From contig JAKSPB010000021.1 in the NCBI GenBank assembly GCA_024405215.1, positions 1 through 56,764 on the forward strand: a DNA stretch of 56,764 nt, in the 5' to 3' direction. How positions within the stretch are numbered: position 1 is the stretch's first letter; each line of letters opens with the position of its first letter. Below are positions 1-56,764 of the stretch, in pieces. A program made the position numbers and the translations under genes. The notes beneath the pieces were generated by a model, which was not told where the DNA came from, ran no database searches, and saw only the letters and a program-made list of their open reading frames with translations. Source of the DNA: Lentisphaeria bacterium (GTDB lineage Bacteria > Verrucomicrobiota > Lentisphaeria > Oligosphaerales > Oligosphaeraceae).

Positions 1-1
1 G

Positions 2-64
2 GCGAAGTTGATGGAGGAATATTCCCTTACGGCCGACGAGGCCAGCAAATATCTCCTAGGCTAA
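2..64 (+). CDS. 3' end of an unidentified gene (partial)
   Basis: The reading frame gcg-aag-ttg-atg-gag-gaa ends at TAA (62-64) and gives AKLMEEYSLTADEASKYLLG. The gene starts outside the window. Nearly the same tail, with a frameshift, recurs at about 6559-6659, and in both places an R1-type hairpin follows. That recurrence is the main reason to regard it as coding. The family cannot be recognised from 20 residues. Confidence 0.5.
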   Translation, partial: AKLMEEYSLTADEASKYLLG

Positions 65-90
65 AAAGTAGTATCTGCTGGATAAATAAA

Positions 91-141
91 AAAGAGACTG
101 CCGCAAAAAAACTCTATAAGGAAATAGCGGCAGCCCCCTTT
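91..141. terminator. R1-type hairpin, likely bidirectional terminator
   Basis: Arms at 91-104 (aaagagactgccgc) and 127-141 (gcggcagcccccttt) pair with two mismatches. Read on the minus strand the stem is followed by TCTCTTTTTT, so it can end the minus-strand operon whose last gene stops at 199. It could also serve the gene ending at 64. The arm sequence matches the other R1 copies at 6671, 26166 and 26313. Confidence 0.7.
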
Positions 142-198
142 GCGTTTCTGTTGCAAGAACCTCTGTGGCCATGTCAAGGCCGAATGTCTTTTCGTCTG

Positions 199-1503
199 CT
201 ATTCCTTCACCGGAATCGTATTGCAATAGACGGAGTCGCCGAAGAAGACCAGCCGCCGGAAGCCGTAGTTGACCTTGTCAAAGGCGGCGCTGGTGGTTTC
301 CGCATTGGAGAGGAGCACGCCGTTCCAGAGGACCGAGAAGGCGGTATGGCTATGCCCGGCGAGATAGGCGACGACGGGATAGCGTCCGAAGAGCGTCTTC
401 AGCCATTGGCGCTTTTCAAGGGGGAGGTTGTAGTATGCCTCGTCTTCATCCTCATCTTCTTGAAATATGGGGGCGTGTCCTGCGAGAATCACCTTCTTGC
501 CTGCGGCTGCCGCGGCTTCCAGCTCCCGCAGGATCATGGCGTCCATCTTCTCGTTTTCCTGTGGGATGGGCGTCTGCCACAGATTGGTGTCAATGACGAC
601 GAGCCGATAGCCTTCGAAGGGGAGGTCTGCGGCGTAGTAGGTGGGGCCGAAGAACTCCTGGAAGAGCTCCCGGGAATTCTGTCCCACGTCGTGGTTTCCC
701 GCCACGATGAAGACGGGAAGCGTCAGGCGGGCGAGCTCCTTCTGGAATACCGTGAGACTTTCCCGCGTCGTACGGTGCATCATGTCTCCGCAGATGACTA
801 CCGCCTGGCAGTCGCTGTCGTTGAGCAGGTCGATTTCCTTACGGAAGCGTGCCAGTTCGCTGTCGTAGTCATGCATGCCGATCTGCGGGTCCGCCAACTG
901 GGCCAGGACCTTCCGGATCCGGTTGACGTACGCCTTGCGCGGCTTTCTGCCAGGCATGACTTCAAGTTTGGGAACGGCGTAGAAGGGCTTGTCCGCATCT
1001 GCGGCAGGATCCAGCTTGCGGAAGAGCTGGAAGGCGGCGAGCCATTTGTCCCCATTGCCTCGCTCGAAGAAGAGCGCGATGTGGTTCACGCCCTTCTTCA
1101 AATGGACAGGGAAGAGGAAGTTTTCGGCGCTTGGCGGATAGGCCGCATTGCCAGGCTCGTTTTCCACGGTGGATTTCGCCACTTCGCCGTTGACGCAGCA
1201 TTGGAACCACCAGTCCACGCCCATGCCTGCCAGATAGTCGCATTCCTCTTCGGATGTCACGGTACATTGCGCGACGGCGTGGGCGTAGATGTGCAGTTTG
1301 CGTCCGGCGATCTTGTCCAATTCCACCAGTCCGTCTTGGAATGCCAGTGGCTTGGTTTCTTCCAGAAGCGTTCCTGTGGAGGCGGCCAGGGCGTTTTCGG
1401 GCATCAAGGTGTCGTCGAAGCGAATTTGCCACGTTAGGTTGTCGAATTGGGCGAAGCACATAGTTGACAGGCAAAAAAGAATGGCGAAAATGAACCGTTT
1501 CAT
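199..1503 (-). CDS. Secreted calcineurin-like metallophosphoesterase with N-terminal beta-rich domain
   Basis: The 434-residue protein starts with a clear signal peptide (MKRFIFAILFCLSTMCFAQ), which decides the ATG at 1503 over longer readings. The second half carries the metallophosphoesterase motif series: ADPQIG, ICGDMMH, AGNHDVG, LAGHAPIF and LAGHSHTAF. The canonical first D-x-H is D-P-Q here. The first ~190 residues look like a beta-sandwich, possibly for substrate binding. It is the last gene of a minus-strand cluster, 43 bp after the GntR/LacI-type regulator, and would act in the periplasm or outside the cell. The substrate is unknown; phosphodiester or phosphomonoester hydrolysis is the family activity. 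Confidence 0.85.
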   Translation of the reverse strand: MKRFIFAILFCLSTMCFAQFDNLTWQIRFDDTLMPENALAASTGTLLEETKPLAFQDGLVELDKIAGRKLHIYAHAVAQCTVTSEEECDYLAGMGVDWWFQCCVNGEVAKSTVENEPGNAAYPPSAENFLFPVHLKKGVNHIALFFERGNGDKWLAAFQLFRKLDPAADADKPFYAVPKLEVMPGRKPRKAYVNRIRKVLAQLADPQIGMHDYDSELARFRKEIDLLNDSDCQAVVICGDMMHRTTRESLTVFQKELARLTLPVFIVAGNHDVGQNSRELFQEFFGPTYYAADLPFEGYRLVVIDTNLWQTPIPQENEKMDAMILRELEAAAAAGKKVILAGHAPIFQEDEDEDEAYYNLPLEKRQWLKTLFGRYPVVAYLAGHSHTAFSVLWNGVLLSNAETTSAAFDKVNYGFRRLVFFGDSVYCNTIPVKE

Positions 1504-1546
1504 GGATTTTTCAAAGGAAAAACAAGCGTTCCTAAAGGACATGGAG

Positions 1547-2593
1547 TCATTCCGAAACTCGCGGAATGTGCTCCATGTTGACCATCTTGTAGTCCACGTA
1601 CTGGATGTGCGGGATTTCTTCGCAGCGTTTTTCATGGAAGTCGATGAGTGACGTGCAGGCCTGAACCCCGAACTGAAATTGGTTCTGTTCAACGGTGGGA
1701 ATGCCATGCCGCGTTGTGACGTCCAGCAGATTTCCAAAACCGGTAAGTGCGATCGGCCCTGGATAGGGAATGCCAAGTGACTTCATGCCCTGGAGCATGG
1801 TGCGCACAAGGTCGTCACTGGGCGTGACGATTGCGGTTGTCTTCGGATAGCGTTTCATAATTTTCTTCAGATTTTCTACTGCATCCTCGTCGGTGTAGTC
1901 AACAGCGGTGAAAATGCGTTTTTCCACATCGGCGATGCCTGCCTGTCGCATGCCTTCCTGGAAGCCGCGGATACGGTAGATGGTGTGCTGGACTTGGTAG
2001 CGGGGAGAGGAATAGAGCACGATTTCACGGTGTCCCTTGGCGATCAGCGCCTCCATCATCTTCCGCGCTGCTTCCTCGTTGGGCGTGGCGATGTAGTGCT
2101 TGTCCACATGGTATTCCGGATCAGGCATGTCCAGATAGACCATGGGAATATTCGGGCAGAACTCGTCAGGCATGTTTTCATAGCCGATGGTGACGATGCC
2201 GATGGTGTTGGGATCGGAGTTGAGCTGCGTGAGATACGCCTTCAGATCCTGCTCCTGCGGAATGGCGATTTCCAGAGAATAGCCACTGTACTGCGCCGCC
2301 TTCAAAGTCCCCTGGAGCGTTCTTACTTCATTGGGATGGATGATACTTCCAAGAAAGATGATGCGACCTTTGGAATGCGGTTGCTTGTTGGCGACGCGGG
2401 TGCCTGCCCCGCGCACGCCGCGAATAAGAAGTCCTGCTGTGACCAGCGAAAGGACCGCCTTGTTGGCGGTGGAGCGGTTGACGTCAAAGCGGCGCACCAA
2501 ATCGTATTCCGAGGGGAACAGGCTTCCTGCGGGATACTTCCCTTCGCTGAGTTCACGGGTCAGAATGGCAACAATGTCGGTGGTTTTGCTCAT
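1547..2593 (-). CDS. GntR-family transcriptional regulator with LacI-type ligand-binding domain
   Basis: A winged helix-turn-helix occupies residues ~1-70 (PAGSLFPSEYDLVRRFDVNR, then the wing GVRGAGTRV). Residues ~75-345 form a periplasmic-binding-protein-like sensor, with segments such as KGHREIVLYSS and TAIVTPSDDLV. This is the architecture of AraR-like GntR/LacI chimeric sugar regulators. A TTG five codons upstream (2608) is possible; ATG at 2593 is preferred. It sits between a large secreted protein and a secreted metallophosphoesterase and probably controls this cluster in response to a sugar or breakdown product. The ligand is not known. Confidence 0.88.
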   Translation of the reverse strand: MSKTTDIVAILTRELSEGKYPAGSLFPSEYDLVRRFDVNRSTANKAVLSLVTAGLLIRGVRGAGTRVANKQPHSKGRIIFLGSIIHPNEVRTLQGTLKAAQYSGYSLEIAIPQEQDLKAYLTQLNSDPNTIGIVTIGYENMPDEFCPNIPMVYLDMPDPEYHVDKHYIATPNEEAARKMMEALIAKGHREIVLYSSPRYQVQHTIYRIRGFQEGMRQAGIADVEKRIFTAVDYTDEDAVENLKKIMKRYPKTTAIVTPSDDLVRTMLQGMKSLGIPYPGPIALTGFGNLLDVTTRHGIPTVEQNQFQFGVQACTSLIDFHEKRCEEIPHIQYVDYKMVNMEHIPRVSE

Positions 2594-2626
2594 GGCAACA
2601 GACGGCAAGTGCTTTGGGCGGGCAAT

Positions 2627-5170
2627 CTATTCTTCCAGCAGGAAGGGCAGAACGGAGAAGAAGTTCACGCCAAGCTGCTCGCCAGCTTTCTCAAGCTGGT
2701 TGTCCAGCGTGATTTCCACGGTCTCCTTCGTGGCGATGAAGACGATGTGGTGGAGGTTGATCATGGCGGTGCCGTCGGAATGCTCGCGGCAGTTCAGCGC
2801 CTTGCAGTCGTGGATGTGCTGCCAGGAGAGGTCTTTGCGGATTTCCGCACCGTCGCCGAGCGTGGCACGGATGCCGAAATCCGCGGGGCGTGTGCGCTGC
2901 TGGCGGATGTCGTCCACATTGAAGGTGCAGAACTGCAGGACGTATGCCTTTCCGGGGACCAGCTTCCTGGCGGTCTGCGTCAGCGTGCTGACTTCTGCGC
3001 CTTTCTTCGTGAAGACGGCGAAGGTATCGCCCACGCCGTTGTTGCCGCCCCAGCGGATTTCGGAGCGGCCGGCGAAGCCAGCCGCCTTGCCGGTGGAGAT
3101 GTTTCCGCTTTTGCGCCAGCCTTCGAAGCCGTTCTGGAAGTCGCCGTTGACCACGATTCCGGGACGATAGGTGAAGCCGTATTCGTCGGAGAGCATGGTG
3201 GTCTTTCCTTCCACGACATAGTGCCGAAGAAGCATATAGGACCAGCGGTGGAACTCATGGTCGGCGTAGTATCCGCCCCAATAGCCCACGGTGCCCAGGC
3301 CCTTGAAGAAGGGGTCGTTTGCCACGCGGTTGAGCTGCATGTCCAGGAAGTATTTCATATCCACTTCAGGATGGTGGTGAAGGGAGATGATGGGTAGCTG
3401 GTTGAAGTTGCCCAGGATGACGCCGAAGGAGGGCAGCACGTTGGGGAAGGCGTCGCAGATTTTCGCCGTGTTGTCCACGATTTTGCTGTCGATGAGGCGG
3501 TTGGCATCCGCTTCGGTTTCCCCCGTGTGGCAGTATGCCTCCAGCAGGAGGCGTCCGCGTCCGCTGCTGGCATTCAGGGTTTCGGAAATGTAGTCCTGGT
3601 CGATTCCGGGGGTGGCGGGCTTGCCCACGATCCAGGAGTAGATCATGCGGTTGTTGGGATTGGCGTAGTCGTGGAAGCCTCGCGTGTATCGCAGGAGCAT
3701 GGCGGGCTGGAAGAAGAACTGCTCGTCGCAGGTGACGCCGTCGTATCGCGGATCAATCATGCCGGTGCTTTCGTCAAGGCGGCGTGTCAGGTCATGGTCA
3801 TCCATCAGCTTGGTGCTCATCTGGTTGGCGATCCAGTGATAGCCTTGTTCGTGGAACCATGCGATCTTGTCCTCCGGGAGGTTGCCGCCGTTCTGGGAGG
3901 TGACGGCGGGGAAGCTGTATTTCGCATGGAAATTCCAGTCGTAGGAGGGATTTTCCTTGACATAGCTGTCGGTGCAGGGGCAATAGGTCAGGGTCTCCGC
4001 GATGGCGCGGACGATCAGCCGGCCTCCCGCAGTCGCGTTGCGGACTGTCAACGTGTGGCTGCCGACGGCGACTTCGCGGAAGGACTCCAGGCGGGGCGTG
4101 TCGTTTTGGATAACGACGAGGGTATCGTCCAGCATCACTTCGAGATTTTCGGCTGCGGCGTTCTGGGCGGCGATGAAGAGCCATCCCGTGCGCGTGGCGC
4201 CGAAGGCGAATCGCTGTTCTTCTGTCGTGGCGGCGAGAGGCACGTTGAGGATTTCCGTGCAGAGGTTGTTGAGGCGTTTCTGGTCATCAGCCTTGACGGT
4301 GGGAATGGAGACCAGGGCGAAGGGATGGCTCTTGCGGTAGAGTTCGCTGCCGTCTTCACGGTTCCGCAGAATGACGGTCAGGCTGCCGTTGCGGGCGCCT
4401 TCGGGGAGACGCAGCGTGTTGACGCCGTCCACCAGGGGTTGTGCGACGGCGGCGGCGGTGTCGGAAGTGGCAACCACGAGGTCCGTCTTGTCCAGCTCCG
4501 CCAGTTTTCCATAGAAATGGAAGGAGACCGTTGGATTGTCTTCGGGAATCTGCTGCAGGAGAGGTTCCCACGGCACCATGAGGGGCTGGCTTTGGATGTC
4601 GGTGCCCTGCGGCGCGGAAGAGCCCTTCCGGGCGGCTTCGCTCAAGGCGGTGAGGCGGATGTCCGCCACGCAGATTTCCCCGGAGAAATTGTTGGCGAAG
4701 ATGGCGGCGAAATAGGTCTTGTCGGCAGAGTCCATCATGGTGAACTCCCGTTCCAGATAGGTCCAGTCGTATGTGCCGTTTTCGGGGCGCAGTCCCGTGA
4801 AGTTTTCCCATCCTGCGTTGCAGATGCTGATGCCGCAGAGAGTGCAGTTGTAGTTTCTTGCCTTCACCCAGGCAGATAACTTGTAGGGTTCTCCCGCCAT
4901 CAGACGGAGATCCAGCTGTCGGAAGGTGTTTTCAATGCCGTCGGCGGGGCCGTCGTTGTACATTCGGATATAGGGTTTGTTGTCCGGTCCGCCATTGGGA
5001 AAATATTCCGCCTTCGCTGTCTGGCTGGTGATGCCCCAGAAGAGCGGCGGCGCGTCGGTGCGGTCCGTTTGCAGTTCACCGTTGGAGAGAATATTGTCGT
5101 TGGGACCCACGGCGGCGGAAAGGAGGGCACAAAAGAGAAAGAATAAGAAGAAGGCAAGGTATTTCTTCAT
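2627..5170 (-). CDS. Large secreted protein with carbohydrate-binding-like modules, unknown activity
   Basis: 847 residues with an N-terminal signal peptide (MKKYLAFFLFFLFCALLSAAVG). Residues ~25-175 (ILSNGELQTDRTDAPPLFWG onward) resemble a CBM4/9- or galactose-binding-like jelly roll. A second such module appears near the C-terminus (~680-840, beginning IVVNGDFQNGFEGW). The middle is rich in aromatic and His residues (ISLHHHPEVDMKYFLDMQLN, GYWGGYYADHEFHRWSYMLL) and may be a catalytic barrel, but I cannot assign a glycoside hydrolase family. The regulator follows after 33 bp, and the upstream pseudopilin is separated by two hairpins. A role in polysaccharide binding or cleavage is inferred. 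Confidence 0.7.
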   Translation of the reverse strand: MKKYLAFFLFFLFCALLSAAVGPNDNILSNGELQTDRTDAPPLFWGITSQTAKAEYFPNGGPDNKPYIRMYNDGPADGIENTFRQLDLRLMAGEPYKLSAWVKARNYNCTLCGISICNAGWENFTGLRPENGTYDWTYLEREFTMMDSADKTYFAAIFANNFSGEICVADIRLTALSEAARKGSSAPQGTDIQSQPLMVPWEPLLQQIPEDNPTVSFHFYGKLAELDKTDLVVATSDTAAAVAQPLVDGVNTLRLPEGARNGSLTVILRNREDGSELYRKSHPFALVSIPTVKADDQKRLNNLCTEILNVPLAATTEEQRFAFGATRTGWLFIAAQNAAAENLEVMLDDTLVVIQNDTPRLESFREVAVGSHTLTVRNATAGGRLIVRAIAETLTYCPCTDSYVKENPSYDWNFHAKYSFPAVTSQNGGNLPEDKIAWFHEQGYHWIANQMSTKLMDDHDLTRRLDESTGMIDPRYDGVTCDEQFFFQPAMLLRYTRGFHDYANPNNRMIYSWIVGKPATPGIDQDYISETLNASSGRGRLLLEAYCHTGETEADANRLIDSKIVDNTAKICDAFPNVLPSFGVILGNFNQLPIISLHHHPEVDMKYFLDMQLNRVANDPFFKGLGTVGYWGGYYADHEFHRWSYMLLRHYVVEGKTTMLSDEYGFTYRPGIVVNGDFQNGFEGWRKSGNISTGKAAGFAGRSEIRWGGNNGVGDTFAVFTKKGAEVSTLTQTARKLVPGKAYVLQFCTFNVDDIRQQRTRPADFGIRATLGDGAEIRKDLSWQHIHDCKALNCREHSDGTAMINLHHIVFIATKETVEITLDNQLEKAGEQLGVNFFSVLPFLLEE

Positions 5171-5198
5171 GGCAGGGAAAATCGTTTGGAAACGAAAA

Positions 5199-5218
5199 GG
5201 CGACGACGTTACGTCGCC
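5199..5218 (-). terminator. Hairpin with downstream T tract between pseudopilin and 847-residue gene
   Basis: GGCGACG (5199-5205) pairs perfectly with CGTCGCC (5212-5218), loop of 6. On the minus strand the stem is followed by TTTTCGTTT. It lies only 28 bp before the start codon of the next gene, so it may end the pseudopilin transcript or act as an attenuator for the rest of the cluster. Confidence 0.6.
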
Positions 5219-5250
5219 GCCTTGTGCTGACCTATTGATAATATAGTTGG

Positions 5251-5290
5251 GCCTTTGGGAAAAGTGGCCGAAGCGACTTTTGCAAAAGGC
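5251..5290. repeat. R3-type inverted repeat
   Basis: GCCTTTGGGAAAAGT (5251-5265) and ACTTTTGCAAAAGGC (5276-5290) match as inverted repeats at 13 of 15 positions. The element begins 15 bp after the pseudopilin stop codon on the minus strand. Its GCGACTTTTGCAAAAGGC segment resembles sequence at 21613-21630 and 54270-54285. Confidence 0.55.
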
Positions 5291-5305
5291 TCCGTTCAGA
5301 TGGAA

Positions 5306-6175
5306 TTAGTGGTTGGCATCGCCACCGATCATGTTCACGCCGGGATACCAGTAGAACTTGTCATGCAGGGAACCTGCGGTGTCGCCAGCGCGGTTGACGG
5401 CGTTCATGCCGACGGCTTCCACGTGGCCGTCGCCAAATGAGAAGTTCATGGAGTTGCTGTGGCGGAGATACTTCAGGCGGTTTTCGGTGCCAGTCTGGTC
5501 CTGACGGTTCAGGGAGAAGGCATATTGAACGCCCGACGTGTAGTTGTCGCTTCCCAGGAAGTTGCTGCGCGCGCCGTCAAACAGGTTGACGTAGATGCTG
5601 GGGCACTTGATGGAGCTGATGCGATGCCATGTGGCGGCTTTGTGGACATCTCCGGAGTGTTCGCAGCCGGACATGTTCCATGCTCCGTTGAGCATTTTCT
5701 TCCAGTAGCCCATGCCGAGATTGGCCTGGTAGGTGATGTTGCCGATGACGGTCAGATCCGTGCCGGCCGAGGGGCAGGACAGGATCTTGTGCCAGGAACC
5801 CTTGTTCTCGCCGGAACCGGCGCTGGTGTAGTTCATGTTGGCGGCGGGGTCCTTCTTGGCCCATTCTCCTCCATCCATGGGGGCGCCGGGAACGATGGGG
5901 TTCACGGTGAACCAGGTATAGACGCCATCCAGCAGCCAGTCGGCATAGAGGCCGGAATCACCATCATACTTTCCTGCGATCAGCGGCGGCAGGAAGTCGT
6001 CGTAGTCGGTGGTGTAGAGGATATTGCCGAGCTGCAGCTGCTTCAAGTTGTTGGTACAGCTGATGGCGCGGGCTTTCTCGCGGGCCTTGGACAAGGCGGG
6101 AAGAAGCATGGAGGCCAGGATCGCGATAATCGCAATCACGACCAGCAGTTCAATCAGAGTGAAGGTTTTCTTCAT
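5306..6175 (-). CDS. Prepilin-type N-terminal cleavage/methylation protein (pseudopilin, Lentisphaerae/Planctomycete type)
   Basis: 289 residues starting [20 protein letters not shown]. The class III prepilin signal is cut before F and methylated, with Glu at +5, and is followed by a hydrophobic helix and [12 protein letters not shown]. The C-terminal [14 protein letters not shown] matches the H-x9-DG type motif of the large DUF1559-like families in Planctomycetes and Lentisphaerae. An AAGGAG ribosome binding site at 6185-6190 supports the start at 6175. It is first in a cluster with a secreted carbohydrate-type protein and a sugar-type regulator. Such proteins are presumably placed in the envelope by a type II secretion or type IV pilus-like machine; the individual role is unknown. 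Confidence 0.92.
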
Positions 6176-6311
6176 GGTGGGAACTCCTTGGTTGGTTGTG
6201 TGGTGAGAAAAAACGCCAGAGACGTTTTGGTGGAAAAACTTCGGAAACGACTCGAGAAAGTGGTTGAGCCACTTTTCGAGAATTCGTGCTAAAAATTTAG
6301 GGCACATTCAT
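6176..6311 (-). promoter_or_regulatory. Structured 5' leader of the pseudopilin cluster
   Basis: About 130 nt separate the promoter from the start codon. A strong hairpin (ctcgagaaagtgg 6251-6263 / ccacttttcgag 6269-6280) is followed on the minus strand by a small stem AACG-CGTT (6212-6226) running into TTTTTT. This order is attenuator-like, but no known riboswitch consensus was recognised. Confidence 0.45.
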
Positions 6312-6339
6312 ATTATATGAAGTTTTTCCTAAAAATCAA
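6312..6339 (-). promoter_or_regulatory. Sigma70-type promoter for the pseudopilin cluster
   Basis: On the minus strand TTGATT (6339-6334) is followed after 16 bp by a perfect TATAAT (6317-6312). It lies ~137 bp upstream of the pseudopilin start in AT-rich DNA. Confidence 0.7.
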
Positions 6340-6558
6340 GGAATATTGTGTGAAATATAAAACAAATGTGGGTGAGCTGCTTTGGACAAAGCAGGTATGA
6401 TTGAGTGAAGAATTTTCCTGGGGCTGCGACGCGATTTTCAGGCGCGACTCCTTGCTGCCAGCCGCGCTGCCGCTTGTTTTGCGCTGGGCCCGCCCCTTCC
6501 GCCCCTGCCGACTTGTCCGATCCATCCGGGCGGAAGGGCTTCGCAAGACGGTTTCCAT

Positions 6559-6659
6559 CTTGAGGAGTCTGCAAGTCGTCATAGAGCAGATTCAGGAGAA
6601 GTTGAGGGAGGAAATATTCCCTCACGGCCCCCGAGGCCGGCAAATATCTCTTGGGATAG
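6559..6659 (+). pseudogene. Frameshifted gene tail, second copy of the 2-64 sequence
   Basis: One frame gives SILRSLQVVIEQIQEKLREE. One extra A near 6612-6614, relative to 17-19, then shifts the frame to YSLTAPEAGKYLLG-stop (TAG 6657-6659). This matches EEYSLTADEASKYLLG at the window start. Nothing coding-like is convincing further upstream, so it appears to be a decayed duplicate of an unidentified gene. Confidence 0.5.
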
Positions 6660-6670
6660 GCATTAAGCAT

Positions 6671-6716
6671 AAAAGGGGCTGTTACAAAACTTCAACGTTT
6701 TGCGACAGTCCCTTTT
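6671..6716. terminator. R1 hairpin terminator
   Basis: Arms 6671-6690 (AAAAGGGGCTGTTACAAAAC) and 6697-6716 pair at 17 of 20 positions, with loop ttcaac, and end in TTTTTT on the plus strand. The A-rich left side supplies T residues on the minus strand. It lies downstream of the tsaC operon and of the gene remnant. Confidence 0.7.
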
Positions 6717-6774
6717 TTGCGTTTTTATCCGTGGCTTCCAGAGTTTCTGGAAAGAACACTTTTTTAGGAAACGA

Positions 6775-6877
6775 CATTCTTGAGTTGCCTATGCGGATTC
6801 CGCTACGGACTTGTCCTGTGCCCGAGGCGCAAACCTCGGAAAAATGCTGGGTCAAAACATACGGGAAACTTGAATCA
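6775..6877. repeat. R2 MITE-like element, copy a
   Basis: The left end ATTCTTGAGTTGCC and right end (reverse complement ATTCAAGTTTCCCG) form imperfect terminal inverted repeats. The interior tacggacttgtcctgtgccc and the hairpin CCGAGG-cgcaaa-CCTCGG (6822-6839) match the copies at 26.2 kb and 54.1 kb. Confidence 0.6.
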
Positions 6878-6918
6878 TTTCCTTTCTTTTCCGCAGCCGT
6901 TGCAGAACTGTCTTGGTT

Positions 6919-7518
6919 CTATCCCAAGGCGTTTACGATTTGTGCCAGGGAGATGACGCCTTCGCGGAGGACCATGGGAGGATCGGAGAGCAGGGAGACG
7001 ACGGTGGAGGCCTTTCCGCCGGTGACGGTGATGACACCGCCGTCCACGGCCAGGTCTGGTTCGCCGTCCAGTCCTGACAATGCGTCCTGGATGTTGATGG
7101 CAGCGGGGGTTCCCGAGCGGTTTGCGCTAGTGGCTGCGCAGACGCATCCGCATTCCTCCAGGAGTCTTTTGACGAAGGGGTGGTCGGGGATGCGCAGTCC
7201 GATGGAGTCGTCCTGTGTGGCGTTCTTTGCGACCAGGGTGAGCGGCCCCGGCCAGAAGCGTCCGGCGAGGTTCCGGATTTCGCGGGAGTCCTGGACACCG
7301 GCCTGGAAGGCCGCCTCCAGGGTTGGTGCCAGCATTTGCAGGCGCTTGGTGGCAGGGCGGTGTTTCAGGAGGTAGATCCGCTCCCGGCCCTCGTCGTTTT
7401 CCCAACGTGTCAGCAATCCATAGACGGTTTCGGTGGGCAGAACGAGAACACCGCCGTCCAGAAGGCATTTCTTTGCTGCTGCAAGAGTTTCCAGAACGTT
7501 TTCCTGTAGGATTTTCAT
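6919..7518 (-). CDS. tsaC: L-threonylcarbamoyladenylate synthase (Sua5/YciO/YrdC family)
   Basis: 199 residues. It makes threonylcarbamoyl-AMP from threonine, bicarbonate and ATP for the t6A37 modification of ANN-decoding tRNAs. The family pattern is intact: LPTETVYGL (27-35), KHR (52-54), RFWPGPLT (87-94), SAN (131-133). It is the short form without the Sua5 C-terminal domain. The ATG overlaps the stop of mfd by 4 bp, so it is the last gene of the larE-coaC-gmhB-mfd-tsaC operon and is translationally coupled to mfd. Confidence 0.93.
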   Translation of the reverse strand: MKILQENVLETLAAAKKCLLDGGVLVLPTETVYGLLTRWENDEGRERIYLLKHRPATKRLQMLAPTLEAAFQAGVQDSREIRNLAGRFWPGPLTLVAKNATQDDSIGLRIPDHPFVKRLLEECGCVCAATSANRSGTPAAINIQDALSGLDGEPDLAVDGGVITVTGGKASTVVSLLSDPPMVLREGVISLAQIVNALG

Positions 7519-10500
7519 ACGTATTTCGGAATGGAGTTGAGGAGTTCCTCGATTTCAACGAGTTGCTTTTCGGGGGAACGGGAGACAAGGGTGGGAATTT
7601 GTCCGTTGATGCGGTAAAGGCCCTTTGGTGTTTCTGCGACGAAACGGCCGTTGCGAACGGAGAGGCGTACCAGCCCTTTGCCGCGCGCGATGTTTTCGAT
7701 GCGGTGCTGTGCAAGAAGATGCTTGACGGGCGGCGGCAAAGCGCCGAAGCGGTCGCAAAGTTCCTTTCCGTAGGCGTCCACTTCCTCCGGCGTGTTCAGT
7801 GACTGGAAATGGCGCCAGGCGGCCAGGCGGGCGGATTCGTCCTCGATGTATTCCCGCGGGATGGATGCCTGGAGTTTTCCCGGGATGGGGACCAGGGAGT
7901 TGCAAAGCATCTCCAGTTCCATTTCCATGTGCTTGCGGAGCATGGCGGGCATCTTCTGCAGACGTGCCACGCTGTCCTTGAGGAGCTGGCAGTAGAGGTC
8001 GAAGCCGACGGCTGCGATGTGTCCGGACTGCTCCTGTCCCAGGAGGTTTCCCGCGCCTCGGATTTCCAGGTCTTTCATGGCCAGGCGGAATCCTGCGCCC
8101 AGGTGTGTGAAGCGCCGGATGGCGGCCATTCGTTCACGGGCGTTGGAGGGCAGTTCGCCCATGGGCGGGAGGAGCATGTAGGCATATGCCTGGCGGTATG
8201 TGCGGCCCACGCGTCCGCGAAGCTGATAGAGTTCCGACAGTCCGAAGCGGTCGGCGCGGTCGATGATGATGGTGTTTGCGTTGGGGATGTCGATGCCGCT
8301 CTCGATGATGGTGGTGCTGACCAATACGTCGTATTCTCCCGCGACGAATTTCGTCATGACCTCCTCCAGGACTTCCGGCGGCATCTGGCCGTGTCCGACA
8401 ACGAAACGCGCCTGGGGGACAAGCTCCTGCAGGGTGGCGCAGACTTTCGCGATGCTCTGTACGCGGTTGTAAAGGAAATAGACCTGTCCGCCCCGTTCCA
8501 GTTCGCGGGTAATGGCCTCCTTGATCAGCTCCTTGTCATAGTTGGCGACGACGGTGCTGACCGCCAGGCGGTTGGTTGGGGCGGTCATGATGGTGGAGAG
8601 GTTCCGCAGTCCCGAGATGCTCATGTAGAGCGTACGGGGGATCGGGGTGGCGGTCATGGTCAGGATGTCCAGGGACGCCCGCATGGCCTTCAGGCGCTGC
8701 TTGTGCTTGACGCCGAAGCGCTGCTCTTCGTCGATGATCAGCAGTCCCAGGCTGGGGATGCTGATGTCCTTGGAAAGCAGCCGGTGCGTACCGACAATGA
8801 TATCCACATCGCCTGCGGCCAGCCGCCGCAGGGTTTCCCTCTGTTCGGCATCGGAACGGAAACGGCTGAGCATTTCCACGTGGACGGGGAATTCGGCGAA
8901 TCGCGCCTTGAAGGTCTGGTAGTGCTGCTGGGCCAGGACCGTCGTGGGGACCAGAAGGGCCACCTGTTTGCCGTTCATGACGGCGCGGAAGGCGGCGCGC
9001 AGGGCGACTTCGGTCTTGCCGTAGCCAACGTCGCCGCAGAGCAGCCGGTCCATGGGCTTGGGGCCCTCCATGTCCTGCAGGCAGGCCTTGACGGCCTCTT
9101 CCTGGTCGGGCGTGAGCGTATAGGGGAAGGATGCGGCGAAGGAGCGCTCCCAGTCGGGGACGGGCTTGAATTGTGTGCCCGTGGAGCTTGAGCGCATGGC
9201 TTCCAGTCGGATCAGCTCGGCTGCCAGGTCCCATGCCGCGTGTTCCGCCTCGTCTTTCTTGCGTTCCCAGAGGCTGTTTCCCAGATTGGAGAGGTTGGGG
9301 ACATTCTTCGAGCCGCCGATATACCGGCTGACCAGGAAGGACTGTTCCAGGGGGACGTAGAGCCGGGCCTCGTTGGCGAACTCCAATTCCAGGGCCTCGA
9401 TCTTCTCGCCGTCGATTTCCTTGATGTGGATGCCGTGGAAGACGCAGATTCCATGGTTGAGATGTACGGCCAGCGCCCCGTCTTCCAGCTCCAGGAGCTC
9501 CTGCGGTCCTGCGTGCTCGTAGTGATATTCCACATGGCGCGGCTGGCGCTTGACCACCTGCCGCCCGAACAGCTCCTGGTCGCTGAGCAATGCCAGCTTC
9601 TGGACGGGGAAAAGGAGTCCCTGGGGGAGCTCGCGGTGTTCCAAGGCGACGGGGAGTTTTGCCGTCTGGGGATCCTGTGTCAGCAATTCCCTCAGGCGGT
9701 CGATCTCGCCGGCGCCCGCGCAGCAGGCCACTAGTTCGTATCCCTCGGCGTGCCAGTTGAGCAGCGCATGCCGCAGCTGCTGCCAATGCCATAGGGCGAC
9801 GCCCTGGGCTTCCTGGTCAGGCAGGGTGGCGAAGAGTTCCTCGCCGATGGGGGCGACATCCAGTTCTGGACGGCCCAGCTGCGCCCGCCGACCGTCCTCC
9901 AGCAGCGGGGGCTCCTCGATGCGGATGAGATTCTTTATGGTGCTGATGTATCGTTGCCAGCAATCCAGGCCGTTTTCTTCTCTGGCGTATTCTTCCAGGT
10001 GGTCTTCGATGGCTTCCGGCAGGACCAGCGCCATGGGGATTCCGGCATCGAAGTAGTCATGGACGCAGGTGGTCTCCTCCGGGGCGCTTTCCAGCAGCGC
10101 GGCGCCCCGGGGCGTGACCTTGAATTCCTGGATCTCTTCCTGGGAACATTGGCTTGACGCGGAGAAGAATCGCATGGAGTCGATTTCATCGCCCCAGAAC
10201 TCCAGGCGGACGGGATCCGCATAGAGCGGGGAGAAGATGTCCAGGATGCCGCCTCGCTTGGCGAACTCGCCAGGGGATGTGACCTCGAACTCATTGTCGT
10301 AGTCCAGCTCAATCAGCTGCCTGGAGAGCTCCTCCATGGAGATTTTCTGGTGGAGTTTCAGGGAGAAGCTTTTCCGGGCAAAGGCCTTTGGCGCCAGGGT
10401 GCGGGAAAGCAGCGTCTGTGCGCTGGCCACGAAGATGGACGGCTTGCCGGAAAGCACCTCCTGAAGGGCGGCGCTGCGGCTGGCTTCGTTTTCCGGCTGC

Positions 10501-10772
10501 CACTGGCGGCGTCCCAGAGCCACGTCGGGGATGGGGATGACCGGGCGCGGATCCTCCAGGATTTCCCGGAAGGAATTCAGGGTGCTGGCGAGATTCTCCA
10601 CTGCGGAGGCGTCGCTGACAGCCACCAGGAGTGTGCCTTGGGGGATTGTGCCTAGTACGCGGGCCAGGGCCACGCCCGCCAGAGTCCGGTCGTGGAGGAT
10701 GATCTGGGAGGGGGATTTGCCGCATTCCTCCTGCGTCCATTTCCGAAAACGCGTTGTCCAGGATGTCGTCAT
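7515..10772 (-). CDS. mfd: Transcription-repair coupling factor Mfd
   Basis: 1085 residues, near the family length (~1150). It removes RNA polymerase stalled at lesions and recruits UvrA. Seen in order: a UvrB-like N-terminal half (PSIFVASAQTLLSRTLAP, ...GEFAKRGGILDIFSP), the RNA-polymerase-interaction region (LNHGICVFHGI), Walker A LCGDVGYGKTEVALRAAF (~577), the DEEQRFGVKHKQRLK box (~680), the motor motif TATPIPRTLYMS, and a TRCF C-terminal region. It starts 4 bp after gmhB and overlaps tsaC by 4 bp. Confidence 0.97.
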   Translation of the reverse strand: MTTSWTTRFRKWTQEECGKSPSQIILHDRTLAGVALARVLGTIPQGTLLVAVSDASAVENLASTLNSFREILEDPRPVIPIPDVALGRRQWQPENEASRSAALQEVLSGKPSIFVASAQTLLSRTLAPKAFARKSFSLKLHQKISMEELSRQLIELDYDNEFEVTSPGEFAKRGGILDIFSPLYADPVRLEFWGDEIDSMRFFSASSQCSQEEIQEFKVTPRGAALLESAPEETTCVHDYFDAGIPMALVLPEAIEDHLEEYAREENGLDCWQRYISTIKNLIRIEEPPLLEDGRRAQLGRPELDVAPIGEELFATLPDQEAQGVALWHWQQLRHALLNWHAEGYELVACCAGAGEIDRLRELLTQDPQTAKLPVALEHRELPQGLLFPVQKLALLSDQELFGRQVVKRQPRHVEYHYEHAGPQELLELEDGALAVHLNHGICVFHGIHIKEIDGEKIEALELEFANEARLYVPLEQSFLVSRYIGGSKNVPNLSNLGNSLWERKKDEAEHAAWDLAAELIRLEAMRSSSTGTQFKPVPDWERSFAASFPYTLTPDQEEAVKACLQDMEGPKPMDRLLCGDVGYGKTEVALRAAFRAVMNGKQVALLVPTTVLAQQHYQTFKARFAEFPVHVEMLSRFRSDAEQRETLRRLAAGDVDIIVGTHRLLSKDISIPSLGLLIIDEEQRFGVKHKQRLKAMRASLDILTMTATPIPRTLYMSISGLRNLSTIMTAPTNRLAVSTVVANYDKELIKEAITRELERGGQVYFLYNRVQSIAKVCATLQELVPQARFVVGHGQMPPEVLEEVMTKFVAGEYDVLVSTTIIESGIDIPNANTIIIDRADRFGLSELYQLRGRVGRTYRQAYAYMLLPPMGELPSNARERMAAIRRFTHLGAGFRLAMKDLEIRGAGNLLGQEQSGHIAAVGFDLYCQLLKDSVARLQKMPAMLRKHMEMELEMLCNSLVPIPGKLQASIPREYIEDESARLAAWRHFQSLNTPEEVDAYGKELCDRFGALPPPVKHLLAQHRIENIARGKGLVRLSVRNGRFVAETPKGLYRINGQIPTLVSRSPEKQLVEIEELLNSIPKYV

Positions 10773-10776
10773 CGTT

Positions 10777-11358
10777 TCAGGGAAGAGGAGAAGTTTTCAG
10801 GAACCACTGCGCGGCGTCCAGCAGATCTGTCGCTGCGTATTCTGCGCCTTCGATGCGTTCGCGTCCTGGAAGTTGAAGCTGGATGGGGGTGATTCCCGCT
10901 GCGATTCCCAATTGAATGTCCGCCTTCCTGTCGCCTATCATGCATGCAGGCTCAAAGTCCAGCGAGAAATTTTCGCTGGCTGCATGGATCATTCCCGGCA
11001 GCGGCTTGCGGCAGTCGCAGGCCTCGTCTGGCGTGTGCGGACAATAGAATGCGGCGTCCAGTTGTACGCCTTCCCCCGCCAGGAGCTCCTCCATGCGTCT
11101 GTGAATGCCCATGAGCTGTTCTACGGTGATACGACCGCGATGGATGCCGGACTGGTTGCTGAGGAGGATTAACCGGAAACCATTTTCACGCAATAGCCTA
11201 AGGCCTTTTGCCGCATTGGGGAAGAGCGTCAGGCCATCTGGCGTGTTGCGGTATGGCAAATCGGGAACCAGCGTGTCGTCACGATCCAGGAAGACGACGG
11301 GATGGCATTCTGCTTGCGGAAAGACAGGCGTCAGAATGGAAAGCGGCCGTGTGTTCAT
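10777..11358 (-). CDS. gmhB: D-glycero-beta-D-manno-heptose 1,7-bisphosphate 7-phosphatase (HAD family)
   Basis: 193 residues of the HAD superfamily. The nucleophile and acid are D25 and D27 (VFLDRDDTLVPD), motif II is LLSNQSG (66-71), and GDRKAD (142-147) carries the Mg-binding acid. The zinc loop C106-P-H108...C114-D-C116 is diagnostic of the GmhB/HisB-N subgroup. The expected reaction makes heptose 1-phosphate for ADP-heptose and LPS core. The next enzyme type of that pathway (HldE C-domain) is found at 45016-46044, which supports GmhB over HisB-N. The ATG overlaps the coaC stop by 4 bp. Confidence 0.85.
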   Translation of the reverse strand: MNTRPLSILTPVFPQAECHPVVFLDRDDTLVPDLPYRNTPDGLTLFPNAAKGLRLLRENGFRLILLSNQSGIHRGRITVEQLMGIHRRMEELLAGEGVQLDAAFYCPHTPDEACDCRKPLPGMIHAASENFSLDFEPACMIGDRKADIQLGIAAGITPIQLQLPGRERIEGAEYAATDLLDAAQWFLKTSPLP

Positions 11359-11900
11359 TCCGTCATGGCCGCCAGCGCGGCGCTCAGGATTTCATCGACT
11401 TCCGCCATGCGGCCGAGACCGGCTTCGCCGCAGGCCACACGCCCTTCCACCGGGCCGACAAAACGCACGCCGCGCTCTTGCAAGGTGCGGACATTCGCCT
11501 GGGTGGCGGGATGACGCCACATCCGCGGATTCATGGCCGGAGCCACGATGACGGTGCCTTCATGGGAGAGACAGAAGGTGGAGAGCGCATCGTCGGCGAT
11601 GCCGTTTGCCATCTTGGCCAGAATGTTCGCCGTCGCCGGGGCAATCAGCAGCACTTTGGTTTCCAAGGCGAGCTCGATGTGCCGGGGCTGCCAGGACGGC
11701 GCGTCCCATAGCGAGACCGTGACCGGCGCTTTTGATAATGTCAGAAATGTCTGCGGGCAGACAAGATGGGTGGCGCTTTCCGTCATCATGACACGGATTT
11801 CCACGCCATTCTGGCGCAGTCGACTGGCCAGGTCGGCGGCCTTGTAGGCGGCGATGGAACCCGTGACGCCCAGAACCAGGATGTGTTTGTCGTTTTGCAT
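11355..11900 (-). CDS. coaC: Phosphopantothenoylcysteine decarboxylase / HFCD flavoprotein
   Basis: 181 residues of the FMN-dependent HFCD family. Seen: GVTGSIAAYKA (11-21), the HIELA His, LIAPATANILAKMANGIADD, PAMNPRMW, and the C-terminal RVACGEAGLGRM with the expected Cys. Only the CoaC half of the usual CoaBC fusion is present, so CoaB must be encoded elsewhere; another HFCD decarboxylase role cannot be excluded. The ATG at 11900 lies 2 bp after the larE stop. A longer in-frame reading lacks homologous sequence and was not used. Confidence 0.87.
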   Translation of the reverse strand: MQNDKHILVLGVTGSIAAYKAADLASRLRQNGVEIRVMMTESATHLVCPQTFLTLSKAPVTVSLWDAPSWQPRHIELALETKVLLIAPATANILAKMANGIADDALSTFCLSHEGTVIVAPAMNPRMWRHPATQANVRTLQERGVRFVGPVEGRVACGEAGLGRMAEVDEILSAALAAMTE

Positions 11901-11902
11901 GG

Positions 11903-12703
11903 CTAGTTGTCGTAGCATCCACTGCGCAGGCCCTCGAGATCCAGGGTGACGAAGCGGAAATGGTGTTGTTTCAGAAGCGCCAGGATGTCGAATTGGCGCT
12001 GAAGGACCAGAGAGAAGAGCGTTTGCGGGACTTCCAGGCGGGCCAGGTCGCCCTGGACCCGCAGACGCACCGGGTGGATTCCCCATGTGCGCAACGCCTC
12101 CTCGCATTCCTCCACGGCGCGGAAAGCCTCTGCAGTAAGAAGGGTTCCGTAGTCAAAACGGGTTGCCAGGCAGGGGGCTGCGGGCTTGTCTGCCACCTGC
12201 GGGCAGATTTCCTGCGCCAATTCCCGGACATCCCGTTTGGTCATGCCGAATTCTTTCAGGGGACTTAATATTCCAAGTTCTGAAAGTGCCTGCTGCCCAG
12301 GACGGAAATGCCCTGCGTCGTCGGCGTTGGTGCCGTCAAGCACGTGCCGGAATCCCCGGGACAGCGCGGTCTCCTTGAGTGTCGCGAAAAGCGACCGTTT
12401 GCACCAATAGCAGCGATCCTGTGGATTCCGACGGAGATGGGGGTCGGTCAGAAGTGCATCGCTGGACTGGATTTCCAGTTCCACGCCGAAGTTCGCCGCA
12501 AGGTTGGTGGCGAAATCCAGTTCTGCCTGCGTCTGCGAAGGACCCGCGAAGAAGACTGCCAGGCATTGGTCGGCAGGGACGGCCTGGACAAGGGCGGCCA
12601 GAAGCACGGCGGAATCCACGCCGCCGGAGAAGGCCAGGACCACGCCGTCCGCGCCAAGGTCGGCGAGACGCTGCCGTAATGGAACGAGAAAAGAAGAGGA
12701 CAT
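11903..12703 (-). CDS. larE: ATP-dependent sulfur transferase LarE (PP-loop family)
   Basis: 266 residues from the ATG at 12703; a TTG at 12736 is in frame, but a -10-like TATTAT (12746-12751) makes the shorter form likely. LarE adds sulfur to pyridinium-3,5-biscarboxylate during nickel-pincer cofactor synthesis. The PP-loop is SGGVDS (26-31). Cysteines fall at 98 and 101 (RCYWCK) and at 178 (PCLATR), the last being the conserved position of the sacrificial cysteine. Three such cysteines are reported for [4Fe-4S]-type LarE. First gene of the operon. LarB and LarC are not in this window. Confidence 0.85.
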   Translation of the reverse strand: MSSSFLVPLRQRLADLGADGVVLAFSGGVDSAVLLAALVQAVPADQCLAVFFAGPSQTQAELDFATNLAANFGVELEIQSSDALLTDPHLRRNPQDRCYWCKRSLFATLKETALSRGFRHVLDGTNADDAGHFRPGQQALSELGILSPLKEFGMTKRDVRELAQEICPQVADKPAAPCLATRFDYGTLLTAEAFRAVEECEEALRTWGIHPVRLRVQGDLARLEVPQTLFSLVLQRQFDILALLKQHHFRFVTLDLEGLRSGCYDN

Positions 12704-12736
12704 GGAATAAGTTGAAGAAGCGGAATTTTCGGTCAA

Positions 12737-13019
12737 CTGATAAATATAATACCGTGCGTTGGGTTGAATGCCCTTGATGGAAAGCAGGGGCGATGGACGG
12801 CACCTCCTTCAAAAATAGGGATAGGATAGGTTTTGAATAGTGGAGGATAATTTTTGTAAAATGGATAGATGGCTTATTCCAGGGGGGGCGGGGCGCTCGG
12901 GAGCAGGACGAAAAGCCATGGGTCCATGGGGTGGATGGGCGTCCACCTAATAAACCTCAATTATATTATCCATTCTTCCAAAATTCGCACCTCGAACTTT
13001 TTTTCTTCTCTTCCTGAAA
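12737..13019. promoter_or_regulatory. Divergent intergenic region between larE and alr
   Basis: Both flanking operons must start here. A -10-like TATTAT for larE lies at 12746-12751 (minus) and TATATTAT for alr near 12962-12969 (plus). A hairpin GGTGGA-tgggcg-TCCACC occupies 12930-12947. The AT-rich part (12811-12870) has repeats such as ATAGGGATAGGATAGG, TTTTGAATAG and TTTTTGTAAAA that resemble degenerate R4 units. Confidence 0.45.
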
Positions 13020-14123
13020 ATGTATTCTTCCCGTATTGTCATCCACCTGGACAAGCTGAAGGCGAATTATCGTCGCATGGTGGATGCGTTCCCTCGTCTA
13101 AAAATGGCCCCCGTCATCAAGTCGGATGCGTATGGGCATGGCCTGGTGGAATGCGCTCGGGCCCTGGAGGAGGAGAATACCCCTTATCTTGGCGTCTTTG
13201 CCGTGGACGAGGCGAAGGCATTGCGGGATGCAGGCATTCGGACACGTCTGATCCTGCTGGGCGGTGCGTTGCAGCTGGCCGAGGCGGCAGAAGTCGCCTC
13301 GCTGGACAATGTCGCCGTGTCGGCTTGGAACCTTGCGGAAATCCGAGAACTCTCCCGCTGTGCCGTCGCCCAGGGGCGTGTGGTGGATTTGCATTTGAAA
13401 GTGGATACCGGCATGAGCCGTCTGGGCTTTTTTGCGGAGGAATGCCCGGCTGTGGTGGCGGAGATCCAGGCTCTTCCTGGCCTTCGGCTGATGGGTGCCT
13501 TCACGCACCTGGCCAGTGCGGATTGTCCGGAAAAGGATTACACCAGCCGCCAGTCGGCGGCATTCGCGACAGCCATTTCCGCCTTGCCTGCGGGGGCGAC
13601 GGAGATCCACCAGAGCGCCACGCCGGGGATGCTGGCGGGGGTTGGGCTCGGATATCCCATTGTCCGCCCGGGCTTTACTCTCTATGGTTACGGCAGTGAT
13701 CCCCGGATGCCTGGCTTGGTCTTCGAGCCGGTCATGGAGTTCACCAGCCAGTTGATTTCCCTGAAGGAGATTCCGGTGGGGGCGGAGATTTCCTACGGCG
13801 GCATCTATCGGGTCGAAGACCGTCCGCGCAAAATCGCGGTGGTCCCCGTGGGCTATGCGGATGGCTATCCGCGCATATTGGGCAACCAGGCGGATGTGCT
13901 GGTTCGCGGCAGGCGTGCGCCGATTCGCGGCCGTGTCTGCATGGGGATGATGATGGTGGATGTGACGGGGATCCCGGATGCCGCCATTGGCGACGAAGTG
14001 GTCCTGATGGGCAGCCGCGGAACGGAACGCATTGATGCAAGTGAATTGGCTGCCAAGGTCGGTTCCATCCCCTACGAATTGCTGTGTGGACTGGGAAAAC
14101 ATCCCAATCGTGTTTTCGTGTAA
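13020..14123 (+). CDS. alr: Alanine racemase
   Basis: 367 residues, standard length. PLP-dependent interconversion of L- and D-alanine for peptidoglycan. The PLP lysine is K34 in PVIKSDAYGHG; the second catalytic residue is the Tyr in SYGGIYR (~258). Also seen are VDTGMSRLGF, HQSATPGML and the C-terminal beta domain GRVCMGMMMVDVTGIP. First gene of a plus-strand run leading to tilS, with 33 bp to the next gene. Confidence 0.96.
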   Translation: MYSSRIVIHLDKLKANYRRMVDAFPRLKMAPVIKSDAYGHGLVECARALEEENTPYLGVFAVDEAKALRDAGIRTRLILLGGALQLAEAAEVASLDNVAVSAWNLAEIRELSRCAVAQGRVVDLHLKVDTGMSRLGFFAEECPAVVAEIQALPGLRLMGAFTHLASADCPEKDYTSRQSAAFATAISALPAGATEIHQSATPGMLAGVGLGYPIVRPGFTLYGYGSDPRMPGLVFEPVMEFTSQLISLKEIPVGAEISYGGIYRVEDRPRKIAVVPVGYADGYPRILGNQADVLVRGRRAPIRGRVCMGMMMVDVTGIPDAAIGDEVVLMGSRGTERIDASELAAKVGSIPYELLCGLGKHPNRVFV

Positions 14124-14156
14124 TGCGTCGACCGGACGCTTGGTTTGGAGTAGAAA

Positions 14157-14963
14157 ATGCTGAAGAAAATCATTTCCGTGGTAGTTGTCCTGGTGGTGGT
14201 CGTCCTGGTGGTTCTGGCCATTGTGATCAACCGTCTGGATCCCATCGTCAAGACCACGATGGAGTCGGCCGGTCCCAAGATGCTCGGTGCGCCTGTGGCA
14301 GTGGAGAAGGTGGATTTCTCCGTGCTGCGGATGCGTTTTGAACTGGACAATCTGGTGGTCGGCAATCCTGAGGGGTATAATACGGACAACGCCATTTCCG
14401 TGGGCAAGGTCCTTCTGAAGGTCCGGCCGTTGAGTCTTTTCACCAGCAAGATCCACGTGGAGCAGGTCCTGGTGGAGGATCCCGCCATCACCTACGAGGT
14501 GGGGTTGGGCAATTCCAATATCGGCACCCTGATGGAGAATGTGAACAAGTTCACGAGCAAGGAAGGCGAGGAGAAAGAAGAACAGAAGGCAGAGGAAAAG
14601 CCCGAAGAAGGCGGCAAGAAGGTCGTGATTGACGAAGTGACCGTTTCCGGCGGCAAGGTCCGTTTGTCCGCCAAGATTCTCCAGGGGGTGGCCGCGCCGA
14701 TTCCGCTTCCGACCATCAGCTTGCATGACATTGGCAAGGAGAAGGATGGCGCTTCCATGATTGAGGCTACCGCGGAGGCGCTGAAGGGCATTTTCACCGG
14801 CATTGTGGATTGCGGCAAGCATGGCATCTCCGCCTTGGGCGATGGCGTGAAGGATGTGGGCAAGGCCATTGGCGACGGTGCGAAGGACCTAGGCAAGGCC
14901 ATTGGCGATAACGCCGGCAAGGCCGTGGACACCGTCAAGGAAATTTTCGGATCAAAGAAATAA
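14157..14963 (+). CDS. AsmA-like / DUF748-type membrane-anchored protein
   Basis: 268 residues with one N-terminal membrane helix (ISVVVVLVVVVLVVLAIVI). The following periplasmic part has the AsmA-like opening found in this superfamily (LGAPVAVEKVDFSVLRMRFELDNLVVGNPEGY). A charged linker (EGEEKEEQKAEEKPEEGGKK) lies at ~140-160. The C-terminal ~50 residues consist of short Gly/Lys/Asp repeats (DGVKDVGKAIGDGAKDLGKA). Members are implicated in outer-membrane lipid or assembly processes; here that is inference. It lies between alr and ychF with small gaps. Confidence 0.65.
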   Translation: MLKKIISVVVVLVVVVLVVLAIVINRLDPIVKTTMESAGPKMLGAPVAVEKVDFSVLRMRFELDNLVVGNPEGYNTDNAISVGKVLLKVRPLSLFTSKIHVEQVLVEDPAITYEVGLGNSNIGTLMENVNKFTSKEGEEKEEQKAEEKPEEGGKKVVIDEVTVSGGKVRLSAKILQGVAAPIPLPTISLHDIGKEKDGASMIEATAEALKGIFTGIVDCGKHGISALGDGVKDVGKAIGDGAKDLGKAIGDNAGKAVDTVKEIFGSKK

Positions 14964-15014
14964 CGCAAAGATAGGGGCTTTCAAAGCCTCATAACCAAAT
15001 AGGGTTTCAGAACC

Positions 15015-16124
15015 ATGTCTCTTTCCTGTGGATTCGTCGGATTGCCCAATGTGGGCAAGTCCACTCTGTTCAATGCATTGGCCAACGGCAAGGCGGCTGC
15101 GGAGAACTTCCCCTTTTGCACCATCGAACCCAACACGGGTATCGTGCCCGTGCCGGACGCACGACTGCAGAAATTGGCCGACCAGGAGAAGTCGGCGAAG
15201 GTGATTCCCGCCACCATGAAGTTCATTGACATTGCCGGTCTGGTGGAAGGCGCCAGCAAGGGCGAGGGCCTGGGCAACCAGTTCCTCTCCCACATTCGCG
15301 GCGTGGATGCGGTGGCGCACGTGGTCCGTTGCTTCAAGGATCCCGATGTGACACACGTGAAGGAGCAGCTGGATCCCGCCCGTGATCTGGATTTGATTCT
15401 TACCGAGCTGATGCTGGCAGACTTGGATTTCCTGCAGCAGAAGCAGGCGAAGAACCGCAAGGGCAACCGCGGCGGCGTGTCGATGGATCCCACGGCCAAG
15501 CTGGATGCCGAGCTGACCGAGCGTTTCATCGGCGCGTTGGAGAACGGCAAGCTTCCCGAATACGACCACTCCGACGCCGATGAATGCAAAGTCGCCAAGG
15601 CGATGCAACTTCTGACGCTGATTCCCGCCTTCGTCTGCGCAAACACCGACGAGGAGACCTTCAAGAACTTCGGCAAGGAGCCTCTGACGCAGGCGCTGCT
15701 GGCCAAGGCCGCCGAGCATAACATGGAAGTGGTGCCCGTCTGCGCGAAATTCGAGGATGAACTGCAGGGGCTGGATCCCGAGGAGGCGCAGGTCTTCATG
15801 GAGGACCTGGGCGTTACCGAGAGCGGTTTGCAGCGTGTCATCCATACCGGCTACCGGATGCTGAATTACTTGACCTTCTTTACCACGGGACCCGACGAGA
15901 CACGTGCCTGGACGGTTACCGCAGGCGCCAGCGCCCCCGAGGCTGCGGGGAAGATCCACACGGACATGCAGCGTGGGTTCATCCGGATGGAGGTCATCTC
16001 CTATGATGATCTGATGGCCTACGGTAGCTGGAATGCGGCCAAGGAGGCCGGCAAGCTCCGCATCGAGGGCAAGGAATACATCGTGCAGGACGGCGACTGC
16101 TGCTTCGTCCGCTTCTCCGTATAA
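15015..16124 (+). CDS. ychF: YchF/OLA1-family redox-regulated ATPase
   Basis: 369 residues. The G1 loop is GLPNVGKST (8-16), switch II DIAGLVEGASKGEGLGNQFL is typical of YchF, and a C-terminal TGS domain (~285-368, MLNYLTFFTTGPDETRAW) is present. YchF prefers ATP, binds ribosomes and affects the oxidative stress response. It is followed by yicC after 18 bp, with a GGAGG-like site (16131-16135) upstream of that start. Confidence 0.97.
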   Translation: MSLSCGFVGLPNVGKSTLFNALANGKAAAENFPFCTIEPNTGIVPVPDARLQKLADQEKSAKVIPATMKFIDIAGLVEGASKGEGLGNQFLSHIRGVDAVAHVVRCFKDPDVTHVKEQLDPARDLDLILTELMLADLDFLQQKQAKNRKGNRGGVSMDPTAKLDAELTERFIGALENGKLPEYDHSDADECKVAKAMQLLTLIPAFVCANTDEETFKNFGKEPLTQALLAKAAEHNMEVVPVCAKFEDELQGLDPEEAQVFMEDLGVTESGLQRVIHTGYRMLNYLTFFTTGPDETRAWTVTAGASAPEAAGKIHTDMQRGFIRMEVISYDDLMAYGSWNAAKEAGKLRIEGKEYIVQDGDCCFVRFSV

Positions 16125-16142
16125 TTTGCAGGAGGTTTTTCC

Positions 16143-17018
16143 ATGAAGAGCATGACGGGCTATGGCCGCGGAATGGCCAAGGGCGAGTGCGGGACGCTGA
16201 CGGTGGAGGTCTCCGCCGTCAACAGCCGAAAGCAGGTGGACCTGCGCTGTTCCGTGCCGCGGGAACTGGGGATGCTGGAGCAGCAGATTCGCCAGACTGT
16301 CCAGGAGAAGCTCTCCCGGGGCAGCCTCTATCTGGCGGTCAGCTACCAGCTGAATCCCGAGTTCCTTTCCAAGGCCGGTCGCGTGGACACGACGGCTTTT
16401 GCCGCCGTGTCAAAAGAACTGGCGGCCCTGGCTGCGAAGACCGGGCTGTCCGCGCCTACGGTGGCGGATGTGCTGGCGGTTCCCGGCGTTCTCAATACCA
16501 GTCAGTCTGCTGTCTATGATTTCCTGAAGACGCTGCTGACTCCCGCGCTGGAGACGGCGCTGGCGGAACTCACGGCCGCCCGTGTGGCCGAAGGGCTTCG
16601 CTTGAAGGCGGATCTTTCCGCACGTGGCGAGACGATTCGGCAGTTGCTGGAGCGGATTGACGGCCGTGGCAACGAGGCGCTTGTGCAACTGCAGGAGCGT
16701 CTGCGGACGCGTCTGGCGGAATTGGGCGCCACCATGAGCGAGGATGACGAGCGCCTGGCGAAAGAGCTGGTCTTCTTTGCGGAACGCGCCGACATCACGG
16801 AGGAGGTCGTCCGTCTGAAGAGCCATATCGTGAAGTACTTCCAGTTGCTAGAAGGCGAGGGCGATCCGGGACGCGAATTGGAGTTCCTGGGGCAGGAGAT
16901 GAACCGGGAGATTACCACGCTTTCCTCCAAGACGGCGGATCTGTGCATCTCCGCAGATGCGTTGGCCTTGAAGATCGAGCTCTCGAAGATCCGGGAGCAG
17001 ATTATGAATATCGAGTAG
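16143..17018 (+). CDS. yicC: YicC/YloC-family endoribonuclease
   Basis: 291 residues, typical length. It starts with the family hallmark MKSMTGYGRG and ends with the conserved ...ADALALKIELSKIREQIMNIE. The C-terminal half contains the acidic ELEFLGQEMNREITTLSSKT segment that is strongly conserved in the family. YicC proteins degrade RNA and oligomerise into ring-like particles. tilS begins only 3 bp downstream, so the two are co-transcribed. Confidence 0.95.
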   Translation: MKSMTGYGRGMAKGECGTLTVEVSAVNSRKQVDLRCSVPRELGMLEQQIRQTVQEKLSRGSLYLAVSYQLNPEFLSKAGRVDTTAFAAVSKELAALAAKTGLSAPTVADVLAVPGVLNTSQSAVYDFLKTLLTPALETALAELTAARVAEGLRLKADLSARGETIRQLLERIDGRGNEALVQLQERLRTRLAELGATMSEDDERLAKELVFFAERADITEEVVRLKSHIVKYFQLLEGEGDPGRELEFLGQEMNREITTLSSKTADLCISADALALKIELSKIREQIMNIE

Positions 17019-17021
17019 TCG

Positions 17022-17948
17022 ATGTCGCCGCAGGAGGCCATCCGACTCTTTTTCCCCGCTCCGCAGGAAGCCGTGGTGGGCTTTTCCGGCGGGGCGGATT
17101 CCACGGCGTTGCTGCTGGCGCTGCATCAGGCCGGCTGGCCGGTTTCCGCCGTGCATTTCAATCATCAATTGCGGGGGGGGGCGGCGCTGGCGGATGCCCG
17201 GTTCTGCCGGGAGTTCTGCCGCGAAAGGGGGATTCCCTTTCGGTGCCTCCGGCTGGACGTGAAGAACAATCGTCAGAAAGGCGAGTCCGTGGAAAGCGCG
17301 GCCCGACGGCTTCGGCTTGAAAAGTGGCGTCAGCTGACGGCGAAGAAGCACCAGCTGGTCTTTCTGGCGCATCATGCCGATGATGCGGCGGAGGAGCTCT
17401 TCCTGCGGATTCTGCGCGGTGCGTCCACCACGGGGCTGGTGGGCTTGCGGGAATTGCGGCAGTTGAATGACGGTACGCGTCTGGCACGGCCGTTGCTTCG
17501 TTGTCGAAAGTGGGAGCTGGAGGAATATCTTCGGGCCGAGGGGGTGGAGAAGTGGTGCGTGGATGCCACGAATTTTGTTTCCGATTGCAACCGGAACCGC
17601 ATCCGGAACCAGCTTCTGCCCGCATGGAAAGAGCTTTTTGGCGGAGACGGCGGCATCCAGGCGACTCTGGATGCACTGCGGATGGATGCCGCATACCTGG
17701 AGGAGGAGGCTGCAGCCGCTTTGCCGCCCAGGCCGACGATTGATGACTGGCGGAGGGTTCCCGCCGCCCTTTTTGCCCGTGTGCTGCGGCAGCGCTTCCA
17801 GTTGGCGCTGCCGCCTTCACGGAAGACCATCCTCCGTTTGCAGAAGGAATTGGCGGAGGACCATCCCGGCAGAAACAACCTGCGGATTCCTTTGGGCGAA
17901 GGGAAATATCTGATTTTAAACCATCGGAAAGGGCTGTTGATGGAGTGA
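17022..17948 (+). CDS. tilS: tRNA(Ile)-lysidine synthase
   Basis: 308 residues. The PP-loop SGGADS lies at 22-27, the family motif HHADDAAEELFLRILRG follows, and SDCNRNRIRNQLLPAW is typical of TilS. The enzyme joins lysine to C34 of tRNA-Ile2, changing its codon from AUG to AUA. At ~310 residues it is the short form without the C-terminal recognition domains of E. coli TilS (~430). Last gene of the alr-tilS run, followed by a hairpin terminator at 17959-17988. Confidence 0.95.
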   Translation: MSPQEAIRLFFPAPQEAVVGFSGGADSTALLLALHQAGWPVSAVHFNHQLRGGAALADARFCREFCRERGIPFRCLRLDVKNNRQKGESVESAARRLRLEKWRQLTAKKHQLVFLAHHADDAAEELFLRILRGASTTGLVGLRELRQLNDGTRLARPLLRCRKWELEEYLRAEGVEKWCVDATNFVSDCNRNRIRNQLLPAWKELFGGDGGIQATLDALRMDAAYLEEEAAAALPPRPTIDDWRRVPAALFARVLRQRFQLALPPSRKTILRLQKELAEDHPGRNNLRIPLGEGKYLILNHRKGLLME

Positions 17949-17958
17949 TGGGGGGGGC

Positions 17959-17988
17959 AGGGGCTGTTGCAATGGCCTCTTTTGTTTC
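17959..17988 (+). terminator. Terminator after tilS (R1-like)
   Basis: AGGGGC (17959-17964) pairs with GCCTCT (17975-17980, one G-U pair) and is followed by TTTGTTT. The string ggggctgttgc is the same as in R1 repeats, so this may be a degenerate R1 copy. Confidence 0.5.
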
Positions 17989-17995
17989 GGAATTA

Positions 17996-18060
17996 CATCC
18001 TTAAGTTTCCTGCGTGTTCTGTTGATGCGTTTTCCCGGTGGCAACCGGAAACGATGGTGC
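17996..18060. repeat. R2 MITE-like element, copy c (degenerate)
   Basis: catccttaagtttcctgcg matches the R2 end sequence catacttgagttgcctgcg at 26214, and an internal hairpin follows (GTTTTCCCGGT 18029-18039 / ACCGGAAAC 18044-18052). As at 6.7 and 26.2 kb, it directly follows an R1-like hairpin. Confidence 0.45.
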
Positions 18061-18153
18061 AGTGGAAAAAGCGCGATTTGCCGCAGACGAACTGGGCAAA
18101 CGGGCTTAAAGTACGGCTACTGTTTTTCCTTTATTTCCCATTCGGAGATTTCC

Positions 18154-19335
18154 ATGGCTGCCGTTGCATACAAGAAACATTTTCTTTTCGGTCCGAAGCC
18201 CGGGTGTCCCTGGGCGGACAAGATGGTCCTGAATCCCGCCATGATCGCGGATCCGGATGATCCGGATACCCTCCACATGCTGTTCCGGGCGACAGGTCCT
18301 TGGCCACAGGCCAAGATGCCTGGTCGTCCCATGCCCTATCCGATTTTCCTGGGATACGCGGTCAGCCATGACCGCGGCAGGAACTGGCAGTGCGACTTCT
18401 CCCGTCCCGCCAAGCCCATGGCATTCAAGTTCGATCCGGCGGATCCGCCCATTATTGAGGATGCCTTTGGCCGGAAGGTCTTCGACTACACCAACGGCAA
18501 CGTGGAGGATCCCCGGCTCTTCTACTTCGAAGGGCAGTTGTACAGCACCATGGCGGGACGGCCTTTCCCCCCGGGACCCTATTGGGAGCATGACGATCCC
18601 CATCAATGCGTTCCCGATGGCTTCGAGGAATTTGGAAAGTCCGTGACGGAGAACTACACGGGTACACAGCTCTACAAAGTGGACTTGAATGCCTTGAAGA
18701 CCGGCGACTACGACCATGCCTTCACCTTCGTCTGCCAGCTCCATGATCCTGAAATCTCCGACGACCGGGATGTGGTGCTCTTCCCGCGCCGTCTGGAAAT
18801 CAACGGCAAGAAGAAGATTGTCTGCATCCATCGTCCCAAGTGGCCGTGGAATTACGAGATCGGCAAGGAGGTTCCCGCGCCATCCATCTTCATGGCGGCA
18901 GGCGATTCCTTCGCGGATTTCGCCAACGGCAAGGCGGAACGCGTGGTCTATGCACAGCGGAAATTCCCGTGGGAGGAGAACCGGATCGGACCTAGCTGGG
19001 CGCCTATGGAACTGGAACCCGGCCTCTGGATGCTGCCCTATCATGGAAAGCAGGACGACAAGGTCGGCTATACACAGTCATTCATGATGCTGAAGGAAAC
19101 GGGGAAGGGCTTCCCGGAAATCGTCGCCCGCCCTGCCGAACGCCTCTTCTATGCAGAGGAACCCTGGGAACTGGAAGGGGATTTCACCATCCCGTGCCTT
19201 TTCACCTGCTCCGGCGTCTTGCTGGACGACGGCATCCTGCGCATGGGATATGGCGCGGCCGACGCCAAGGTCGGGTTGCTGGAAGTCAATTTCCAGGAAC
19301 TGGTCGACTACCTGAAGGCGCAGATTGGAAAATGA
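18154..19335 (+). CDS. Glycoside hydrolase family 130 protein (mannoside phosphorylase-like)
   Basis: 393 residues without signal peptide, so cytoplasmic. The five-bladed propeller family GH130 is indicated by VLNPAMIADPDDPDTLHMLFRA near the N-terminus, the catalytic-acid motif EDPRLFYF (118-125) and the near-C-terminal GYGAADAKVGLLEV. Members use phosphate to break beta-mannosyl linkages or hydrolyse them; the exact substrate is not predictable here. Start chosen at 18154 because GGAG (18144-18147) lies 6 bp upstream and the longer frame has no family sequence. It stands alone between two gene-poor stretches. Confidence 0.85.
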   Translation: MAAVAYKKHFLFGPKPGCPWADKMVLNPAMIADPDDPDTLHMLFRATGPWPQAKMPGRPMPYPIFLGYAVSHDRGRNWQCDFSRPAKPMAFKFDPADPPIIEDAFGRKVFDYTNGNVEDPRLFYFEGQLYSTMAGRPFPPGPYWEHDDPHQCVPDGFEEFGKSVTENYTGTQLYKVDLNALKTGDYDHAFTFVCQLHDPEISDDRDVVLFPRRLEINGKKKIVCIHRPKWPWNYEIGKEVPAPSIFMAAGDSFADFANGKAERVVYAQRKFPWEENRIGPSWAPMELEPGLWMLPYHGKQDDKVGYTQSFMMLKETGKGFPEIVARPAERLFYAEEPWELEGDFTIPCLFTCSGVLLDDGILRMGYGAADAKVGLLEVNFQELVDYLKAQIGK

Positions 19336-19841
19336 TGATTCCTTAGTTGTCTGTATCATCTAAAACTTTGTCATGCTCCGCTCTTTTTGAGCCTTTTTCC
19401 CGGTCTGCTTCCTTGCATGGTGACTATGCGTGGGCGCAGATCGGGAACATCCTCCAAAATAGTTGTTGTCTGAATGACTTTTAGATGCTGCAGACTACGA
19501 GGGTAATTGTTCCGAAGGGCCATATATCCCTCGCGGAGGCGAATTCGTCCTCAAGAACGACACCATGCTCAACCGTGGGTGAAGCGGAAGACACGGGGAG
19601 AGGCGCCTCCTTCCCTGACGGTACGCGAACCCCGCATGGGACGGGGGAGCACCGGATCCAGCCCCGTGGCGAGAAGGTTCTTTCGTGGCATTATGGGAGG
19701 AAAACAGAAATTTGTCCTAAATTGTCATGTTTTTTCTTTCATTGGCTTGCAAAATGGAAAATTGTGATTATCTTCTAAACAAATCAGTTTCTTTCCCTTT
19801 TTGTCCAAGATTGTCTTATTTGATTCATTTGCGAGGCAATT
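19336..19841. other. Gene-free 506-bp stretch between GH130 gene and HTH-EIIA gene
   Basis: No reading frame here is convincing. The GC-rich centre (about 19397-19690) is packed with hairpins, listed separately as a candidate RNA. The last ~130 bp (19700-19841) are AT-rich and probably contain the promoter of the HTH-EIIA gene. Confidence 0.6.
19397..19690. ncRNA. Candidate structured non-coding RNA, strand unknown
   Basis: Successive paired segments: a 12-bp stem TTCCCGGTCTGC (19397-19408) / GCAGATCGGGAA (19436-19447); CGAGGG (19498-19503) / CCCTCG (19528-19533) with an inner paired part; GAGG / CCTC around 19535-19552; a GGGGAG-AGG stem against CCTCCTTCCC near 19598-19617; CCCCG-catggga-CGGGG near 19631-19649. 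The density of stems in a protein-free, locally GC-rich island is the evidence. It does not show the consensus of RNase P, tmRNA, SRP or riboswitches that I know. Function is not assigned. Confidence 0.4.
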
Positions 19842-20558
19842 ATGATCCTCACCTTAAAAGAATTGGCGGAATATCTGCGGGTGAATGAGCGCACCATCCT
19901 GCGGATGATCCAGAATGGCAAGATCCAGGGTGCGAAGATTGGCGGCCAGTGGCGTTTCAATGGCAGCCAGATTGACCAGGTTTTCTTCCCTGCGGAAGGC
20001 GAAGAGGCCGCCCTTGAGGAAGATGACGGCATCAAGCAGTCCATCATCGTCCATCCTCAGATTGGCATTCCGGTGAGCCGCGTGATGCACGAGGATCGCA
20101 TTCTTCTGAATCTGAAGAGCACGGATGCGGAAGGCGTCATCAAGGAACTGACCGACGCTCGTCTGCTGTATGGTCTGGTCCTGGACGCCACCGAGCTGCG
20201 CAACAAGTGCATGCAGCGCGAAGCGGTTCTTTCCACCGCAGTCGGCGAAGGCATTGCTATCCCCCATCCCCGCGATCCAATTCCGACCCTCCGTGCCAGC
20301 GCCGCCGTGATCTACGGTTACTCCAAGGCCGGCGTTGACTTCGGCGCCCCCGATGGCAAGCCCGTCCACATGTTCTTCCTGGCCTGCAGCCAGAACATCG
20401 AGCTGCACTTGCACCTGATGGGCTGCCTGGCCCGTCTGCTGAAGGACAAGAGTTTCGTGGACGCCCTGGCCGATTGCAAGACCAATGCCGAAGTGATCAA
20501 GCTTGTCATGGAGCACGAGCGCACCGCCTTCCTGGCCCAGGAAGAGGAGAACAAGTAG
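19842..20558 (+). CDS. Helix-turn-helix domain fused to PTS EIIA (PtsN-like) domain
   Basis: 238 residues. Residues 1-55 (LTLKELAEYLRVNERTILRM...IGGQWRFNGSQID) are an excisionase/MerR-like DNA-binding domain. Residues ~77-230 form an EIIA of the fructose/nitrogen type with the phosphorylatable His142 in GEGIAIPHPRD. EIIA-Ntr proteins report PTS phosphorylation state to other systems; joined to a DNA-binding domain it could act directly on genes. No PTS transporter, EI or HPr is nearby. Followed by a strong terminator at 20579-20608. Confidence 0.85.
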   Translation: MILTLKELAEYLRVNERTILRMIQNGKIQGAKIGGQWRFNGSQIDQVFFPAEGEEAALEEDDGIKQSIIVHPQIGIPVSRVMHEDRILLNLKSTDAEGVIKELTDARLLYGLVLDATELRNKCMQREAVLSTAVGEGIAIPHPRDPIPTLRASAAVIYGYSKAGVDFGAPDGKPVHMFFLACSQNIELHLHLMGCLARLLKDKSFVDALADCKTNAEVIKLVMEHERTAFLAQEEENK

Positions 20559-20578
20559 CTTCCGAGGCATTTCCCCAT

Positions 20579-20608
20579 CGCCGACGTTCCGCCACGTCGG
20601 CGTTTTTT
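20579..20608 (+). terminator. Rho-independent terminator after the HTH-EIIA gene
   Basis: CGCCGACGT (20579-20587) and ACGTCGGCG (20594-20602) form a perfect 9-bp stem with loop tccgcc, followed by TTTTTT (20603-20608). The truA start codon is only 8 bp beyond the T tract. Confidence 0.88.
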
Positions 20609-20616
20609 GTTTCAGG

Positions 20617-21471
20617 ATGGAAGACGAAGAAAAGAACCAGAATACCGCAGGGCGTCCGCTGATCCAGCTGCACCTGTCCATCGCCTACGATGGCACGCGC
20701 TATGCTGGGTGGCAGGTCCAGCCGAAGAACCCCACGGTCCAGGGGGAGTTGCTGAAGCGCCTGCGTCTGATGCTGCGCGATCCGGAACTGAAGATCTACG
20801 GTTCCAGCCGGACGGATGCCGGCGTCCACGCCCTGGACCAGCAGGTCTCCTTCGTTGCGCCGTTTCCCGACGACGTGGACCCCGGCGACCTGGCGCGCCG
20901 GCTGAACCGGTGGCTTCCGGAGGACATCTACGTGAAGAGCTGCCGCATTTGCGACGGTCCCTTCAATGCCCGCTACGACAACTGCGGCAAAGCGTATACG
21001 TACTGCCTGGCTCCCGGGTTCAAACCGAATCCGCTCTATGTTCGGTATCTTTGGCGGACACCCCACGAGCTGGATCTTGACGCTATGCGCGAAGCCGCCG
21101 CCATCCTGCAGGGAGAGCACGATTTCGCCTCTTTCGCTGTCAATCCTGGCAAGGTCATCGAGTCCACCGTGCGGAATCTCCGCCGCCTGGAGGTGCTGGC
21201 CCCCGGCGACGGCATGGTCTACGTCAATGCGGTGGGCGACAGTTTCCTCTACAAGATGGTCCGCAGTCTGGTGGGCTATCTGGTCTACGTGGGGCAGGGC
21301 TACGCCGCACCGCAGGAGGCCCGCCGCGTCCTGGATGGCAAGTGCCGCAGTCTGGCTGCGGATTCCGCGCCGGCAGCCGGCTTGTTCCTGGCCAAGGTCT
21401 TCTTCGACCACGATTCTTGGCGTAGCTACCAGCCGGTTCTTCCGCCCTTCGCCTTCACCTCGCAGATGTAG
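20617..21471 (+). CDS. truA: tRNA pseudouridine(38-40) synthase TruA
   Basis: 284 residues. The catalytic Asp is D67 in SSRTDAGVHALDQQ. The N-terminal LHLSIAYDGTRYAGWQVQ and the C-terminal DSFLYKMVRSLVGYLVYVGQG are family hallmarks. It isomerises uridines at positions 38-40 of the anticodon arm. Start at 20617 (MEDEEKNQN), since extending further would run through the terminator; only a weak AGG precedes it. Expression must read through that terminator or use a promoter inside the preceding gene. Confidence 0.95.
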   Translation: MEDEEKNQNTAGRPLIQLHLSIAYDGTRYAGWQVQPKNPTVQGELLKRLRLMLRDPELKIYGSSRTDAGVHALDQQVSFVAPFPDDVDPGDLARRLNRWLPEDIYVKSCRICDGPFNARYDNCGKAYTYCLAPGFKPNPLYVRYLWRTPHELDLDAMREAAAILQGEHDFASFAVNPGKVIESTVRNLRRLEVLAPGDGMVYVNAVGDSFLYKMVRSLVGYLVYVGQGYAAPQEARRVLDGKCRSLAADSAPAAGLFLAKVFFDHDSWRSYQPVLPPFAFTSQM

Positions 21472-21487
21472 AAGGCCGGGGATAGAG

Positions 21488-21630
21488 GGAATTGCAAAAG
21501 TCGCTTCTCAAGGGTTTCCGAGGCTGTTTGCTTCAAGCGCGCCAAGGCGTATCTCGCTACGACGGGAAGTTCTTGAAGCAAACGGCATCCGAATGGACGG
21601 GAAGTGGTCAAGGCGACTTTTTGCAATTCC
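21488..21630. repeat. R3 element: long imperfect inverted repeat
   Basis: Outer arms ggaattgcaaaagtcgc (from 21488) and gcgactttttgcaattcc (to 21630), and inner arms gtttgcttcaag (21526-21537) and cttgaagcaaac (21572-21583), enclose a ~34-bp centre. At 143 bp and without an ORF it looks like a miniature inverted-repeat element. Parts recur at 5251, 22248, 39219 and 54226. Confidence 0.65.
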
Positions 21631-21657
21631 GCCGATAGTTTTCCTTTGCGGAGGGAA

Positions 21658-21685
21658 TTGCAATCCCGGCGGGAGTCGTTATATT
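21658..21685 (+). promoter_or_regulatory. Promoter of the small basic protein gene
   Basis: TTGCAA (21658-21663), 16 bp, TATATT (21680-21685). It directly follows the R3 element and lies 56 bp before the gene start. Confidence 0.6.
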
Positions 21686-21740
21686 AAGCTGTTTCCGTAA
21701 TGTCTTTTCTAACACACTAATAAATTCTGGAGATTTTACC

Positions 21741-21965
21741 ATGGCAACTAGTACCTTCCGTAACAAGAACTGTGTCCGTCCTCGCAAGACTGGTGCAGAC
21801 AAGCGCCGTCGCTGCCTGGTTCAGCGTCGCCGTCTGGTGGCTCTGGGCCTGAGCGAAGAGGTCGTTGCGAAGATGCCCGTTGATGTCCTGCGCAACAAGC
21901 TGAAGGAGCCCAAGAAGGTTCTGGCCGAAGTCGCCAAGGCTGCTGCGAAGGCCGCTGAGGCATAA
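21741..21965 (+). CDS. Small basic protein, unknown function
   Basis: 74 residues, strongly basic (RNKNCVRPRKTGADKRRRCLVQRRRLVALGL), ending in an Ala/Lys tail (AEVAKAAAKAAEA) like histone-H1-type proteins. GGAG lies 8 bp upstream, a good promoter precedes it, and a strong terminator follows. The monocistronic layout with strong signals suggests high expression, as for a ribosome- or nucleoid-associated protein, but no family was recognised. It is not the S18, S21 or L28 family by sequence pattern. Confidence 0.8.
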   Translation: MATSTFRNKNCVRPRKTGADKRRRCLVQRRRLVALGLSEEVVAKMPVDVLRNKLKEPKKVLAEVAKAAAKAAEA

Positions 21966-21986
21966 GCTCTTCGGAGTAGGTTTCGT

Positions 21987-22021
21987 AAGGCACGAGGCGA
22001 GTTCAGCCCCGTGCCTTTTTT
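21987..22021 (+). terminator. Terminator after the small basic protein gene
   Basis: AAGGCACG (21987-21994) pairs with CGTGCCTT (22010-22017), extended by three more pairs beyond one mismatch, and ends in TTTTTT. Confidence 0.88.
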
Positions 22022-22306
22022 GTTTCGGCGTTACTGTTCGAAACGGGATTGCAGAACCGCCAATACACACCAATGGCCGAATCGTGTCCATTGGTGTTTC
22101 CAACTTGGTGACGCGGCGGAAGCGTCTGTTTTTTTCCGGCGGCCGGAAAAAAAGAGAAAGCAACGGTCCTTCTGGGACCGCCAGCCTGGACGCCATAGTT
22201 GTTCATTCGTGGTTCGAGTCATTTTCCCGAACAGGTAATTTCAGGAGGAAATTGACAAGGCGACTTGGACAATTCCCTCCAGGTCAGGAGAAAACAAGGA
22301 GGTAAG
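22022..22306 (+). promoter_or_regulatory. Structured intergenic region upstream of nrdR
   Basis: Three perfect hairpins follow in 115 bp: ACACCAATGG (22067-22076) / CCATTGGTGT (22088-22097); T7CCGG-cgg-CCGGA7 (22129-22153); CGGTCC (22164-22169) / GGACCG (22175-22180). An imperfect GGAGG...CCTCC palindrome (22243-22280) resembling R3 ends precedes the strong AAGGAGGT ribosome site (22297-22303). No gene is seen. It could hold an nrdR leader or a small RNA. Confidence 0.5.
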
Positions 22307-22774
22307 ATGCTTTGTCCAAAATGTCATTCTATGGAAGACAAGGTCATTGACACCCGTGTCATGAACAACGGAGAGACCATCCGCCGCCGTCGGCAGTGCC
22401 TGAACTGCAACTACCGCTTCTCCACCTTGGAATCCATCATCCCCGTGAATATCACCACGGTCCTGAAACGGGATGGCCGTCGGGAGGAATTTTCTCCGGA
22501 CAAGCTCCGCGAGGGCATTCGCATGGCCTGCTGGAAACGGAACATCAGCGCCGAGGTGCTTGACGGGCTGGTCGGAGACATTACCATCAAGTTGACGCTT
22601 CTGCCCCAGGACGAAGTTCCGTCCAGCATGATTGGCGAGATGGTGATGGACTCCCTGCGGGAGATTGACCAGGTGGCATACGTCCGCTACGCTTCCGTCT
22701 ATCGTCAGTTCCAGGATGTCAAGGCCTTTGAGAAGGAACTCAAGGAATTGAACAAGCCCGAGGGGAACAAGTGA
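22307..22774 (+). CDS. nrdR: Transcriptional repressor NrdR
   Basis: 155 residues. The zinc ribbon uses C3, C6, C31 and C34 (MLCPKCHSMEDKVIDTR...RQCLNCNYRFST), followed by an ATP-cone (~49-139, VLKRDGRREEFSPDKLREGI). NrdR represses ribonucleotide reductase genes according to ATP/dATP binding. ATG at 22307 is set by the AAGGAGGT site and the conserved N-terminus. It overlaps the next gene (GTG start) by 4 bp; no nrd structural gene is in the window. Confidence 0.96.
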   Translation: MLCPKCHSMEDKVIDTRVMNNGETIRRRRQCLNCNYRFSTLESIIPVNITTVLKRDGRREEFSPDKLREGIRMACWKRNISAEVLDGLVGDITIKLTLLPQDEVPSSMIGEMVMDSLREIDQVAYVRYASVYRQFQDVKAFEKELKELNKPEGNK

Positions 22775-23754
22775 TTCTTGTCTCATCCAATGCGCTTCTT
22801 GTGCTGGATCCTTCCAGCGGTTCCTTGGTGAGCCTGGACTGGGAGGGGCTTCGCCAGGAGGTCACTGCGGCGTTCCAGCGCTGCGCCATGCAGGAGGATT
22901 GGGTCGGCGACAGCCTTCTCCAGGTCTTGCAGGAACGGTTGCAGCTGGGCCGCGCCGAAGGCATGGAGTTCACGGAGCAGGATGTCCGGCGGATGCTGGT
23001 GGGCGTGCTGGATGCCAGCGGCTTCACGGACGTGGCGCGGGAGTTCATTGTCCACGCCCCGAAAGCGCAGGTTGCCGAGCAGGTGGAATTCCCCGGGCAG
23101 CTTCGTTCCTGGACGGCGCAGTCGTTGGAGGATTTCCTGAAGCACCAGCCGGAAATTCCCGAATCCGCCGTTCCCGCCATTCTTGAGGCGCTTCCGCAGA
23201 TGCTTTCCGGCGCTGGTTATCCGCTGGTCAGCGAGGCTCTGGTGCGGGAGTTTTCGCGTCACCTGGTGCACTTGCAGAATTTGCCGCCGGAGTGCGGCGC
23301 TTTGTCCGTGCAATCCCGTGTGCAGTATATTCCTTCCGGGGAATGGCAGTTGCCGTTGAGCGAAGAAAGCCAGCGGCTGTTGGATCGCCGCGTGCTGTTG
23401 CTGCAACCCGTCTCCGACATTCTTCCTGTTTCCATTGTGCAGTGCCGCCTGGCGCGGCTCTTTGATTTTGACGATGCGCCCTCCTGCGAGGCGGGGCTTC
23501 TGTCCCGTTTGCCTTCCGTGGCTTCTGCGGTGCAGGAATGCCTGGTTCTGATGCGCGGCAAGATGACGCAACGCTGGCCGGAACTGGGAGACATGTCCGC
23601 CGTGGTCCGCTTTGTGGAGTTCGAGGCATTGCTGCAACTGCTGGACCTGTCGCGCCGTCGCCGGGAACGCCGCGAGTTGGGTGCGCGGTTGCAGAAAGCC
23701 ATTCTGGGGCATTTCGTTTCTTCTCCTTTCCCTATCGTTGTTCGATTTAGTTAA
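22771..23754 (+). CDS. Conserved-looking protein of unknown function, coupled to nrdR
   Basis: 327 residues, starting with GTG that overlaps the nrdR stop. No signal peptide, no clear membrane segment, no motif I recognise. The N-terminal ~110 residues (FQRCAMQEDWVGDSLLQVLQ, TEQDVRRMLVGVLDASGF) have a helical, ATP-cone-like flavour, which is only a guess. An Arg-rich stretch (LSRRRRERRELGARL) lies near the C-terminus. Translational coupling with nrdR, and the FAD enzyme beginning 3 bp after the stop, indicate one operon. Confidence 0.7.
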   Translation: MILVSSNALLVLDPSSGSLVSLDWEGLRQEVTAAFQRCAMQEDWVGDSLLQVLQERLQLGRAEGMEFTEQDVRRMLVGVLDASGFTDVAREFIVHAPKAQVAEQVEFPGQLRSWTAQSLEDFLKHQPEIPESAVPAILEALPQMLSGAGYPLVSEALVREFSRHLVHLQNLPPECGALSVQSRVQYIPSGEWQLPLSEESQRLLDRRVLLLQPVSDILPVSIVQCRLARLFDFDDAPSCEAGLLSRLPSVASAVQECLVLMRGKMTQRWPELGDMSAVVRFVEFEALLQLLDLSRRRRERRELGARLQKAILGHFVSSPFPIVVRFS

Positions 23755-23757
23755 TCT

Positions 23758-25146
23758 ATGAAAAGCCGTTATGACATCGTAGTCGTGGGCGGCGGCCTGG
23801 GCGGTTTGACTGCCGCCAACCGTCTGGCCCGCGCAGGGCGGAGCGTCCTGCTGGTGGAACAGCATACGCAGCTGGGCGGTCTGGCCACCTATTTCCATCG
23901 CAAGGGACACATTTTCGACGTGGCTTTGCACGGGTTTCCCGTGGGAATGAAGAAGAGCCTCCGGAAATATTGGGGCAGCCGTTTCGCCGAGCAGGTGATC
24001 CAGGTCAAGTCCATTCGCTTCCACAATCCCCAATACCGTCTGGAATCCACGTTCGACACGGCGGATTTCTCCCGGAAGATGGAGGAGGAGTTCAAGATTC
24101 CCCGAGAGACGGTCCGGGCGTTCTTCGCCGCCGTGGCGAACATGAACTACTATGACGACCAGACCATGACTACCCGGGAGTTCTTCCAGAAGTTTTTCCC
24201 CGGACGCACGGATGTCTGGCGCTTTCTCATGGAACCCATCACCTACGCCAATGGCTCCACCCTGAACGAACCGGCCATCTCCTATGGCATTGTCTTTGGA
24301 AATTTCATGAGCGAGGGCGTCTATACCTTCCTGGGCGGAACGGACCGGATGCTCCAGATGATGAGGGAGGAACTGGCGAACAACGGCGTGGAGATCGCCT
24401 TGGGGACCCAGGCGGAGAAAGTGTTGGTGGACGGCGGGCGCGTACGGGGCGTCCTGCTGAATGGGCAGGCGGTTTCCTGCGAGGCAGTCGTCTCCAATGG
24501 TTCTCTCTTCCTGACCGCCTTTGAATTGGCGGGAACGGAAATGCTTTCTGCGGAATACGCCGAAGGCCTCAAGGCCGTGCGGCCTTCGACTTCCTCCTGC
24601 CAGGTCTATCTGGGCATCAAGAAGGGCGAGAAGATCCCTTTCATCGGCGACCTGGTCTTCCATTCCACCCATCCCGTCTTTGACGCGGATGCCCTTTGCG
24701 CACCGAAGATCTCCAGTCGGACCTTCTCGGTTTATTATCCGGAGATCCGTCCCGGCAGTGACGAATATGCCATCGTGGCGTCCATGAACGCCCGCTTCCA
24801 GAACTGGGATGGGCTGACGCCGGAGCAATACCGTTCCGCCAAGGATGCCCTGGTGGAGGATGCGTTGAATACGGTGGAGGAATACGTGCCCGGCATTCGC
24901 CGGCTGGTGGACTACACTTGCGCCGCCACGCCGCGGACTTTCCAGCGCTACACGGGACATGTCAATGGCGCTACTTTCGGAACGAAATTCGAGGGCTTGC
25001 GCTTTTCGCAGGAATTGCCCAGCCAAGTCCCTGGACTCTTCCATACGGGGTCCGTGGGAATCATCATGTCGGGTTGGCTGGGAGCCGCCAACTATGGCGT
25101 GATCGTGGCCAACGAGGTTGACAAGTATCTTTCCACACGGCAATGA
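23758..25146 (+). CDS. FAD-dependent oxidoreductase, phytoene desaturase (CrtI)-like
   Basis: 462 residues. The N-terminal dinucleotide fold is IVVVGGGLGGLTAANRLARAG with VLLVEQHTQLGGLA, the usual CrtI-type FAD site. The C-terminal FHTGSVGIIMSGWLGAANYGVIVANEV is the second FAD contact of the family. The substrate could be a carotenoid-like polyene, an all-trans-retinol-type lipid or another alkene; no other isoprenoid gene is adjacent. Its ATGA overlap with the next gene couples it to the L7Ae-like protein. Confidence 0.82.
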   Translation: MKSRYDIVVVGGGLGGLTAANRLARAGRSVLLVEQHTQLGGLATYFHRKGHIFDVALHGFPVGMKKSLRKYWGSRFAEQVIQVKSIRFHNPQYRLESTFDTADFSRKMEEEFKIPRETVRAFFAAVANMNYYDDQTMTTREFFQKFFPGRTDVWRFLMEPITYANGSTLNEPAISYGIVFGNFMSEGVYTFLGGTDRMLQMMREELANNGVEIALGTQAEKVLVDGGRVRGVLLNGQAVSCEAVVSNGSLFLTAFELAGTEMLSAEYAEGLKAVRPSTSSCQVYLGIKKGEKIPFIGDLVFHSTHPVFDADALCAPKISSRTFSVYYPEIRPGSDEYAIVASMNARFQNWDGLTPEQYRSAKDALVEDALNTVEEYVPGIRRLVDYTCAATPRTFQRYTGHVNGATFGTKFEGLRFSQELPSQVPGLFHTGSVGIIMSGWLGAANYGVIVANEVDKYLSTRQ

Positions 25147-25532
25147 CCATGGAACCGGAAAATCTTCAGCAGTTGAAAAAACTGGCGCCTTTCGTCGTGC
25201 GCTCCCATGCGGCGGTGACGGGACGCCTGAAATTGGTGCAGCAGCAGCGGAAGCTGGCATTCGTCCTGATGACCACGGATGTGTCGGAGAATAGCCGCAA
25301 GGAAGTCCTCCGCGAGCTCTTCTGTCCCGTCTATCAGGCCCTGACGATGGCGGAAGTGGAGGAACTCTTCCATCTTTCGAATACAAAGATCCTGGGCTTC
25401 CGCCTGGGAGGGATGGGCGCTTCGCTTCAGCGGTGCTTCCAGGGCTGCCTGATTACGGCGGAGACGGCGAAGAACCCTGCCACGGATACGGAAATCGGGG
25501 AAAAATCGTCGAGTTTGCAGTCGGAAGGATAG
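25143..25532 (+). CDS. Probable L7Ae/L30e-fold RNA-binding protein (YlxQ-like)
   Basis: 129 residues. The central part (LAFVLMTTDVSENSRKEVLREL, then a short beta strand and LFHLSNTKILGFRLGGMGASL) resembles the YlxQ/L7Ae pattern, in which a VLLA-DAS-N turn is followed by a late LG-R-KG strand. Family members bind kink-turn RNA. The last ~25 residues (ETAKNPATDTEIGEKSSS) look disordered. The start overlaps the oxidoreductase stop by 4 bp. The assignment rests on pattern only. Confidence 0.55.
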   Translation: MTMEPENLQQLKKLAPFVVRSHAAVTGRLKLVQQQRKLAFVLMTTDVSENSRKEVLRELFCPVYQALTMAEVEELFHLSNTKILGFRLGGMGASLQRCFQGCLITAETAKNPATDTEIGEKSSSLQSEG

Positions 25533-25638
25533 AATCTTTTTCCTTGCCGGCGTATGGTACGGGAGACGACGAAATGTCCGGCTGCTGTCGTCGGACAGTT
25601 GAGTACACGATTTGCGATCCTTGAATACGGAGAATGAC

Positions 25639-25845
25639 ATGAAGAAGTTTTTGCTGATTGCCCTTTTGGCCGGTTTGTTCCTGTGCGCGGGATGCTATTG
25701 CGACCATCCCCATCATGATGGCCATGGCCCCGGAGTTGTTCGCCACGGGAGGAACCTCGGCAAGCCCCACAGGGCGTATCCCGTACCTGCCAAGGGGGTT
25801 CGCTTTGACAAGAGAACGCCGGCACCACGCCCCATCGGGCATTGA
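25639..25845 (+). CDS. Small His-rich lipoprotein
   Basis: 68 residues from the ATG at 25639, with GGAG at 25629-25632. The signal MKKFLLIALLAGLFLCAGC ends in a lipobox (LCAGC). The mature part begins YCDHPHHDGHGPG, with a cluster of His and Asp suited to metal binding, and is otherwise rich in Pro, Arg and Gly. No family recognised. Confidence 0.75.
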   Translation: MKKFLLIALLAGLFLCAGCYCDHPHHDGHGPGVVRHGRNLGKPHRAYPVPAKGVRFDKRTPAPRPIGH

Positions 25846-25857
25846 TTCGCGAGGTAG

Positions 25858-25970
25858 TTCTTGTATCGTTTTTGTATCGTCGGCGTTGTGCGAAATTCCG
25901 GGCTTGGGAAAACAAAGCTATCTCGGACAATCTGTCACGATACGAAAACGATTCAAGAACGATTCGAAAA
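25858..25970. repeat. R4: facing arrays of contiguous 11-bp repeats
   Basis: Direct units TTCTTGTATCG (25858-25868) and TTTTTGTATCG (25869-25879) face inverted units CGATACGAAAA (25938-25948), CGATTCAAGAA (25949-25959) and CGATTCGAAAA (25960-25970). All are contiguous 11-mers. The spacer between arrays is 58 bp. The same architecture recurs at 56492-56635. Confidence 0.75.
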
Positions 25971-26107
25971 TAATAATTAAACTATATCATAAACTATGAT
26001 TGCCATATAAATCTATTTCTTTTTCTCAAAATGTTTCGAAATGAAGTTTTTTACATAGTATAAAGCGATTTGCAAGAACTTAATCCGAGTTTATTGAGGC
26101 TTAGAAA

Positions 26108-26128
26108 ACCACGGCCTCTGGCCGTGGT
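26108..26128. repeat. Perfect 9-bp hairpin, IS200/IS605-end-like
   Basis: ACCACGGCC-tct-GGCCGTGGT. Compact hairpins of this kind are typical of the ends of IS200/IS605-type elements, but no transposase or tnpB is present, so a remnant is only a possibility. Confidence 0.35.
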
Positions 26129-26165
26129 CAGAGGCAATCGGCTGCGCCTGAAACGCGAAGGGAGT

Positions 26166-26211
26166 AAAAGGGGCTGTTGCAAAACCTCAATGTTTTGCGG
26201 CAGTCCCTTTT
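26166..26211. terminator. R1 hairpin
   Basis: AAAAGGGGCTGTTGCAAAAC (26166-26185) and its imperfect complement (26192-26211), loop ctcaat, with T residues on both outer sides when read outward. It is nearly identical in sequence to the copy at 6671-6716. Confidence 0.65.
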
Positions 26212-26213
26212 TA

Positions 26214-26298
26214 CATACTTGAGTTGCCTGCGCGTTCTGGTGGTGTTCGGGCACAGGACAAGGCCGTATCGTCAAGCAATAACGGAAACTTGGGTATA
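26214..26298. repeat. R2 MITE-like element, copy b
   Basis: Its reverse complement aligns over ~70 bp with 54133-54210 (shared: cgttattg, ttgacgatacgg, cttg-cctgt, gaacgcgcaggca). Ends ATACTTGAGTTGCC and (reverse complement) ATACCCAAGTTTCC form imperfect terminal inverted repeats. Confidence 0.65.
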
Positions 26299-26312
26299 TA
26301 ATTCTCCCAAAA

Positions 26313-26347
26313 AAAGGGGCTGTTGCGTGATTTGCAACAACCTCTTT
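26313..26347 (-). terminator. Terminator of the rha operon (R1-like)
   Basis: AAAGGGGCTGTTGC (26313-26326) pairs with GCAACAACCTCTTT (26334-26347). On the minus strand the stem is followed by a T tract. It lies 20 bp after the stop of the ACT-domain gene. Confidence 0.8.
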
Positions 26348-26367
26348 GTGCATGTTGGGAAAGAAGG

Positions 26368-26928
26368 TCAGATTTCGTTGGTGACCTTGAAGAGCGCCTG
26401 ATGGCGTAGTCCGACAGTCACCTTGGGCTGGAAGGCAAGTCGCATGCTGTTCTGCAACTTCTGGACATCCAGTTCGGCGGGAATCTGAATCTGCCAGATC
26501 ATGGTGTATTCACCGGTATGCGCCTGGCAGCAGGAAAGATCCACGATGTTGATCTTTCGTTCCTTCAGATATTCGGAGAGCATGGCGACCAGGCCGGGCT
26601 GATCCGGACCGCTGGCCGTCAGGATGTAGGTGTCGGAATCTTCGCCGTTCCGGGATGGTTTCTCCTGTTCTTCCTGGAAGGGCATGACACCGAAGCAGGC
26701 GCCTTGGAGGGCATTGATGCCCCGGAGGCTTTTCTGTACATCTTCGGTGGAAGTTCCTTCGGGAAATTCTCCCAGGAGGATCATGGAGAAGTAGCCGCGA
26801 AGGACCGTCTGGCTCACGTCCAGGAGATTTCCGCCAAGATGCCGGACGGCGGCGGAAACCTCGGCGACAATGCCGACCTGGTCCTGGAACATGACGGAGA
26901 TGACGTAGCGTTGGGAAAAGTCTCCCAT
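26368..26928 (-). CDS. Two-ACT-domain regulatory protein (GcvR-like)
   Basis: 186 residues made of two ACT domains: ~8-85 (RYVISVMFQDQVGIVAEVSAAVRHLGGNLLDVSQT) and ~100-180 (YILTASGPDQPGLVAMLSEYLKERKINIVDLSC). No catalytic domain. This is the architecture of GcvR-type proteins, which bind amino acids and act through other regulators. ATG at 26928 with AGGAG upstream. It is the last gene of the rha operon, 20 bp after rhaA. Its target is unknown; there is no glycine-cleavage gene here. Confidence 0.8.
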   Translation of the reverse strand: MGDFSQRYVISVMFQDQVGIVAEVSAAVRHLGGNLLDVSQTVLRGYFSMILLGEFPEGTSTEDVQKSLRGINALQGACFGVMPFQEEQEKPSRNGEDSDTYILTASGPDQPGLVAMLSEYLKERKINIVDLSCCQAHTGEYTMIWQIQIPAELDVQKLQNSMRLAFQPKVTVGLRHQALFKVTNEI

Positions 26929-26948
26929 GGTATTCTTCTCCTGAAGGA

Positions 26949-28238
26949 CTAGCGCTTGCGGGCGACCTTGCGGTCGTAGTCCAGAAGCTCGTTGAGCCAT
27001 GCGGCACCGACGGTGACCTTGTTCTGGCGGCAGAACTCGTCATAGACGGCTTCCCAGGGAGCGCCCTTGAGCTCTTCCAGCAACGCCAGCTTCATGGCGC
27101 CATCGTTGTCCTTCTCGTACTTCTTGAGGAGCGCGGTGGGTTCCAGCAGGGCGAAGAGAAGTGCCTTCTGGGCGGCGCGGGTGCCGACGACCCAGGCGCC
27201 GATGCGGTCGATGGAGCCATCGAAGAAGTCCAGGGCGATGTAGGTGTTCTTCAGGTTGTTGCAGCGCACCAGCTGGAGGAAGAGGTTGCGCAGGTCGTCA
27301 TTGAAGTTGACCACGTGGTCGGAGTCCCAGCGGACGCCGCGGGAGACGTGGAGCAGGATATCCTTCTGGAAGGGCAGGACGGAGGAGATCTTGTCGTGGA
27401 TGGTCTCGGTGGGATGGAAGTGTCCCATGTCGAAGGTCAGCATGACGTCCTTCTCGGCGCGGCTGGCGACGTAGCTCATGTAGAACTCGTGGGAACCGAC
27501 GGTGTAGTCTTCCGCGCCGATGCCGAAGAGCTTGCTTTCCACGCCGTCACGGATGTACTTGGGGCTGTACTTGACGGAGAAGATTTCGTCGTAGGCGTCC
27601 TTCAGGTACTTGCGGGGGGAGAGGCGGTCGACGGGCTGGTCCTTGGCGCCGTCGGGAATCCAGTGATTGACGATGCAGGGGCTTCCCTGGGCCTTGCCCA
27701 TGGCTGCGGCGATTTCGCGGCACTGCTTGTCGTGGCGGATCCAGAATTCACGGATCTTCTTGTCGGCGTTGGAAAGGGTGTAGCCGCTGTTGGCCAGGGG
27801 ATGGGCGAAGAAGGTGGGGTTGAAGTCCAGAGCCACGCCCTGTTTCTTTGCCCACTTCATCCACTTCTGGAAGTGCTCGGGGGTGATGGCGTCACGATCG
27901 ACGACCTTGCCGTCGGTTTCCGCATAGATGGCATGGAGGTTGAAGCGCTTCAGGCCGGGGATCAGTTTCAGGGCCACTTCGGCGTCCGCGCGGAGCTGGT
28001 CGGCATTGGCGGCGCAGCCGGGGTAGTTTCCGGTGGAGAGGATGCCGCCGCCGCTGACGGATTCCTCATGGACTTCGAAGCCATGGACATCGTCGCCCTG
28101 CCAGCAATGGAGGGAGATGGGGGTGGCGGCCAGAGTGGCCAGGGCCTTGTCGGTATCCACGCCGAAGTCCGCGAAGGACTTCTTGGCTTGTTCGTAGCGC
28201 TGCTTGATTTCAGCTGCGGTCAGTGCAGTAAACGCCAT
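26949..28238 (-). CDS. rhaA: L-rhamnose isomerase
   Basis: 429 residues, near the family size. It interconverts L-rhamnose and L-rhamnulose. Recognisable family sequence includes SLHCWQGDDVHGFE, STGNYPG, HAIYAE, NPTFFAHPLANSGYTLSN, VNHWIPDGAKD and LTFDMGHFHPTE, which contain metal and substrate ligands. Start at 28238 is set by AGGAG just upstream. 137 bp separate it from the previous gene, so an extra promoter could lie there. rhaB is three genes upstream; no rhaD aldolase is seen. Confidence 0.96.
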   Translation of the reverse strand: MAFTALTAAEIKQRYEQAKKSFADFGVDTDKALATLAATPISLHCWQGDDVHGFEVHEESVSGGGILSTGNYPGCAANADQLRADAEVALKLIPGLKRFNLHAIYAETDGKVVDRDAITPEHFQKWMKWAKKQGVALDFNPTFFAHPLANSGYTLSNADKKIREFWIRHDKQCREIAAAMGKAQGSPCIVNHWIPDGAKDQPVDRLSPRKYLKDAYDEIFSVKYSPKYIRDGVESKLFGIGAEDYTVGSHEFYMSYVASRAEKDVMLTFDMGHFHPTETIHDKISSVLPFQKDILLHVSRGVRWDSDHVVNFNDDLRNLFLQLVRCNNLKNTYIALDFFDGSIDRIGAWVVGTRAAQKALLFALLEPTALLKKYEKDNDGAMKLALLEELKGAPWEAVYDEFCRQNKVTVGAAWLNELLDYDRKVARKR

Positions 28239-28376
28239 GTGTTTTCTCCTGATGGGGATTGTTAGGGGAATGATATCCTCAGGTTTCCAGATTTTCCGAG
28301 CCTTGTGCTTTGAAGGCAAGTCAAGTCCGGAAACGGCAACGAAAGAATATCGTTCCCATTGTTTTGACTTTGGGAA

Positions 28377-29438
28377 TTAGTGAATCAATGTAAAAGTGAG
28401 GGGAAGGCGCTTCTTCAGGGGACTCCAGCTGTCGGAGAAACGGAGTTCCAGGAAGGCCGTGTTGCTTCTTTCCGCCGCGTCCACCGTCAACAGACGGGTG
28501 AATGAACGGGTCTCGCCGGGCTGGATGGCGCCGAAATAGAAGAGCCTGCCGGCCAATCCGGGGACGCGCGAGAAACTCCGTGCCAGCAGGCAAGAGGTCT
28601 GGACCTGTCCTTCATTGGTCACGGTGATGGTGACGGGGAAGGCCTTGCCTGCTTCTGCGTATGCGAAATCCTTGGGGAGGGAGACGCTGCATTTGAGCGC
28701 ATCCTGTTCTGGCTGGCGCTTGCTGAGGCGGAAGTCCATTCCGTAGGCAAGAAGCATTTCGTGGGCATCGTCCTCGTCAATGCGCTTGATGTCGTAGTCC
28801 CGGCGCTGTGGCATGGTGCGTGTCATGGGGAAGGAGACGGCGGGATAGTCCTGGACTTCCACAAGGAACTCGATGCTTCGTTTGCCCAGGTCGTCGAACT
28901 TCTCCAGGATGGCGAGCTTGTTTTCCGGATCCAGGATTACGCCATTCGCGTCTGTGCGGAGTTTTTCGCCATTGACGAAGACCTCCGCGTCTTTCAGCGG
29001 CCCGGCCTCGTGGGAGACTACGCGCTGGCTGGATTCGCCTTCCCAGATTTCGTCATCCAGGTGCTGGTAGTCGAAGGTCCCGTGGTCGTTGTCCTGTCCC
29101 GGCGTGAAGGTTCTCAGAAGTGTCTCGTAGAGTCGGACCTCCGTGATGGTTCGCACCTCTAGGCGCTTCAGCTGCAGGGCGGGCTGGCGGTTTTCGCCGA
29201 CGATGGCGATGGCGGGAATCAGCTGGTAGGCGGATTTGCTGCCGCGGATTTCCGTGCGCAGGTAGGCGCCCTTGCAACGGGAGACGTTGCTGGAAGTCTT
29301 GCCGGCTTCGGCGGGAATGACGGCTCCCAGGACTTTCGGATCCAGGCCAATGCCGTTGAAGGCGCTGTCCTGCTGGGCTTTCAGGGAAATGAAAATGCCG
29401 AGGCAGAGAAGCAGGGTGGCAATCGCTTTATTCATCAT
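28377..29438 (-). CDS. Secreted protein of unknown function in the rha operon
   Basis: 353 residues with an N-terminal signal peptide (MMNKAIATLLLCLGIFISLKAQ). AGGAGG lies 6 bp upstream of the ATG, inside the end of the previous gene (11-bp overlap). The C-terminal ~100 residues (FPVTITVTNEGQVQTSCLLARSF) look like an immunoglobulin-like or NEW-type beta domain. A repeated beta-rich segment with ELRTDANGVILDPENKL precedes it. No enzyme motif seen. Co-translation with the SUMF1-like protein suggests a joint envelope function. Confidence 0.7.
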   Translation of the reverse strand: MMNKAIATLLLCLGIFISLKAQQDSAFNGIGLDPKVLGAVIPAEAGKTSSNVSRCKGAYLRTEIRGSKSAYQLIPAIAIVGENRQPALQLKRLEVRTITEVRLYETLLRTFTPGQDNDHGTFDYQHLDDEIWEGESSQRVVSHEAGPLKDAEVFVNGEKLRTDANGVILDPENKLAILEKFDDLGKRSIEFLVEVQDYPAVSFPMTRTMPQRRDYDIKRIDEDDAHEMLLAYGMDFRLSKRQPEQDALKCSVSLPKDFAYAEAGKAFPVTITVTNEGQVQTSCLLARSFSRVPGLAGRLFYFGAIQPGETRSFTRLLTVDAAERSNTAFLELRFSDSWSPLKKRLPLTFTLIH

Positions 29439-30519
29439 TGCGTTCCTCCTGGGACGTTTGGGAGGTCTCTTCCGGGATGACCTCGTCGGATTGCGTGTCT
29501 TTCTCAAGCTCCAGGAGCTTTTCCATCTGTTCCAGAAGGGCGTTGCGCCCGGCCTGGAGGCCTGTCACCACGGCGCAGCCCAGTTCCGGATAGCTTGCCC
29601 AGCTCAGTTCCTCGGAGAGGGCCTGCGCGTCCTGTCCGGTGCGCAGCATGCCTGCGGGGTCCCAGATGGGGGACATCTCCATTCCGAAGCGCTGTTGTGC
29701 CTCTCGTGACTTGAACTTGAAATCAGCGGGCAGGTCGCCGTCCAGCCACAAGGCCTGCTTCAGGGAGGCGCCGTATTCTTTCAGGGCGGCGAGCTGCTTT
29801 GCTGTGGGGAGTTTGCAGGGGAAGCCGCAGAGATGTCCGATGGTGTCGGCGATCCATCGCGCTTCGTCGTGGGTGATTCCCTTGGAACGGAAGCGGATGA
29901 CATGCTGTGTCAGTTCCTCTTCCGTGATGTCGGAGGAAGTCAGGCTATGGAGTTTTTCGAACTGGTCTGCCGTCAAGGGAGAGCGTGAGATGTAGAAGCT
30001 TGCCCCGTTCGTCGTCACCAATTTGAACTCGATGCCCAAAGCGCAGGTGAATTCCGTAGGCGGCAGCGTATGGGCGATGCGGTACTGGAGCTGCTGGGCG
30101 GTGTTTTTGAGGACGAAGAGCGCATTTTCCTCTTCCATTCCGTATTTCTGAAGTTCGTCCAGGTAATGCGAGAGGTAGCTCTGTTCCTGCCGAAGGAGCT
30201 GCCTGGTGCCGGAATACTGGGAGATGCCGTTGCTGAACTGCACTTGCGAGTCCTGTTCCCGCTGGAGGCTCTTGATGGCTTCTGCCACGCGTTTGTTCAA
30301 GCGTATGGAGGAGAGAAGCGCGGCTTCTGGCGTAGGTGCCTTGGGGAGTTCCTGCAGGTCCTTGCCCAGGTCCTTCAGGAGGACCTGGTTGTTGGAATGG
30401 TTCTCCTGAAGAAGCGCGAAGTCGTTCATCAGGGTCTGGAAGGACGACTCGGGCCTCGGCGCCTCCTGGGCCAGGAGGATGGCGCAGCAGAGGATCAGAA
30501 TGGCGGTCAGTGCTCGCAT
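29428..30519 (-). CDS. Secreted coiled-coil protein with degenerate SUMF1/FGE-like domain
   Basis: 363 residues: a signal peptide (MRALTAILILCCAILLAQ), a helical region rich in Gln, Glu and Leu (~30-150), then a domain that follows the formylglycine-generating-enzyme plan: FYISRSPLTADQFEKL (compare FYISKYEVTNAEF), HDEARWIADTIGHLCGFPCKLPTAKQLAAL (compare the LPTEAEWEYA motif). The late catalytic cysteine region is not recognisable, so it is probably binding or structural. It starts 16 bp after rhaB and overlaps the next secreted protein. Confidence 0.65.
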   Translation of the reverse strand: MRALTAILILCCAILLAQEAPRPESSFQTLMNDFALLQENHSNNQVLLKDLGKDLQELPKAPTPEAALLSSIRLNKRVAEAIKSLQREQDSQVQFSNGISQYSGTRQLLRQEQSYLSHYLDELQKYGMEEENALFVLKNTAQQLQYRIAHTLPPTEFTCALGIEFKLVTTNGASFYISRSPLTADQFEKLHSLTSSDITEEELTQHVIRFRSKGITHDEARWIADTIGHLCGFPCKLPTAKQLAALKEYGASLKQALWLDGDLPADFKFKSREAQQRFGMEMSPIWDPAGMLRTGQDAQALSEELSWASYPELGCAVVTGLQAGRNALLEQMEKLLELEKDTQSDEVIPEETSQTSQEERNDE

Positions 30520-30534
30520 AGGGAGGTATGTGGG

Positions 30535-32025
30535 TTAGCCGATGGAGTTGCTGGATTCGCAGATCTTCTGGAAGCGCTTGTAGGCCTCTTCCCAGAGCGC
30601 GGCGTCCGTGGGCTGGTAGGTCTGGGTCGGCGTGGAGCGCTTGACGATTTCGCGGGCGGCGTCCAGGTTGCCGATGGTTCCGGTGGCGATGCCCTGTCCC
30701 AGGATGTTTCCGAGAGCGGTGGCTTCCACGGGACCGGTGACGACTGTGGCCTGGATGGCGTTTGCCGTGAATTCGTTGAGGAGGATGTTCTGGCATCCGC
30801 CGCCGACCAGATGGAGTGTCTTGAGCTTCTGTCCCGTGAGCTGTTCCAGCTCGTTCCAGGTCTGTCGATAGCGCAGGGCCAGGGATTCCAAGGCGATGCG
30901 GGCGATCTGCGCGGGCGTGTCGGGGACGCGCTGGCCGGTGGTCTTGCAGAATTCGCGGATGCGGGCGGGCATGTCGCCGGGAGCCTCGAAGAGATGGTCG
31001 TTGGGGTTGATGATGGCGAAGAAGGGCTCGGCCTGTTCGCGGGCCATGGTGGCCAGCTCGGCGAAGGAGTACTTGTTGCCTTCCCGGATCCATTGGTTAC
31101 GGCACTCCTGGATGAGCCAGAGGCCCATGATGTTCTTCAGAAAGCGGATGGTGTTGCCGACGCCGCCTTCGTTGGTGTAGTTGGCTGCCTGGGCTGCCGG
31201 GCTGAGGCATGGGGCGGGGAGTTCCATGCCCATGAGGCTCCAAGTGCCGCTGGACAGATAGGCCCAGCCGGTTTCCTTGACGGCGGGGACGGCGGCGACG
31301 GCGCTGGCGGTGTCATGGCCGCCGATGAGGATGACGGGGATGGCGCCGCAGTCGAATTCCTTCTGGATTTCGGGGGTGAGGGTTCCCGCCACGGTGCAGG
31401 AAGGAGTGATCCGGGGGAAGAGGGAGCGTTTCAGGCCCAGTGCGTCGATGATCTTCCAGGCCCAGTCGCCGGTGGTGGGGTTGAAGAGCTGCGAGGTGGT
31501 GGCGATGGAGTATTCCGCAGAGACGTTTCCGCAGAGCAGGTAGGTCAGGGCGTTGGGGATGAAGAGCAGCTTGTCGGCCTGCTGGAGGGCTTCTTCCTTG
31601 TCGCGCAGGGAGGCGGAGAGCTGGAAGATGGTGTTCAGGTTCATGAACTGGATGCCGGTCTCGCGGTAGATTTCCTCCTTGGAGATGCGCTCGAAAGTCC
31701 AGGGCATCACATCGTCGGTGCGGGGATCGCGGTAGTGGTGGGGAAGGCCGATGAGCTTGCCGTCGGCGCCCAGGTAGCAGACGTCCACGCCCCAGGTGTC
31801 AATGCCGATGCCGTCAATGGGAGTGCCGGTGGCTAGAGCCTTGCGAAGGCCTTCCTTGATTTCGGCGAAGAGGGTGTCGATGTCCCAGAAGAGCTGGTTT
31901 CCGACTGCGTGCGGGCCGTTGGCAAAGCGATGGAGTTCCTCCAGTTCAATGGTCTGTCCATCGTAGTGTCCGATGATGGCGCGGCCGCTGGAGGCGCCCA
32001 GGTCAAAAGCAAGGTAGTTCTTCAT
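30535..32025 (-). CDS. rhaB: Rhamnulokinase
   Basis: 496 residues of the FGGY kinase family. The N-terminal MKNYLAFDLGASSGRAIIG is the rhamnulokinase-type phosphate loop; ...IGIDTWGVDVCYLG, SSGTWSLMG, NEGGVGNTIRFLKNIMGLWL and HLVGGGCQNILLNEFTANA are the family signatures. It phosphorylates L-rhamnulose at position 1. It starts 6 bp after the metallophosphoesterase in the operon that also contains rhaA. Confidence 0.96.
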   Translation of the reverse strand: MKNYLAFDLGASSGRAIIGHYDGQTIELEELHRFANGPHAVGNQLFWDIDTLFAEIKEGLRKALATGTPIDGIGIDTWGVDVCYLGADGKLIGLPHHYRDPRTDDVMPWTFERISKEEIYRETGIQFMNLNTIFQLSASLRDKEEALQQADKLLFIPNALTYLLCGNVSAEYSIATTSQLFNPTTGDWAWKIIDALGLKRSLFPRITPSCTVAGTLTPEIQKEFDCGAIPVILIGGHDTASAVAAVPAVKETGWAYLSSGTWSLMGMELPAPCLSPAAQAANYTNEGGVGNTIRFLKNIMGLWLIQECRNQWIREGNKYSFAELATMAREQAEPFFAIINPNDHLFEAPGDMPARIREFCKTTGQRVPDTPAQIARIALESLALRYRQTWNELEQLTGQKLKTLHLVGGGCQNILLNEFTANAIQATVVTGPVEATALGNILGQGIATGTIGNLDAAREIVKRSTPTQTYQPTDAALWEEAYKRFQKICESSNSIG

Positions 32026-32031
32026 GGGGTG

Positions 32032-32880
32032 TTAGAAATGGAGGATGTGGGGAGTGATTTCCCCGGTTGTGCCATGGATGTCAATTAGGGAAAAGGAATC
32101 CTGGATGGTCAGGGAGCCTGCGCCGATCTGCCAGTAGCCGTCTTTCTGGGGGGGGAGCAGGAAGGGACGGTGGACGTGCCCGGAGAGAATGGCCTGGAAA
32201 CGTCCTTTTTCGCCCCATCGGGAGAGTCGCGGGTAGTCGACGAATTTCGTGCGCCAGGAGAGCGGGCCGCCTGACGGACCATGCAGGGGAAAATGTGTCA
32301 CGAGCACACGGGCGCGCGCCTGCGCGGGACAAGAGAAAATATAATCCAGTTTCTCCCATACGGCGGTGGAGATTTCTCCCGTGGAGAGCCAGATTGCGCA
32401 GGGACGGGCCGGCGAGAGGCAGATGAACTCCACCGGCCCGGCGCATAGGCTCCGGGGCAGTTCATCCAGCCGCAGACGGTTGCCGTTCAGTTGCCGGAAG
32501 GCCTCTTCCAGGGCATGCCGGTTTTGCGCTACGTATGCGTCATGGTTTCCCGGCACATAGAGGAAGTTTTTTCCTGCCGCCAGAAGGAGGGGGGCCAGGA
32601 GTTCCTGCGCGTGCTGGAACTCCTCTTGGGAGCCGATGCTGGTCAGGTCTCCTGTGCAGACGAGCATGTCTGCCTGGCAGCGCGTGTACTCCTTCGCCAG
32701 TCTGGCGATATTCTCCAGGGAGAGTTTCCGCTGACGGGTGGTGAATTGGTTGAGGCGTCCGAAGAAGCGTTTGTCCAGCAGGTAGGACCAATGCCAGTCT
32801 GCCAGTCCCGTGTGGAGGTCGGAAATATGCAGGATGCGGAAGGTCCCGGAAGGTTTGGATGGGATGTCGGGAAAGGTCAT
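32032..32880 (-). CDS. Calcineurin-like metallophosphoesterase (cytoplasmic)
   Basis: 282 residues. All five motif blocks are intact: ILHISDLHTG, VCTGDLTSIG, VPGNHDAYV, VLVTHFPLHGPS and LSGHVHRPF. No signal peptide, so a cytoplasmic phosphodiesterase such as the CpdA/Icc group or an unassigned relative. Its start overlaps the stop of the sigma54 response regulator (4 bp) and rhaB follows after 6 bp, linking signalling genes to rhamnose genes. The substrate is unknown. Confidence 0.87.
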   Translation of the reverse strand: MTFPDIPSKPSGTFRILHISDLHTGLADWHWSYLLDKRFFGRLNQFTTRQRKLSLENIARLAKEYTRCQADMLVCTGDLTSIGSQEEFQHAQELLAPLLLAAGKNFLYVPGNHDAYVAQNRHALEEAFRQLNGNRLRLDELPRSLCAGPVEFICLSPARPCAIWLSTGEISTAVWEKLDYIFSCPAQARARVLVTHFPLHGPSGGPLSWRTKFVDYPRLSRWGEKGRFQAILSGHVHRPFLLPPQKDGYWQIGAGSLTIQDSFSLIDIHGTTGEITPHILHF

Positions 32881-34259
32881 TCTTCCGGGGTGTCGTTGAG
32901 TTCCGGATATTGCAAGAGCCGACGTTGTAGGGTCCGTCGGCTGATGCCAAGGATTTCCGCCGCCTTGGTGCGGTTTCCTTTTGCTTGCTCCAGTGCGCGT
33001 TTCATGGCCAGCAGTTCGTTGGCATGGATGTCCAGCGTGGCAATCGGCTCTTCGGCTTTGTCGGTCGTGGCGGATTCTGCCTGCGGGGTGGACAGCGCCT
33101 CGACAATCTCCTTGGGGATGTCGCTGACGGTCAGCGTGGTTCCGCGGGCCATGACTACCATTCGTTCCATGCAGTTGCGCAATTCGCGGATGTTGCCGGG
33201 CCAGCTGTAGGAGACGAGGACATTGGCCGCATCCTGCGTGATGCCCGTGACGTCCCGGTCGTTGTCTCGTGCGGAGACGGTCAGGAAGTGGTCCATCAGG
33301 GGGCGGATGTCCTCGGGATGCTCGCGAAGCGGCGGCAATTGCAGGTTGACGACGTTCAGCCGGTAGAAGAGGTCCTCCCGGAAGGTTCCCGCCTGGACCA
33401 TGGCCTTCAGGTCCCGGTTGGTGGCGGCGATCAGGCGCACATCGACGGGGATGGTGAGGGAGCCGCCGACGCGCTCCAGGTTCCGGTTTTCCAGTACACG
33501 CAGGAGCTTGACCTGGGTGGCCAGGGAGATTTCGCCGATTTCATCCAGGAAGAGCGTCCCGTGGTCCGCGCGCTCGAAGCGTCCGATGAAGCGGTCGCTG
33601 GCTCCTGTGAAGGCGCCTTTTTCGTGTCCGAAGAGTTCGCTTTCCAGAAGATTCTCGTTGAAAGAGGCGCAATGTACGGCGACGAAGGGGTTGCGGCTGC
33701 GGGGGCTCCATGCGTGCAGGGCATGGGCAAAAAGCTCCTTGCCCGTGCCGCTTTCGCCGGTGATGAGGACGGTGCTGCGCGCCGCTGCCACTTGCCGGGC
33801 CTCCTCGATCAACTTCTTCATGGCCGGCGAGGAACCGATGATGCCTTCCGGGGCTACGGGAGCGCTCTTGCGGGTCGCGTTCTTGCGTTCCTCAAGGACT
33901 TCCAGCCCCCGGTCGATCATCATCTCCAGGTCGTCCAGATTCACAGGCTTGGTCAGATAGTCGTAGGCGCCTGCGCGGATGGCGGCCATGGCGGTCTGTA
34001 CGGAGCCGTATGCCGTCAGCATGATGATCAGGGGCGCATTGGGCCAGGAGACGACTTCGCGGGTGAAGGCCATGCCGTCCATTCCCGGCATCCTGAGGTC
34101 GGTGAGGACGATATCCACCCTGTGGGACTTCAAGAGTTCCAGGCCTTGGGTGGCGCTGTCGGCCAGCAGGATTTCGTATTTGTCGGAAAAGGCGTCTTGC
34201 AGACCCTCGCGGGTGTTCCGTTCGTCGTCAATGACAAGGATGACAGGAAGAGTAGGCAT
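32877..34259 (-). CDS. NtrC-family sigma54-dependent response regulator
   Basis: 460 residues. The receiver domain (1-~120) has the acidic pair D11/D12, phosphorylation site D54 (VLTDLRMPGMDG), T82 and K104. The AAA+ domain (~140-375) contains Walker A GESGTGKE and the sigma54-contacting GAFTGA. A Fis-type helix-turn-helix closes the protein (RTKAAEILGISRRTLQRRL). It overlaps the histidine kinase by one base (TAATG), so the pair is coupled. Position at the head of the rha operon suggests control of that operon or linked genes. Confidence 0.95.
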   Translation of the reverse strand: MPTLPVILVIDDERNTREGLQDAFSDKYEILLADSATQGLELLKSHRVDIVLTDLRMPGMDGMAFTREVVSWPNAPLIIMLTAYGSVQTAMAAIRAGAYDYLTKPVNLDDLEMMIDRGLEVLEERKNATRKSAPVAPEGIIGSSPAMKKLIEEARQVAAARSTVLITGESGTGKELFAHALHAWSPRSRNPFVAVHCASFNENLLESELFGHEKGAFTGASDRFIGRFERADHGTLFLDEIGEISLATQVKLLRVLENRNLERVGGSLTIPVDVRLIAATNRDLKAMVQAGTFREDLFYRLNVVNLQLPPLREHPEDIRPLMDHFLTVSARDNDRDVTGITQDAANVLVSYSWPGNIRELRNCMERMVVMARGTTLTVSDIPKEIVEALSTPQAESATTDKAEEPIATLDIHANELLAMKRALEQAKGNRTKAAEILGISRRTLQRRLLQYPELNDTPEE

Positions 34260-35455
34260 TAGGGATTGGTGGAATCGGGGGCCGACAACTGGCGGACAAT
34301 GCGTGCGTGGCGTGGGAAACTGAGGGTGAATGCGGCGCCGCCGCCGGGCTTGCCGTCAATGGCCAGGTCGCCGCCGTGGGAACGGACGATGCGGTCGACG
34401 ATGAGCAATCCCAGGCCGTGTCCGGCGGATTTTGTCGTGTAGTATGGTTCCATCAGATGGGAAAGCTGCTCCTTGGTAAGGCCGGGCCCGTTGTCGGCGA
34501 AGCGCAGATGGACGAAGACATCGTCCACGGTGAAGGTGACTTGGATTTTTCCGCCGTTCTGCATGGCCTGCATGGCGTTCTTGAGAAGATTGAAGAATGC
34601 CTGTGTCAGCTGGCCGGCATCGCCGGAGATGGCCGGAACCAGGTCCGGGAAATCCATGGCGACAGTGATGTCCTTTGCCTTGAGTTCGGGTTCCAGGAAT
34701 CCCAGTGCGCTGACCAGGAGTTCCTGGAGATTGACCGGGGTCATGGAGAGTTGCGTGGGGCGCACTGCATTCAGGAAGTTCTTCACGATGCTGTCCAGGC
34801 GCTGGAGTTCCTGCCCTGCGATGTCCACGAAGTGTGCCGTGGATTCCCGGACGACGGTGTCGTCGGCATTTCGCAGCTTTCGTTTCAGCACTTGCAGATG
34901 GATGCCCAGGGCATTCAGGGGATTGCCCAATTCGTGGGCGACTCCCGCTGCCAGTTGCGTGATGGCGGTGACGCGCTGGGTTTCTACCGTCTTTTCGTTG
35001 TCTTCGCGTCGTTCGGTGACATCATGGAAGATCAGGGTGGCCAGTAGTTGCTCTTCATTGGCGAGTTCCGGTGGTTCCGGTGCCGGAATGAGGTAGAAGG
35101 AGAGGAAGCGTCGTTCCGGATAGAAGATTTCGATTTCCTGGCGGCTGAAGCGCCCCCATTGGCCTGCAGGCACTTGCAGGAGCTGCGTCCAGTCAATCTG
35201 GCGGAAATAGCGCCCGATGGGTTGGCCGATGGCATCTTCGGGGATGCCGAAGAGGTGCATGGCCGAGGGATTGGCGATGCGGATGCGGAGGGCATTGTCC
35301 AGCACAATGATCCCTTCCCGCAACGTGTCGACAATTTCCTCGAAGAAGCCCTTGTCGGCCAGGGCGCTGCGGAGATATTTCCGCAGGGTGGCCGCATCCA
35401 GCTTCTCCAGCTTGTCCTGCAGACGGTCCCGGAAGGTGTTTCTTCTCATGGTCAT
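34259..35455 (-). CDS. PAS-domain sensor histidine kinase (NtrB/ZraS type), soluble
   Basis: 398 residues. A PAS domain (~38-150, VDTLREGIIVLDNALRIRIAN) is followed by the dimerisation H-box with H174 (AAGVAHELGNPLNALG) and an ATP-binding domain (FFNLLKNAMQAM, FADNGPGL, GHGLGLLIVDRIV). No membrane segment is visible, so the signal is probably sensed in the cytoplasm. ATG at 35455 or 35449. A terminator just upstream (35472-35517) closes the previous transcript, so this gene begins the rha operon. Confidence 0.93.
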   Translation of the reverse strand: MTMRRNTFRDRLQDKLEKLDAATLRKYLRSALADKGFFEEIVDTLREGIIVLDNALRIRIANPSAMHLFGIPEDAIGQPIGRYFRQIDWTQLLQVPAGQWGRFSRQEIEIFYPERRFLSFYLIPAPEPPELANEEQLLATLIFHDVTERREDNEKTVETQRVTAITQLAAGVAHELGNPLNALGIHLQVLKRKLRNADDTVVRESTAHFVDIAGQELQRLDSIVKNFLNAVRPTQLSMTPVNLQELLVSALGFLEPELKAKDITVAMDFPDLVPAISGDAGQLTQAFFNLLKNAMQAMQNGGKIQVTFTVDDVFVHLRFADNGPGLTKEQLSHLMEPYYTTKSAGHGLGLLIVDRIVRSHGGDLAIDGKPGGGAAFTLSFPRHARIVRQLSAPDSTNP

Positions 35456-35471
35456 GCTTGTTTGACAGCAC

Positions 35472-35517
35472 AAAAAAACCGGCGGTTCCCGGCGCTGTGG
35501 CGTCGGCTTTCCGCCGG
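35472..35517 (-). terminator. Terminator of the TIGR04073-type gene
   Basis: On the minus strand CCGGCGG (35517-35511) pairs with CCGCCGG (35485-35479), followed by TTTTTTT (35478-35472). It separates the TIGR04073-type gene from the histidine kinase operon. Confidence 0.85.
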
Positions 35518-35546
35518 CTTTGTTTGGCTTATGTCAGATCAATGAA

Positions 35547-36428
35547 CTAGTAACGCTTGTGGAAAGCGGGCTTGTAGACCTTCCAGGTGGTGACCTGGTC
35601 AGTGTCGTTGATCACGTACGCGGGCTCGATGATGGGCTCCCAGCCGAAGGGGAAGGTGATGGTTTCCACAACGCCCACGCATTCGCGGACCAGGAAGCGC
35701 CAGATGCCCAGTCCGACGCCCTTGGAGCAGCCGGCCAGGTCGCCTTCGGTGCGGGTGACGCGGAAGATGTTGTTGGGGATTTCCACGATGCCGAAGAGGA
35801 CGTTGCAGAGGCCGCGGCCGAACTGGTCGGCAGGACGGCGCTCGACAACGGGATCCAGCTGCATGTCATCCAGACTGAAGTCGTATCCGGCGATGCCGGT
35901 GAAGAAGTCGATGATTTCCACGGGGCGGATGGCGACATAGAGGTGGATCAGCAGGGCGTCCAGCTGAACGCGGATATCCCACTTGTCACGACGGAAGTGA
36001 TAGGTGTCTGCGTAGGGATCATCTGCGCCGGTCTCCTTGCGCCAGGGGCCGAAGGCAGCCGTGGCGTACTTGCCCTTGTGGAATTCGAAGGCATTGGCGT
36101 TGTTCTCGTAGTAGTCAGCCAGCCAGAAGGGCGGGATGAAATGCGGGAAGGCGATACCGGTTTCCACGTTGGCGTAGAGGGAAAGCTGTGCGTAGTTGGT
36201 GATGGCGACTTCAGCGCCGATGCCAGGGCCCAGGGCAACGCCGCAACGGACGATGGCGAGCAGGTGGGAAACGCGGTTCCAGATGTAGAGTTCGGTTTTG
36301 ACGATGGCTCCGTTGGGATCCAGCATCTCGGAGTTGGCACCGATTTCCTGGGCCTTCACGGGGGTGAAGTTCATGGCAGTGACCAGCGCCAGGATTCCGA
36401 ACAGAAGTTTGACTTGGCTCTTGAACAT
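35547..36428 (-). CDS. Exosortase-associated protein, TIGR04073-like
   Basis: 293 residues with signal peptide (MFKSQVKLLFGILALVTAMNFTPVKA). The C-terminal part has the TIGR04073 pattern: QFGRGLCNVLFGIVEIPNNI, then EGDLAGCSKGVGLGIWRFLVRECVGVVETITFPF. The N-terminal half contains an outer-membrane-like stretch of alternating residues (GIGAEVAITNYAQLSLYANVETG). TIGR04073 proteins occur in genomes with exosortase/PEP-CTERM export, but exosortase is not in the window. Monocistronic, with a terminator downstream. Confidence 0.72.
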   Translation of the reverse strand: MFKSQVKLLFGILALVTAMNFTPVKAQEIGANSEMLDPNGAIVKTELYIWNRVSHLLAIVRCGVALGPGIGAEVAITNYAQLSLYANVETGIAFPHFIPPFWLADYYENNANAFEFHKGKYATAAFGPWRKETGADDPYADTYHFRRDKWDIRVQLDALLIHLYVAIRPVEIIDFFTGIAGYDFSLDDMQLDPVVERRPADQFGRGLCNVLFGIVEIPNNIFRVTRTEGDLAGCSKGVGLGIWRFLVRECVGVVETITFPFGWEPIIEPAYVINDTDQVTTWKVYKPAFHKRY

Positions 36429-36601
36429 TTTGATGTTTTTCCTTTGGAGGAAGGGTTAGTTGTATTATCAGGTGGACGAAAATTCAGAATTTACCCAATT
36501 TAGCCCGTGAACGATATTTTTAAAGCAAAGAGAAGCGAAAAACTCTGGAAAAAACCTTTTTTCGGGCTTTTTTTTGACTTATTTCTTCTTGAACATGAAA
36601 A

Positions 36602-37207
36602 TCATGATGGAAACAACGGGATGGCATTGCAGAGTTTTGCGCCATTGGGGAGATGGGTCACAAGAAGGAACGCGCGCCTTGCGTCGCCGGTTCGCCATTG
36701 CCGGAGGAGTTCTGCGCATTTTTCCGCCATCCGTTCATCCAGTCCAGTGAAAGGCTCGTCCAGCAGGAGCAGTTCGGGATCGGCGAGCAGGGCCCGGAGG
36801 AGATTGATTCGCTGCGCCTCGCCTCCGGAGAGGGTGGTGGCTGGCGAGTCTGCCACGTGGGCGAGTTCCAGGGTGTCCAGAAGAGAGTTGATTTTTTTGT
36901 CGTCGGGTGTCTTCATGACGAATCGGAGATTCTGTCGTGCAGTGAACCAGGGGAGTAACCGCAGGTCCTGGAAGGCCATGCCGATACGGTCTGTGTGGCG
37001 GAGGATTTCCCCTTGCGTCGGCCGGAGCAGTCCCGCCGCCAGTTTCAGGAGGGTGCTTTTGCCGGAGCCGGAAGGCGTGTCCAGGTAACGTCCTTCGCCG
37101 CGGTTCAGGACAAAAGAGAGACGGGACCATAGGGGCGTGGCGTTTCCCGCCCAATGGAAGGACACGTCGTGGAATTCCAGCATGGGTTGGAATGGAGTCA
37201 GTGCCAT
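36602..37207 (-). CDS. ABC transporter ATP-binding protein (NitT/TauT type)
   Basis: 201 residues, short for the family. Walker A is PSGSGKST (45-52), the Q-loop lies in MAFQDLRLLPW, the signature is LSGGEAQR (~123), and Walker B is LLLLDEPFTGLD (~146). It overlaps the permease gene by 10 bp, so both form one importer. The usual variable helices at the C-terminus are missing, which is why the protein is short. Confidence 0.9.
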   Translation of the reverse strand: MALTPFQPMLEFHDVSFHWAGNATPLWSRLSFVLNRGEGRYLDTPSGSGKSTLLKLAAGLLRPTQGEILRHTDRIGMAFQDLRLLPWFTARQNLRFVMKTPDDKKINSLLDTLELAHVADSPATTLSGGEAQRINLLRALLADPELLLLDEPFTGLDERMAEKCAELLRQWRTGDARRAFLLVTHLPNGAKLCNAIPLFPS

Positions 37208-37920
37208 GTCCTTAGTCTCCGCACAAGAAAGGTGTCTATGGCAACCCCCAGGCAGGCGATGAGGATGGTCCAGGCGAAAAGATCCGGCAGTTCCAGATTT
37301 CTGTAGCACAGGTAGATCTGTGCCCCGATGCCGTCCTGCGCCCCGAAGAACTCTGCTGTGGCGGTGACCTTCCAGGTGATGCCGAGGGCGTAGGAGAATC
37401 CGGCAAAAAGGGATGGGGCGATTCCCGGAAGGATGATTCCCGTCAGGCGCTTCCGGGGGGGGAGGCGATAGACTTTTGCCAATTCGAACCATTTTCGGTC
37501 CAGGGCCCGCGTGGCGTTGGCGGTATTGATGAAGAGGATGGGGAATACGGAGAGGAGTGCGACGGCCAGGGGGACGGCGGCGCCGCTGGAAAGCCACACG
37601 AGCAGCAGGGAAATCCAGACAATCGGGGGGCAGCTCTGCCCGAGGGTGATCAACGGGGCGACGGCGTCATGGAGCAAGGGGTGCCGCCCGCAGAAGATTC
37701 CGGAGACGATGGCCGTCATGCTTCCCAGGAGGAGGCCTCCCGCGCCGCGCGCCAGCGTCAGAAACAGCGTATGCCAAGTGCCGGCGCTGGTCAGCAGAGC
37801 GCCTAATGCGCATGCGGTCGCCCAGGGCGACGGCAGGATCCGTCCGTGGTTGGCGCATGAGAGTGCCGTCCAGCAGAGGAGGCAGATTCCCATGGGCAGG
37901 ATGGGCCAGATGCGTTTCAT
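37198..37920 (-). CDS. ABC transporter permease (SsuC/TauC-like)
   Basis: 240 residues with about six membrane segments starting MKRIWPILPMGICLLCWTALSC. The EAA-type cytoplasmic loop is visible (ELAKVYRLPPRKRLTGIILPGIAPSLFAG). Members import sulfonates, nitrate, thiamine precursors or similar small anions; which one is not evident. It overlaps the lipoprotein gene by 4 bp and the ATPase by 10 bp. No typical periplasmic binding protein accompanies it. Confidence 0.9.
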   Translation of the reverse strand: MKRIWPILPMGICLLCWTALSCANHGRILPSPWATACALGALLTSAGTWHTLFLTLARGAGGLLLGSMTAIVSGIFCGRHPLLHDAVAPLITLGQSCPPIVWISLLLVWLSSGAAVPLAVALLSVFPILFINTANATRALDRKWFELAKVYRLPPRKRLTGIILPGIAPSLFAGFSYALGITWKVTATAEFFGAQDGIGAQIYLCYRNLELPDLFAWTILIACLGVAIDTFLVRRLRTWH

Positions 37921-38354
37921 GGGGTCTTGGCCGTGTCTTCCGGGGAAAGGGGCGTCAGTTGCCAGCTCTTCCTGATTACCGTGTGGTCGGCAAGTTCGGC
38001 GGCGATGGTCAGGCCGCCTTTGGGATATCCCAGGAAGGCTACCCAGAGAATTGCCCCCTGGCAGCGTCGTGCGTCCAGTTCCGCGTAGCCGCGCTGGGCG
38101 AGGCTGCGCCGCAGGAGGGCGAGGTCCTGCGGGAGCAGCCCGCATTGGTCCAGGCCCTTCCGGAGCTCCATTTCTTCCAGGCGGCCGGCCAGGGATTCCT
38201 CGGTGATTTCCAAGGCCGTGCAACGTTTCATGTCGCTGGCGGGCATGACGGTTGGGTACATCCCGGGCAGTGGGCGTTTGGGCGGCAGGTAGGCGTGATG
38301 GATGCATCCGGCGCAGAGCAGGAGAAGCAGAAGAGGGCAGAGGAGCTGTTTCAT
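37917..38354 (-). CDS. Lipoprotein of unknown function in ABC transporter operon
   Basis: 145 residues with a lipoprotein signal (MKQLLCPLLLLLLCAGC). The mature part is short and has no binding-protein fold signature. It occupies the place where a substrate-binding protein would be expected, between arylamine N-acetyltransferase and permease with 4-bp overlaps on both sides, but at ~128 mature residues it is too small for a normal one. Confidence 0.75.
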   Translation of the reverse strand: MKQLLCPLLLLLLCAGCIHHAYLPPKRPLPGMYPTVMPASDMKRCTALEITEESLAGRLEEMELRKGLDQCGLLPQDLALLRRSLAQRGYAELDARRCQGAILWVAFLGYPKGGLTIAAELADHTVIRKSWQLTPLSPEDTAKTP

Positions 38355-39151
38355 GATAGTACTATGCCGAAATAGGTCTTCAGCGCTTCGCGGAATTTCA
38401 TCTTGTCCTGGATGACGGTCTTGATGGCCGGGGCGCCGTCAGGCTGGTCCACGGATAGCTGAAGGAAGTACCTCTGGGACTCCGGATTCTGCTGGACGGA
38501 GATGCTGTTCCGACCGAATGCCGTGGGAAGATGGACCATGGGGACCTTGCGGAAGATGGAGTCCGGGTGGTTCCCCAGGTAGAAGTTCACGTATTGGAAG
38601 TCGACGGGCTGCTGCGGGGCTTCGTCAAAGGAGAAGAAGTTTTCGTAGCCATTGGGGGTTTCCTGCTGCACGAGCACCTTTTGGACGGGATCACGGAGCA
38701 GGCGGTAGTTCACGCCCTCCCGTTCCTGGGGCTGGTCGAAGAGGTGGCGTAGCGGCGTCAACGGCGCGCGTCTGCCGATGCCGACATCCGGCAGGAAGTC
38801 TCCCTCGGGGAGCCGGACCCGGAGGACGCGGTGGCGCCTGGCGGGGACAGGCGTCGGCTCGCCGGCCAGCCAGCGTCCGAAGTATTCCTCCACGGGATAG
38901 CCCAGCTCTTTCAGCAGCCACCCGAAGAGTCCGTTGAGTTCAAAGCAGTATCCGCCGCGGCGTCGGCAGACAATTTTTTCATAGAGCGCCGGGATCTCCA
39001 GAGAGACCGGGCGTCCGTTGTAGATGTCCAGGTTCTCGTAGGGGACGTGCATCAGGTGCGCGGTCTGCAACGCGAAGAGGTTTTCCGCGTTGATTTCGCG
39101 GGAACCCGTGTATCCGATTCGCTCCAGATATTTGTCCAGGCTGAGTTCCAT
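38351..39151 (-). CDS. Arylamine N-acetyltransferase family protein
   Basis: 266 residues, typical length. The Cys-His-Asp triad is visible: C69 (RRGGYCFELN), H107 (PARRHRVLRV) and D122 (FLPDVGIG). The family transfers acetyl or acyl groups from CoA to arylamines or hydrazines. It is first in an operon with a lipoprotein and an ABC importer (4-bp overlap), suggesting that the imported compound may be its substrate, which is inference. Confidence 0.93.
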   Translation of the reverse strand: MELSLDKYLERIGYTGSREINAENLFALQTAHLMHVPYENLDIYNGRPVSLEIPALYEKIVCRRRGGYCFELNGLFGWLLKELGYPVEEYFGRWLAGEPTPVPARRHRVLRVRLPEGDFLPDVGIGRRAPLTPLRHLFDQPQEREGVNYRLLRDPVQKVLVQQETPNGYENFFSFDEAPQQPVDFQYVNFYLGNHPDSIFRKVPMVHLPTAFGRNSISVQQNPESQRYFLQLSVDQPDGAPAIKTVIQDKMKFREALKTYFGIVLS

Positions 39152-39218
39152 GAGATGCGGAAAGACAGGCGCGATGTCGTTTCCTGAATCGCGCCCATGC
39201 TTTTAACGGATAGGTGGG

Positions 39219-39254
39219 AATGGCAAAAGTGCCTTCAAATGGACTTTTGCCATT
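39219..39254. repeat. R3-type perfect inverted repeat
   Basis: AATGGCAAAAGT (39219-39230) and ACTTTTGCCATT (39243-39254) are perfect inverted repeats. The enclosed gccttcaaatgg is shared with 54260-54271 (gccttcgaatgg). It lies 4 bp after the stop of the sodium symporter gene on the minus strand; there is no T tract. Confidence 0.6.
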
Positions 39255-39258
39255 GCCT

Positions 39259-40842
39259 TTAGATGAGTCCCGTCACGTTCAGGAAGATGAAGAAAATGGC
39301 GAGCGGTGCGATAATCCGGATGACGATGCTCCAGACAACGGAGAGTGTCGTGCTGGCCTTCTCGTTTTGGGAATCGGAGCCATCGGACAATCCAGCAAGC
39401 CAGAGCAGGATGCTGCGGTCGGCCATCTTTTCGGCGCCCTGACGCAATTCGGCTGTGGCTTTCCGGGCAGTCCAGACCCATCCTGCGAAGAGCGCGGTGA
39501 GCATACCGGAGGCAGGCAGGATCCAGTTGGAGCAGAGCATGTCAAGGAAGTCGAACCAGTTGCCGGCGATGGCGGCTTCGCCGAAACAGGCGGTCAGGCC
39601 CTTGTGTAGCCATTCAATGTTGTCCCAGTTGCTGATGGAGACGCAGGAGAGGATGCCGACCAGGCCGGTGACAAGATAGGTGATGACGATAGCGGCATGG
39701 CGCTTGAGCCTGGTGTGGTCAAGCAGGAAGGTGACGCCGCATTCCATCAGGCTGGCTGCGCTGGTCAGGGCCGCGATGGCCAGCATGAGGAAGAAGCATC
39801 CGCTCCACAGCCAGCCCAGGGGAATTTTGTTGAAGGTGGCGGGTAGGACCTGGAAGATGAGGCCGGGGCCGGCTGCCGGATTCAGGCCCATGGCGAAGAC
39901 GGCGGGGAAGATGGCGAGTCCGGCTAGGATGGCGCCCATCGTGTCAAGAATGATGACGGAAAGGGCGGAGGAGTAAAGATTGTCTTTCTTGGACTGGTAG
40001 CTTCCGTAGGTAATGGAGATGGCCATGCCCAGGGAGAGGGAGTAGAAGGAATGCCCCAGGGCGTCCATGAAGCACTTGGTGTTCAGTTTGCTGAAATCGG
40101 GATGGAAGAGGAAGGAAAGACCGGTAGAGGCGCCTTCCAGGGTGACGCTGCGGACGATGACGACCACCAGGAGCAGGAAGAGCACGGGAAGCAGCACCTT
40201 GGACCAGCGTTCGATGCCGTCCTTGATGCCCCCCCAGAGCATGGCGGCTGAGAGTCCCAGGAAGCTCAGATGGAGGATGACGATGAGAATGGGTGATCCC
40301 AGGAAATTTCCGAATTCTGTTTCGGCCGCGCTTACGGTGTTTAGCGTGGAAAATCCGGGTGTGAAGGAGACCCGGACGTATTCAAGGATCCAGCCGCCGA
40401 TGACGGAATAATAGGACAGGATCAGCATGGCCACGAGCAGGGAAAGTGCGCCGGTGACCTTGAAGCCGAATTTCAGCATCAGCGCTCCGGCGACTGCCAT
40501 GAGGATGCCCAGGCCGATGCTGGTGTGGAAGGCCAGGAAGGCACCGTAGCAGAGAAGAAGGAAGCCAATGGCGTTGGCCAGGGCGGAGCGGCCGGGGAAG
40601 AGCTTGCCGAAGGCGCCGACGGCGTCTTTCTGGCTGGCGCGTCCAATGGAAAGTTCACAGATCATGATGGGCAGACCGACAAGGAAGACGCAGGCCAGGT
40701 AGACCATGAGGAAGGCTGCGCCGCCGTTCACTCCGGCGATGTAGGGGAAGCGCCAGATGTTGCCGAGGCCGATGGCGCTGCCGGCGATGGATAGGATGAA
40801 ACCTACTTTTGAACCCCAGTTTTCACGAGAATTTTCAGACAT
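39259..40842 (-). CDS. Sodium-dependent transporter of the NSS (SNF) family
   Basis: 527 residues, about 12 membrane segments. The N-terminal WGSKVGFILSIAGSAIGLGNIWRFPYIAGVNGGAAF is the NSS signature and contains the unwound helix and sodium ligands. ATG at 40842 chosen because the signature should begin ~10 residues in. Family substrates include amino acids (Trp, Tyr, Leu, Ala); none can be picked here. An R3-type repeat lies directly downstream. Confidence 0.94.
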   Translation of the reverse strand: MSENSRENWGSKVGFILSIAGSAIGLGNIWRFPYIAGVNGGAAFLMVYLACVFLVGLPIMICELSIGRASQKDAVGAFGKLFPGRSALANAIGFLLLCYGAFLAFHTSIGLGILMAVAGALMLKFGFKVTGALSLLVAMLILSYYSVIGGWILEYVRVSFTPGFSTLNTVSAAETEFGNFLGSPILIVILHLSFLGLSAAMLWGGIKDGIERWSKVLLPVLFLLLVVVIVRSVTLEGASTGLSFLFHPDFSKLNTKCFMDALGHSFYSLSLGMAISITYGSYQSKKDNLYSSALSVIILDTMGAILAGLAIFPAVFAMGLNPAAGPGLIFQVLPATFNKIPLGWLWSGCFFLMLAIAALTSAASLMECGVTFLLDHTRLKRHAAIVITYLVTGLVGILSCVSISNWDNIEWLHKGLTACFGEAAIAGNWFDFLDMLCSNWILPASGMLTALFAGWVWTARKATAELRQGAEKMADRSILLWLAGLSDGSDSQNEKASTTLSVVWSIVIRIIAPLAIFFIFLNVTGLI

Positions 40843-40930
40843 GATTTGCGGTTTTAATGTGAATTTGTGGAAGGAAAGAAAATTGCCTTTGGTAGAATGG
40901 AGAAGCGGGGGCGCCTTTCCTGTTATTCTC

Positions 40931-43024
40931 CTACCGCAGTTGGCGGTCGTAGTTGAAGAGGAAAGGCTTCTCTTCGGATTTCTCAAATCGCTGCGGGTCG
41001 TCCAGGCCGGAATAGTCCGTTTCCAGATGGGCTGCGGCGATATTGGCGTTGCGAATTCCGCGCCAGTCGAAAGGTGCGAGCGGCCGCAGGGCAGTCAGGA
41101 CACCCTCCTTGCGTGCGGCCAGGAGTGTCTTCCGTGCGTCCTGGAAGGGCGTTCCTGGCTTGCCGTTTGCCTGTGGCGCGAAGCGCTTCGGGAGTTCCGC
41201 GCGGGTGGTCATCAGCGCGGGTGCGCTCAAAAGCGTCAGGGAGAGGGGGATTTCGGAAGCGGCGGTCAGTTCTTCCAGCTGTTGCTGGTCGATTTCGCAG
41301 GAGACCGCGCACCATTGTGCGCCGAGAAGAGCCAGCATCCGGGCTGCCAGGGGATTCAGGACGGCCAGCCCCTGGCCGGTGACGAAGCCGGCATTGGCTT
41401 CGCGCACCAGGTACAAGGTGTCCCACGAGTTGACTTCCAGAAGCAGATTTTCTTGCGCCGCGTAGCCGACGATGGTTCGCAGTGCGGGCAAATCGTCTTC
41501 ATAGCAGACGGACGGCAGGGCCAGGATGACGTTTTCCCGTGCGTTTTCCGGAAGACGGGCGATCGCCTGGCGGATTTCCTCCAGGGAGTCATGGCCGGTC
41601 ACGGGGAAAATCACCCGGCTTTTCGCCGTGCAGTAGGAGGCGTAGTTCTTAGCCAGGAATCCAATCTGGTCCAGGCGGAAACGGACGAGGTCCGGCTGGG
41701 TGCCGAGATTGCGCTTGTTTTGCGGGGACCGTCCGTGGAGTGTCTGCAGAGAGAGGATTTCTTCCGGGAGGGCGACGTGGATGTTGCCGTCGTCCTCTTT
41801 CGTCGCCTGGCGCAGGAAATCCATGATTCCCTGGTAGAGCATCTCTTCGCAACGCCGGGGATAGAGGGCGGCAGAGAGGTCGTCCGGGCAGAGGAACTCC
41901 GCAGCCGCCGCCTGTGGCAGGCGTTCCTGGAGCGCATCCAGCATCTCCGCTAGGGCGACGGCGCGCCGGGGATTGGCGATGCGCTGATAGGGAATCCGGA
42001 CGACGCCCGCGTGGTTTCCCAAATGGCAGTCGAAGCAGGTGCCGTTCTGGGCATCGACGGAGATATGGATTTCCAGGTGCGGTGGCTCGGCCGTTTCGCC
42101 ATCTGCATTCCCCCCGCAGGGGCAGGATGATTTGACGCGGCCCTGGTCGCCTTCCGTAAGACTGGCGAAGATGCCGGCGTAGTATCCTGGAGTCAAGGCA
42201 CGTCCCGTATAGCCGCCCAATGTCTCCGCCTTCTGCCGCAGAAGCGACAGGTCTTCCACGGCATCATGGGCTTTGCGGTAGGTCTCCACGGCCAGGGCAA
42301 CCCATTGTGCGGATTTCAGACGGCCTTCGATTTTCAAGGATGCCACGCCCAGGCGGGATAGCTCCGGCAGGTTTTCCACCAGGCAGAGGTCCTTCATGGA
42401 GAGGGGATGCTCCTCGCGGGAATCCGGGGCGAGGCTTTTCCAGCCGATGCGGCAAGGGGATGCACAGGCACCGCGGTTTCCGCTTCGTCCGCCGACCCAG
42501 CTGGAGAGCAGGCACCGTCCGGAACAGCAGAAACAGAGGGCACCTTGTCCAAAGACCTCAATGTCGATGTCGGGAATCTGGCAGCATGCCTGGATTTCCT
42601 TCCGGGTGAGTTCCCGGGCCAGCACCACACGGTCACAGCCCAGTTCCCGGGCCATCAGGACGCCGGCGCTGGATGAGACGCCGGACTGGGTGCTCATGTG
42701 GAAGGCCAGGCGGGGAAAAAAGGGGCGCAGGGCCAGGACTGCCGGGTCCCGCACGATGACGGCGTCCACGCCGCATTGGGTGGCGAAGGCCAGGGTTCTG
42801 GCCGCCAGTCCCGTGTCACGGGGCGAAAGGTCAATGTTCAAGGTCAGATGGGCCTGTGCCCCCGACTTGTGGATTTTCTTGACGACTTCCGATAGTTCGT
42901 CTTGAGTGAAGTTCTTCGCCCCTCGCCGCGCGTTCAGTTTTTTCAGGCCAAAATAGACGGCGTTGGCACCGGCGTTCAACGCTGCGTCCAGGGTATCTGC
43001 ATTGACAGGTGCCAGAATTTCCAT
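40931..43024 (-). CDS. Peptidase U32 family protein (RlhA/TrhP-like)
   Basis: 697 residues. The N-terminal MEILAPVNADTLDAALNAGANAVYFGL and the signature EVFGQGALCFCCSGRCLLSSWVGGRSGNRGACASPCR define U32. Many U32 proteins are now known as prephenate-dependent RNA hydroxylases (TrhP on tRNA U34, RlhA on 23S rRNA) rather than proteases; the Cys cluster fits an iron-sulfur or zinc site. The long C-terminal half matches the extended RlhA-like subgroup in size. Which RNA it acts on is not known. Confidence 0.9.
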   Translation of the reverse strand: MEILAPVNADTLDAALNAGANAVYFGLKKLNARRGAKNFTQDELSEVVKKIHKSGAQAHLTLNIDLSPRDTGLAARTLAFATQCGVDAVIVRDPAVLALRPFFPRLAFHMSTQSGVSSSAGVLMARELGCDRVVLARELTRKEIQACCQIPDIDIEVFGQGALCFCCSGRCLLSSWVGGRSGNRGACASPCRIGWKSLAPDSREEHPLSMKDLCLVENLPELSRLGVASLKIEGRLKSAQWVALAVETYRKAHDAVEDLSLLRQKAETLGGYTGRALTPGYYAGIFASLTEGDQGRVKSSCPCGGNADGETAEPPHLEIHISVDAQNGTCFDCHLGNHAGVVRIPYQRIANPRRAVALAEMLDALQERLPQAAAAEFLCPDDLSAALYPRRCEEMLYQGIMDFLRQATKEDDGNIHVALPEEILSLQTLHGRSPQNKRNLGTQPDLVRFRLDQIGFLAKNYASYCTAKSRVIFPVTGHDSLEEIRQAIARLPENARENVILALPSVCYEDDLPALRTIVGYAAQENLLLEVNSWDTLYLVREANAGFVTGQGLAVLNPLAARMLALLGAQWCAVSCEIDQQQLEELTAASEIPLSLTLLSAPALMTTRAELPKRFAPQANGKPGTPFQDARKTLLAARKEGVLTALRPLAPFDWRGIRNANIAAAHLETDYSGLDDPQRFEKSEEKPFLFNYDRQLR

Positions 43025-43078
43025 CTCAAATAACAAGGATAGGCTTCCTCCTGTTTTGCATGGGCGGGGGAAAAGAAA

Positions 43079-43111
43079 ACCCCCGGGGTCTGAGGAGGGC
43101 AGGCCTCGGGG
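43079..43111 (-). terminator. Possible terminator of the DUF481 gene
   Basis: CCTCGGGG and CCCCGGGG segments pair with one mismatch on the minus strand and are followed by GTTTTCTTTT. A second small stem gcctttggcaaaaggc (43120-43135), R3-like, lies between it and the stop codon. Confidence 0.5.
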
Positions 43112-43159
43112 ATGTGCGGGCCTTTGGCAAAAGGCTCGTGCGGTTATGAAGTTATGCGC

Positions 43160-44191
43160 TTACTTCCATTTGAAGACCATCTTGGCGAAGTAGGAGGTTT
43201 CCATGCGCTTGGCGCCGGGAGCGATCTTGCTGTTGTATTCGTTGGAAACGCCGAGACGCAGGGCCAGGGGATATTGGAAGAGCACGGGGATGTCCAGGGC
43301 GGACTCGTGCAGGATGCGGTAGTCGTCCAGGTTGTCGAAGGAAGGCTGATAGGTCAGGTCGGTGACCCACTTGCCCCACTCCTGGATGTCATGCTCGTAG
43401 TGCAGGCCGGCCTCGCCGCCGAAAGCATCGTTGTGGGAGCCGTCGGTGAACTTGCGGGACTTTGCTGTGACCCCGGCACGGACGCGCAGCTTGGTGTGGG
43501 CAGCGTCGATCAAGTAGTAGCCAAGACCGGTGCCGACCTCTTCGCGAAGACGGATGCCGCTGGTGGTCTGGTGCTCGACTTCGGCTTTGACGTACCAGAG
43601 GGCTTTGGAGTCGAAGAGCTTATGCTCGTAGTCGGCGCCTGCCACGTATTTCTTGGTGTTGGTCACGTGGTTTTCACGGCCGTAAGTGGCGTTGGCATAA
43701 AGCTTCAGCAGGTCCACGGGACCAGTCAGGCTGGCGCTGACGCCGGCGCCGGCGTCGAACTTCTCGGTGTTGCCCGTCTTTCCTGCGATGTCAACGGAGA
43801 ATTCGCCTTTCCACTTGCGGGAGGGGGGCAGGGTGGGGTCTTCCATTCCGGGAGTCCACAGGAACTTGATGTCGCTCAAGGGAAGGGCGATGGCGTTGTC
43901 GGCGGAAATGTCGGCATTTCCTGCTGCTGCGGAACCTTCAGCCGCCAGGGAGCCGCTGAAACGGGTGCCTTCGGCGGTGGCGACTTCCACGGACTCGACA
44001 GTGTTCAGTTTGACGATCTTGGTTGCGGGGACGCTGATTTCACCGGCGAAATCCGTGGCAATGACGGCAGAGCCGCCAATGATGCTCTTCACGGTGCCGT
44101 TGATGACAGAGCCATCGGTCAGGGTCAGGCGATCGGCGAAAAGGCTGGAAGCCGCCAGGATGCCGAGGCATGTAGCAAGAAACTTTTTCAT
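43160..44191 (-). CDS. DUF481-family outer-membrane beta-barrel protein
   Basis: 343 residues with signal peptide (MKKFLATCLGILAASSLFA). The N-terminal part (RLTLTDGSVINGTVKSIIGGSAVIATDFAGEISVPATKI) is the small beta domain often found before DUF481. The rest is alternating strands (GFSVDIAGKTGNTEKFDAG-like, GRENHVTNTKKYVAGADYEHKLF) ending in an aromatic residue pattern (MVFKWK), as in YdiY-like salt-induced barrels. It is transcribed alone, after a 148-bp gap from the membrane protein gene. Confidence 0.85.
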   Translation of the reverse strand: MKKFLATCLGILAASSLFADRLTLTDGSVINGTVKSIIGGSAVIATDFAGEISVPATKIVKLNTVESVEVATAEGTRFSGSLAAEGSAAAGNADISADNAIALPLSDIKFLWTPGMEDPTLPPSRKWKGEFSVDIAGKTGNTEKFDAGAGVSASLTGPVDLLKLYANATYGRENHVTNTKKYVAGADYEHKLFDSKALWYVKAEVEHQTTSGIRLREEVGTGLGYYLIDAAHTKLRVRAGVTAKSRKFTDGSHNDAFGGEAGLHYEHDIQEWGKWVTDLTYQPSFDNLDDYRILHESALDIPVLFQYPLALRLGVSNEYNSKIAPGAKRMETSYFAKMVFKWK

Positions 44192-44339
44192 GAATGTGTA
44201 TTGTATGGTTGGATGAGATGATCGCGGATGTATTCCCCTGTCTTGAAAACAGGTTGTCTTGTACTATAAACTCTTTCCTTGGAGTTGTGATGGAGTTCCG
44301 AGAAAAAGAGTGAGGAAAAGGGAAAAGAAACGGGGGGCG

Positions 44340-45026
44340 TTATCGCAGGTGGGTGAAGACGAAAAGCGTGGTCAGGAGGAGGATGGTTTCCGGCAGCAGC
44401 AGCGGCTTCCATCGGAAGGGCTCTCTCGACTGCCTTTGGCGAAGCCAGCCGATGGCGGGGATGTCGATCAGAAGCGCTGCGCACCAGGGAGAGGCACCCA
44501 GGGCGATGAATCCCGCCAGGGCGCAAAGGAGCATCCATGGTTGCGGATGGCGGAGGTTGTTCAAGGTGGCGCACCATAGCGCCATGCAGAAGAAAAGCGG
44601 TGCGGCGATTTGTCGTCGCAAGTCCGGATCCATCATCGCGTGGATACGCCAGGGAACGCAGGCGCAAAACAAGGTGATGAGCAGAACTGCGGTTGCGGGC
44701 AGGCGAAAGCGCCGGAGCAGCAGCCAAAGGAAGACGCTTTGGCAGAGGATGCCGAATAGACTATGGAAGCGATAGGTCGCGGGATATTCCTTTCCCGTGG
44801 TGAAATAGTCCCAGGCCAGTGATATGACGGCCGTGGGTTCGTAGTGGCCGAAATGCTTTTCCGTGAAGGCAATGCCCACGCATGCGCCGAAGGTCTCCGC
44901 TGGGGGGGTCCATTCCATCGGGCCATGGAGGTGGATCCAGGGGAGATGCACCATTGCCACCAGCAGCAACATGGCGATGATGAGCAGCGCCTCGCGTCGT
45001 TTGTTTGCCGATTGGCTACCAGGCAT
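44340..45026 (-). CDS. Polytopic membrane protein of unknown function
   Basis: 228 residues with about six membrane helices. The first periplasmic loop (HLHGPMEWTPPAETFGACVGIAFTEKHFGHYEPTAVISLAWDYFTTG) recalls the N-terminal part of ArnT/PMT-like glycosyltransferases, but the protein is much too short for one, so a truncated or divergent relative is possible. It overlaps the adenylyltransferase-nitroreductase gene by 11 bp and is last in that operon. Confidence 0.65.
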   Translation of the reverse strand: MPGSQSANKRREALLIIAMLLLVAMVHLPWIHLHGPMEWTPPAETFGACVGIAFTEKHFGHYEPTAVISLAWDYFTTGKEYPATYRFHSLFGILCQSVFLWLLLRRFRLPATAVLLITLFCACVPWRIHAMMDPDLRRQIAAPLFFCMALWCATLNNLRHPQPWMLLCALAGFIALGASPWCAALLIDIPAIGWLRQRQSREPFRWKPLLLPETILLLTTLFVFTHLR

Positions 45027-46044
45027 TCATGTGGACCTGTTCTGGTTCGTAGTTTGTGCGCGGAAGCTTTTCTTCGGAAGGCCATCCCAAAGCGATGCAC
45101 GCGACGGGGATGATGGTTTCGGGAAGCTTGAAGAGCGCACGGAGCGCGTCCATGCGTTCCTGCCTGGGATGGACTCCCAGCCAGCAGGCGCCCAGGCCCA
45201 GCATGGAAGCGGCGAGAAGAATGTTCTGCACGCTGGCGGAGCAGTCCTGGATCAGATAGGAGAGCTCGTTCCCGCAGGCGCGGGAAAGGTCGCCGCAGAC
45301 CAGGATGCCCATGGGGGACTGGGCGAGGAAACTGCCGTTGGGGAGGCATTCCGAGACCTGTTTGCGGAGGACCTGGTCCTCCAGGACGATGAACTCCGCG
45401 GGATAGCAGGCCTTTGCGGACGGGGCTGCCATGGCGGCTTCCAGCAGGAGGGCGACTTCGTGCTGTTCCACGTCGCGGGGCAGGAATTTCCGGATGGAGC
45501 GGCGCTTGAAGATGGGCTGGAGCTTCTCGTCCAGCGTCATGTCCTTCCGGGAGGCCTCGCCGGCGTGTTTTTCCGCCAGGATCCGCTTGACGATGTTGCT
45601 GGTGGAGCATCCGGGAACCAGCGGGAGGATCTTGATCTGGCTGCCGCAGGCCTGCAGGGCGGAGAACTCATCCCTGTTCAGGGTCTCGGGAGTGTAGTCG
45701 CCGCCTTTGACATAGACATCGGGGGCGGCAAGTCGCAGCGCATCGGCTGCGACTGGGCCTTTGAAGACGGTCACCGCGCCCACGCATTCCAGGGCGGCCA
45801 GCATGGCCGCACGGTCGTCCTGGGTCTGGATGGGTCTGGTCGGGCCCTTGAGGGCCGTGACGCTGGCGTCGTCATTGACGAGCACCAGCAGGACATCCCC
45901 CAGCGCGGCAGCCTGTGCCAGGTATTCCGCATGGCCGCGGTGCATCAGGTCGAAGACGCCGTTGGTGACCACGAGTTTCTTTCCCGCCTCGCGAAGTTGG
46001 TCGCGCCAGGCGGGAATTTCTTCCAGGGGGATGAATTTGTTCAT
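45016..46044 (-). CDS. Fusion: heptose-1-phosphate adenylyltransferase (HldE C-domain/RfaE2) + nitroreductase
   Basis: 342 residues. Residues ~1-155 are a cytidylyltransferase-like nucleotidyltransferase with GVFDLMHRGHAEYL (HRGH 35-38), VYVKGGDYTPE (110-120) and CSTSNIVKRI (146-155), the pattern of RfaE2, which makes ADP-heptose. Residues ~170-342 are a nitroreductase-like FMN domain: FKRRSIRKFLPRDVEQHE, AMAAPSAKACYPAEFIVL and LGLGACWLGVHP. The ORF is continuous, so this is one polypeptide. It follows greA after 18 bp. GmhB of the same pathway is at 10777-11358. Why an FMN reductase is attached is unknown. Confidence 0.88.
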   Translation of the reverse strand: MNKFIPLEEIPAWRDQLREAGKKLVVTNGVFDLMHRGHAEYLAQAAALGDVLLVLVNDDASVTALKGPTRPIQTQDDRAAMLAALECVGAVTVFKGPVAADALRLAAPDVYVKGGDYTPETLNRDEFSALQACGSQIKILPLVPGCSTSNIVKRILAEKHAGEASRKDMTLDEKLQPIFKRRSIRKFLPRDVEQHEVALLLEAAMAAPSAKACYPAEFIVLEDQVLRKQVSECLPNGSFLAQSPMGILVCGDLSRACGNELSYLIQDCSASVQNILLAASMLGLGACWLGVHPRQERMDALRALFKLPETIIPVACIALGWPSEEKLPRTNYEPEQVHMNAW

Positions 46045-46062
46045 GGCGGTTGTCCTGCCGGA

Positions 46063-48159
46063 TTACTTTTTCAGGAAGTCCAGGATTTCCTCGGGGAGGG
46101 GATCGATGGCGGTGACGGTGACTTCCTTGCCGGAGGGCACGTGGAGCTTGTCGCCGACCTTGTGGCTCATCAGGACCTTGCCCATGGGGGATTCGTAGGA
46201 GAACCAGTTCTTCTCGCTGTCGGTGTCGAAGAGACCCAGCAGGTAGATCTGGGAGGCCGTGCCGTCCTCATAGCGCAGGGAGACGATGCTGCCGGGGATG
46301 ATGATGTCGTTCACATCCTGCTCCGCGAAGTCGATGGGCTTGCAGGTGGCCAGGGTGCGCTCCAGCTCGTTGCGGCGGGCGCCCAGCAGGCGCTGCTGTT
46401 CCTTGGCGTACTTGTATTCGGAGTTTTCGGAGAGGTCTCCGCGGGAACGGGCTTCCTCGATGGCCGCGGTGTTGGCCGGGATCTTCTCGTTGACGAGGGA
46501 GGCCAGCTCTTCCTGGACGCGCAGGTAGCTGTGGATGGAGGTGATGCGGGCCATGGTCTGGCGCTCGGCCGCCTGCGCGGAGGCATTCTCTTCCACGATG
46601 CCGCGGGCTTCCGGATAGATGCGTACGATCTTAACCAGGACGGACTGCTTTTCGCTGGTATCCAGCAGCGGCATGTGCTTGACGCAGCTCACCAGGTTGG
46701 TGATGGCGTCGGTTTCGCCGTTCCGCATCAGGGTCTTCTGGAACTCCACGTCGTCCATGAGGAGCTTGTGGATGTTGCGCTGGCTCTTCAGGTAGTTGCC
46801 CTTGAGGTCCTTGTGGAGGGTTTTGAAGAGCAGGTAGCTGTCGGAGAGATACTTGGATCGCTGCTCGCTCTTGGGGGCCTTCCACAGCCAGGAGTAGTGG
46901 TCGGCAGTGGGCTTCCCTTCCTTGAAGTCCAGGAAGATACGGTCGACGAAGCGCTGGTGGTCCTCCTTGGTGGAGAAAAGCTGTTCCGCGTGGGGCCAGA
47001 GGCGGTAGGGCATCTGGATGGTGCTTTCCTGGAGGAACTGTGCGCCGGCGATGGCCTTGGTCAGGGCCATCCAGGCGGGGACCTGCTTGCTGGGCAGCTT
47101 GTCCGTGGTTTCCACGAAGAGCTTCATGTCCTTCCAGACGATGATCTTGTCTGCCAGCCCCTGGAGGAACTTGGTCAGGAATTCGTTCGCCTTCTGGTTC
47201 TTGCAGAGGATGGCGACGACGTTTGCCCAGCGGGAGGCCATGTCGGCACGGGCGGCGTCGCGGGTCAGAAGATTCTGGACATTCTCAAGATTCAGGTTTT
47301 CGGCTTCCAGGTCGGCGGTCTTGGCCAGGCGACCTTCCAGCTCGACCAGGGAACGGCTGTAGTCCCAGCGGCTGTTCAGTTCGCCGTTGCCTTTGCTTTG
47401 TTCGGCGGCGATGGCGGAGGCGGAGACAACCAGCTTGGAGAACTCCTCGGGAGAGAAGACGGCGGGCACCAGCATCTTCTCGATCATGGCGGGGGAGGCG
47501 GGAAGAAGCGTGACCACGGAGGAGATGGCGGCCTTGTTCAGCTCGTTGCGGTTGGGGAAGGAAAGGGGCTGCTTGGCGATGAGCTTGGCCAGGGGGCTGT
47601 CCTTCTTGACGACCACTTCCTTGTCCAGGAACTGCTGCAGTTTGACCTGGCGCTCCCGTTCCTGCTGGATGGTGACTTCGCAGGAGCGTTCGTTGAATTC
47701 CTTCACCGTGCCCAGGCCGTAGGCGGCGTCCCAGCAATTCAGGCCGACCTGGAGGGCGTCGAAGACCATCATTCTGCCGGAGACCAGCAAGAGGTCGGTG
47801 CGTTCCAGGCCGATGGCCTCCATGACGCCGCTGGGATTGGCGCAACGAGGATAGGCGCACTTGAAATAGTGCACATACTGGTCGCGCAGGGCAGGGGTGT
47901 CAAGGGCGGCGTTCAGCATCGCGCGGAGGAGACGGCACTGCTCGGGGGAGAGGGGGTCGATGGCGGAGACGTTTTCGAAAACATGCTCTGTGCCTTCTTT
48001 CCACTCGTTGCGCAGAAGCTCCGGCCAGGCGGGGGCCATGGAAGGCGCGGCGTTCAAAATGTCAGCCAGGTTCGAGATGGCCTGGATGCCATTTTCGCCG
48101 GCTTCGGCAAAGAGTTTCTTGAGAGTGGAGATGTCCTGATAGGAGGTTTCTGTTGCCAT
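46063..48159 (-). CDS. greA: GreA/GreB-family transcription elongation factor with long N-terminal extension
   Basis: 698 residues. The last ~163 residues are a full GreA: a coiled-coil hairpin with the acidic tip intact (ARSRGDLSENSEYKYAKEQQ) and the C-terminal FKBP-like domain (PGSIVSLRYEDG ... SPMGKVLMSHKVGDKLHV). GreA rescues backtracked RNA polymerase by stimulating transcript cleavage. The ~535-residue helical N-terminus is absent from most bacteria but present in Chlamydiae and other PVC members, where its role is unknown. It sits between a lipoprotein and the RfaE2-nitroreductase fusion, with gaps of 16 and 18 bp. Confidence 0.9.
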   Translation of the reverse strand: MATETSYQDISTLKKLFAEAGENGIQAISNLADILNAAPSMAPAWPELLRNEWKEGTEHVFENVSAIDPLSPEQCRLLRAMLNAALDTPALRDQYVHYFKCAYPRCANPSGVMEAIGLERTDLLLVSGRMMVFDALQVGLNCWDAAYGLGTVKEFNERSCEVTIQQERERQVKLQQFLDKEVVVKKDSPLAKLIAKQPLSFPNRNELNKAAISSVVTLLPASPAMIEKMLVPAVFSPEEFSKLVVSASAIAAEQSKGNGELNSRWDYSRSLVELEGRLAKTADLEAENLNLENVQNLLTRDAARADMASRWANVVAILCKNQKANEFLTKFLQGLADKIIVWKDMKLFVETTDKLPSKQVPAWMALTKAIAGAQFLQESTIQMPYRLWPHAEQLFSTKEDHQRFVDRIFLDFKEGKPTADHYSWLWKAPKSEQRSKYLSDSYLLFKTLHKDLKGNYLKSQRNIHKLLMDDVEFQKTLMRNGETDAITNLVSCVKHMPLLDTSEKQSVLVKIVRIYPEARGIVEENASAQAAERQTMARITSIHSYLRVQEELASLVNEKIPANTAAIEEARSRGDLSENSEYKYAKEQQRLLGARRNELERTLATCKPIDFAEQDVNDIIIPGSIVSLRYEDGTASQIYLLGLFDTDSEKNWFSYESPMGKVLMSHKVGDKLHVPSGKEVTVTAIDPLPEEILDFLKK

Positions 48160-48175
48160 GAATGATTTCCTTTGT

Positions 48176-48682
48176 TTAGCGTTGGAATGGTTTGGTATGC
48201 CAGTTATTGAAGTGCGATTGATTGTCTTTCAGGTTCTCTACGATCTTGGTGGCGTCGTAGAGGTTCCACAAGGGGTCGATGACCAGCAGTTCGCTGTTGC
48301 GCATCTCTGCGGAGAAATGGGAGGTTCCGATGTACGTGCCGTCCACGACGACGGCATAGACATTTCCCAGGTTCGCCGTGGACATTTCGCGCATGAGGCC
48401 TTTGTGCCACAGGTCGATCTGGAGACGCAGGCCGTAGAGGCCCTCGTCGTTGGGACCGTAGACTTCGCCAGCCAGGAAGGAGCTCGCTTCCAGGAAAGGT
48501 GTCTTCTTGATGGTGTATTGCCATTCTCGACTGGAGTTGCGGACCTGCTTGTTCAGGCGGGTGGCAAGTTGCGGATCGTCGAATTCGTGGAGGGAGAGGA
48601 CGAAGGCCGGATGGTAGGTGGCGCAGGAGGCAAGCATCAGGGCCACTCCGAGAAGCAGGAAAAGGGGAAGGGATTTTTTCAT
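48176..48682 (-). CDS. Lipoprotein of unknown function
   Basis: 168 residues from the ATG at 48682. The signal peptide MKKSLPLFLLLGVALMLASC ends in a lipobox. The mature part is globular (VYGPNDEGLYGLRLQIDLWHKG, NVYAVVVDGTYIGTSHF) without a family I recognise. It begins 4 bp after the sigma54 activator stop and precedes greA by 16 bp, so it shares their transcript. Confidence 0.75.
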   Translation of the reverse strand: MKKSLPLFLLLGVALMLASCATYHPAFVLSLHEFDDPQLATRLNKQVRNSSREWQYTIKKTPFLEASSFLAGEVYGPNDEGLYGLRLQIDLWHKGLMREMSTANLGNVYAVVVDGTYIGTSHFSAEMRNSELLVIDPLWNLYDATKIVENLKDNQSHFNNWHTKPFQR

Positions 48683-48686
48683 GGTG

Positions 48687-50114
48687 CTACAGCTCCGAAA
48701 GCTTGCGGTAGAGGGTTGCGACACTGATGCCCAAAAGCTTGGCGGTCTTCTCCTTGTCTCCGCCCTGGGAATCCAGGACCTGCTGGAGGTAGCCCCGTTC
48801 GCAGAGCCGCTGGTAGGCCCGCAGGGTCATGAACTTTCCGTCGGCCTTGGTGGGCGGGGGAAGCGGGATGGTGGTGCCGGGGATGTTCTGGAACTCCGGG
48901 GACAGGTCCTTCTGGCGGATGACGCCGCCTTCTGAAAGGGTCGCCCCACGTTCCAGGGCATGGAAGAGCTCGCGGATGTTTCCGTGCCATTCGTGGGCGC
49001 GGAGCGCGGCCGCGGCGTCGCTGCTTAATTGGAGAGGCGGGCCTCCTTCCGGTGTGAAACCCCGCAAAAACGCCTTCTCCAGCAAGGAGATGTCATCGCC
49101 GCGTTCCCGGAGGGGCGGAATCCGAAGGGTGAAGGCGCTGATGCGATAGAAGAGGTCGGGACGGAGCCGCCCCTCGTCCTTCAATTTCTCCACGTCTTCG
49201 TTGGTTGCCGCCACCACCCGTACATCCACGGGAATCGTCTGGGTGGAACCCACGGGGCGGACTTCCCGTTCCTGGAGGACACGCAGCAGCGCCATCTGTG
49301 TCGGCATGGGGATGGAGCCGATCTCGTCCAGAAAAAGGGTGCCGCCATTCGCGGCAACAAAAAGGCCGTCCTTGTTGTGGACGGCTCCCGTAAACGCCCC
49401 CTTGACATATCCGAACAGTTCACTTTCCAGAAGGTTCTCGGGCAGGGAAGCGCAGTTGACGGGGATGAAAGGCTTGTTGCTTCTGTTTCCGGCGGAATGA
49501 ATTGCCTTGGCGACGAGCTCCTTTCCGGTGCCGCTTTCCCCAAGAATCAATACGGTCATATCTGAAGAGGATACTTTTTCAATCTGGCGGTATAGTTCCT
49601 GCATCGGTGCCGATTCGCCTATGATACGGTCGAAATGACGGACGATGGAAGCCGTGACGGAGACGCTGCCTATGGAAATATCTTTGCTGTCCGTGGCGTC
49701 GTCTCCGGGATTCTCGGGACGCTTCAGCGGATGGGCCAGTAGCGCGGTTCGCAGCATTTGCAGGGCTTTTTCAGAGCGTATCGGCGTAGGAAGACAGCCG
49801 AAGGCCTTTTGTTCCGCCACCATCCTCTGGGCTTCGCCTAGTTCTGCGTAGCCGGCCAGGAGAACCACGGGAATCCGCTGGGCCATCTTGGGAAGAATCA
49901 TTCGTGCGAAGGGGATTTCACAGAAAACCACATCCCAGTCGCGACTGGCGAGGACTGCTTCCGCGTCTTCCCGCATCGTCACGCTTCGGACACGACAGTC
50001 CAGGTTTCGCAGGAGACTTCGGAAAATCTCTCCGCGGGCCTCGTCGTGATCCAGGAGGAGGATCCTTGCTCCCAAGGATTCGCTCCTATTCGGTTGGTTT
50101 TCTACTTCGGGCAT
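48687..50114 (-). CDS. Sigma54-dependent transcriptional activator with degenerate receiver domain
   Basis: 475 residues. The AAA+ domain is complete: ILGESGTGKELVAKAIH, VKGAFTGAVHNKDG (sigma54 contact), GGTLFLDEIG, and a Fis-type helix-turn-helix at the C-terminus (KTAKLLGISVATLYRKL). The N-terminal receiver-like domain (~15-125) keeps D22 and D24 (LLLDHDEA) but has E66 (FCEIPFA) where the phosphorylated Asp should be, and Thr110 (CLPTPI) in place of the conserved Lys. It is therefore unlikely to be phosphorylated. First gene of a five-gene operon, with no kinase next to it. Confidence 0.9.
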   Translation of the reverse strand: MPEVENQPNRSESLGARILLLDHDEARGEIFRSLLRNLDCRVRSVTMREDAEAVLASRDWDVVFCEIPFARMILPKMAQRIPVVLLAGYAELGEAQRMVAEQKAFGCLPTPIRSEKALQMLRTALLAHPLKRPENPGDDATDSKDISIGSVSVTASIVRHFDRIIGESAPMQELYRQIEKVSSSDMTVLILGESGTGKELVAKAIHSAGNRSNKPFIPVNCASLPENLLESELFGYVKGAFTGAVHNKDGLFVAANGGTLFLDEIGSIPMPTQMALLRVLQEREVRPVGSTQTIPVDVRVVAATNEDVEKLKDEGRLRPDLFYRISAFTLRIPPLRERGDDISLLEKAFLRGFTPEGGPPLQLSSDAAAALRAHEWHGNIRELFHALERGATLSEGGVIRQKDLSPEFQNIPGTTIPLPPPTKADGKFMTLRAYQRLCERGYLQQVLDSQGGDKEKTAKLLGISVATLYRKLSEL

Positions 50115-50611
50115 GGGAGATAATTTACTGCGTATTCTCAAATTTGATAGGACGGCAAGGGAGGAAAAACGGGAAAATTGACGAGTTTTTACGGGACTTG
50201 GCACGGGGAATACAAAGTCTTGATGTAACTTTCCGAAGGGATGCCTTGCCCCAGGAGGGAACACGAATGAATCCCGGATACAAGCTGGCGGTCCCGTAAC
50301 GGGACGGGAGGAGGATTGGTGTCCGTTGGCGTGCATTGATGGTTTTGCAATCCCGTTCTGCATCGGTAATGTGCGGCTTGTTTTGCGCAATGTGGATTTT
50401 GAAAGCTATATTCTGCGCTTGTTTTCGGTTGGGACGGTTTTCCGCCCTATGTTTTCGGTCTTTTCGTGACAATCACAACACAAGGTTTGAACCAACACCT
50501 GAAAGTGCCCTGCGGAATCCTTTCGCCAGGAGTATTTCTCCGGCAGTCGATGCCTGGCGAGTCTTTCCGTAGAACGCAGTCATCGTGTCCGCTCAATGCG
50601 ATGTACAGCAA
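50115..50611. promoter_or_regulatory. Divergent intergenic region, about 500 bp, no gene seen
   Basis: It separates the sigma54 activator operon (minus) from the FliB-like gene (plus). A perfect hairpin GTCCCG-taa-CGGGAC lies at 50291-50305. Short frames on both strands lack ribosome sites and protein-like composition. The promoters of both transcripts should be here, but no convincing -35/-10 pair or sigma54 GG-N10-GC site was identified by eye. Confidence 0.4.
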
Positions 50612-51781
50612 ATGCGTACAACACACGATTTTCTGGTTCCCGACTACTATCCGCATTTTCATTGCAAGATTGGCGGATGTCGTCATTCCTGCTGCATGGG
50701 ATGGCCGGTTTCCATTTCCATGCAGGATTATTTTCACCTGCTGGGAGTGGAATGCAGTTCGGAACTGCGCCGTCGGCTGGACGACTCCCTGCGCATCGTT
50801 CCGCATCCTTCGCGGGAGTACTACGCGCAGATCTGTCCCGGCTACGAGGGAATTTGCGGCCTGCAGCTGAAGGACGGACGTTGCGCACTTCATGCCGAGC
50901 TTGGCGAAGAGGCGCTCTCCGCGCTCTGCCGTCTCTATCCCCGGGGCATCCGCACGGGGCGTGCCTGGGAGTGTTCCTGTGCCAACAGCTGCGAAGGGGT
51001 TCTGGAGATGTTCCTGCATCGGGAGGAACCGCTGGCCTTTGCCTATCGGTCCTTGACGTTGGAAGCGCCGCCCCAGCCGACGCGGGAGTTCCCGATTGAG
51101 ACGGGCGGACACGAGGAGGATATCCGGCAGTATCTCATTCGTATTCTGCAGGATAGAAGACAGTGGCTGCCAGGACGGCTGATGTCGATGAAAACCGTGC
51201 TGGATGAGTTGCAGGGCGCCATTGCAAAACAGGATATGGCTCGGATTGAAAAAGTGCTGGCAGGTCCGTTGCCGCTGTCGTGGCTTTCGCCTGAGCCGGT
51301 CACACGGGAGCATCTCGTGCGCAGCCTGGGGATTGCGGAACGGCTGGTGGAAGAGGTGGAGGAGCATAGCCAAAGCGTCCACGATTACGGCGTGGCGGCC
51401 CTGGAGTGGTTCCGGCAGGACGGCGATCCCTGCGAACGGTACGCCCAGGCATTGCGGAACTTCCAGACGCTGGTGCCGCAGTGGGATCGTTTCTTCGAGC
51501 ACATTTTCGTCAATCACGCCTTCTTCGAGCAGTTCCCCTTCCAGGACCGCCCGCTGGATCTGCCGGACGAACATATCGGGCTCTGTGCCGGATATGCTCT
51601 GCTTCGGTTCCTGTGCCTGGGCTGGCTGGCCGAACATCCGGCCGAGGAGGATTTCGTCGATGTGTGCGCGGCGACTTTCCGGCTGCTGGACCACACGGCC
51701 TTCGACGCCTATTCCGCGCAGCTCCTGAAGGGCCTGGGCGTCTCCTCGACGGAGGAACTCTGGGACTTCATCCGGCTGTGA
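50612..51781 (+). CDS. FliB-like lysine-N-methylase family protein
   Basis: 389 residues from the ATG at 50612; a GTG at 50585 is an alternative. The N-terminal cysteine-rich block matches FliB: FLVPDYYPHFHCKIGGCRHSCCMGWPVSI, then CGLQLKDGRCALHAELGEEALSALCRLYPR and ECSCANSC. The cysteines probably bind an iron-sulfur cluster. FliB methylates flagellin lysines in enterobacteria. No flagellar gene is in the window, so here it may modify another protein. It stands alone on the plus strand. Confidence 0.82.
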   Translation: MRTTHDFLVPDYYPHFHCKIGGCRHSCCMGWPVSISMQDYFHLLGVECSSELRRRLDDSLRIVPHPSREYYAQICPGYEGICGLQLKDGRCALHAELGEEALSALCRLYPRGIRTGRAWECSCANSCEGVLEMFLHREEPLAFAYRSLTLEAPPQPTREFPIETGGHEEDIRQYLIRILQDRRQWLPGRLMSMKTVLDELQGAIAKQDMARIEKVLAGPLPLSWLSPEPVTREHLVRSLGIAERLVEEVEEHSQSVHDYGVAALEWFRQDGDPCERYAQALRNFQTLVPQWDRFFEHIFVNHAFFEQFPFQDRPLDLPDEHIGLCAGYALLRFLCLGWLAEHPAEEDFVDVCAATFRLLDHTAFDAYSAQLLKGLGVSSTEELWDFIRL

Positions 51782-51852
51782 GGAAGTGTGGCATGTGGGA
51801 GATATGGTAGGCTTCCTGAAATTTGTTCAACTGTTTTCTGCATACAAGGCCC

Positions 51853-53313
51853 ATGTTCCCTGACGACATTTTCTGCAATCCGTTGTCGCTTCCCGACTAT
51901 CCCCTGGGAATCGAGGCGTTTTCCAAGACGAAAAATACTCGGGACGAAGGCTTCTGTGGACCGCTTTGCGATTATCGGGATTTTGCGGATGCGGAGGTGC
52001 TCTACGACAATGGCGTCTGGTATATGGTGGGGTCCGGTGCACAGGGGTATGTCTCCAAGGATTTTGTGAACTGGACCTATCGTCCTTTTGAGATTGAGGG
52101 CGAACCGCTAGGTTATGCGCCGAGTCTGGCTCGTTGCCATGGGCGGTATCTGCTGACGGCGAGTCGCCGGAACATGCTCTACGTGTCGTCGTCGCCGCAA
52201 GGGCCTTACAAGATGCTTGGCGCAGTGAAGGAAGTCAATGGCGCGGAATTGGCGCCGGAGTATTTGGATCCCGCGCTCTTTGCCGATGAAGACGGGCGGC
52301 TTTTCCTCTATTGGGGATGCAGTCCTTGGGGCGGTGGTATCTATGGGGTGGAACTGGATCCGGAGAATCCCGCGCAGGCTATTGGCGAGAAGCGGAAACT
52401 TCTGGAGTTCGAACCTTCCCATGCCTTCGAGCGTTTCGGCGAATATGGCGAGGAGGGCAACATGTCCTGGATGGAGGGCGCGTCCATGTTCAAGCACGAT
52501 GGCATCTACTATCTGCAGTATGCCACCAACGGCACCGTCTTCCGTCATTATTCCATCGGCGTTGCGCGGAGTTTGTCGCCACTGGGGCCTTTCCGGATGC
52601 AGCATACGCCCGTCTGCCAGTCAACGGAAGGGCTGGTCTGCGGGACGGGGCATGGCGGCTGGGTGCAGGGGCCGGATGGCAAGGTTTGGCAGTTTTACCT
52701 TTGCAGCCATCAGCGAGTGCACTGCTTTGAACGCTGCATGGGAATGGATCGGGTGGAGTTCCTTCCTGACGGCGAGGTGCATGTCCAGGTCACGAACACG
52801 CCTCAGTCCGTTTCCCGGGGCGACCTGGGCCTGGTGCCGGTATCCGTGCGCAAACAGGTTCGCGCGTCTTCGTGGGAAGGCGGGAATTTTCCGGCTTTTG
52901 TCATGGACGAGTGTCCCCATACTTGGTGGGCGCCTGCCGCGGATGATGCCGCGCCTTGGATTGAGGTGAATTTGCGGCAGGAGTTCGGAGTTCAGGCGCT
53001 GCAGATCTGGTGGGCGGACCTGAACTTGGATTACGAGAATGGCGTTTGCCCCGAGGCGGTCCGTTTCAAGGCGGAGTTCTTTGATGCCGGGCATCAGTCG
53101 GTTGGAACGGCATTGGATTGTTGGGAAAATGCCGTGGAGAAGATGATTGACTTGCGGACAATCGAGAAGGTTGAAGCGCAATACGTGAAGGTATCCTTCC
53201 TGCCTGCGAAGAACGGGTGCCGTCATGGCATTACCGCCCTCACCGCGTTTGCCCGCCCGATTTCGCCGCTGCTGCCTTGTCGCTATTCGAGAAAACATGC
53301 TTCCCAGGCGTAA
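51853..53313 (+). CDS. GH43-like five-bladed propeller with C-terminal F5/8-type (discoidin) domain
   Basis: 486 residues, no signal peptide. The GH43 acids are in place: FADAEVLYDNGVWYMVGS (general base Asp), LDPALFADEDGRLFLYWG (pKa-modulating Asp) and WMEGASMFKHDGIYYLQY (general acid Glu). Residues ~340-480 (VRASSWEGGNFPAFVMDECPHTWWAPAADDAAPWIEVNLRQEFGV) are a discoidin-like carbohydrate-binding domain. Family activities are mainly arabinofuranosidase or xylosidase; the specific sugar is unknown. A cytoplasmic location is implied by the missing signal. ATG at 51853 chosen. Confidence 0.88.
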   Translation: MFPDDIFCNPLSLPDYPLGIEAFSKTKNTRDEGFCGPLCDYRDFADAEVLYDNGVWYMVGSGAQGYVSKDFVNWTYRPFEIEGEPLGYAPSLARCHGRYLLTASRRNMLYVSSSPQGPYKMLGAVKEVNGAELAPEYLDPALFADEDGRLFLYWGCSPWGGGIYGVELDPENPAQAIGEKRKLLEFEPSHAFERFGEYGEEGNMSWMEGASMFKHDGIYYLQYATNGTVFRHYSIGVARSLSPLGPFRMQHTPVCQSTEGLVCGTGHGGWVQGPDGKVWQFYLCSHQRVHCFERCMGMDRVEFLPDGEVHVQVTNTPQSVSRGDLGLVPVSVRKQVRASSWEGGNFPAFVMDECPHTWWAPAADDAAPWIEVNLRQEFGVQALQIWWADLNLDYENGVCPEAVRFKAEFFDAGHQSVGTALDCWENAVEKMIDLRTIEKVEAQYVKVSFLPAKNGCRHGITALTAFARPISPLLPCRYSRKHASQA

Positions 53314-53406
53314 GATTTCGGCAAGGTGTTATAGTATGGCGTATTTTTCATCTGCGACAGTCCAGCTCGGCTGTCATTCGTTTGTTTTTCAAAGGAGAGC
53401 ATCGCT

Positions 53407-53772
53407 ATGGCGTGTGTTACCGTTCCCGTCGTGACCGCAGTGGCCGTGGAGGCCATCCGTGGTCTTGTGAAGAAGTACGAGTCGAAGAAGGAAGTCCCGG
53501 AGATGAAGTTCTCCCGGAAGCTGAAATGGTTCTCCAACCTGCTCTTCGGCGGAAGCGCACTGCTTCTGCTGGAGCATGTGTGGCATGGGGAGATCGTTCC
53601 CTGGTATCCCTTCCTGACCGGTGCCTCCAATGCCGAGGACGCGCAGACGATGCTGCATGAGATGTCCACCGTCGGCGTGGCCATGACCGGCGTGGTCTTC
53701 GTGGCCTGGCTGGGGATGCTGGCCTTCCAGGCCGCAGTGAAGCGCCAGGCGAAGGCAGTCGTGGAAAAATAA
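53407..53772 (+). CDS. Small membrane protein of unknown function
   Basis: 121 residues with probably two membrane segments (~42-57, LLFGGSALLLLEHVW; ~90-110, VGVAMTGVVFVAWLGMLAF). A basic region (VKKYESKKEVPEMKFSRKLKW) precedes the first. AGGAG lies 10 bp upstream of the ATG. The next small membrane protein starts 11 bp downstream, so they form a pair. No family recognised. Confidence 0.7.
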   Translation: MACVTVPVVTAVAVEAIRGLVKKYESKKEVPEMKFSRKLKWFSNLLFGGSALLLLEHVWHGEIVPWYPFLTGASNAEDAQTMLHEMSTVGVAMTGVVFVAWLGMLAFQAAVKRQAKAVVEK

Positions 53773-53783
53773 GAGTTTGAATT

Positions 53784-54092
53784 ATGGTGACGCTTCTGAT
53801 TTCTCTGTTGGCTGCGGTGGTTTCCACGGTCGTTTGGTATAAGGAGGCACCACAGGATCCCTGGAAGGTCAGCATTCTCTGCTGGCTTTTCTGGGGGGCG
53901 TCCCTGATGTGGGGGGTGGATGCAGCCTTTGCCTTTGCCAAGGAGGGTGCGACGTCGCTTCAGGCGAGCGCGGGCGAATGTCTCCAGGAAGGTCTTCTGG
54001 GGATGGCTGTGGTTGCGCTTGCGCTGGTGATCTGGCTGGCAAGAGTGCTGGCCGCGGATCCCCGCTGCGTCTTCCGGCGCAAGTTTTCTTGA
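53784..54092 (+). CDS. Small membrane protein of unknown function
   Basis: 102 residues with about three hydrophobic segments (VTLLISLLAAVVSTVVW; VSILCWLFWGASLMWGVDAAFAF; GLLGMAVVALALVIWLARVLA). Probable partner of the preceding protein. The sequence downstream holds an R2 hairpin that may end the transcript. Confidence 0.68.
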   Translation: MVTLLISLLAAVVSTVVWYKEAPQDPWKVSILCWLFWGASLMWGVDAAFAFAKEGATSLQASAGECLQEGLLGMAVVALALVIWLARVLAADPRCVFRRKFS

Positions 54093-54117
54093 GGGGGTGC
54101 TTTCTTCTTTGGGAACA

Positions 54118-54210
54118 ATATACCTGAGTCGCCGTTATTGATTTGACGATACGGACTTGCCCTGTTCCCGAGGCGAAAAGCCTCGGGAACGCGCAGGCAG
54201 CTTAAGGATG
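54118..54210. repeat. R2 MITE-like element, copy d
   Basis: A perfect 11-bp hairpin GTTCCCGAGGC (54164-54174) / GCCTCGGGAAC (54180-54190) sits in the centre. Ends ATACCTGAGTCGCC and (reverse complement) CATCCTTAAGCTGCC are imperfect inverted repeats. It aligns with the reverse complement of 26214-26298. Confidence 0.68.
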
Positions 54211-54225
54211 TCAATTCCTCTTTTT

Positions 54226-54291
54226 TTGAAGCAAGCTGCCTTCGAAATCCCTGGAAAGTGCCTTCGAATGGACTTATGCAAAAGGCTCAAC
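54226..54291. repeat. R3-like fragment
   Basis: ttgaagcaagc and ccgaatggac-type segments match the right half of the 21488-21630 element, and aaagtgccttcgaatggact matches 39226-39244 with one change. Confidence 0.45.
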
Positions 54292-54419
54292 TTGCGGAAA
54301 TCCCTTCATGATCGGAGGAATTTCCCGAGGGTGATGGAAAAACTGCGTTTGGCGTTCTAGTTTAGAGAGGAAATCCATACGCCTCCTGAATCCTTGCTCT
54401 CCTTGTTCTCCTGTCACCC

Positions 54420-55412
54420 ATGCAACTCTATTTCCTTCCCACTACCGACCCGACCCTGAATCTCGCCTGCGAGGAACTCCTTGCCCGCAATGCTTCCGAC
54501 CCTGTCTTCATGCTCTGGCGCAACGCGCCGTCCATCATCATCGGTTACAACCAGAACACGGCTGCGGAAATCGACGAGGATTTCGTGAAGGCCAAGGGCA
54601 TCCGCGTTGTGCGGAGAATGACCGGCGGCGGCGCGGTCTATCACGACCTGGGGAATATCAACTACAGCTGCATTGTGCAGGAACGCGTCTGGAATGCGGA
54701 TTCCGCAACGGGATTTACTGCGCCCATCGTCGCCGCTCTGCAGGCGTTGGGCGTCGATGCGGCATTCTCCGGACGCAATGACATCCTGGCCAATGGACGA
54801 AAGATTTCCGGCTGTGCGCGGAGCGTCCCCAAAGGGCATACGCTTTTCCATGGGACGCTGCTTTTCGATACGGAGCTGGATGTGCTGGCCAGCGCCCTCA
54901 AGCCCGATCCGGAGAAGATCCGCTCCAAGGGCATCAAGTCCGTCCGTGCGCGTGTCGGCAATATCCGCGACATGCTTCCCTGCGGACGAGAGGCCATGGA
55001 GATGGATCAATTCATCGAGCATCTGAAGACGCAGGTCGGCAAATACTACGGCGGTCAGGTGATGACGGACATCCCGGACGACCTTCGCCGACAGGCGGAG
55101 GAGCTGGCCGAAAAGAAGTATCGCACCTGGGAGTGGAATTACGGCACCGCCATCCAATATGATGTGAAAAAGCGGATCCATTTCGCTGGCGGAATGATTC
55201 AGGCGGAGTTCAATGTGAAGGAGAACAAGCTCTCCGAAATCAGGTTCTCCGGCGATTTCTTCGGCTCACATACGGTGGAGGAGTTGGTGTCGCAATTGCT
55301 GGGACAGCCCCCGCGCCAGGAATTCCTCAAGGGCCGCCTGGAGACCATTCCCCTGAATGATTACATAGCCGGAATCACCGCCGAAGAACTTTCGGCACTG
55401 CTGTCGGTGTAG
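54420..55412 (+). CDS. lplA: Lipoate-protein ligase A family protein
   Basis: 330 residues, the length of full LplA with its C-terminal accessory domain. The motif RRMTGGGAVYHDLGNINYS (65-83) and the lysine-containing NGRKISGCARS are characteristic. It activates lipoate with ATP and attaches it to E2 or GcvH proteins. The C-terminal accessory part is visible (~245-330, FAGGMIQAEFNVKENKLSEIRFSGDFF). Monocistronic. Confidence 0.95.
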   Translation: MQLYFLPTTDPTLNLACEELLARNASDPVFMLWRNAPSIIIGYNQNTAAEIDEDFVKAKGIRVVRRMTGGGAVYHDLGNINYSCIVQERVWNADSATGFTAPIVAALQALGVDAAFSGRNDILANGRKISGCARSVPKGHTLFHGTLLFDTELDVLASALKPDPEKIRSKGIKSVRARVGNIRDMLPCGREAMEMDQFIEHLKTQVGKYYGGQVMTDIPDDLRRQAEELAEKKYRTWEWNYGTAIQYDVKKRIHFAGGMIQAEFNVKENKLSEIRFSGDFFGSHTVEELVSQLLGQPPRQEFLKGRLETIPLNDYIAGITAEELSALLSV

Positions 55413-55435
55413 TTTGCAAAAACAAAAGAATGAAT

Positions 55436-55463
55436 TTGCAGATTTTGAAAATATATGTATATT
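55436..55463 (+). promoter_or_regulatory. Promoter of the HigBA-type operon
   Basis: TTGCAG (55436-55441), 16 bp, TATATT (55458-55463) in AT-rich DNA, 42 bp before the toxin start. Confidence 0.55.
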
Positions 55464-55491
55464 ATGTGCGGAAGTTGAAACACTAATCGCA

Positions 55492-55503
55492 TGATTCGAA
55501 TCA
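55492..55503. promoter_or_regulatory. Candidate HigA operator palindrome
   Basis: TGATTCGAATCA is a perfect 12-bp palindrome ending one base before the toxin ATG. Antitoxins of this class usually repress their own operon by binding palindromes at the promoter or start. Confidence 0.5.
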
Positions 55504-55504
55504 C

Positions 55505-55876
55505 ATGGAAAAAATCGTCTGGGTTTTGAAATCCGACTATGCCAATGAAGTGCGCTTTCAATCCTATCGCAAGAAGCATGAGCGGGAGTTGATTTCCTGC
55601 CTGGCGAACCTTGACAATCTACTGCATGCCTTGAATATGGGCCTTTCCCTGCAGGAAGCCCTTGGGCTAGGTTTCTTTCGTTCCGAAGGGGAAAACATCT
55701 ACCGCATTGGGCAAAGTGGTGTTGCGCACGCCAAAGAAACGCGACTTTATGTCTATGCCCGAATTACTGGTCCAGACATTCAAATTTTAACCATCGGTGA
55801 CAAGAAATCGCAACAACGCGATATTGATTGGTGCAAAAGGCTAGTTCGACGGTTTGAGGGGGAAAATGATTTTTAA
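55505..55876 (+). CDS. HigB/RelE-like toxin (phage Gp49-type)
   Basis: 123 residues, first gene of a pair whose stop overlaps the start of the antitoxin by one base (TAATG). The pattern (LGLGFFRSEGENIYRIGQSGVAHAKETRLYVYARITG, ending in ILTIGDKKSQQRDI) resembles the HigB/Gp49 toxin fold, which cuts mRNA at the ribosome; toxin-first order is typical of higBA. The local DNA is clearly more AT-rich than the rest, suggesting acquisition by transfer. Confidence 0.72.
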   Translation: MEKIVWVLKSDYANEVRFQSYRKKHERELISCLANLDNLLHALNMGLSLQEALGLGFFRSEGENIYRIGQSGVAHAKETRLYVYARITGPDIQILTIGDKKSQQRDIDWCKRLVRRFEGENDF

Positions 55877-56451
55877 TGGTTACGGTAACTGACATGAAAA
55901 GCAAGACATTTCATTCTGCTGGTGAGTTCATAGCCAAGCTTTGTGACGAACCACAATTGGCTGATAAGGTTTCCCAAGAGGTCCAAAAGAAAGAATTGAT
56001 GTCTCGTTTGGCTTGTGTTCGCGTGAAGAAGGGACTCAGTCAGCGAAAGGTTGCTGAAATCATGCAAACCAGTGTCAGTTCAATTTCTCGATTGGAGGAT
56101 ATGCGTGATGCGGATGTGAAACTAGGTGAGTTATATGCTTATGCTCATGCAATGAATCTTGATGTCTCGCTAGCCGTGGAAGACATGGAACTTCCTGTGG
56201 CTTTGCGCATCAAGCATTGCGTAGGACATGTAGAGGCGCTTCTCCAGCAGTTGACGGAATTGGCAAAAACTTGCGGAGATGACAAGGCCATTGTTGATCA
56301 TATCATTCGTTTCCGCGGCGAAGTGCTTTATAACTTCTTGCTCAAATACCTTTCCACGGGAGAGAATCTTTCCGAGGATATTTCCGTGCTCCCTCAAACT
56401 GCGGATAAAAAGCTTGACAGGAAAAACACGGAAATAAGCATAACAAATTGA
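55876..56451 (+). CDS. XRE-family antitoxin (HigA-like), extended
   Basis: 191 residues. An XRE helix-turn-helix lies at ~42-100 (LACVRVKKGLSQRKVAEIMQTSVSSISRLEDMRDADVKLGELYAYA). The N-terminal ~40 residues probably contact the toxin. A C-terminal extension of about 80 residues (ELPVALRIKHCVGHVEALLQ...) is longer than in most HigA antitoxins (~95-130). Coupled to the toxin by a TAATG junction. The R4 array begins ~40 bp downstream. Confidence 0.78.
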   Translation: MVTVTDMKSKTFHSAGEFIAKLCDEPQLADKVSQEVQKKELMSRLACVRVKKGLSQRKVAEIMQTSVSSISRLEDMRDADVKLGELYAYAHAMNLDVSLAVEDMELPVALRIKHCVGHVEALLQQLTELAKTCGDDKAIVDHIIRFRGEVLYNFLLKYLSTGENLSEDISVLPQTADKKLDRKNTEISITN

Positions 56452-56764
56452 AAATCAATTCTGTTTTAGCTAGTGTGTGTGGTTTATTGAGTTTTTGTAT
56501 AATCTTTGAATAGTTGCCATCGTTTTTGTATAGTTCCCTATAGTTTTTGTATCGTGATAGATAGGGTGGGATGGTTTTCCCAGGGCGGGATTTCCCCAAG
56601 GGGAGAACTATCCAAGAACTATCCAAAAACTATCACAGCCGTCCCATAATTTTGAAAATTGAGAAAAAAACTGATGAAATTGAACTCAAGGCAGCTTGAA
56701 TCTGCAAGACCCCCTTTTTGTGTGCAGGCTGTGTTAAGGCGGGACTGCCATTTTCTGTTGAACA
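56452..56764. other. Gene-free AT-rich stretch with R4 arrays at window end
   Basis: Beyond the R4 arrays (56492-56635), the last ~130 bp show no gene or structure that can be supported. Confidence 0.55.
56492..56635. repeat. R4: facing arrays of 11-bp repeats, second locus
   Basis: Direct, contiguous units: TTTTTGTATAA (56492), TCTTTGAATAG (56503), a 9-mer TTGCCATCG (56514), TTTTTGTATAG (56523), a 10-mer TTCCCTATAG (56534), TTTTTGTATCG (56544-56554). After a 53-bp spacer come inverted units CTATCCAAGAA (56608-56618) and CTATCCAAAAA (56619-56629). The inner and outer TGATAG/CTATCA hexamers also pair. Confidence 0.75.

Follow-up and report, generated by a model that had tools for sequence, protein, structure and literature searches.

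The closest described system is the GGGAATC heptamer of Xanthomonas, which forms dispersed intergenic tandem repeats; each genome has 70-75 pairs that face each other (Rehm et al. 2015; PMC4692102). These repeats are found 3' of genes on the coding strand, near or overlapping stop codons. They are not linked to insertion sequences and their role is unknown (PMC4692102). Direct repeats of another heptamer, TAACTGA, have a patchy distribution across phyla and are present in Beggiatoaceae, Cyanobacteria and Bacteroidetes (MacGregor 2015; PMC4679880). Among palindromic repeats, REPs are 20-40 bp long (PMC3733652). Outside bacteria, the Drosophila foldback transposon Galileo has inverted repeats that are internally repetitive (PMC3573991).

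The 11-bp repeat described here looks, from its sequence, like the same kind of element as the Xanthomonas gene-end repeats. It is set apart by its unit length and composition, its convergent bias and the presence of a shared core. A short unit, tandem arrangement, chromosome-wide dispersal and facing pairs at stop codons on the coding strand are common to both. The Xanthomonas unit is a G-rich, quadruplex-forming 7-mer, whereas the unit found here (TATAGTTTTTG) is 11 bp long, AT-rich and without G-runs, and is not a quadruplex-type heptamer. GGGAATC repeats are mostly associated with co-directional genes and most of their positions are common to two related Xanthomonas species; the present element favours convergent genes, has a shared core and belongs to a single species. 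The TAACTGA repeats are likewise dispersed intergenic short tandem arrays of patchy occurrence, with stop codons in all frames and an unknown mechanism (PMC4679880), but in Beggiatoaceae they mostly lie just ahead of start codons and do not form facing pairs. The element also resembles REP, BIME and REPIN sequences and MITEs, which are likewise short palindromic repeats dispersed between genes and often located 3' of them. However, REPs are small and linked to RAYT transposases, while the arms of the present element are tandem arrays that vary in length, and no link to RAYT was found. Galileo is a far larger eukaryotic transposon and the likeness is in architecture only. The original prediction stated that no feature type fits this sequence, but facing short tandem repeats just past stop codons were already known from Xanthomonas (PMC4692102).

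The window (the whole analysed stretch, 56,764 nucleotides) is contig C14 of a 2.98 Mb draft genome consisting of 82 contigs. At positions 25858-25970 two direct and three inverted 11-bp units face each other. The left arm (25858-25879, plus strand) consists of TTCTTGTATCG followed by TTTTTGTATCG, and the right arm (about 25938-25970, minus strand) contains three units which read TTTTCGTATCG, TTCTTGAATCG and TTTTCGAATCG on the minus strand. Between them lies a core, or loop, of 58 bp (25880..25937). Within both arrays the spacing is exactly 11 bp and the units are contiguous. This layout had been predicted, together with its location in a convergent region, and it was confirmed: none of 2000 dinucleotide-shuffled versions of the intergenic region contained a facing tandem pair. 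The proposed consensus TTYTTGNATMG is off by one base for two of the three inverted units, which have TTTTCG. Allowing up to two mismatches, GTTYTTGTATMGTT was matched 9 times in the window (0.38 expected), a number reached by 0 of 100 shuffles. The arms pair into a 24-bp stem (92%) and the predicted fold of this copy has an energy of -50.6 kcal/mol (z = -6.15). An Rfam search of the window returned no match. All five units, in both arms, carry C in place of the A typical of the family. This may have arisen by pairing or by template switching inside the palindrome, or may reflect common age.

The element is flanked on one side by a plus-strand ORF encoding a small lipoprotein-like protein of 68 aa (25639..25845), which had no match in a Pfam search and whose stop codon lies 12 bp ahead of the array. 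On the other side is a minus-strand gene for an ACT-domain protein, assigned by Pfam (26368-26928). Between this gene and the array the ACT gene has terminator-like hairpins of its own. Two such hairpins, of the GGGGCTGTTGC... type, are located at 26155-26215 and 26310-26350.

A second facing copy, less worn than the one at 25858, is present in the window at 56491-56635. Its left arm (56491..56556, plus strand) comprises the units at 56491, 56523 and 56544 and, between them, a degenerate unit, and its right arm (56607..56635, minus strand) contains the units GATAGTTTTTG GATAGTTCTTG. The core (56557..56606, TGATAGATAGGG...TTTCCCCAAGGGGAGAA) is homologous to cores found on contigs C12, C23 and C29. 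A helix-turn-helix domain protein is encoded just ahead of this copy (55876-56451), at the contig end. A third copy at about 12813-12862 (plus strand, AATAGGGATAGGATAGGTTTTGAATAG...) is one-armed and very degenerate. The original prediction had also considered that the arrays might be the ends of an element, but a larger element is not indicated, as both arms and the core fall within about 110-150 bp.

In the whole genome the unit and its variants occur at about 30-35 places as tandem arrays, which usually face each other, as counted by pattern matches rather than by a calibrated model. The genome-wide recurrence of the phased facing layout, which had been proposed as a check, was confirmed. 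An exact 13-mer had 30 genome matches and its reversed control had 0, while a 16-mer with up to three mismatches had 117 matches compared to 16 for the control. In all, 24 elements with at least two units were read; 17 elements have both arms. The largest (C29:3393) has ten units facing three. Arrays are interrupted by the start or end of contigs C12, C23, C29, C64 and C79, so the true length of some exceeds what is visible, and the repeat may also account for assembly breaks at several places.

Across the family, the left arm reads (AATAGGATAG)GATAGTTTNTGTATAG... and is C-poor, with the reverse complement forming the right arm. Units vary at their middle base (T, G or C) and the arms are 1 to 10 units long. 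Units differ at a mean of 1.46 positions within an arm and 2.0 between elements, as slippage predicts. Core sequences were compared between loci: 17 of 136 pairs scored higher than any of 680 shuffled comparisons (best score 39 vs 14), and the homologies occur in both direct and inverted orientation. A frequently found core resembles GGATTnCCCCAAnGGGGAAAACTATAC. Homology of several cores between loci indicates that copies have spread. The core of the 25858 copy is not among the clear matches between loci, and many cores have no detectable homology to one another.

The reading that fits these observations best, with a probability of about 0.6, is that the 25858 array is a worn copy of a dispersed repeat that is quasi-palindromic, restricted to this species and mostly found at gene ends between convergent genes, with arms growing by slippage. 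Each copy is about 100-250 bp long and consists of two facing arrays (sense GATAGTTTNTGTATAG) around a core of 20-75 bp. The number of units probably changed by replication slippage. Copies may have spread by ectopic copying, in a manner similar to REPs and MITEs, or by gene conversion; it is the shared cores that point to mobility, and the many cores without detectable homology would also fit repeated local origin. Copies would then persist where they are least harmful, that is 3' of stop codons. A dedicated DNA-binding protein would not be necessary to account for the repeat.

Purely local growth is a distinctly unlikely explanation for the whole family. In this scenario each array would have expanded from a short seed by slippage at its own locus, as in the long simple sequence repeats made of heptamers, similar to a microsatellite. 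The abundance of unrelated short arrays is consistent with it: in 300 kb of a sister species (G001) about 47 arrays with units of 6-13 bp were counted, among them several unrelated 7-mers and 9-mers, and further arrays of 7-mers and 9-mers are present at the ends of some contigs of the source genome (G000) itself. However, a single 11-mer recurs at about 30-35 loci, and the homology of cores, which lie outside the units, argues against local growth for at least part of the family. The other arrays of the source genome were found at L180:1-255, L174:1-101, L171:1-61 and L170:1-59, and comprise the 9-mers CGGACGGGT (28 copies), CAGGTCCGA and GTCCGACAG and the 7-mer AACAACT, which runs into a stop codon.

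The inverted arms, the multiple copies and the cores common to loci in both orientations would also be expected of a mobile element of the miniature inverted-repeat or foldback type that is mobilised in trans by a transposase with 11-bp sites in the arms. This is unlikely. No target duplication was seen by eye at elements with inverted arms, and the intergenic regions of the sister species have diverged too far to be used as empty sites. An autonomous partner was not identified: no cognate transposase was found, and the two Y1_Tnp genes have no unit nearby, which also speaks against a REP/RAYT system. The arms, moreover, vary from 1 to 10 units. The DUF3987 mobile locus of Bacteroidales, considered as a further candidate, is absent.

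The placement of the elements relative to genes was determined using a simple ORF caller, with ambiguous loci corrected by eye. Convergent context was found for 14 of the 19 elements with both neighbours known, compared to 44 of 264 neighbouring gene pairs in a 400 kb background (p = 3e-7). The exceptions are co-directional (the second site of L069, L070, L074 and L083) or divergent (L077). Arms usually start 0-40 bp past a stop codon, and in 33 of 38 arms (31 of 38 before manual correction) the unit is in the sense of the preceding gene (p = 4e-6). Many elements fill the entire space between two stop codons. TAG stops are commoner near arms (22/35 vs 117/275, p = 0.03). In L065 and L071 the final C-terminal codons (GATAGAATAGGATAA and AATAGAATAGGATAG) look as if they belong to the element.

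Convergent siting and sense-oriented arms just past stop codons are also what would be expected of a selected bidirectional gene-end element, in which the facing arms form a shared 3' hairpin that stabilises mRNA ends or stops transcription and read-through. This explanation is rather doubtful, although several observations agree with it. Element regions fold strongly, with median z of -4.2 and -3.4 on the two strands compared to -0.7 in element-free convergent regions, but inverted arms must produce such folding. The two arms of one element are more alike than arms of different elements (1.92 vs 2.23 differences, P = 0.005), a result that shared age or template switching would give as well as strict hairpin selection. 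In Xanthomonas, transcript starts or ends are more frequent at the similar repeats than at control sites (PMC4692102). The arrangement of the shared cores is, however, the reverse of an intrinsic terminator, in which a U-run follows a GC stem: on both strands a T-run precedes the stem and an A-run follows it. Terminator-like hairpins, as detected by a crude finder, are equally common in convergent regions with the element (7/14) and without it (11/23, p = 1). On these two grounds an intrinsic bidirectional terminator was rejected. The ACT gene next to the 25858 copy has its own hairpins, and the sister species does without the element. The repeat may nevertheless affect the stability of mRNA 3' ends or pausing. 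If the dispersed repeat is transcribed, a single copy would give both converging mRNAs the same 3' hairpin, as a by-product that may be mildly useful.

The search of relatives included two genomes of the same genus and 26 of the same family. With up to one mismatch the unit was absent from all of them except for one isolated match, which is at control level. An ortholog of the ACT gene is present in 20 of the 28 genomes searched (source genome counted). In G001 the 3' flank of this ortholog keeps a terminator-like hairpin but has no array, and in the other relatives that were read the sequence 3' of the ortholog differs and no such array is present. The hairpin in G001 resembles the two that lie between the array and the ACT gene in the window.

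A replication or segregation site, also suggested by the original prediction, would be expected to be conserved or rare, while what was found is a family of 30-35 copies that is missing from the sister species. A unique binding, replication or segregation site was rejected on account of the copy number and the absence in relatives. Replication origin iterons, which would form a conserved site near an initiator gene, were likewise rejected, with many copies present and no conservation beside the ACT ortholog. In the parC site of plasmid R1, ParR binds 11-bp repeats arranged in two clusters; these are direct repeats and form a single site beside parMR, whereas the arrays here face each other and occupy many chromosomal sites. 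The neighbouring genes examined with Pfam are not par genes, and a ParR/parC partition site was discarded. More generally, an array for a protein that binds side by side with one unit per helical turn, be it ParR/parC-like or a replication, segregation or nucleoid site, agrees with the exact 11-bp phasing and with the precedent of R1. It is nonetheless highly improbable given the about 30-35 sites, the degenerate copies and the placement at gene ends in the sense of the gene. The unit is absent from relatives, and the gene-end arrays of the sister species are built of 7-bp and 9-bp units instead. The predicted 11-bp phasing is real, but helical phasing is not a shared requirement, as these other unit lengths demonstrate.

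Arrays in G001 include the 7-mers AATGCTT, AATTCTC and ATTCCTC and the 9-mers CCTAGGAAG and TCCTATCCG, among others. Many lie no more than a few bases from a stop codon or are located at contig ends (stretches L120-L139). At two loci they occupy the orthologous gene end: G001 has an array of GATAGGACC at L127, the ortholog of L087:3410, and of TAATTCGG at L132, the ortholog of L068:3703, both of which carry the 11-mer in the source genome. The remaining ortholog 3' ends compared in G001 have no array or none nearby. The second genome of the genus, G002, has few arrays, and a limited sample of other family members contained a few.

A scan of contigs from other genomes found the unit mainly in Prevotellamassilia timonensis. 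Strain An873 (L088-L117) has about 25 copies of a dispersed repeat containing tandem TATAGTTTGTG units, with one inverted unit close to them (TGTATAGTTTGTGTATAGTTTGTGTATAGTTTGAAGCRCAAACTATACA). Although this species belongs to another phylum, TATAGTTTGTG is identical to a unit variant in the source genome, by coincidence or transfer. Two viral contigs have short runs of the unit without a clear link. Arrays of the GTGTATAGTTTGTGTATAG type were detected in Lagierella massiliensis (L099:6665 and L113:1780) and at L119:8762. The L099 array directly follows a 742-aa ORF which is phage primase-like by eye, and might represent replication iterons.

A family-wide process may be imagined which lays odd-length, lineage-specific tandem repeats of 7, 9 or 11 bp directly 3' of stop codons in a fixed gene sense, with the unit swapped between sister species and the position kept. 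This is quite a long shot. If true, the repeats would be added by an activity linked to gene ends, either transcription-coupled or templated, and not by random slippage. Since P. timonensis has dispersed arrays of the identical TATAGTTTGTG, such a process might even span phyla.

The preferred reading, a dispersed repeat whose arms grow by slippage, adds an AT-rich, 11-bp version found at convergent genes to the little-understood short tandem repeats of gene ends. Within one genus, two species differ in the unit present at the two orthologous gene ends examined. The origin of such repeats, and the way in which they settle after stop codons, can now be approached by comparison of strains.

Follow-up and report, generated by a model that had tools for sequence, protein, structure and literature searches.

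The described systems that lie closest to the repeat reported here are dispersed bacterial repeats and short tandem arrays. The BrickBuilt element of Porphyromonas gingivalis is a minisatellite-MITE (PMC4596501) of ~19 copies per genome, always intergenic and species-restricted, in which 23-bp bricks in one orientation are placed between a leader and a tail, with IS-like terminal inverted repeats. The REP/BIME/REPIN repeats (GTAG and CGTC families) are described (PMC3733652, PMC3116915) as dispersed, often species-specific and arranged in inverted pairs, favoring convergent or unidirectional gene gaps downstream of coding regions; the REP unit is a 20–40 bp palindrome with a GTAG/CGTC tag. Arrays of the TAACTGA heptamer (PMC4679880) occur in Beggiatoaceae, cyanobacteria and Bacteroidetes; they are direct, mostly intergenic, patchy in phylogenetic distribution and, in one species, located mostly just upstream of start codons.

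The family considered here, R4, was recognized in a stretch of 56,764 nt (the whole of the DNA analyzed, hereafter the window). Its unit is a non-palindromic 11-mer with the consensus TTTNTGKATAG, arranged in tandem with an 11-bp period, and the facing array of such units near the end of the window is real. In this array, the left arm (+ strand) has units 1 and 2 (TTTTTGTATAA, TCTTTGAATAG) at 56492–56513, unit 3, an exact copy of the consensus TTTTTGTATAG, at 56523–56533, and unit 4 (TTTTTGTATCG) at 56544–56554. A 53-bp spacer (56555–56607), which contains TGATAGATAGGG and the core GGATTTCCCCAAGGGGA, separates it from the right arm (− strand, 56608–56629), whose units TTCTTGGATAG and TTTTTGGATAG start at 56608 and 56619. 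The first R4 locus of the window is weaker, with a left arm of two + units (25858–25879; starts 25858 and 25869), a 58-bp spacer (25880–25937) and a right arm of three − units with 2–3 mismatches (25938–25970; starts 25938, 25949 and 25960). At ≤1 mismatch, TTTTTGTATAG has seven matches in the window, compared with 1.5 expected and a maximum of 5 in 100 shuffles, and all seven fall in these two loci. The sequence-only reading had counted six direct and two inverted units at 56492–56635. The facing layout, + units then − units, and the spacers of 53 and 58 bp are borne out at both loci, but only four of the direct units are clear (≤2 mismatches from the consensus), the fifth position (56533) requiring four mismatches. 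The two inverted units are present in the window, although they are not the whole arm, which is cut by a mobile element and has two more 11-bp units on another contig.

The apparent shortness of the inverted arm is thus due to the insertion of a mobile element that has 9-bp target duplications. The left end of this dispersed element (CACAGCCGTCCCATAA; element at 56634–56764, + strand) directly follows the target duplication AAAAACTAT (56625–56633) in the right arm, and the element runs off the contig, so that this copy accounts for the break in the assembly. The nine bases that precede the element in the window, AAAAACTAT, are also the nine bases that follow the same element end on contig C47, and the window contig (C14) and C47 are therefore very probably neighbors, as judged from these matching ends. 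When the flanks are joined across the element, they give an unbroken right arm, CTATCCAAGAACTATCCAAAAACTATCCAAAAACTATTTGAAAACTATCC, in 11-bp phase, with the two further units in phase on C47, and R4 at this locus appears to be older than the insertion. The next gene on C47 (DUF3313-like) runs against higA, so the window locus is convergent too. Genome-wide, CACAGCCGTCCCATAA has 25 matches at ≤1 mismatch. Three copies with both ends carry exact 9-bp target duplications (TTTTGTTTT, TTCCCTGAA, ATCTACAAT), and no exact duplication was found at the other paired ends. The element is ~0.2–0.45 kb long, with ends CACAGCCGTCCCATAA/TTATGGGACGGCTGTG and REP-like GC hairpins in its interior; besides the window copy, examples lie at C8:47212–47665, C8:23548–23971, C56:23345–23602 and C47:22281 of the same genome, and a 454-bp copy has no obvious transposase. 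A Y1 (RAYT-like) transposase frame at C1:94731–95325 (L109) lies amid the same REP-like hairpins, ~270 bp from an end of the mobile element, and a link between RAYT and this 9-bp-duplication family is possible.

Searches of the entire genome (2.98 Mb in 82 unordered contigs, among which no SSU (16S) rRNA was found) gave 19 + 37 matches with a 17-mer at two mismatches (3 in the reversed control) and 95 matches with GATAGTTTNTGTATAG (6 in the control). R4 comprises ~27 loci on more than 20 contigs. The locus list, like the element edges, was set by eye; it has 28 clusters, a few of which are singletons and one of which is the C47 part of the window locus; the weaker locus at 25858 came from a separate search and stands outside it. 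The loci were found with the unit search itself, which misses strongly decayed copies. All 16 loci that show both strands have + units followed by − units, with the units pointing inward. The listing of facing-array loci that the sequence-only reading had proposed, run here on the genome itself, supports the chromosome-wide occurrence that it had raised. Contigs C23, C64 and C79 start inside arrays, and C12 and C29 finish inside them, so the true arrays exceed their assembled length; several contigs end in R4 arrays or in a mobile element within one, which helps to explain the poor assembly. Many contigs of this genome also begin inside other tandem repeats (starts of C3, C16, C17, C18, C21, C31 and C35), with units that include GTTCAT, AACAACT, GTCCGACAG, CGGACGGGT, CTGT and others, some of them apparently coding. 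At C16:1773–1982 (L172), a 29-bp tandem repeat is followed by a hairpin and then by arrays of the nonamer TTTTGTGTA, between convergent genes; the nonamer is also present in a second genome of the genus (G001).

The spacers carry the evidence for copying. The window spacer is identical at 17 of 17 positions to that at C12:110487, with which it shares GGATTTCCCCAAGGGGA, and it has words in common with C23 (12/12) and C43 (13/13); the spacers at C23:1899 and C29:32882 match over the full 53 bp as reverse complements. Such sharing among R4 loci is far beyond that of shuffles, and within this genome the core is found only at five R4 loci, always beside R4 arms. Because cores are common to loci in both orientations, R4 has been copied around the genome together with its core. 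The earlier view that the two window loci are not a simple duplication holds for that pair, but the core of the window locus is common to other loci of the genome. In its dispersed non-coding copies (~27 loci) with a common internal sequence, R4 resembles a MITE. By eye, the outer edges of the listed loci have no fixed end in common, and neither a target duplication for R4 itself nor a mobilizing enzyme was identified. Empty sites were sought in G001, where the flanking genes are kept at some loci and the neighbors differ; no clean site was found, since at these loci the relatives have diverged too much for an insertion to be seen.

Genes were called with a simple, heuristic codon-usage caller that misses genes of unusual composition such as higBA, and several of the counts are drawn from parts of genomes. 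The 22 R4 loci with both neighbors comprise 16 convergent, five tandem and one divergent setting, compared with 36 convergent pairs among the 339 adjacent gene pairs of a 457-kb part of this genome (binomial p ~1e-11). Like REPs, R4 thus lies downstream of genes, mostly convergent or unidirectional ones. Stop codons within 60 bp of R4 are TAG in 26 of 35 cases, versus 143 of 351 elsewhere (Fisher p 2e-4), and the gene's TAG is often itself part of an ATAG box of the array (e.g., AATAG followed by GATAGGATAG, or GGATAG followed by TTTGTGTATAG). After an R4-adjoining stop, all three frames are closed within a median of 53.5 nt; at other gene ends the figure is 200 nt, where the scan stopped. As its sequence shows, the unit in reverse (CTATACAAAAA) is free of stops in every frame. 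At some loci (C34, C23:18485), hairpins with T-runs that resemble intrinsic terminators were seen by eye between the stop codon and R4. The neighbors are ordinary chromosomal genes, which encode a DnaB-type helicase, a DNA topoisomerase, a KH-domain protein, and apolipoprotein N-acyltransferase-like and MacB-like proteins. At the window locus they are a HigB/RelE-like toxin candidate (55505–55876, + strand; TIGR02683 E 0.018, below cut-off; no Pfam match) and an HTH antitoxin-like protein (55876–56451, + strand; PF01381 E 4e-6, over cut-off), the stop codon of which is 40 bp upstream of R4. Among the neighbors examined, a toxin-antitoxin-like pair adjoins only this locus, and HigBA is an incidental neighbor.

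Exact KATAGTTTNTGTATAG occurs 52 times in this genome and 0 times in 47 other genomes of the order, and within the order this search places R4 in this genome alone. The sequence-only reading had named two observations that would speak against it, namely that only two loci exist and that neither is found in close relatives; the absence from relatives is what we find, whereas the restriction to two loci does not hold. Single-copy matches in three genomes of the family (G009, G012, G018) are isolated and have no second arm, and viral contigs contain short arrays only, in AT-rich contigs, with no facing arm in the stretch read. In Prevotellamassilia timonensis An873, doublets of TTTGTGTATAG form the ends of a 1–1.8 kb non-coding composite repeat, and an ancestry in common with R4 is therefore unsupported. 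The An873 repeats (L050, L057, L060, L063, L065), which have 22-bp tandem repeats inside and inverted ends built from TTTGTGTATAG/TGTAGGG units, resemble BrickBuilt in plan.

We favor, with moderate confidence, the explanation that R4 is a dispersed, non-coding, genome-private inverted-array repeat that persists at gene 3′ ends without need of a dedicated function. A GC-richer core is flanked on both sides by inward tandem 11-mers, and copies, core included, have spread around the chromosome in both orientations. The arms would then lengthen or shorten unit by unit through slippage or unequal exchange, as suggested by their homogeneity and by the contigs that break inside them. From either flanking gene, an arm reads TAG once per 11 bp, a spacing that shifts the frame with each unit and so provides stops in all three frames within a few units; R4 can thus abut or replace a gene end without giving it a long read-through tail, and the gene's own TAG often serves as the first TAG of the array. 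The stop density is observed, and from it we infer the selective reason for persistence at gene ends. The facing layout may persist because each of the two outer edges has to face the 3′ end of a gene, and convergent gene ends may be the least harmful place because each outer edge gives the entering gene stops in all frames. Against such passive persistence, the AT richness of the sequence could make the 3′ end stop-dense as a side effect, and the five tandem loci (of 22) and the one divergent locus need no stop on both sides.

The one-turn (11-bp) period and the strict facing polarity would also suit putative protein sites that form a polar roadblock or bidirectional transcription insulator, in which inward sites halt polymerase from each side. 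The enrichment at convergent genes would fit as well, as would the independent variation of the arms around a conserved ATAG box. However, we think it unlikely that R4 works in this way: only 2 of 22 convergent pairs of the sampled genome have an intergenic array, so that approximately nine in ten do without one, terminator-like T-run hairpins already precede R4 at some loci, and no candidate gene for the protein was found. Because R4 is absent in the 47 relatives, a new protein, or a new specificity of an existing one, would be required.

Related genomes carry stop-bearing repeats of their own: compared with the TAG-containing 11-mer described here, G001 has TTAATGC with TAA, and G003 has AATTAGG in a kept orientation. 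G001 also has AATTCTC heptamers and CCTAGG nonamers. With spacers of any length counted, 18 of its 32 convergent spacers contain arrays, compared with 40 of the 215 tandem and 4 of the 33 divergent ones. Its TTAATGC arrays are in the gene sense in 15 of 18 cases (again in spacers of any length), and in 9 of the 15 arrays beside a stop, the first TAA is that of the gene. In G003, 9 of 10 AATTAGG arrays run in the sense that carries TAG, but TAG is not enriched at the adjoining stops; G008 has CCGATCGGA-type nonamers. Several gene ends of G001 that are orthologous to R4-flanking ones also carry such arrays, but this overlap is not significant by itself, because half of its convergent spacers carry arrays anyway. 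As loci L126–L165 illustrate, G001 abounds in intergenic tandem arrays with units of 7, 9, 13 and 14 bp. A heptamer array often begins at the TAA of the gene, and a C-rich, terminator-like hairpin with a T-run comes after it. These genomes suggest that different species of one bacterial family place different stop-bearing tandem repeats at gene ends. The broader claim, that each species of the family keeps its own such repeat in gene sense, anchored on many stop codons, with the sequence turning over rapidly and position and orientation kept as an all-frame stop or 3′-end insulator, seems doubtful to us.

It is distinctly unlikely that R4 is an RNA element in which pairing of the two arms within the 3′ untranslated region would protect or terminate the mRNA, along the lines proposed for REP/BIME. 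R4 does lie at gene 3′ ends, and on either strand its predicted fold is more stable than those of shuffles (z −2.5 and −3.5). Nevertheless, arms from the same element are no more complementary than swapped arms (−416 versus a mean of −403 kcal/mol; 32% of permutations as good), so a hairpin kept by selection for matching arms is unsupported although single elements fold well. There is no U-run after the hairpin at the window locus, and Rfam gave no match for R4.

A REPIN or MITE that is mobilized in trans by one of the genome's transposases, whether a REP-associated Y1 enzyme or another, would account for the inverted layout and for cores common to loci in both orientations; the 3′-end location is that of REPs (PMC3733652), and the genome has two Y1 transposase matches (L109, L110). 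We nonetheless hold such mobilization to be quite improbable. R4 was not found in the 5.5–6 kb regions around either Y1 gene, for which reason an association with Y1/RAYT transposases was rejected; the R4 unit lacks the GTAG/CGTC-tagged palindrome of 20–40 bp, neither fixed ends nor a target duplication were seen, and the 9-bp-duplication mobile element belongs to a different family. Least probable by far is a HigBA-linked region for partition or replication that derives from a plasmid or other element. The AT-rich, iteron-like look and the toxin-antitoxin-like pair next door had suggested it, and the distribution of R4 largely refutes it: iterons would be expected at few loci linked to par/rep genes or the origin, whereas R4 is private to one species of its order and dispersed over ~27 loci beside unrelated, ordinary chromosomal genes, with one locus adjoining such a pair among the neighbors examined.

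With the explanation of a dispersed repeat that persists at gene ends, the facing array becomes part of a family that can be counted and that follows a rule (units pointing inward, flanking genes convergent, the TAG stop belonging to the array), and the question raised is that of passive tolerance versus selection for stop-dense, insulated 3′ ends. Compared with the known systems, R4 is like BrickBuilt in having short tandem units in a dispersed, species-restricted repeat, and differs in that these are 11-mers in two facing arms, with no fixed ends found. It shares with REP/BIME/REPIN the dispersed inverted layout at gene 3′ ends, although its 11-mer units are non-palindromic and follow one another head to tail. 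With the TAACTGA arrays it has in common short tandem units with stop codons, and contigs that break inside arrays, but those arrays are without an inverted pair around a common core. The cyanobacterial STRR arrays, which are mostly intergenic and built of short tandem units, are likewise comparable, and R4 has the tandem units (in the ~7–11 bp range), intergenic position and lineage specificity of short tandem arrays. R4 is a variant akin to REP/BIME, BrickBuilt and the heptamer arrays.
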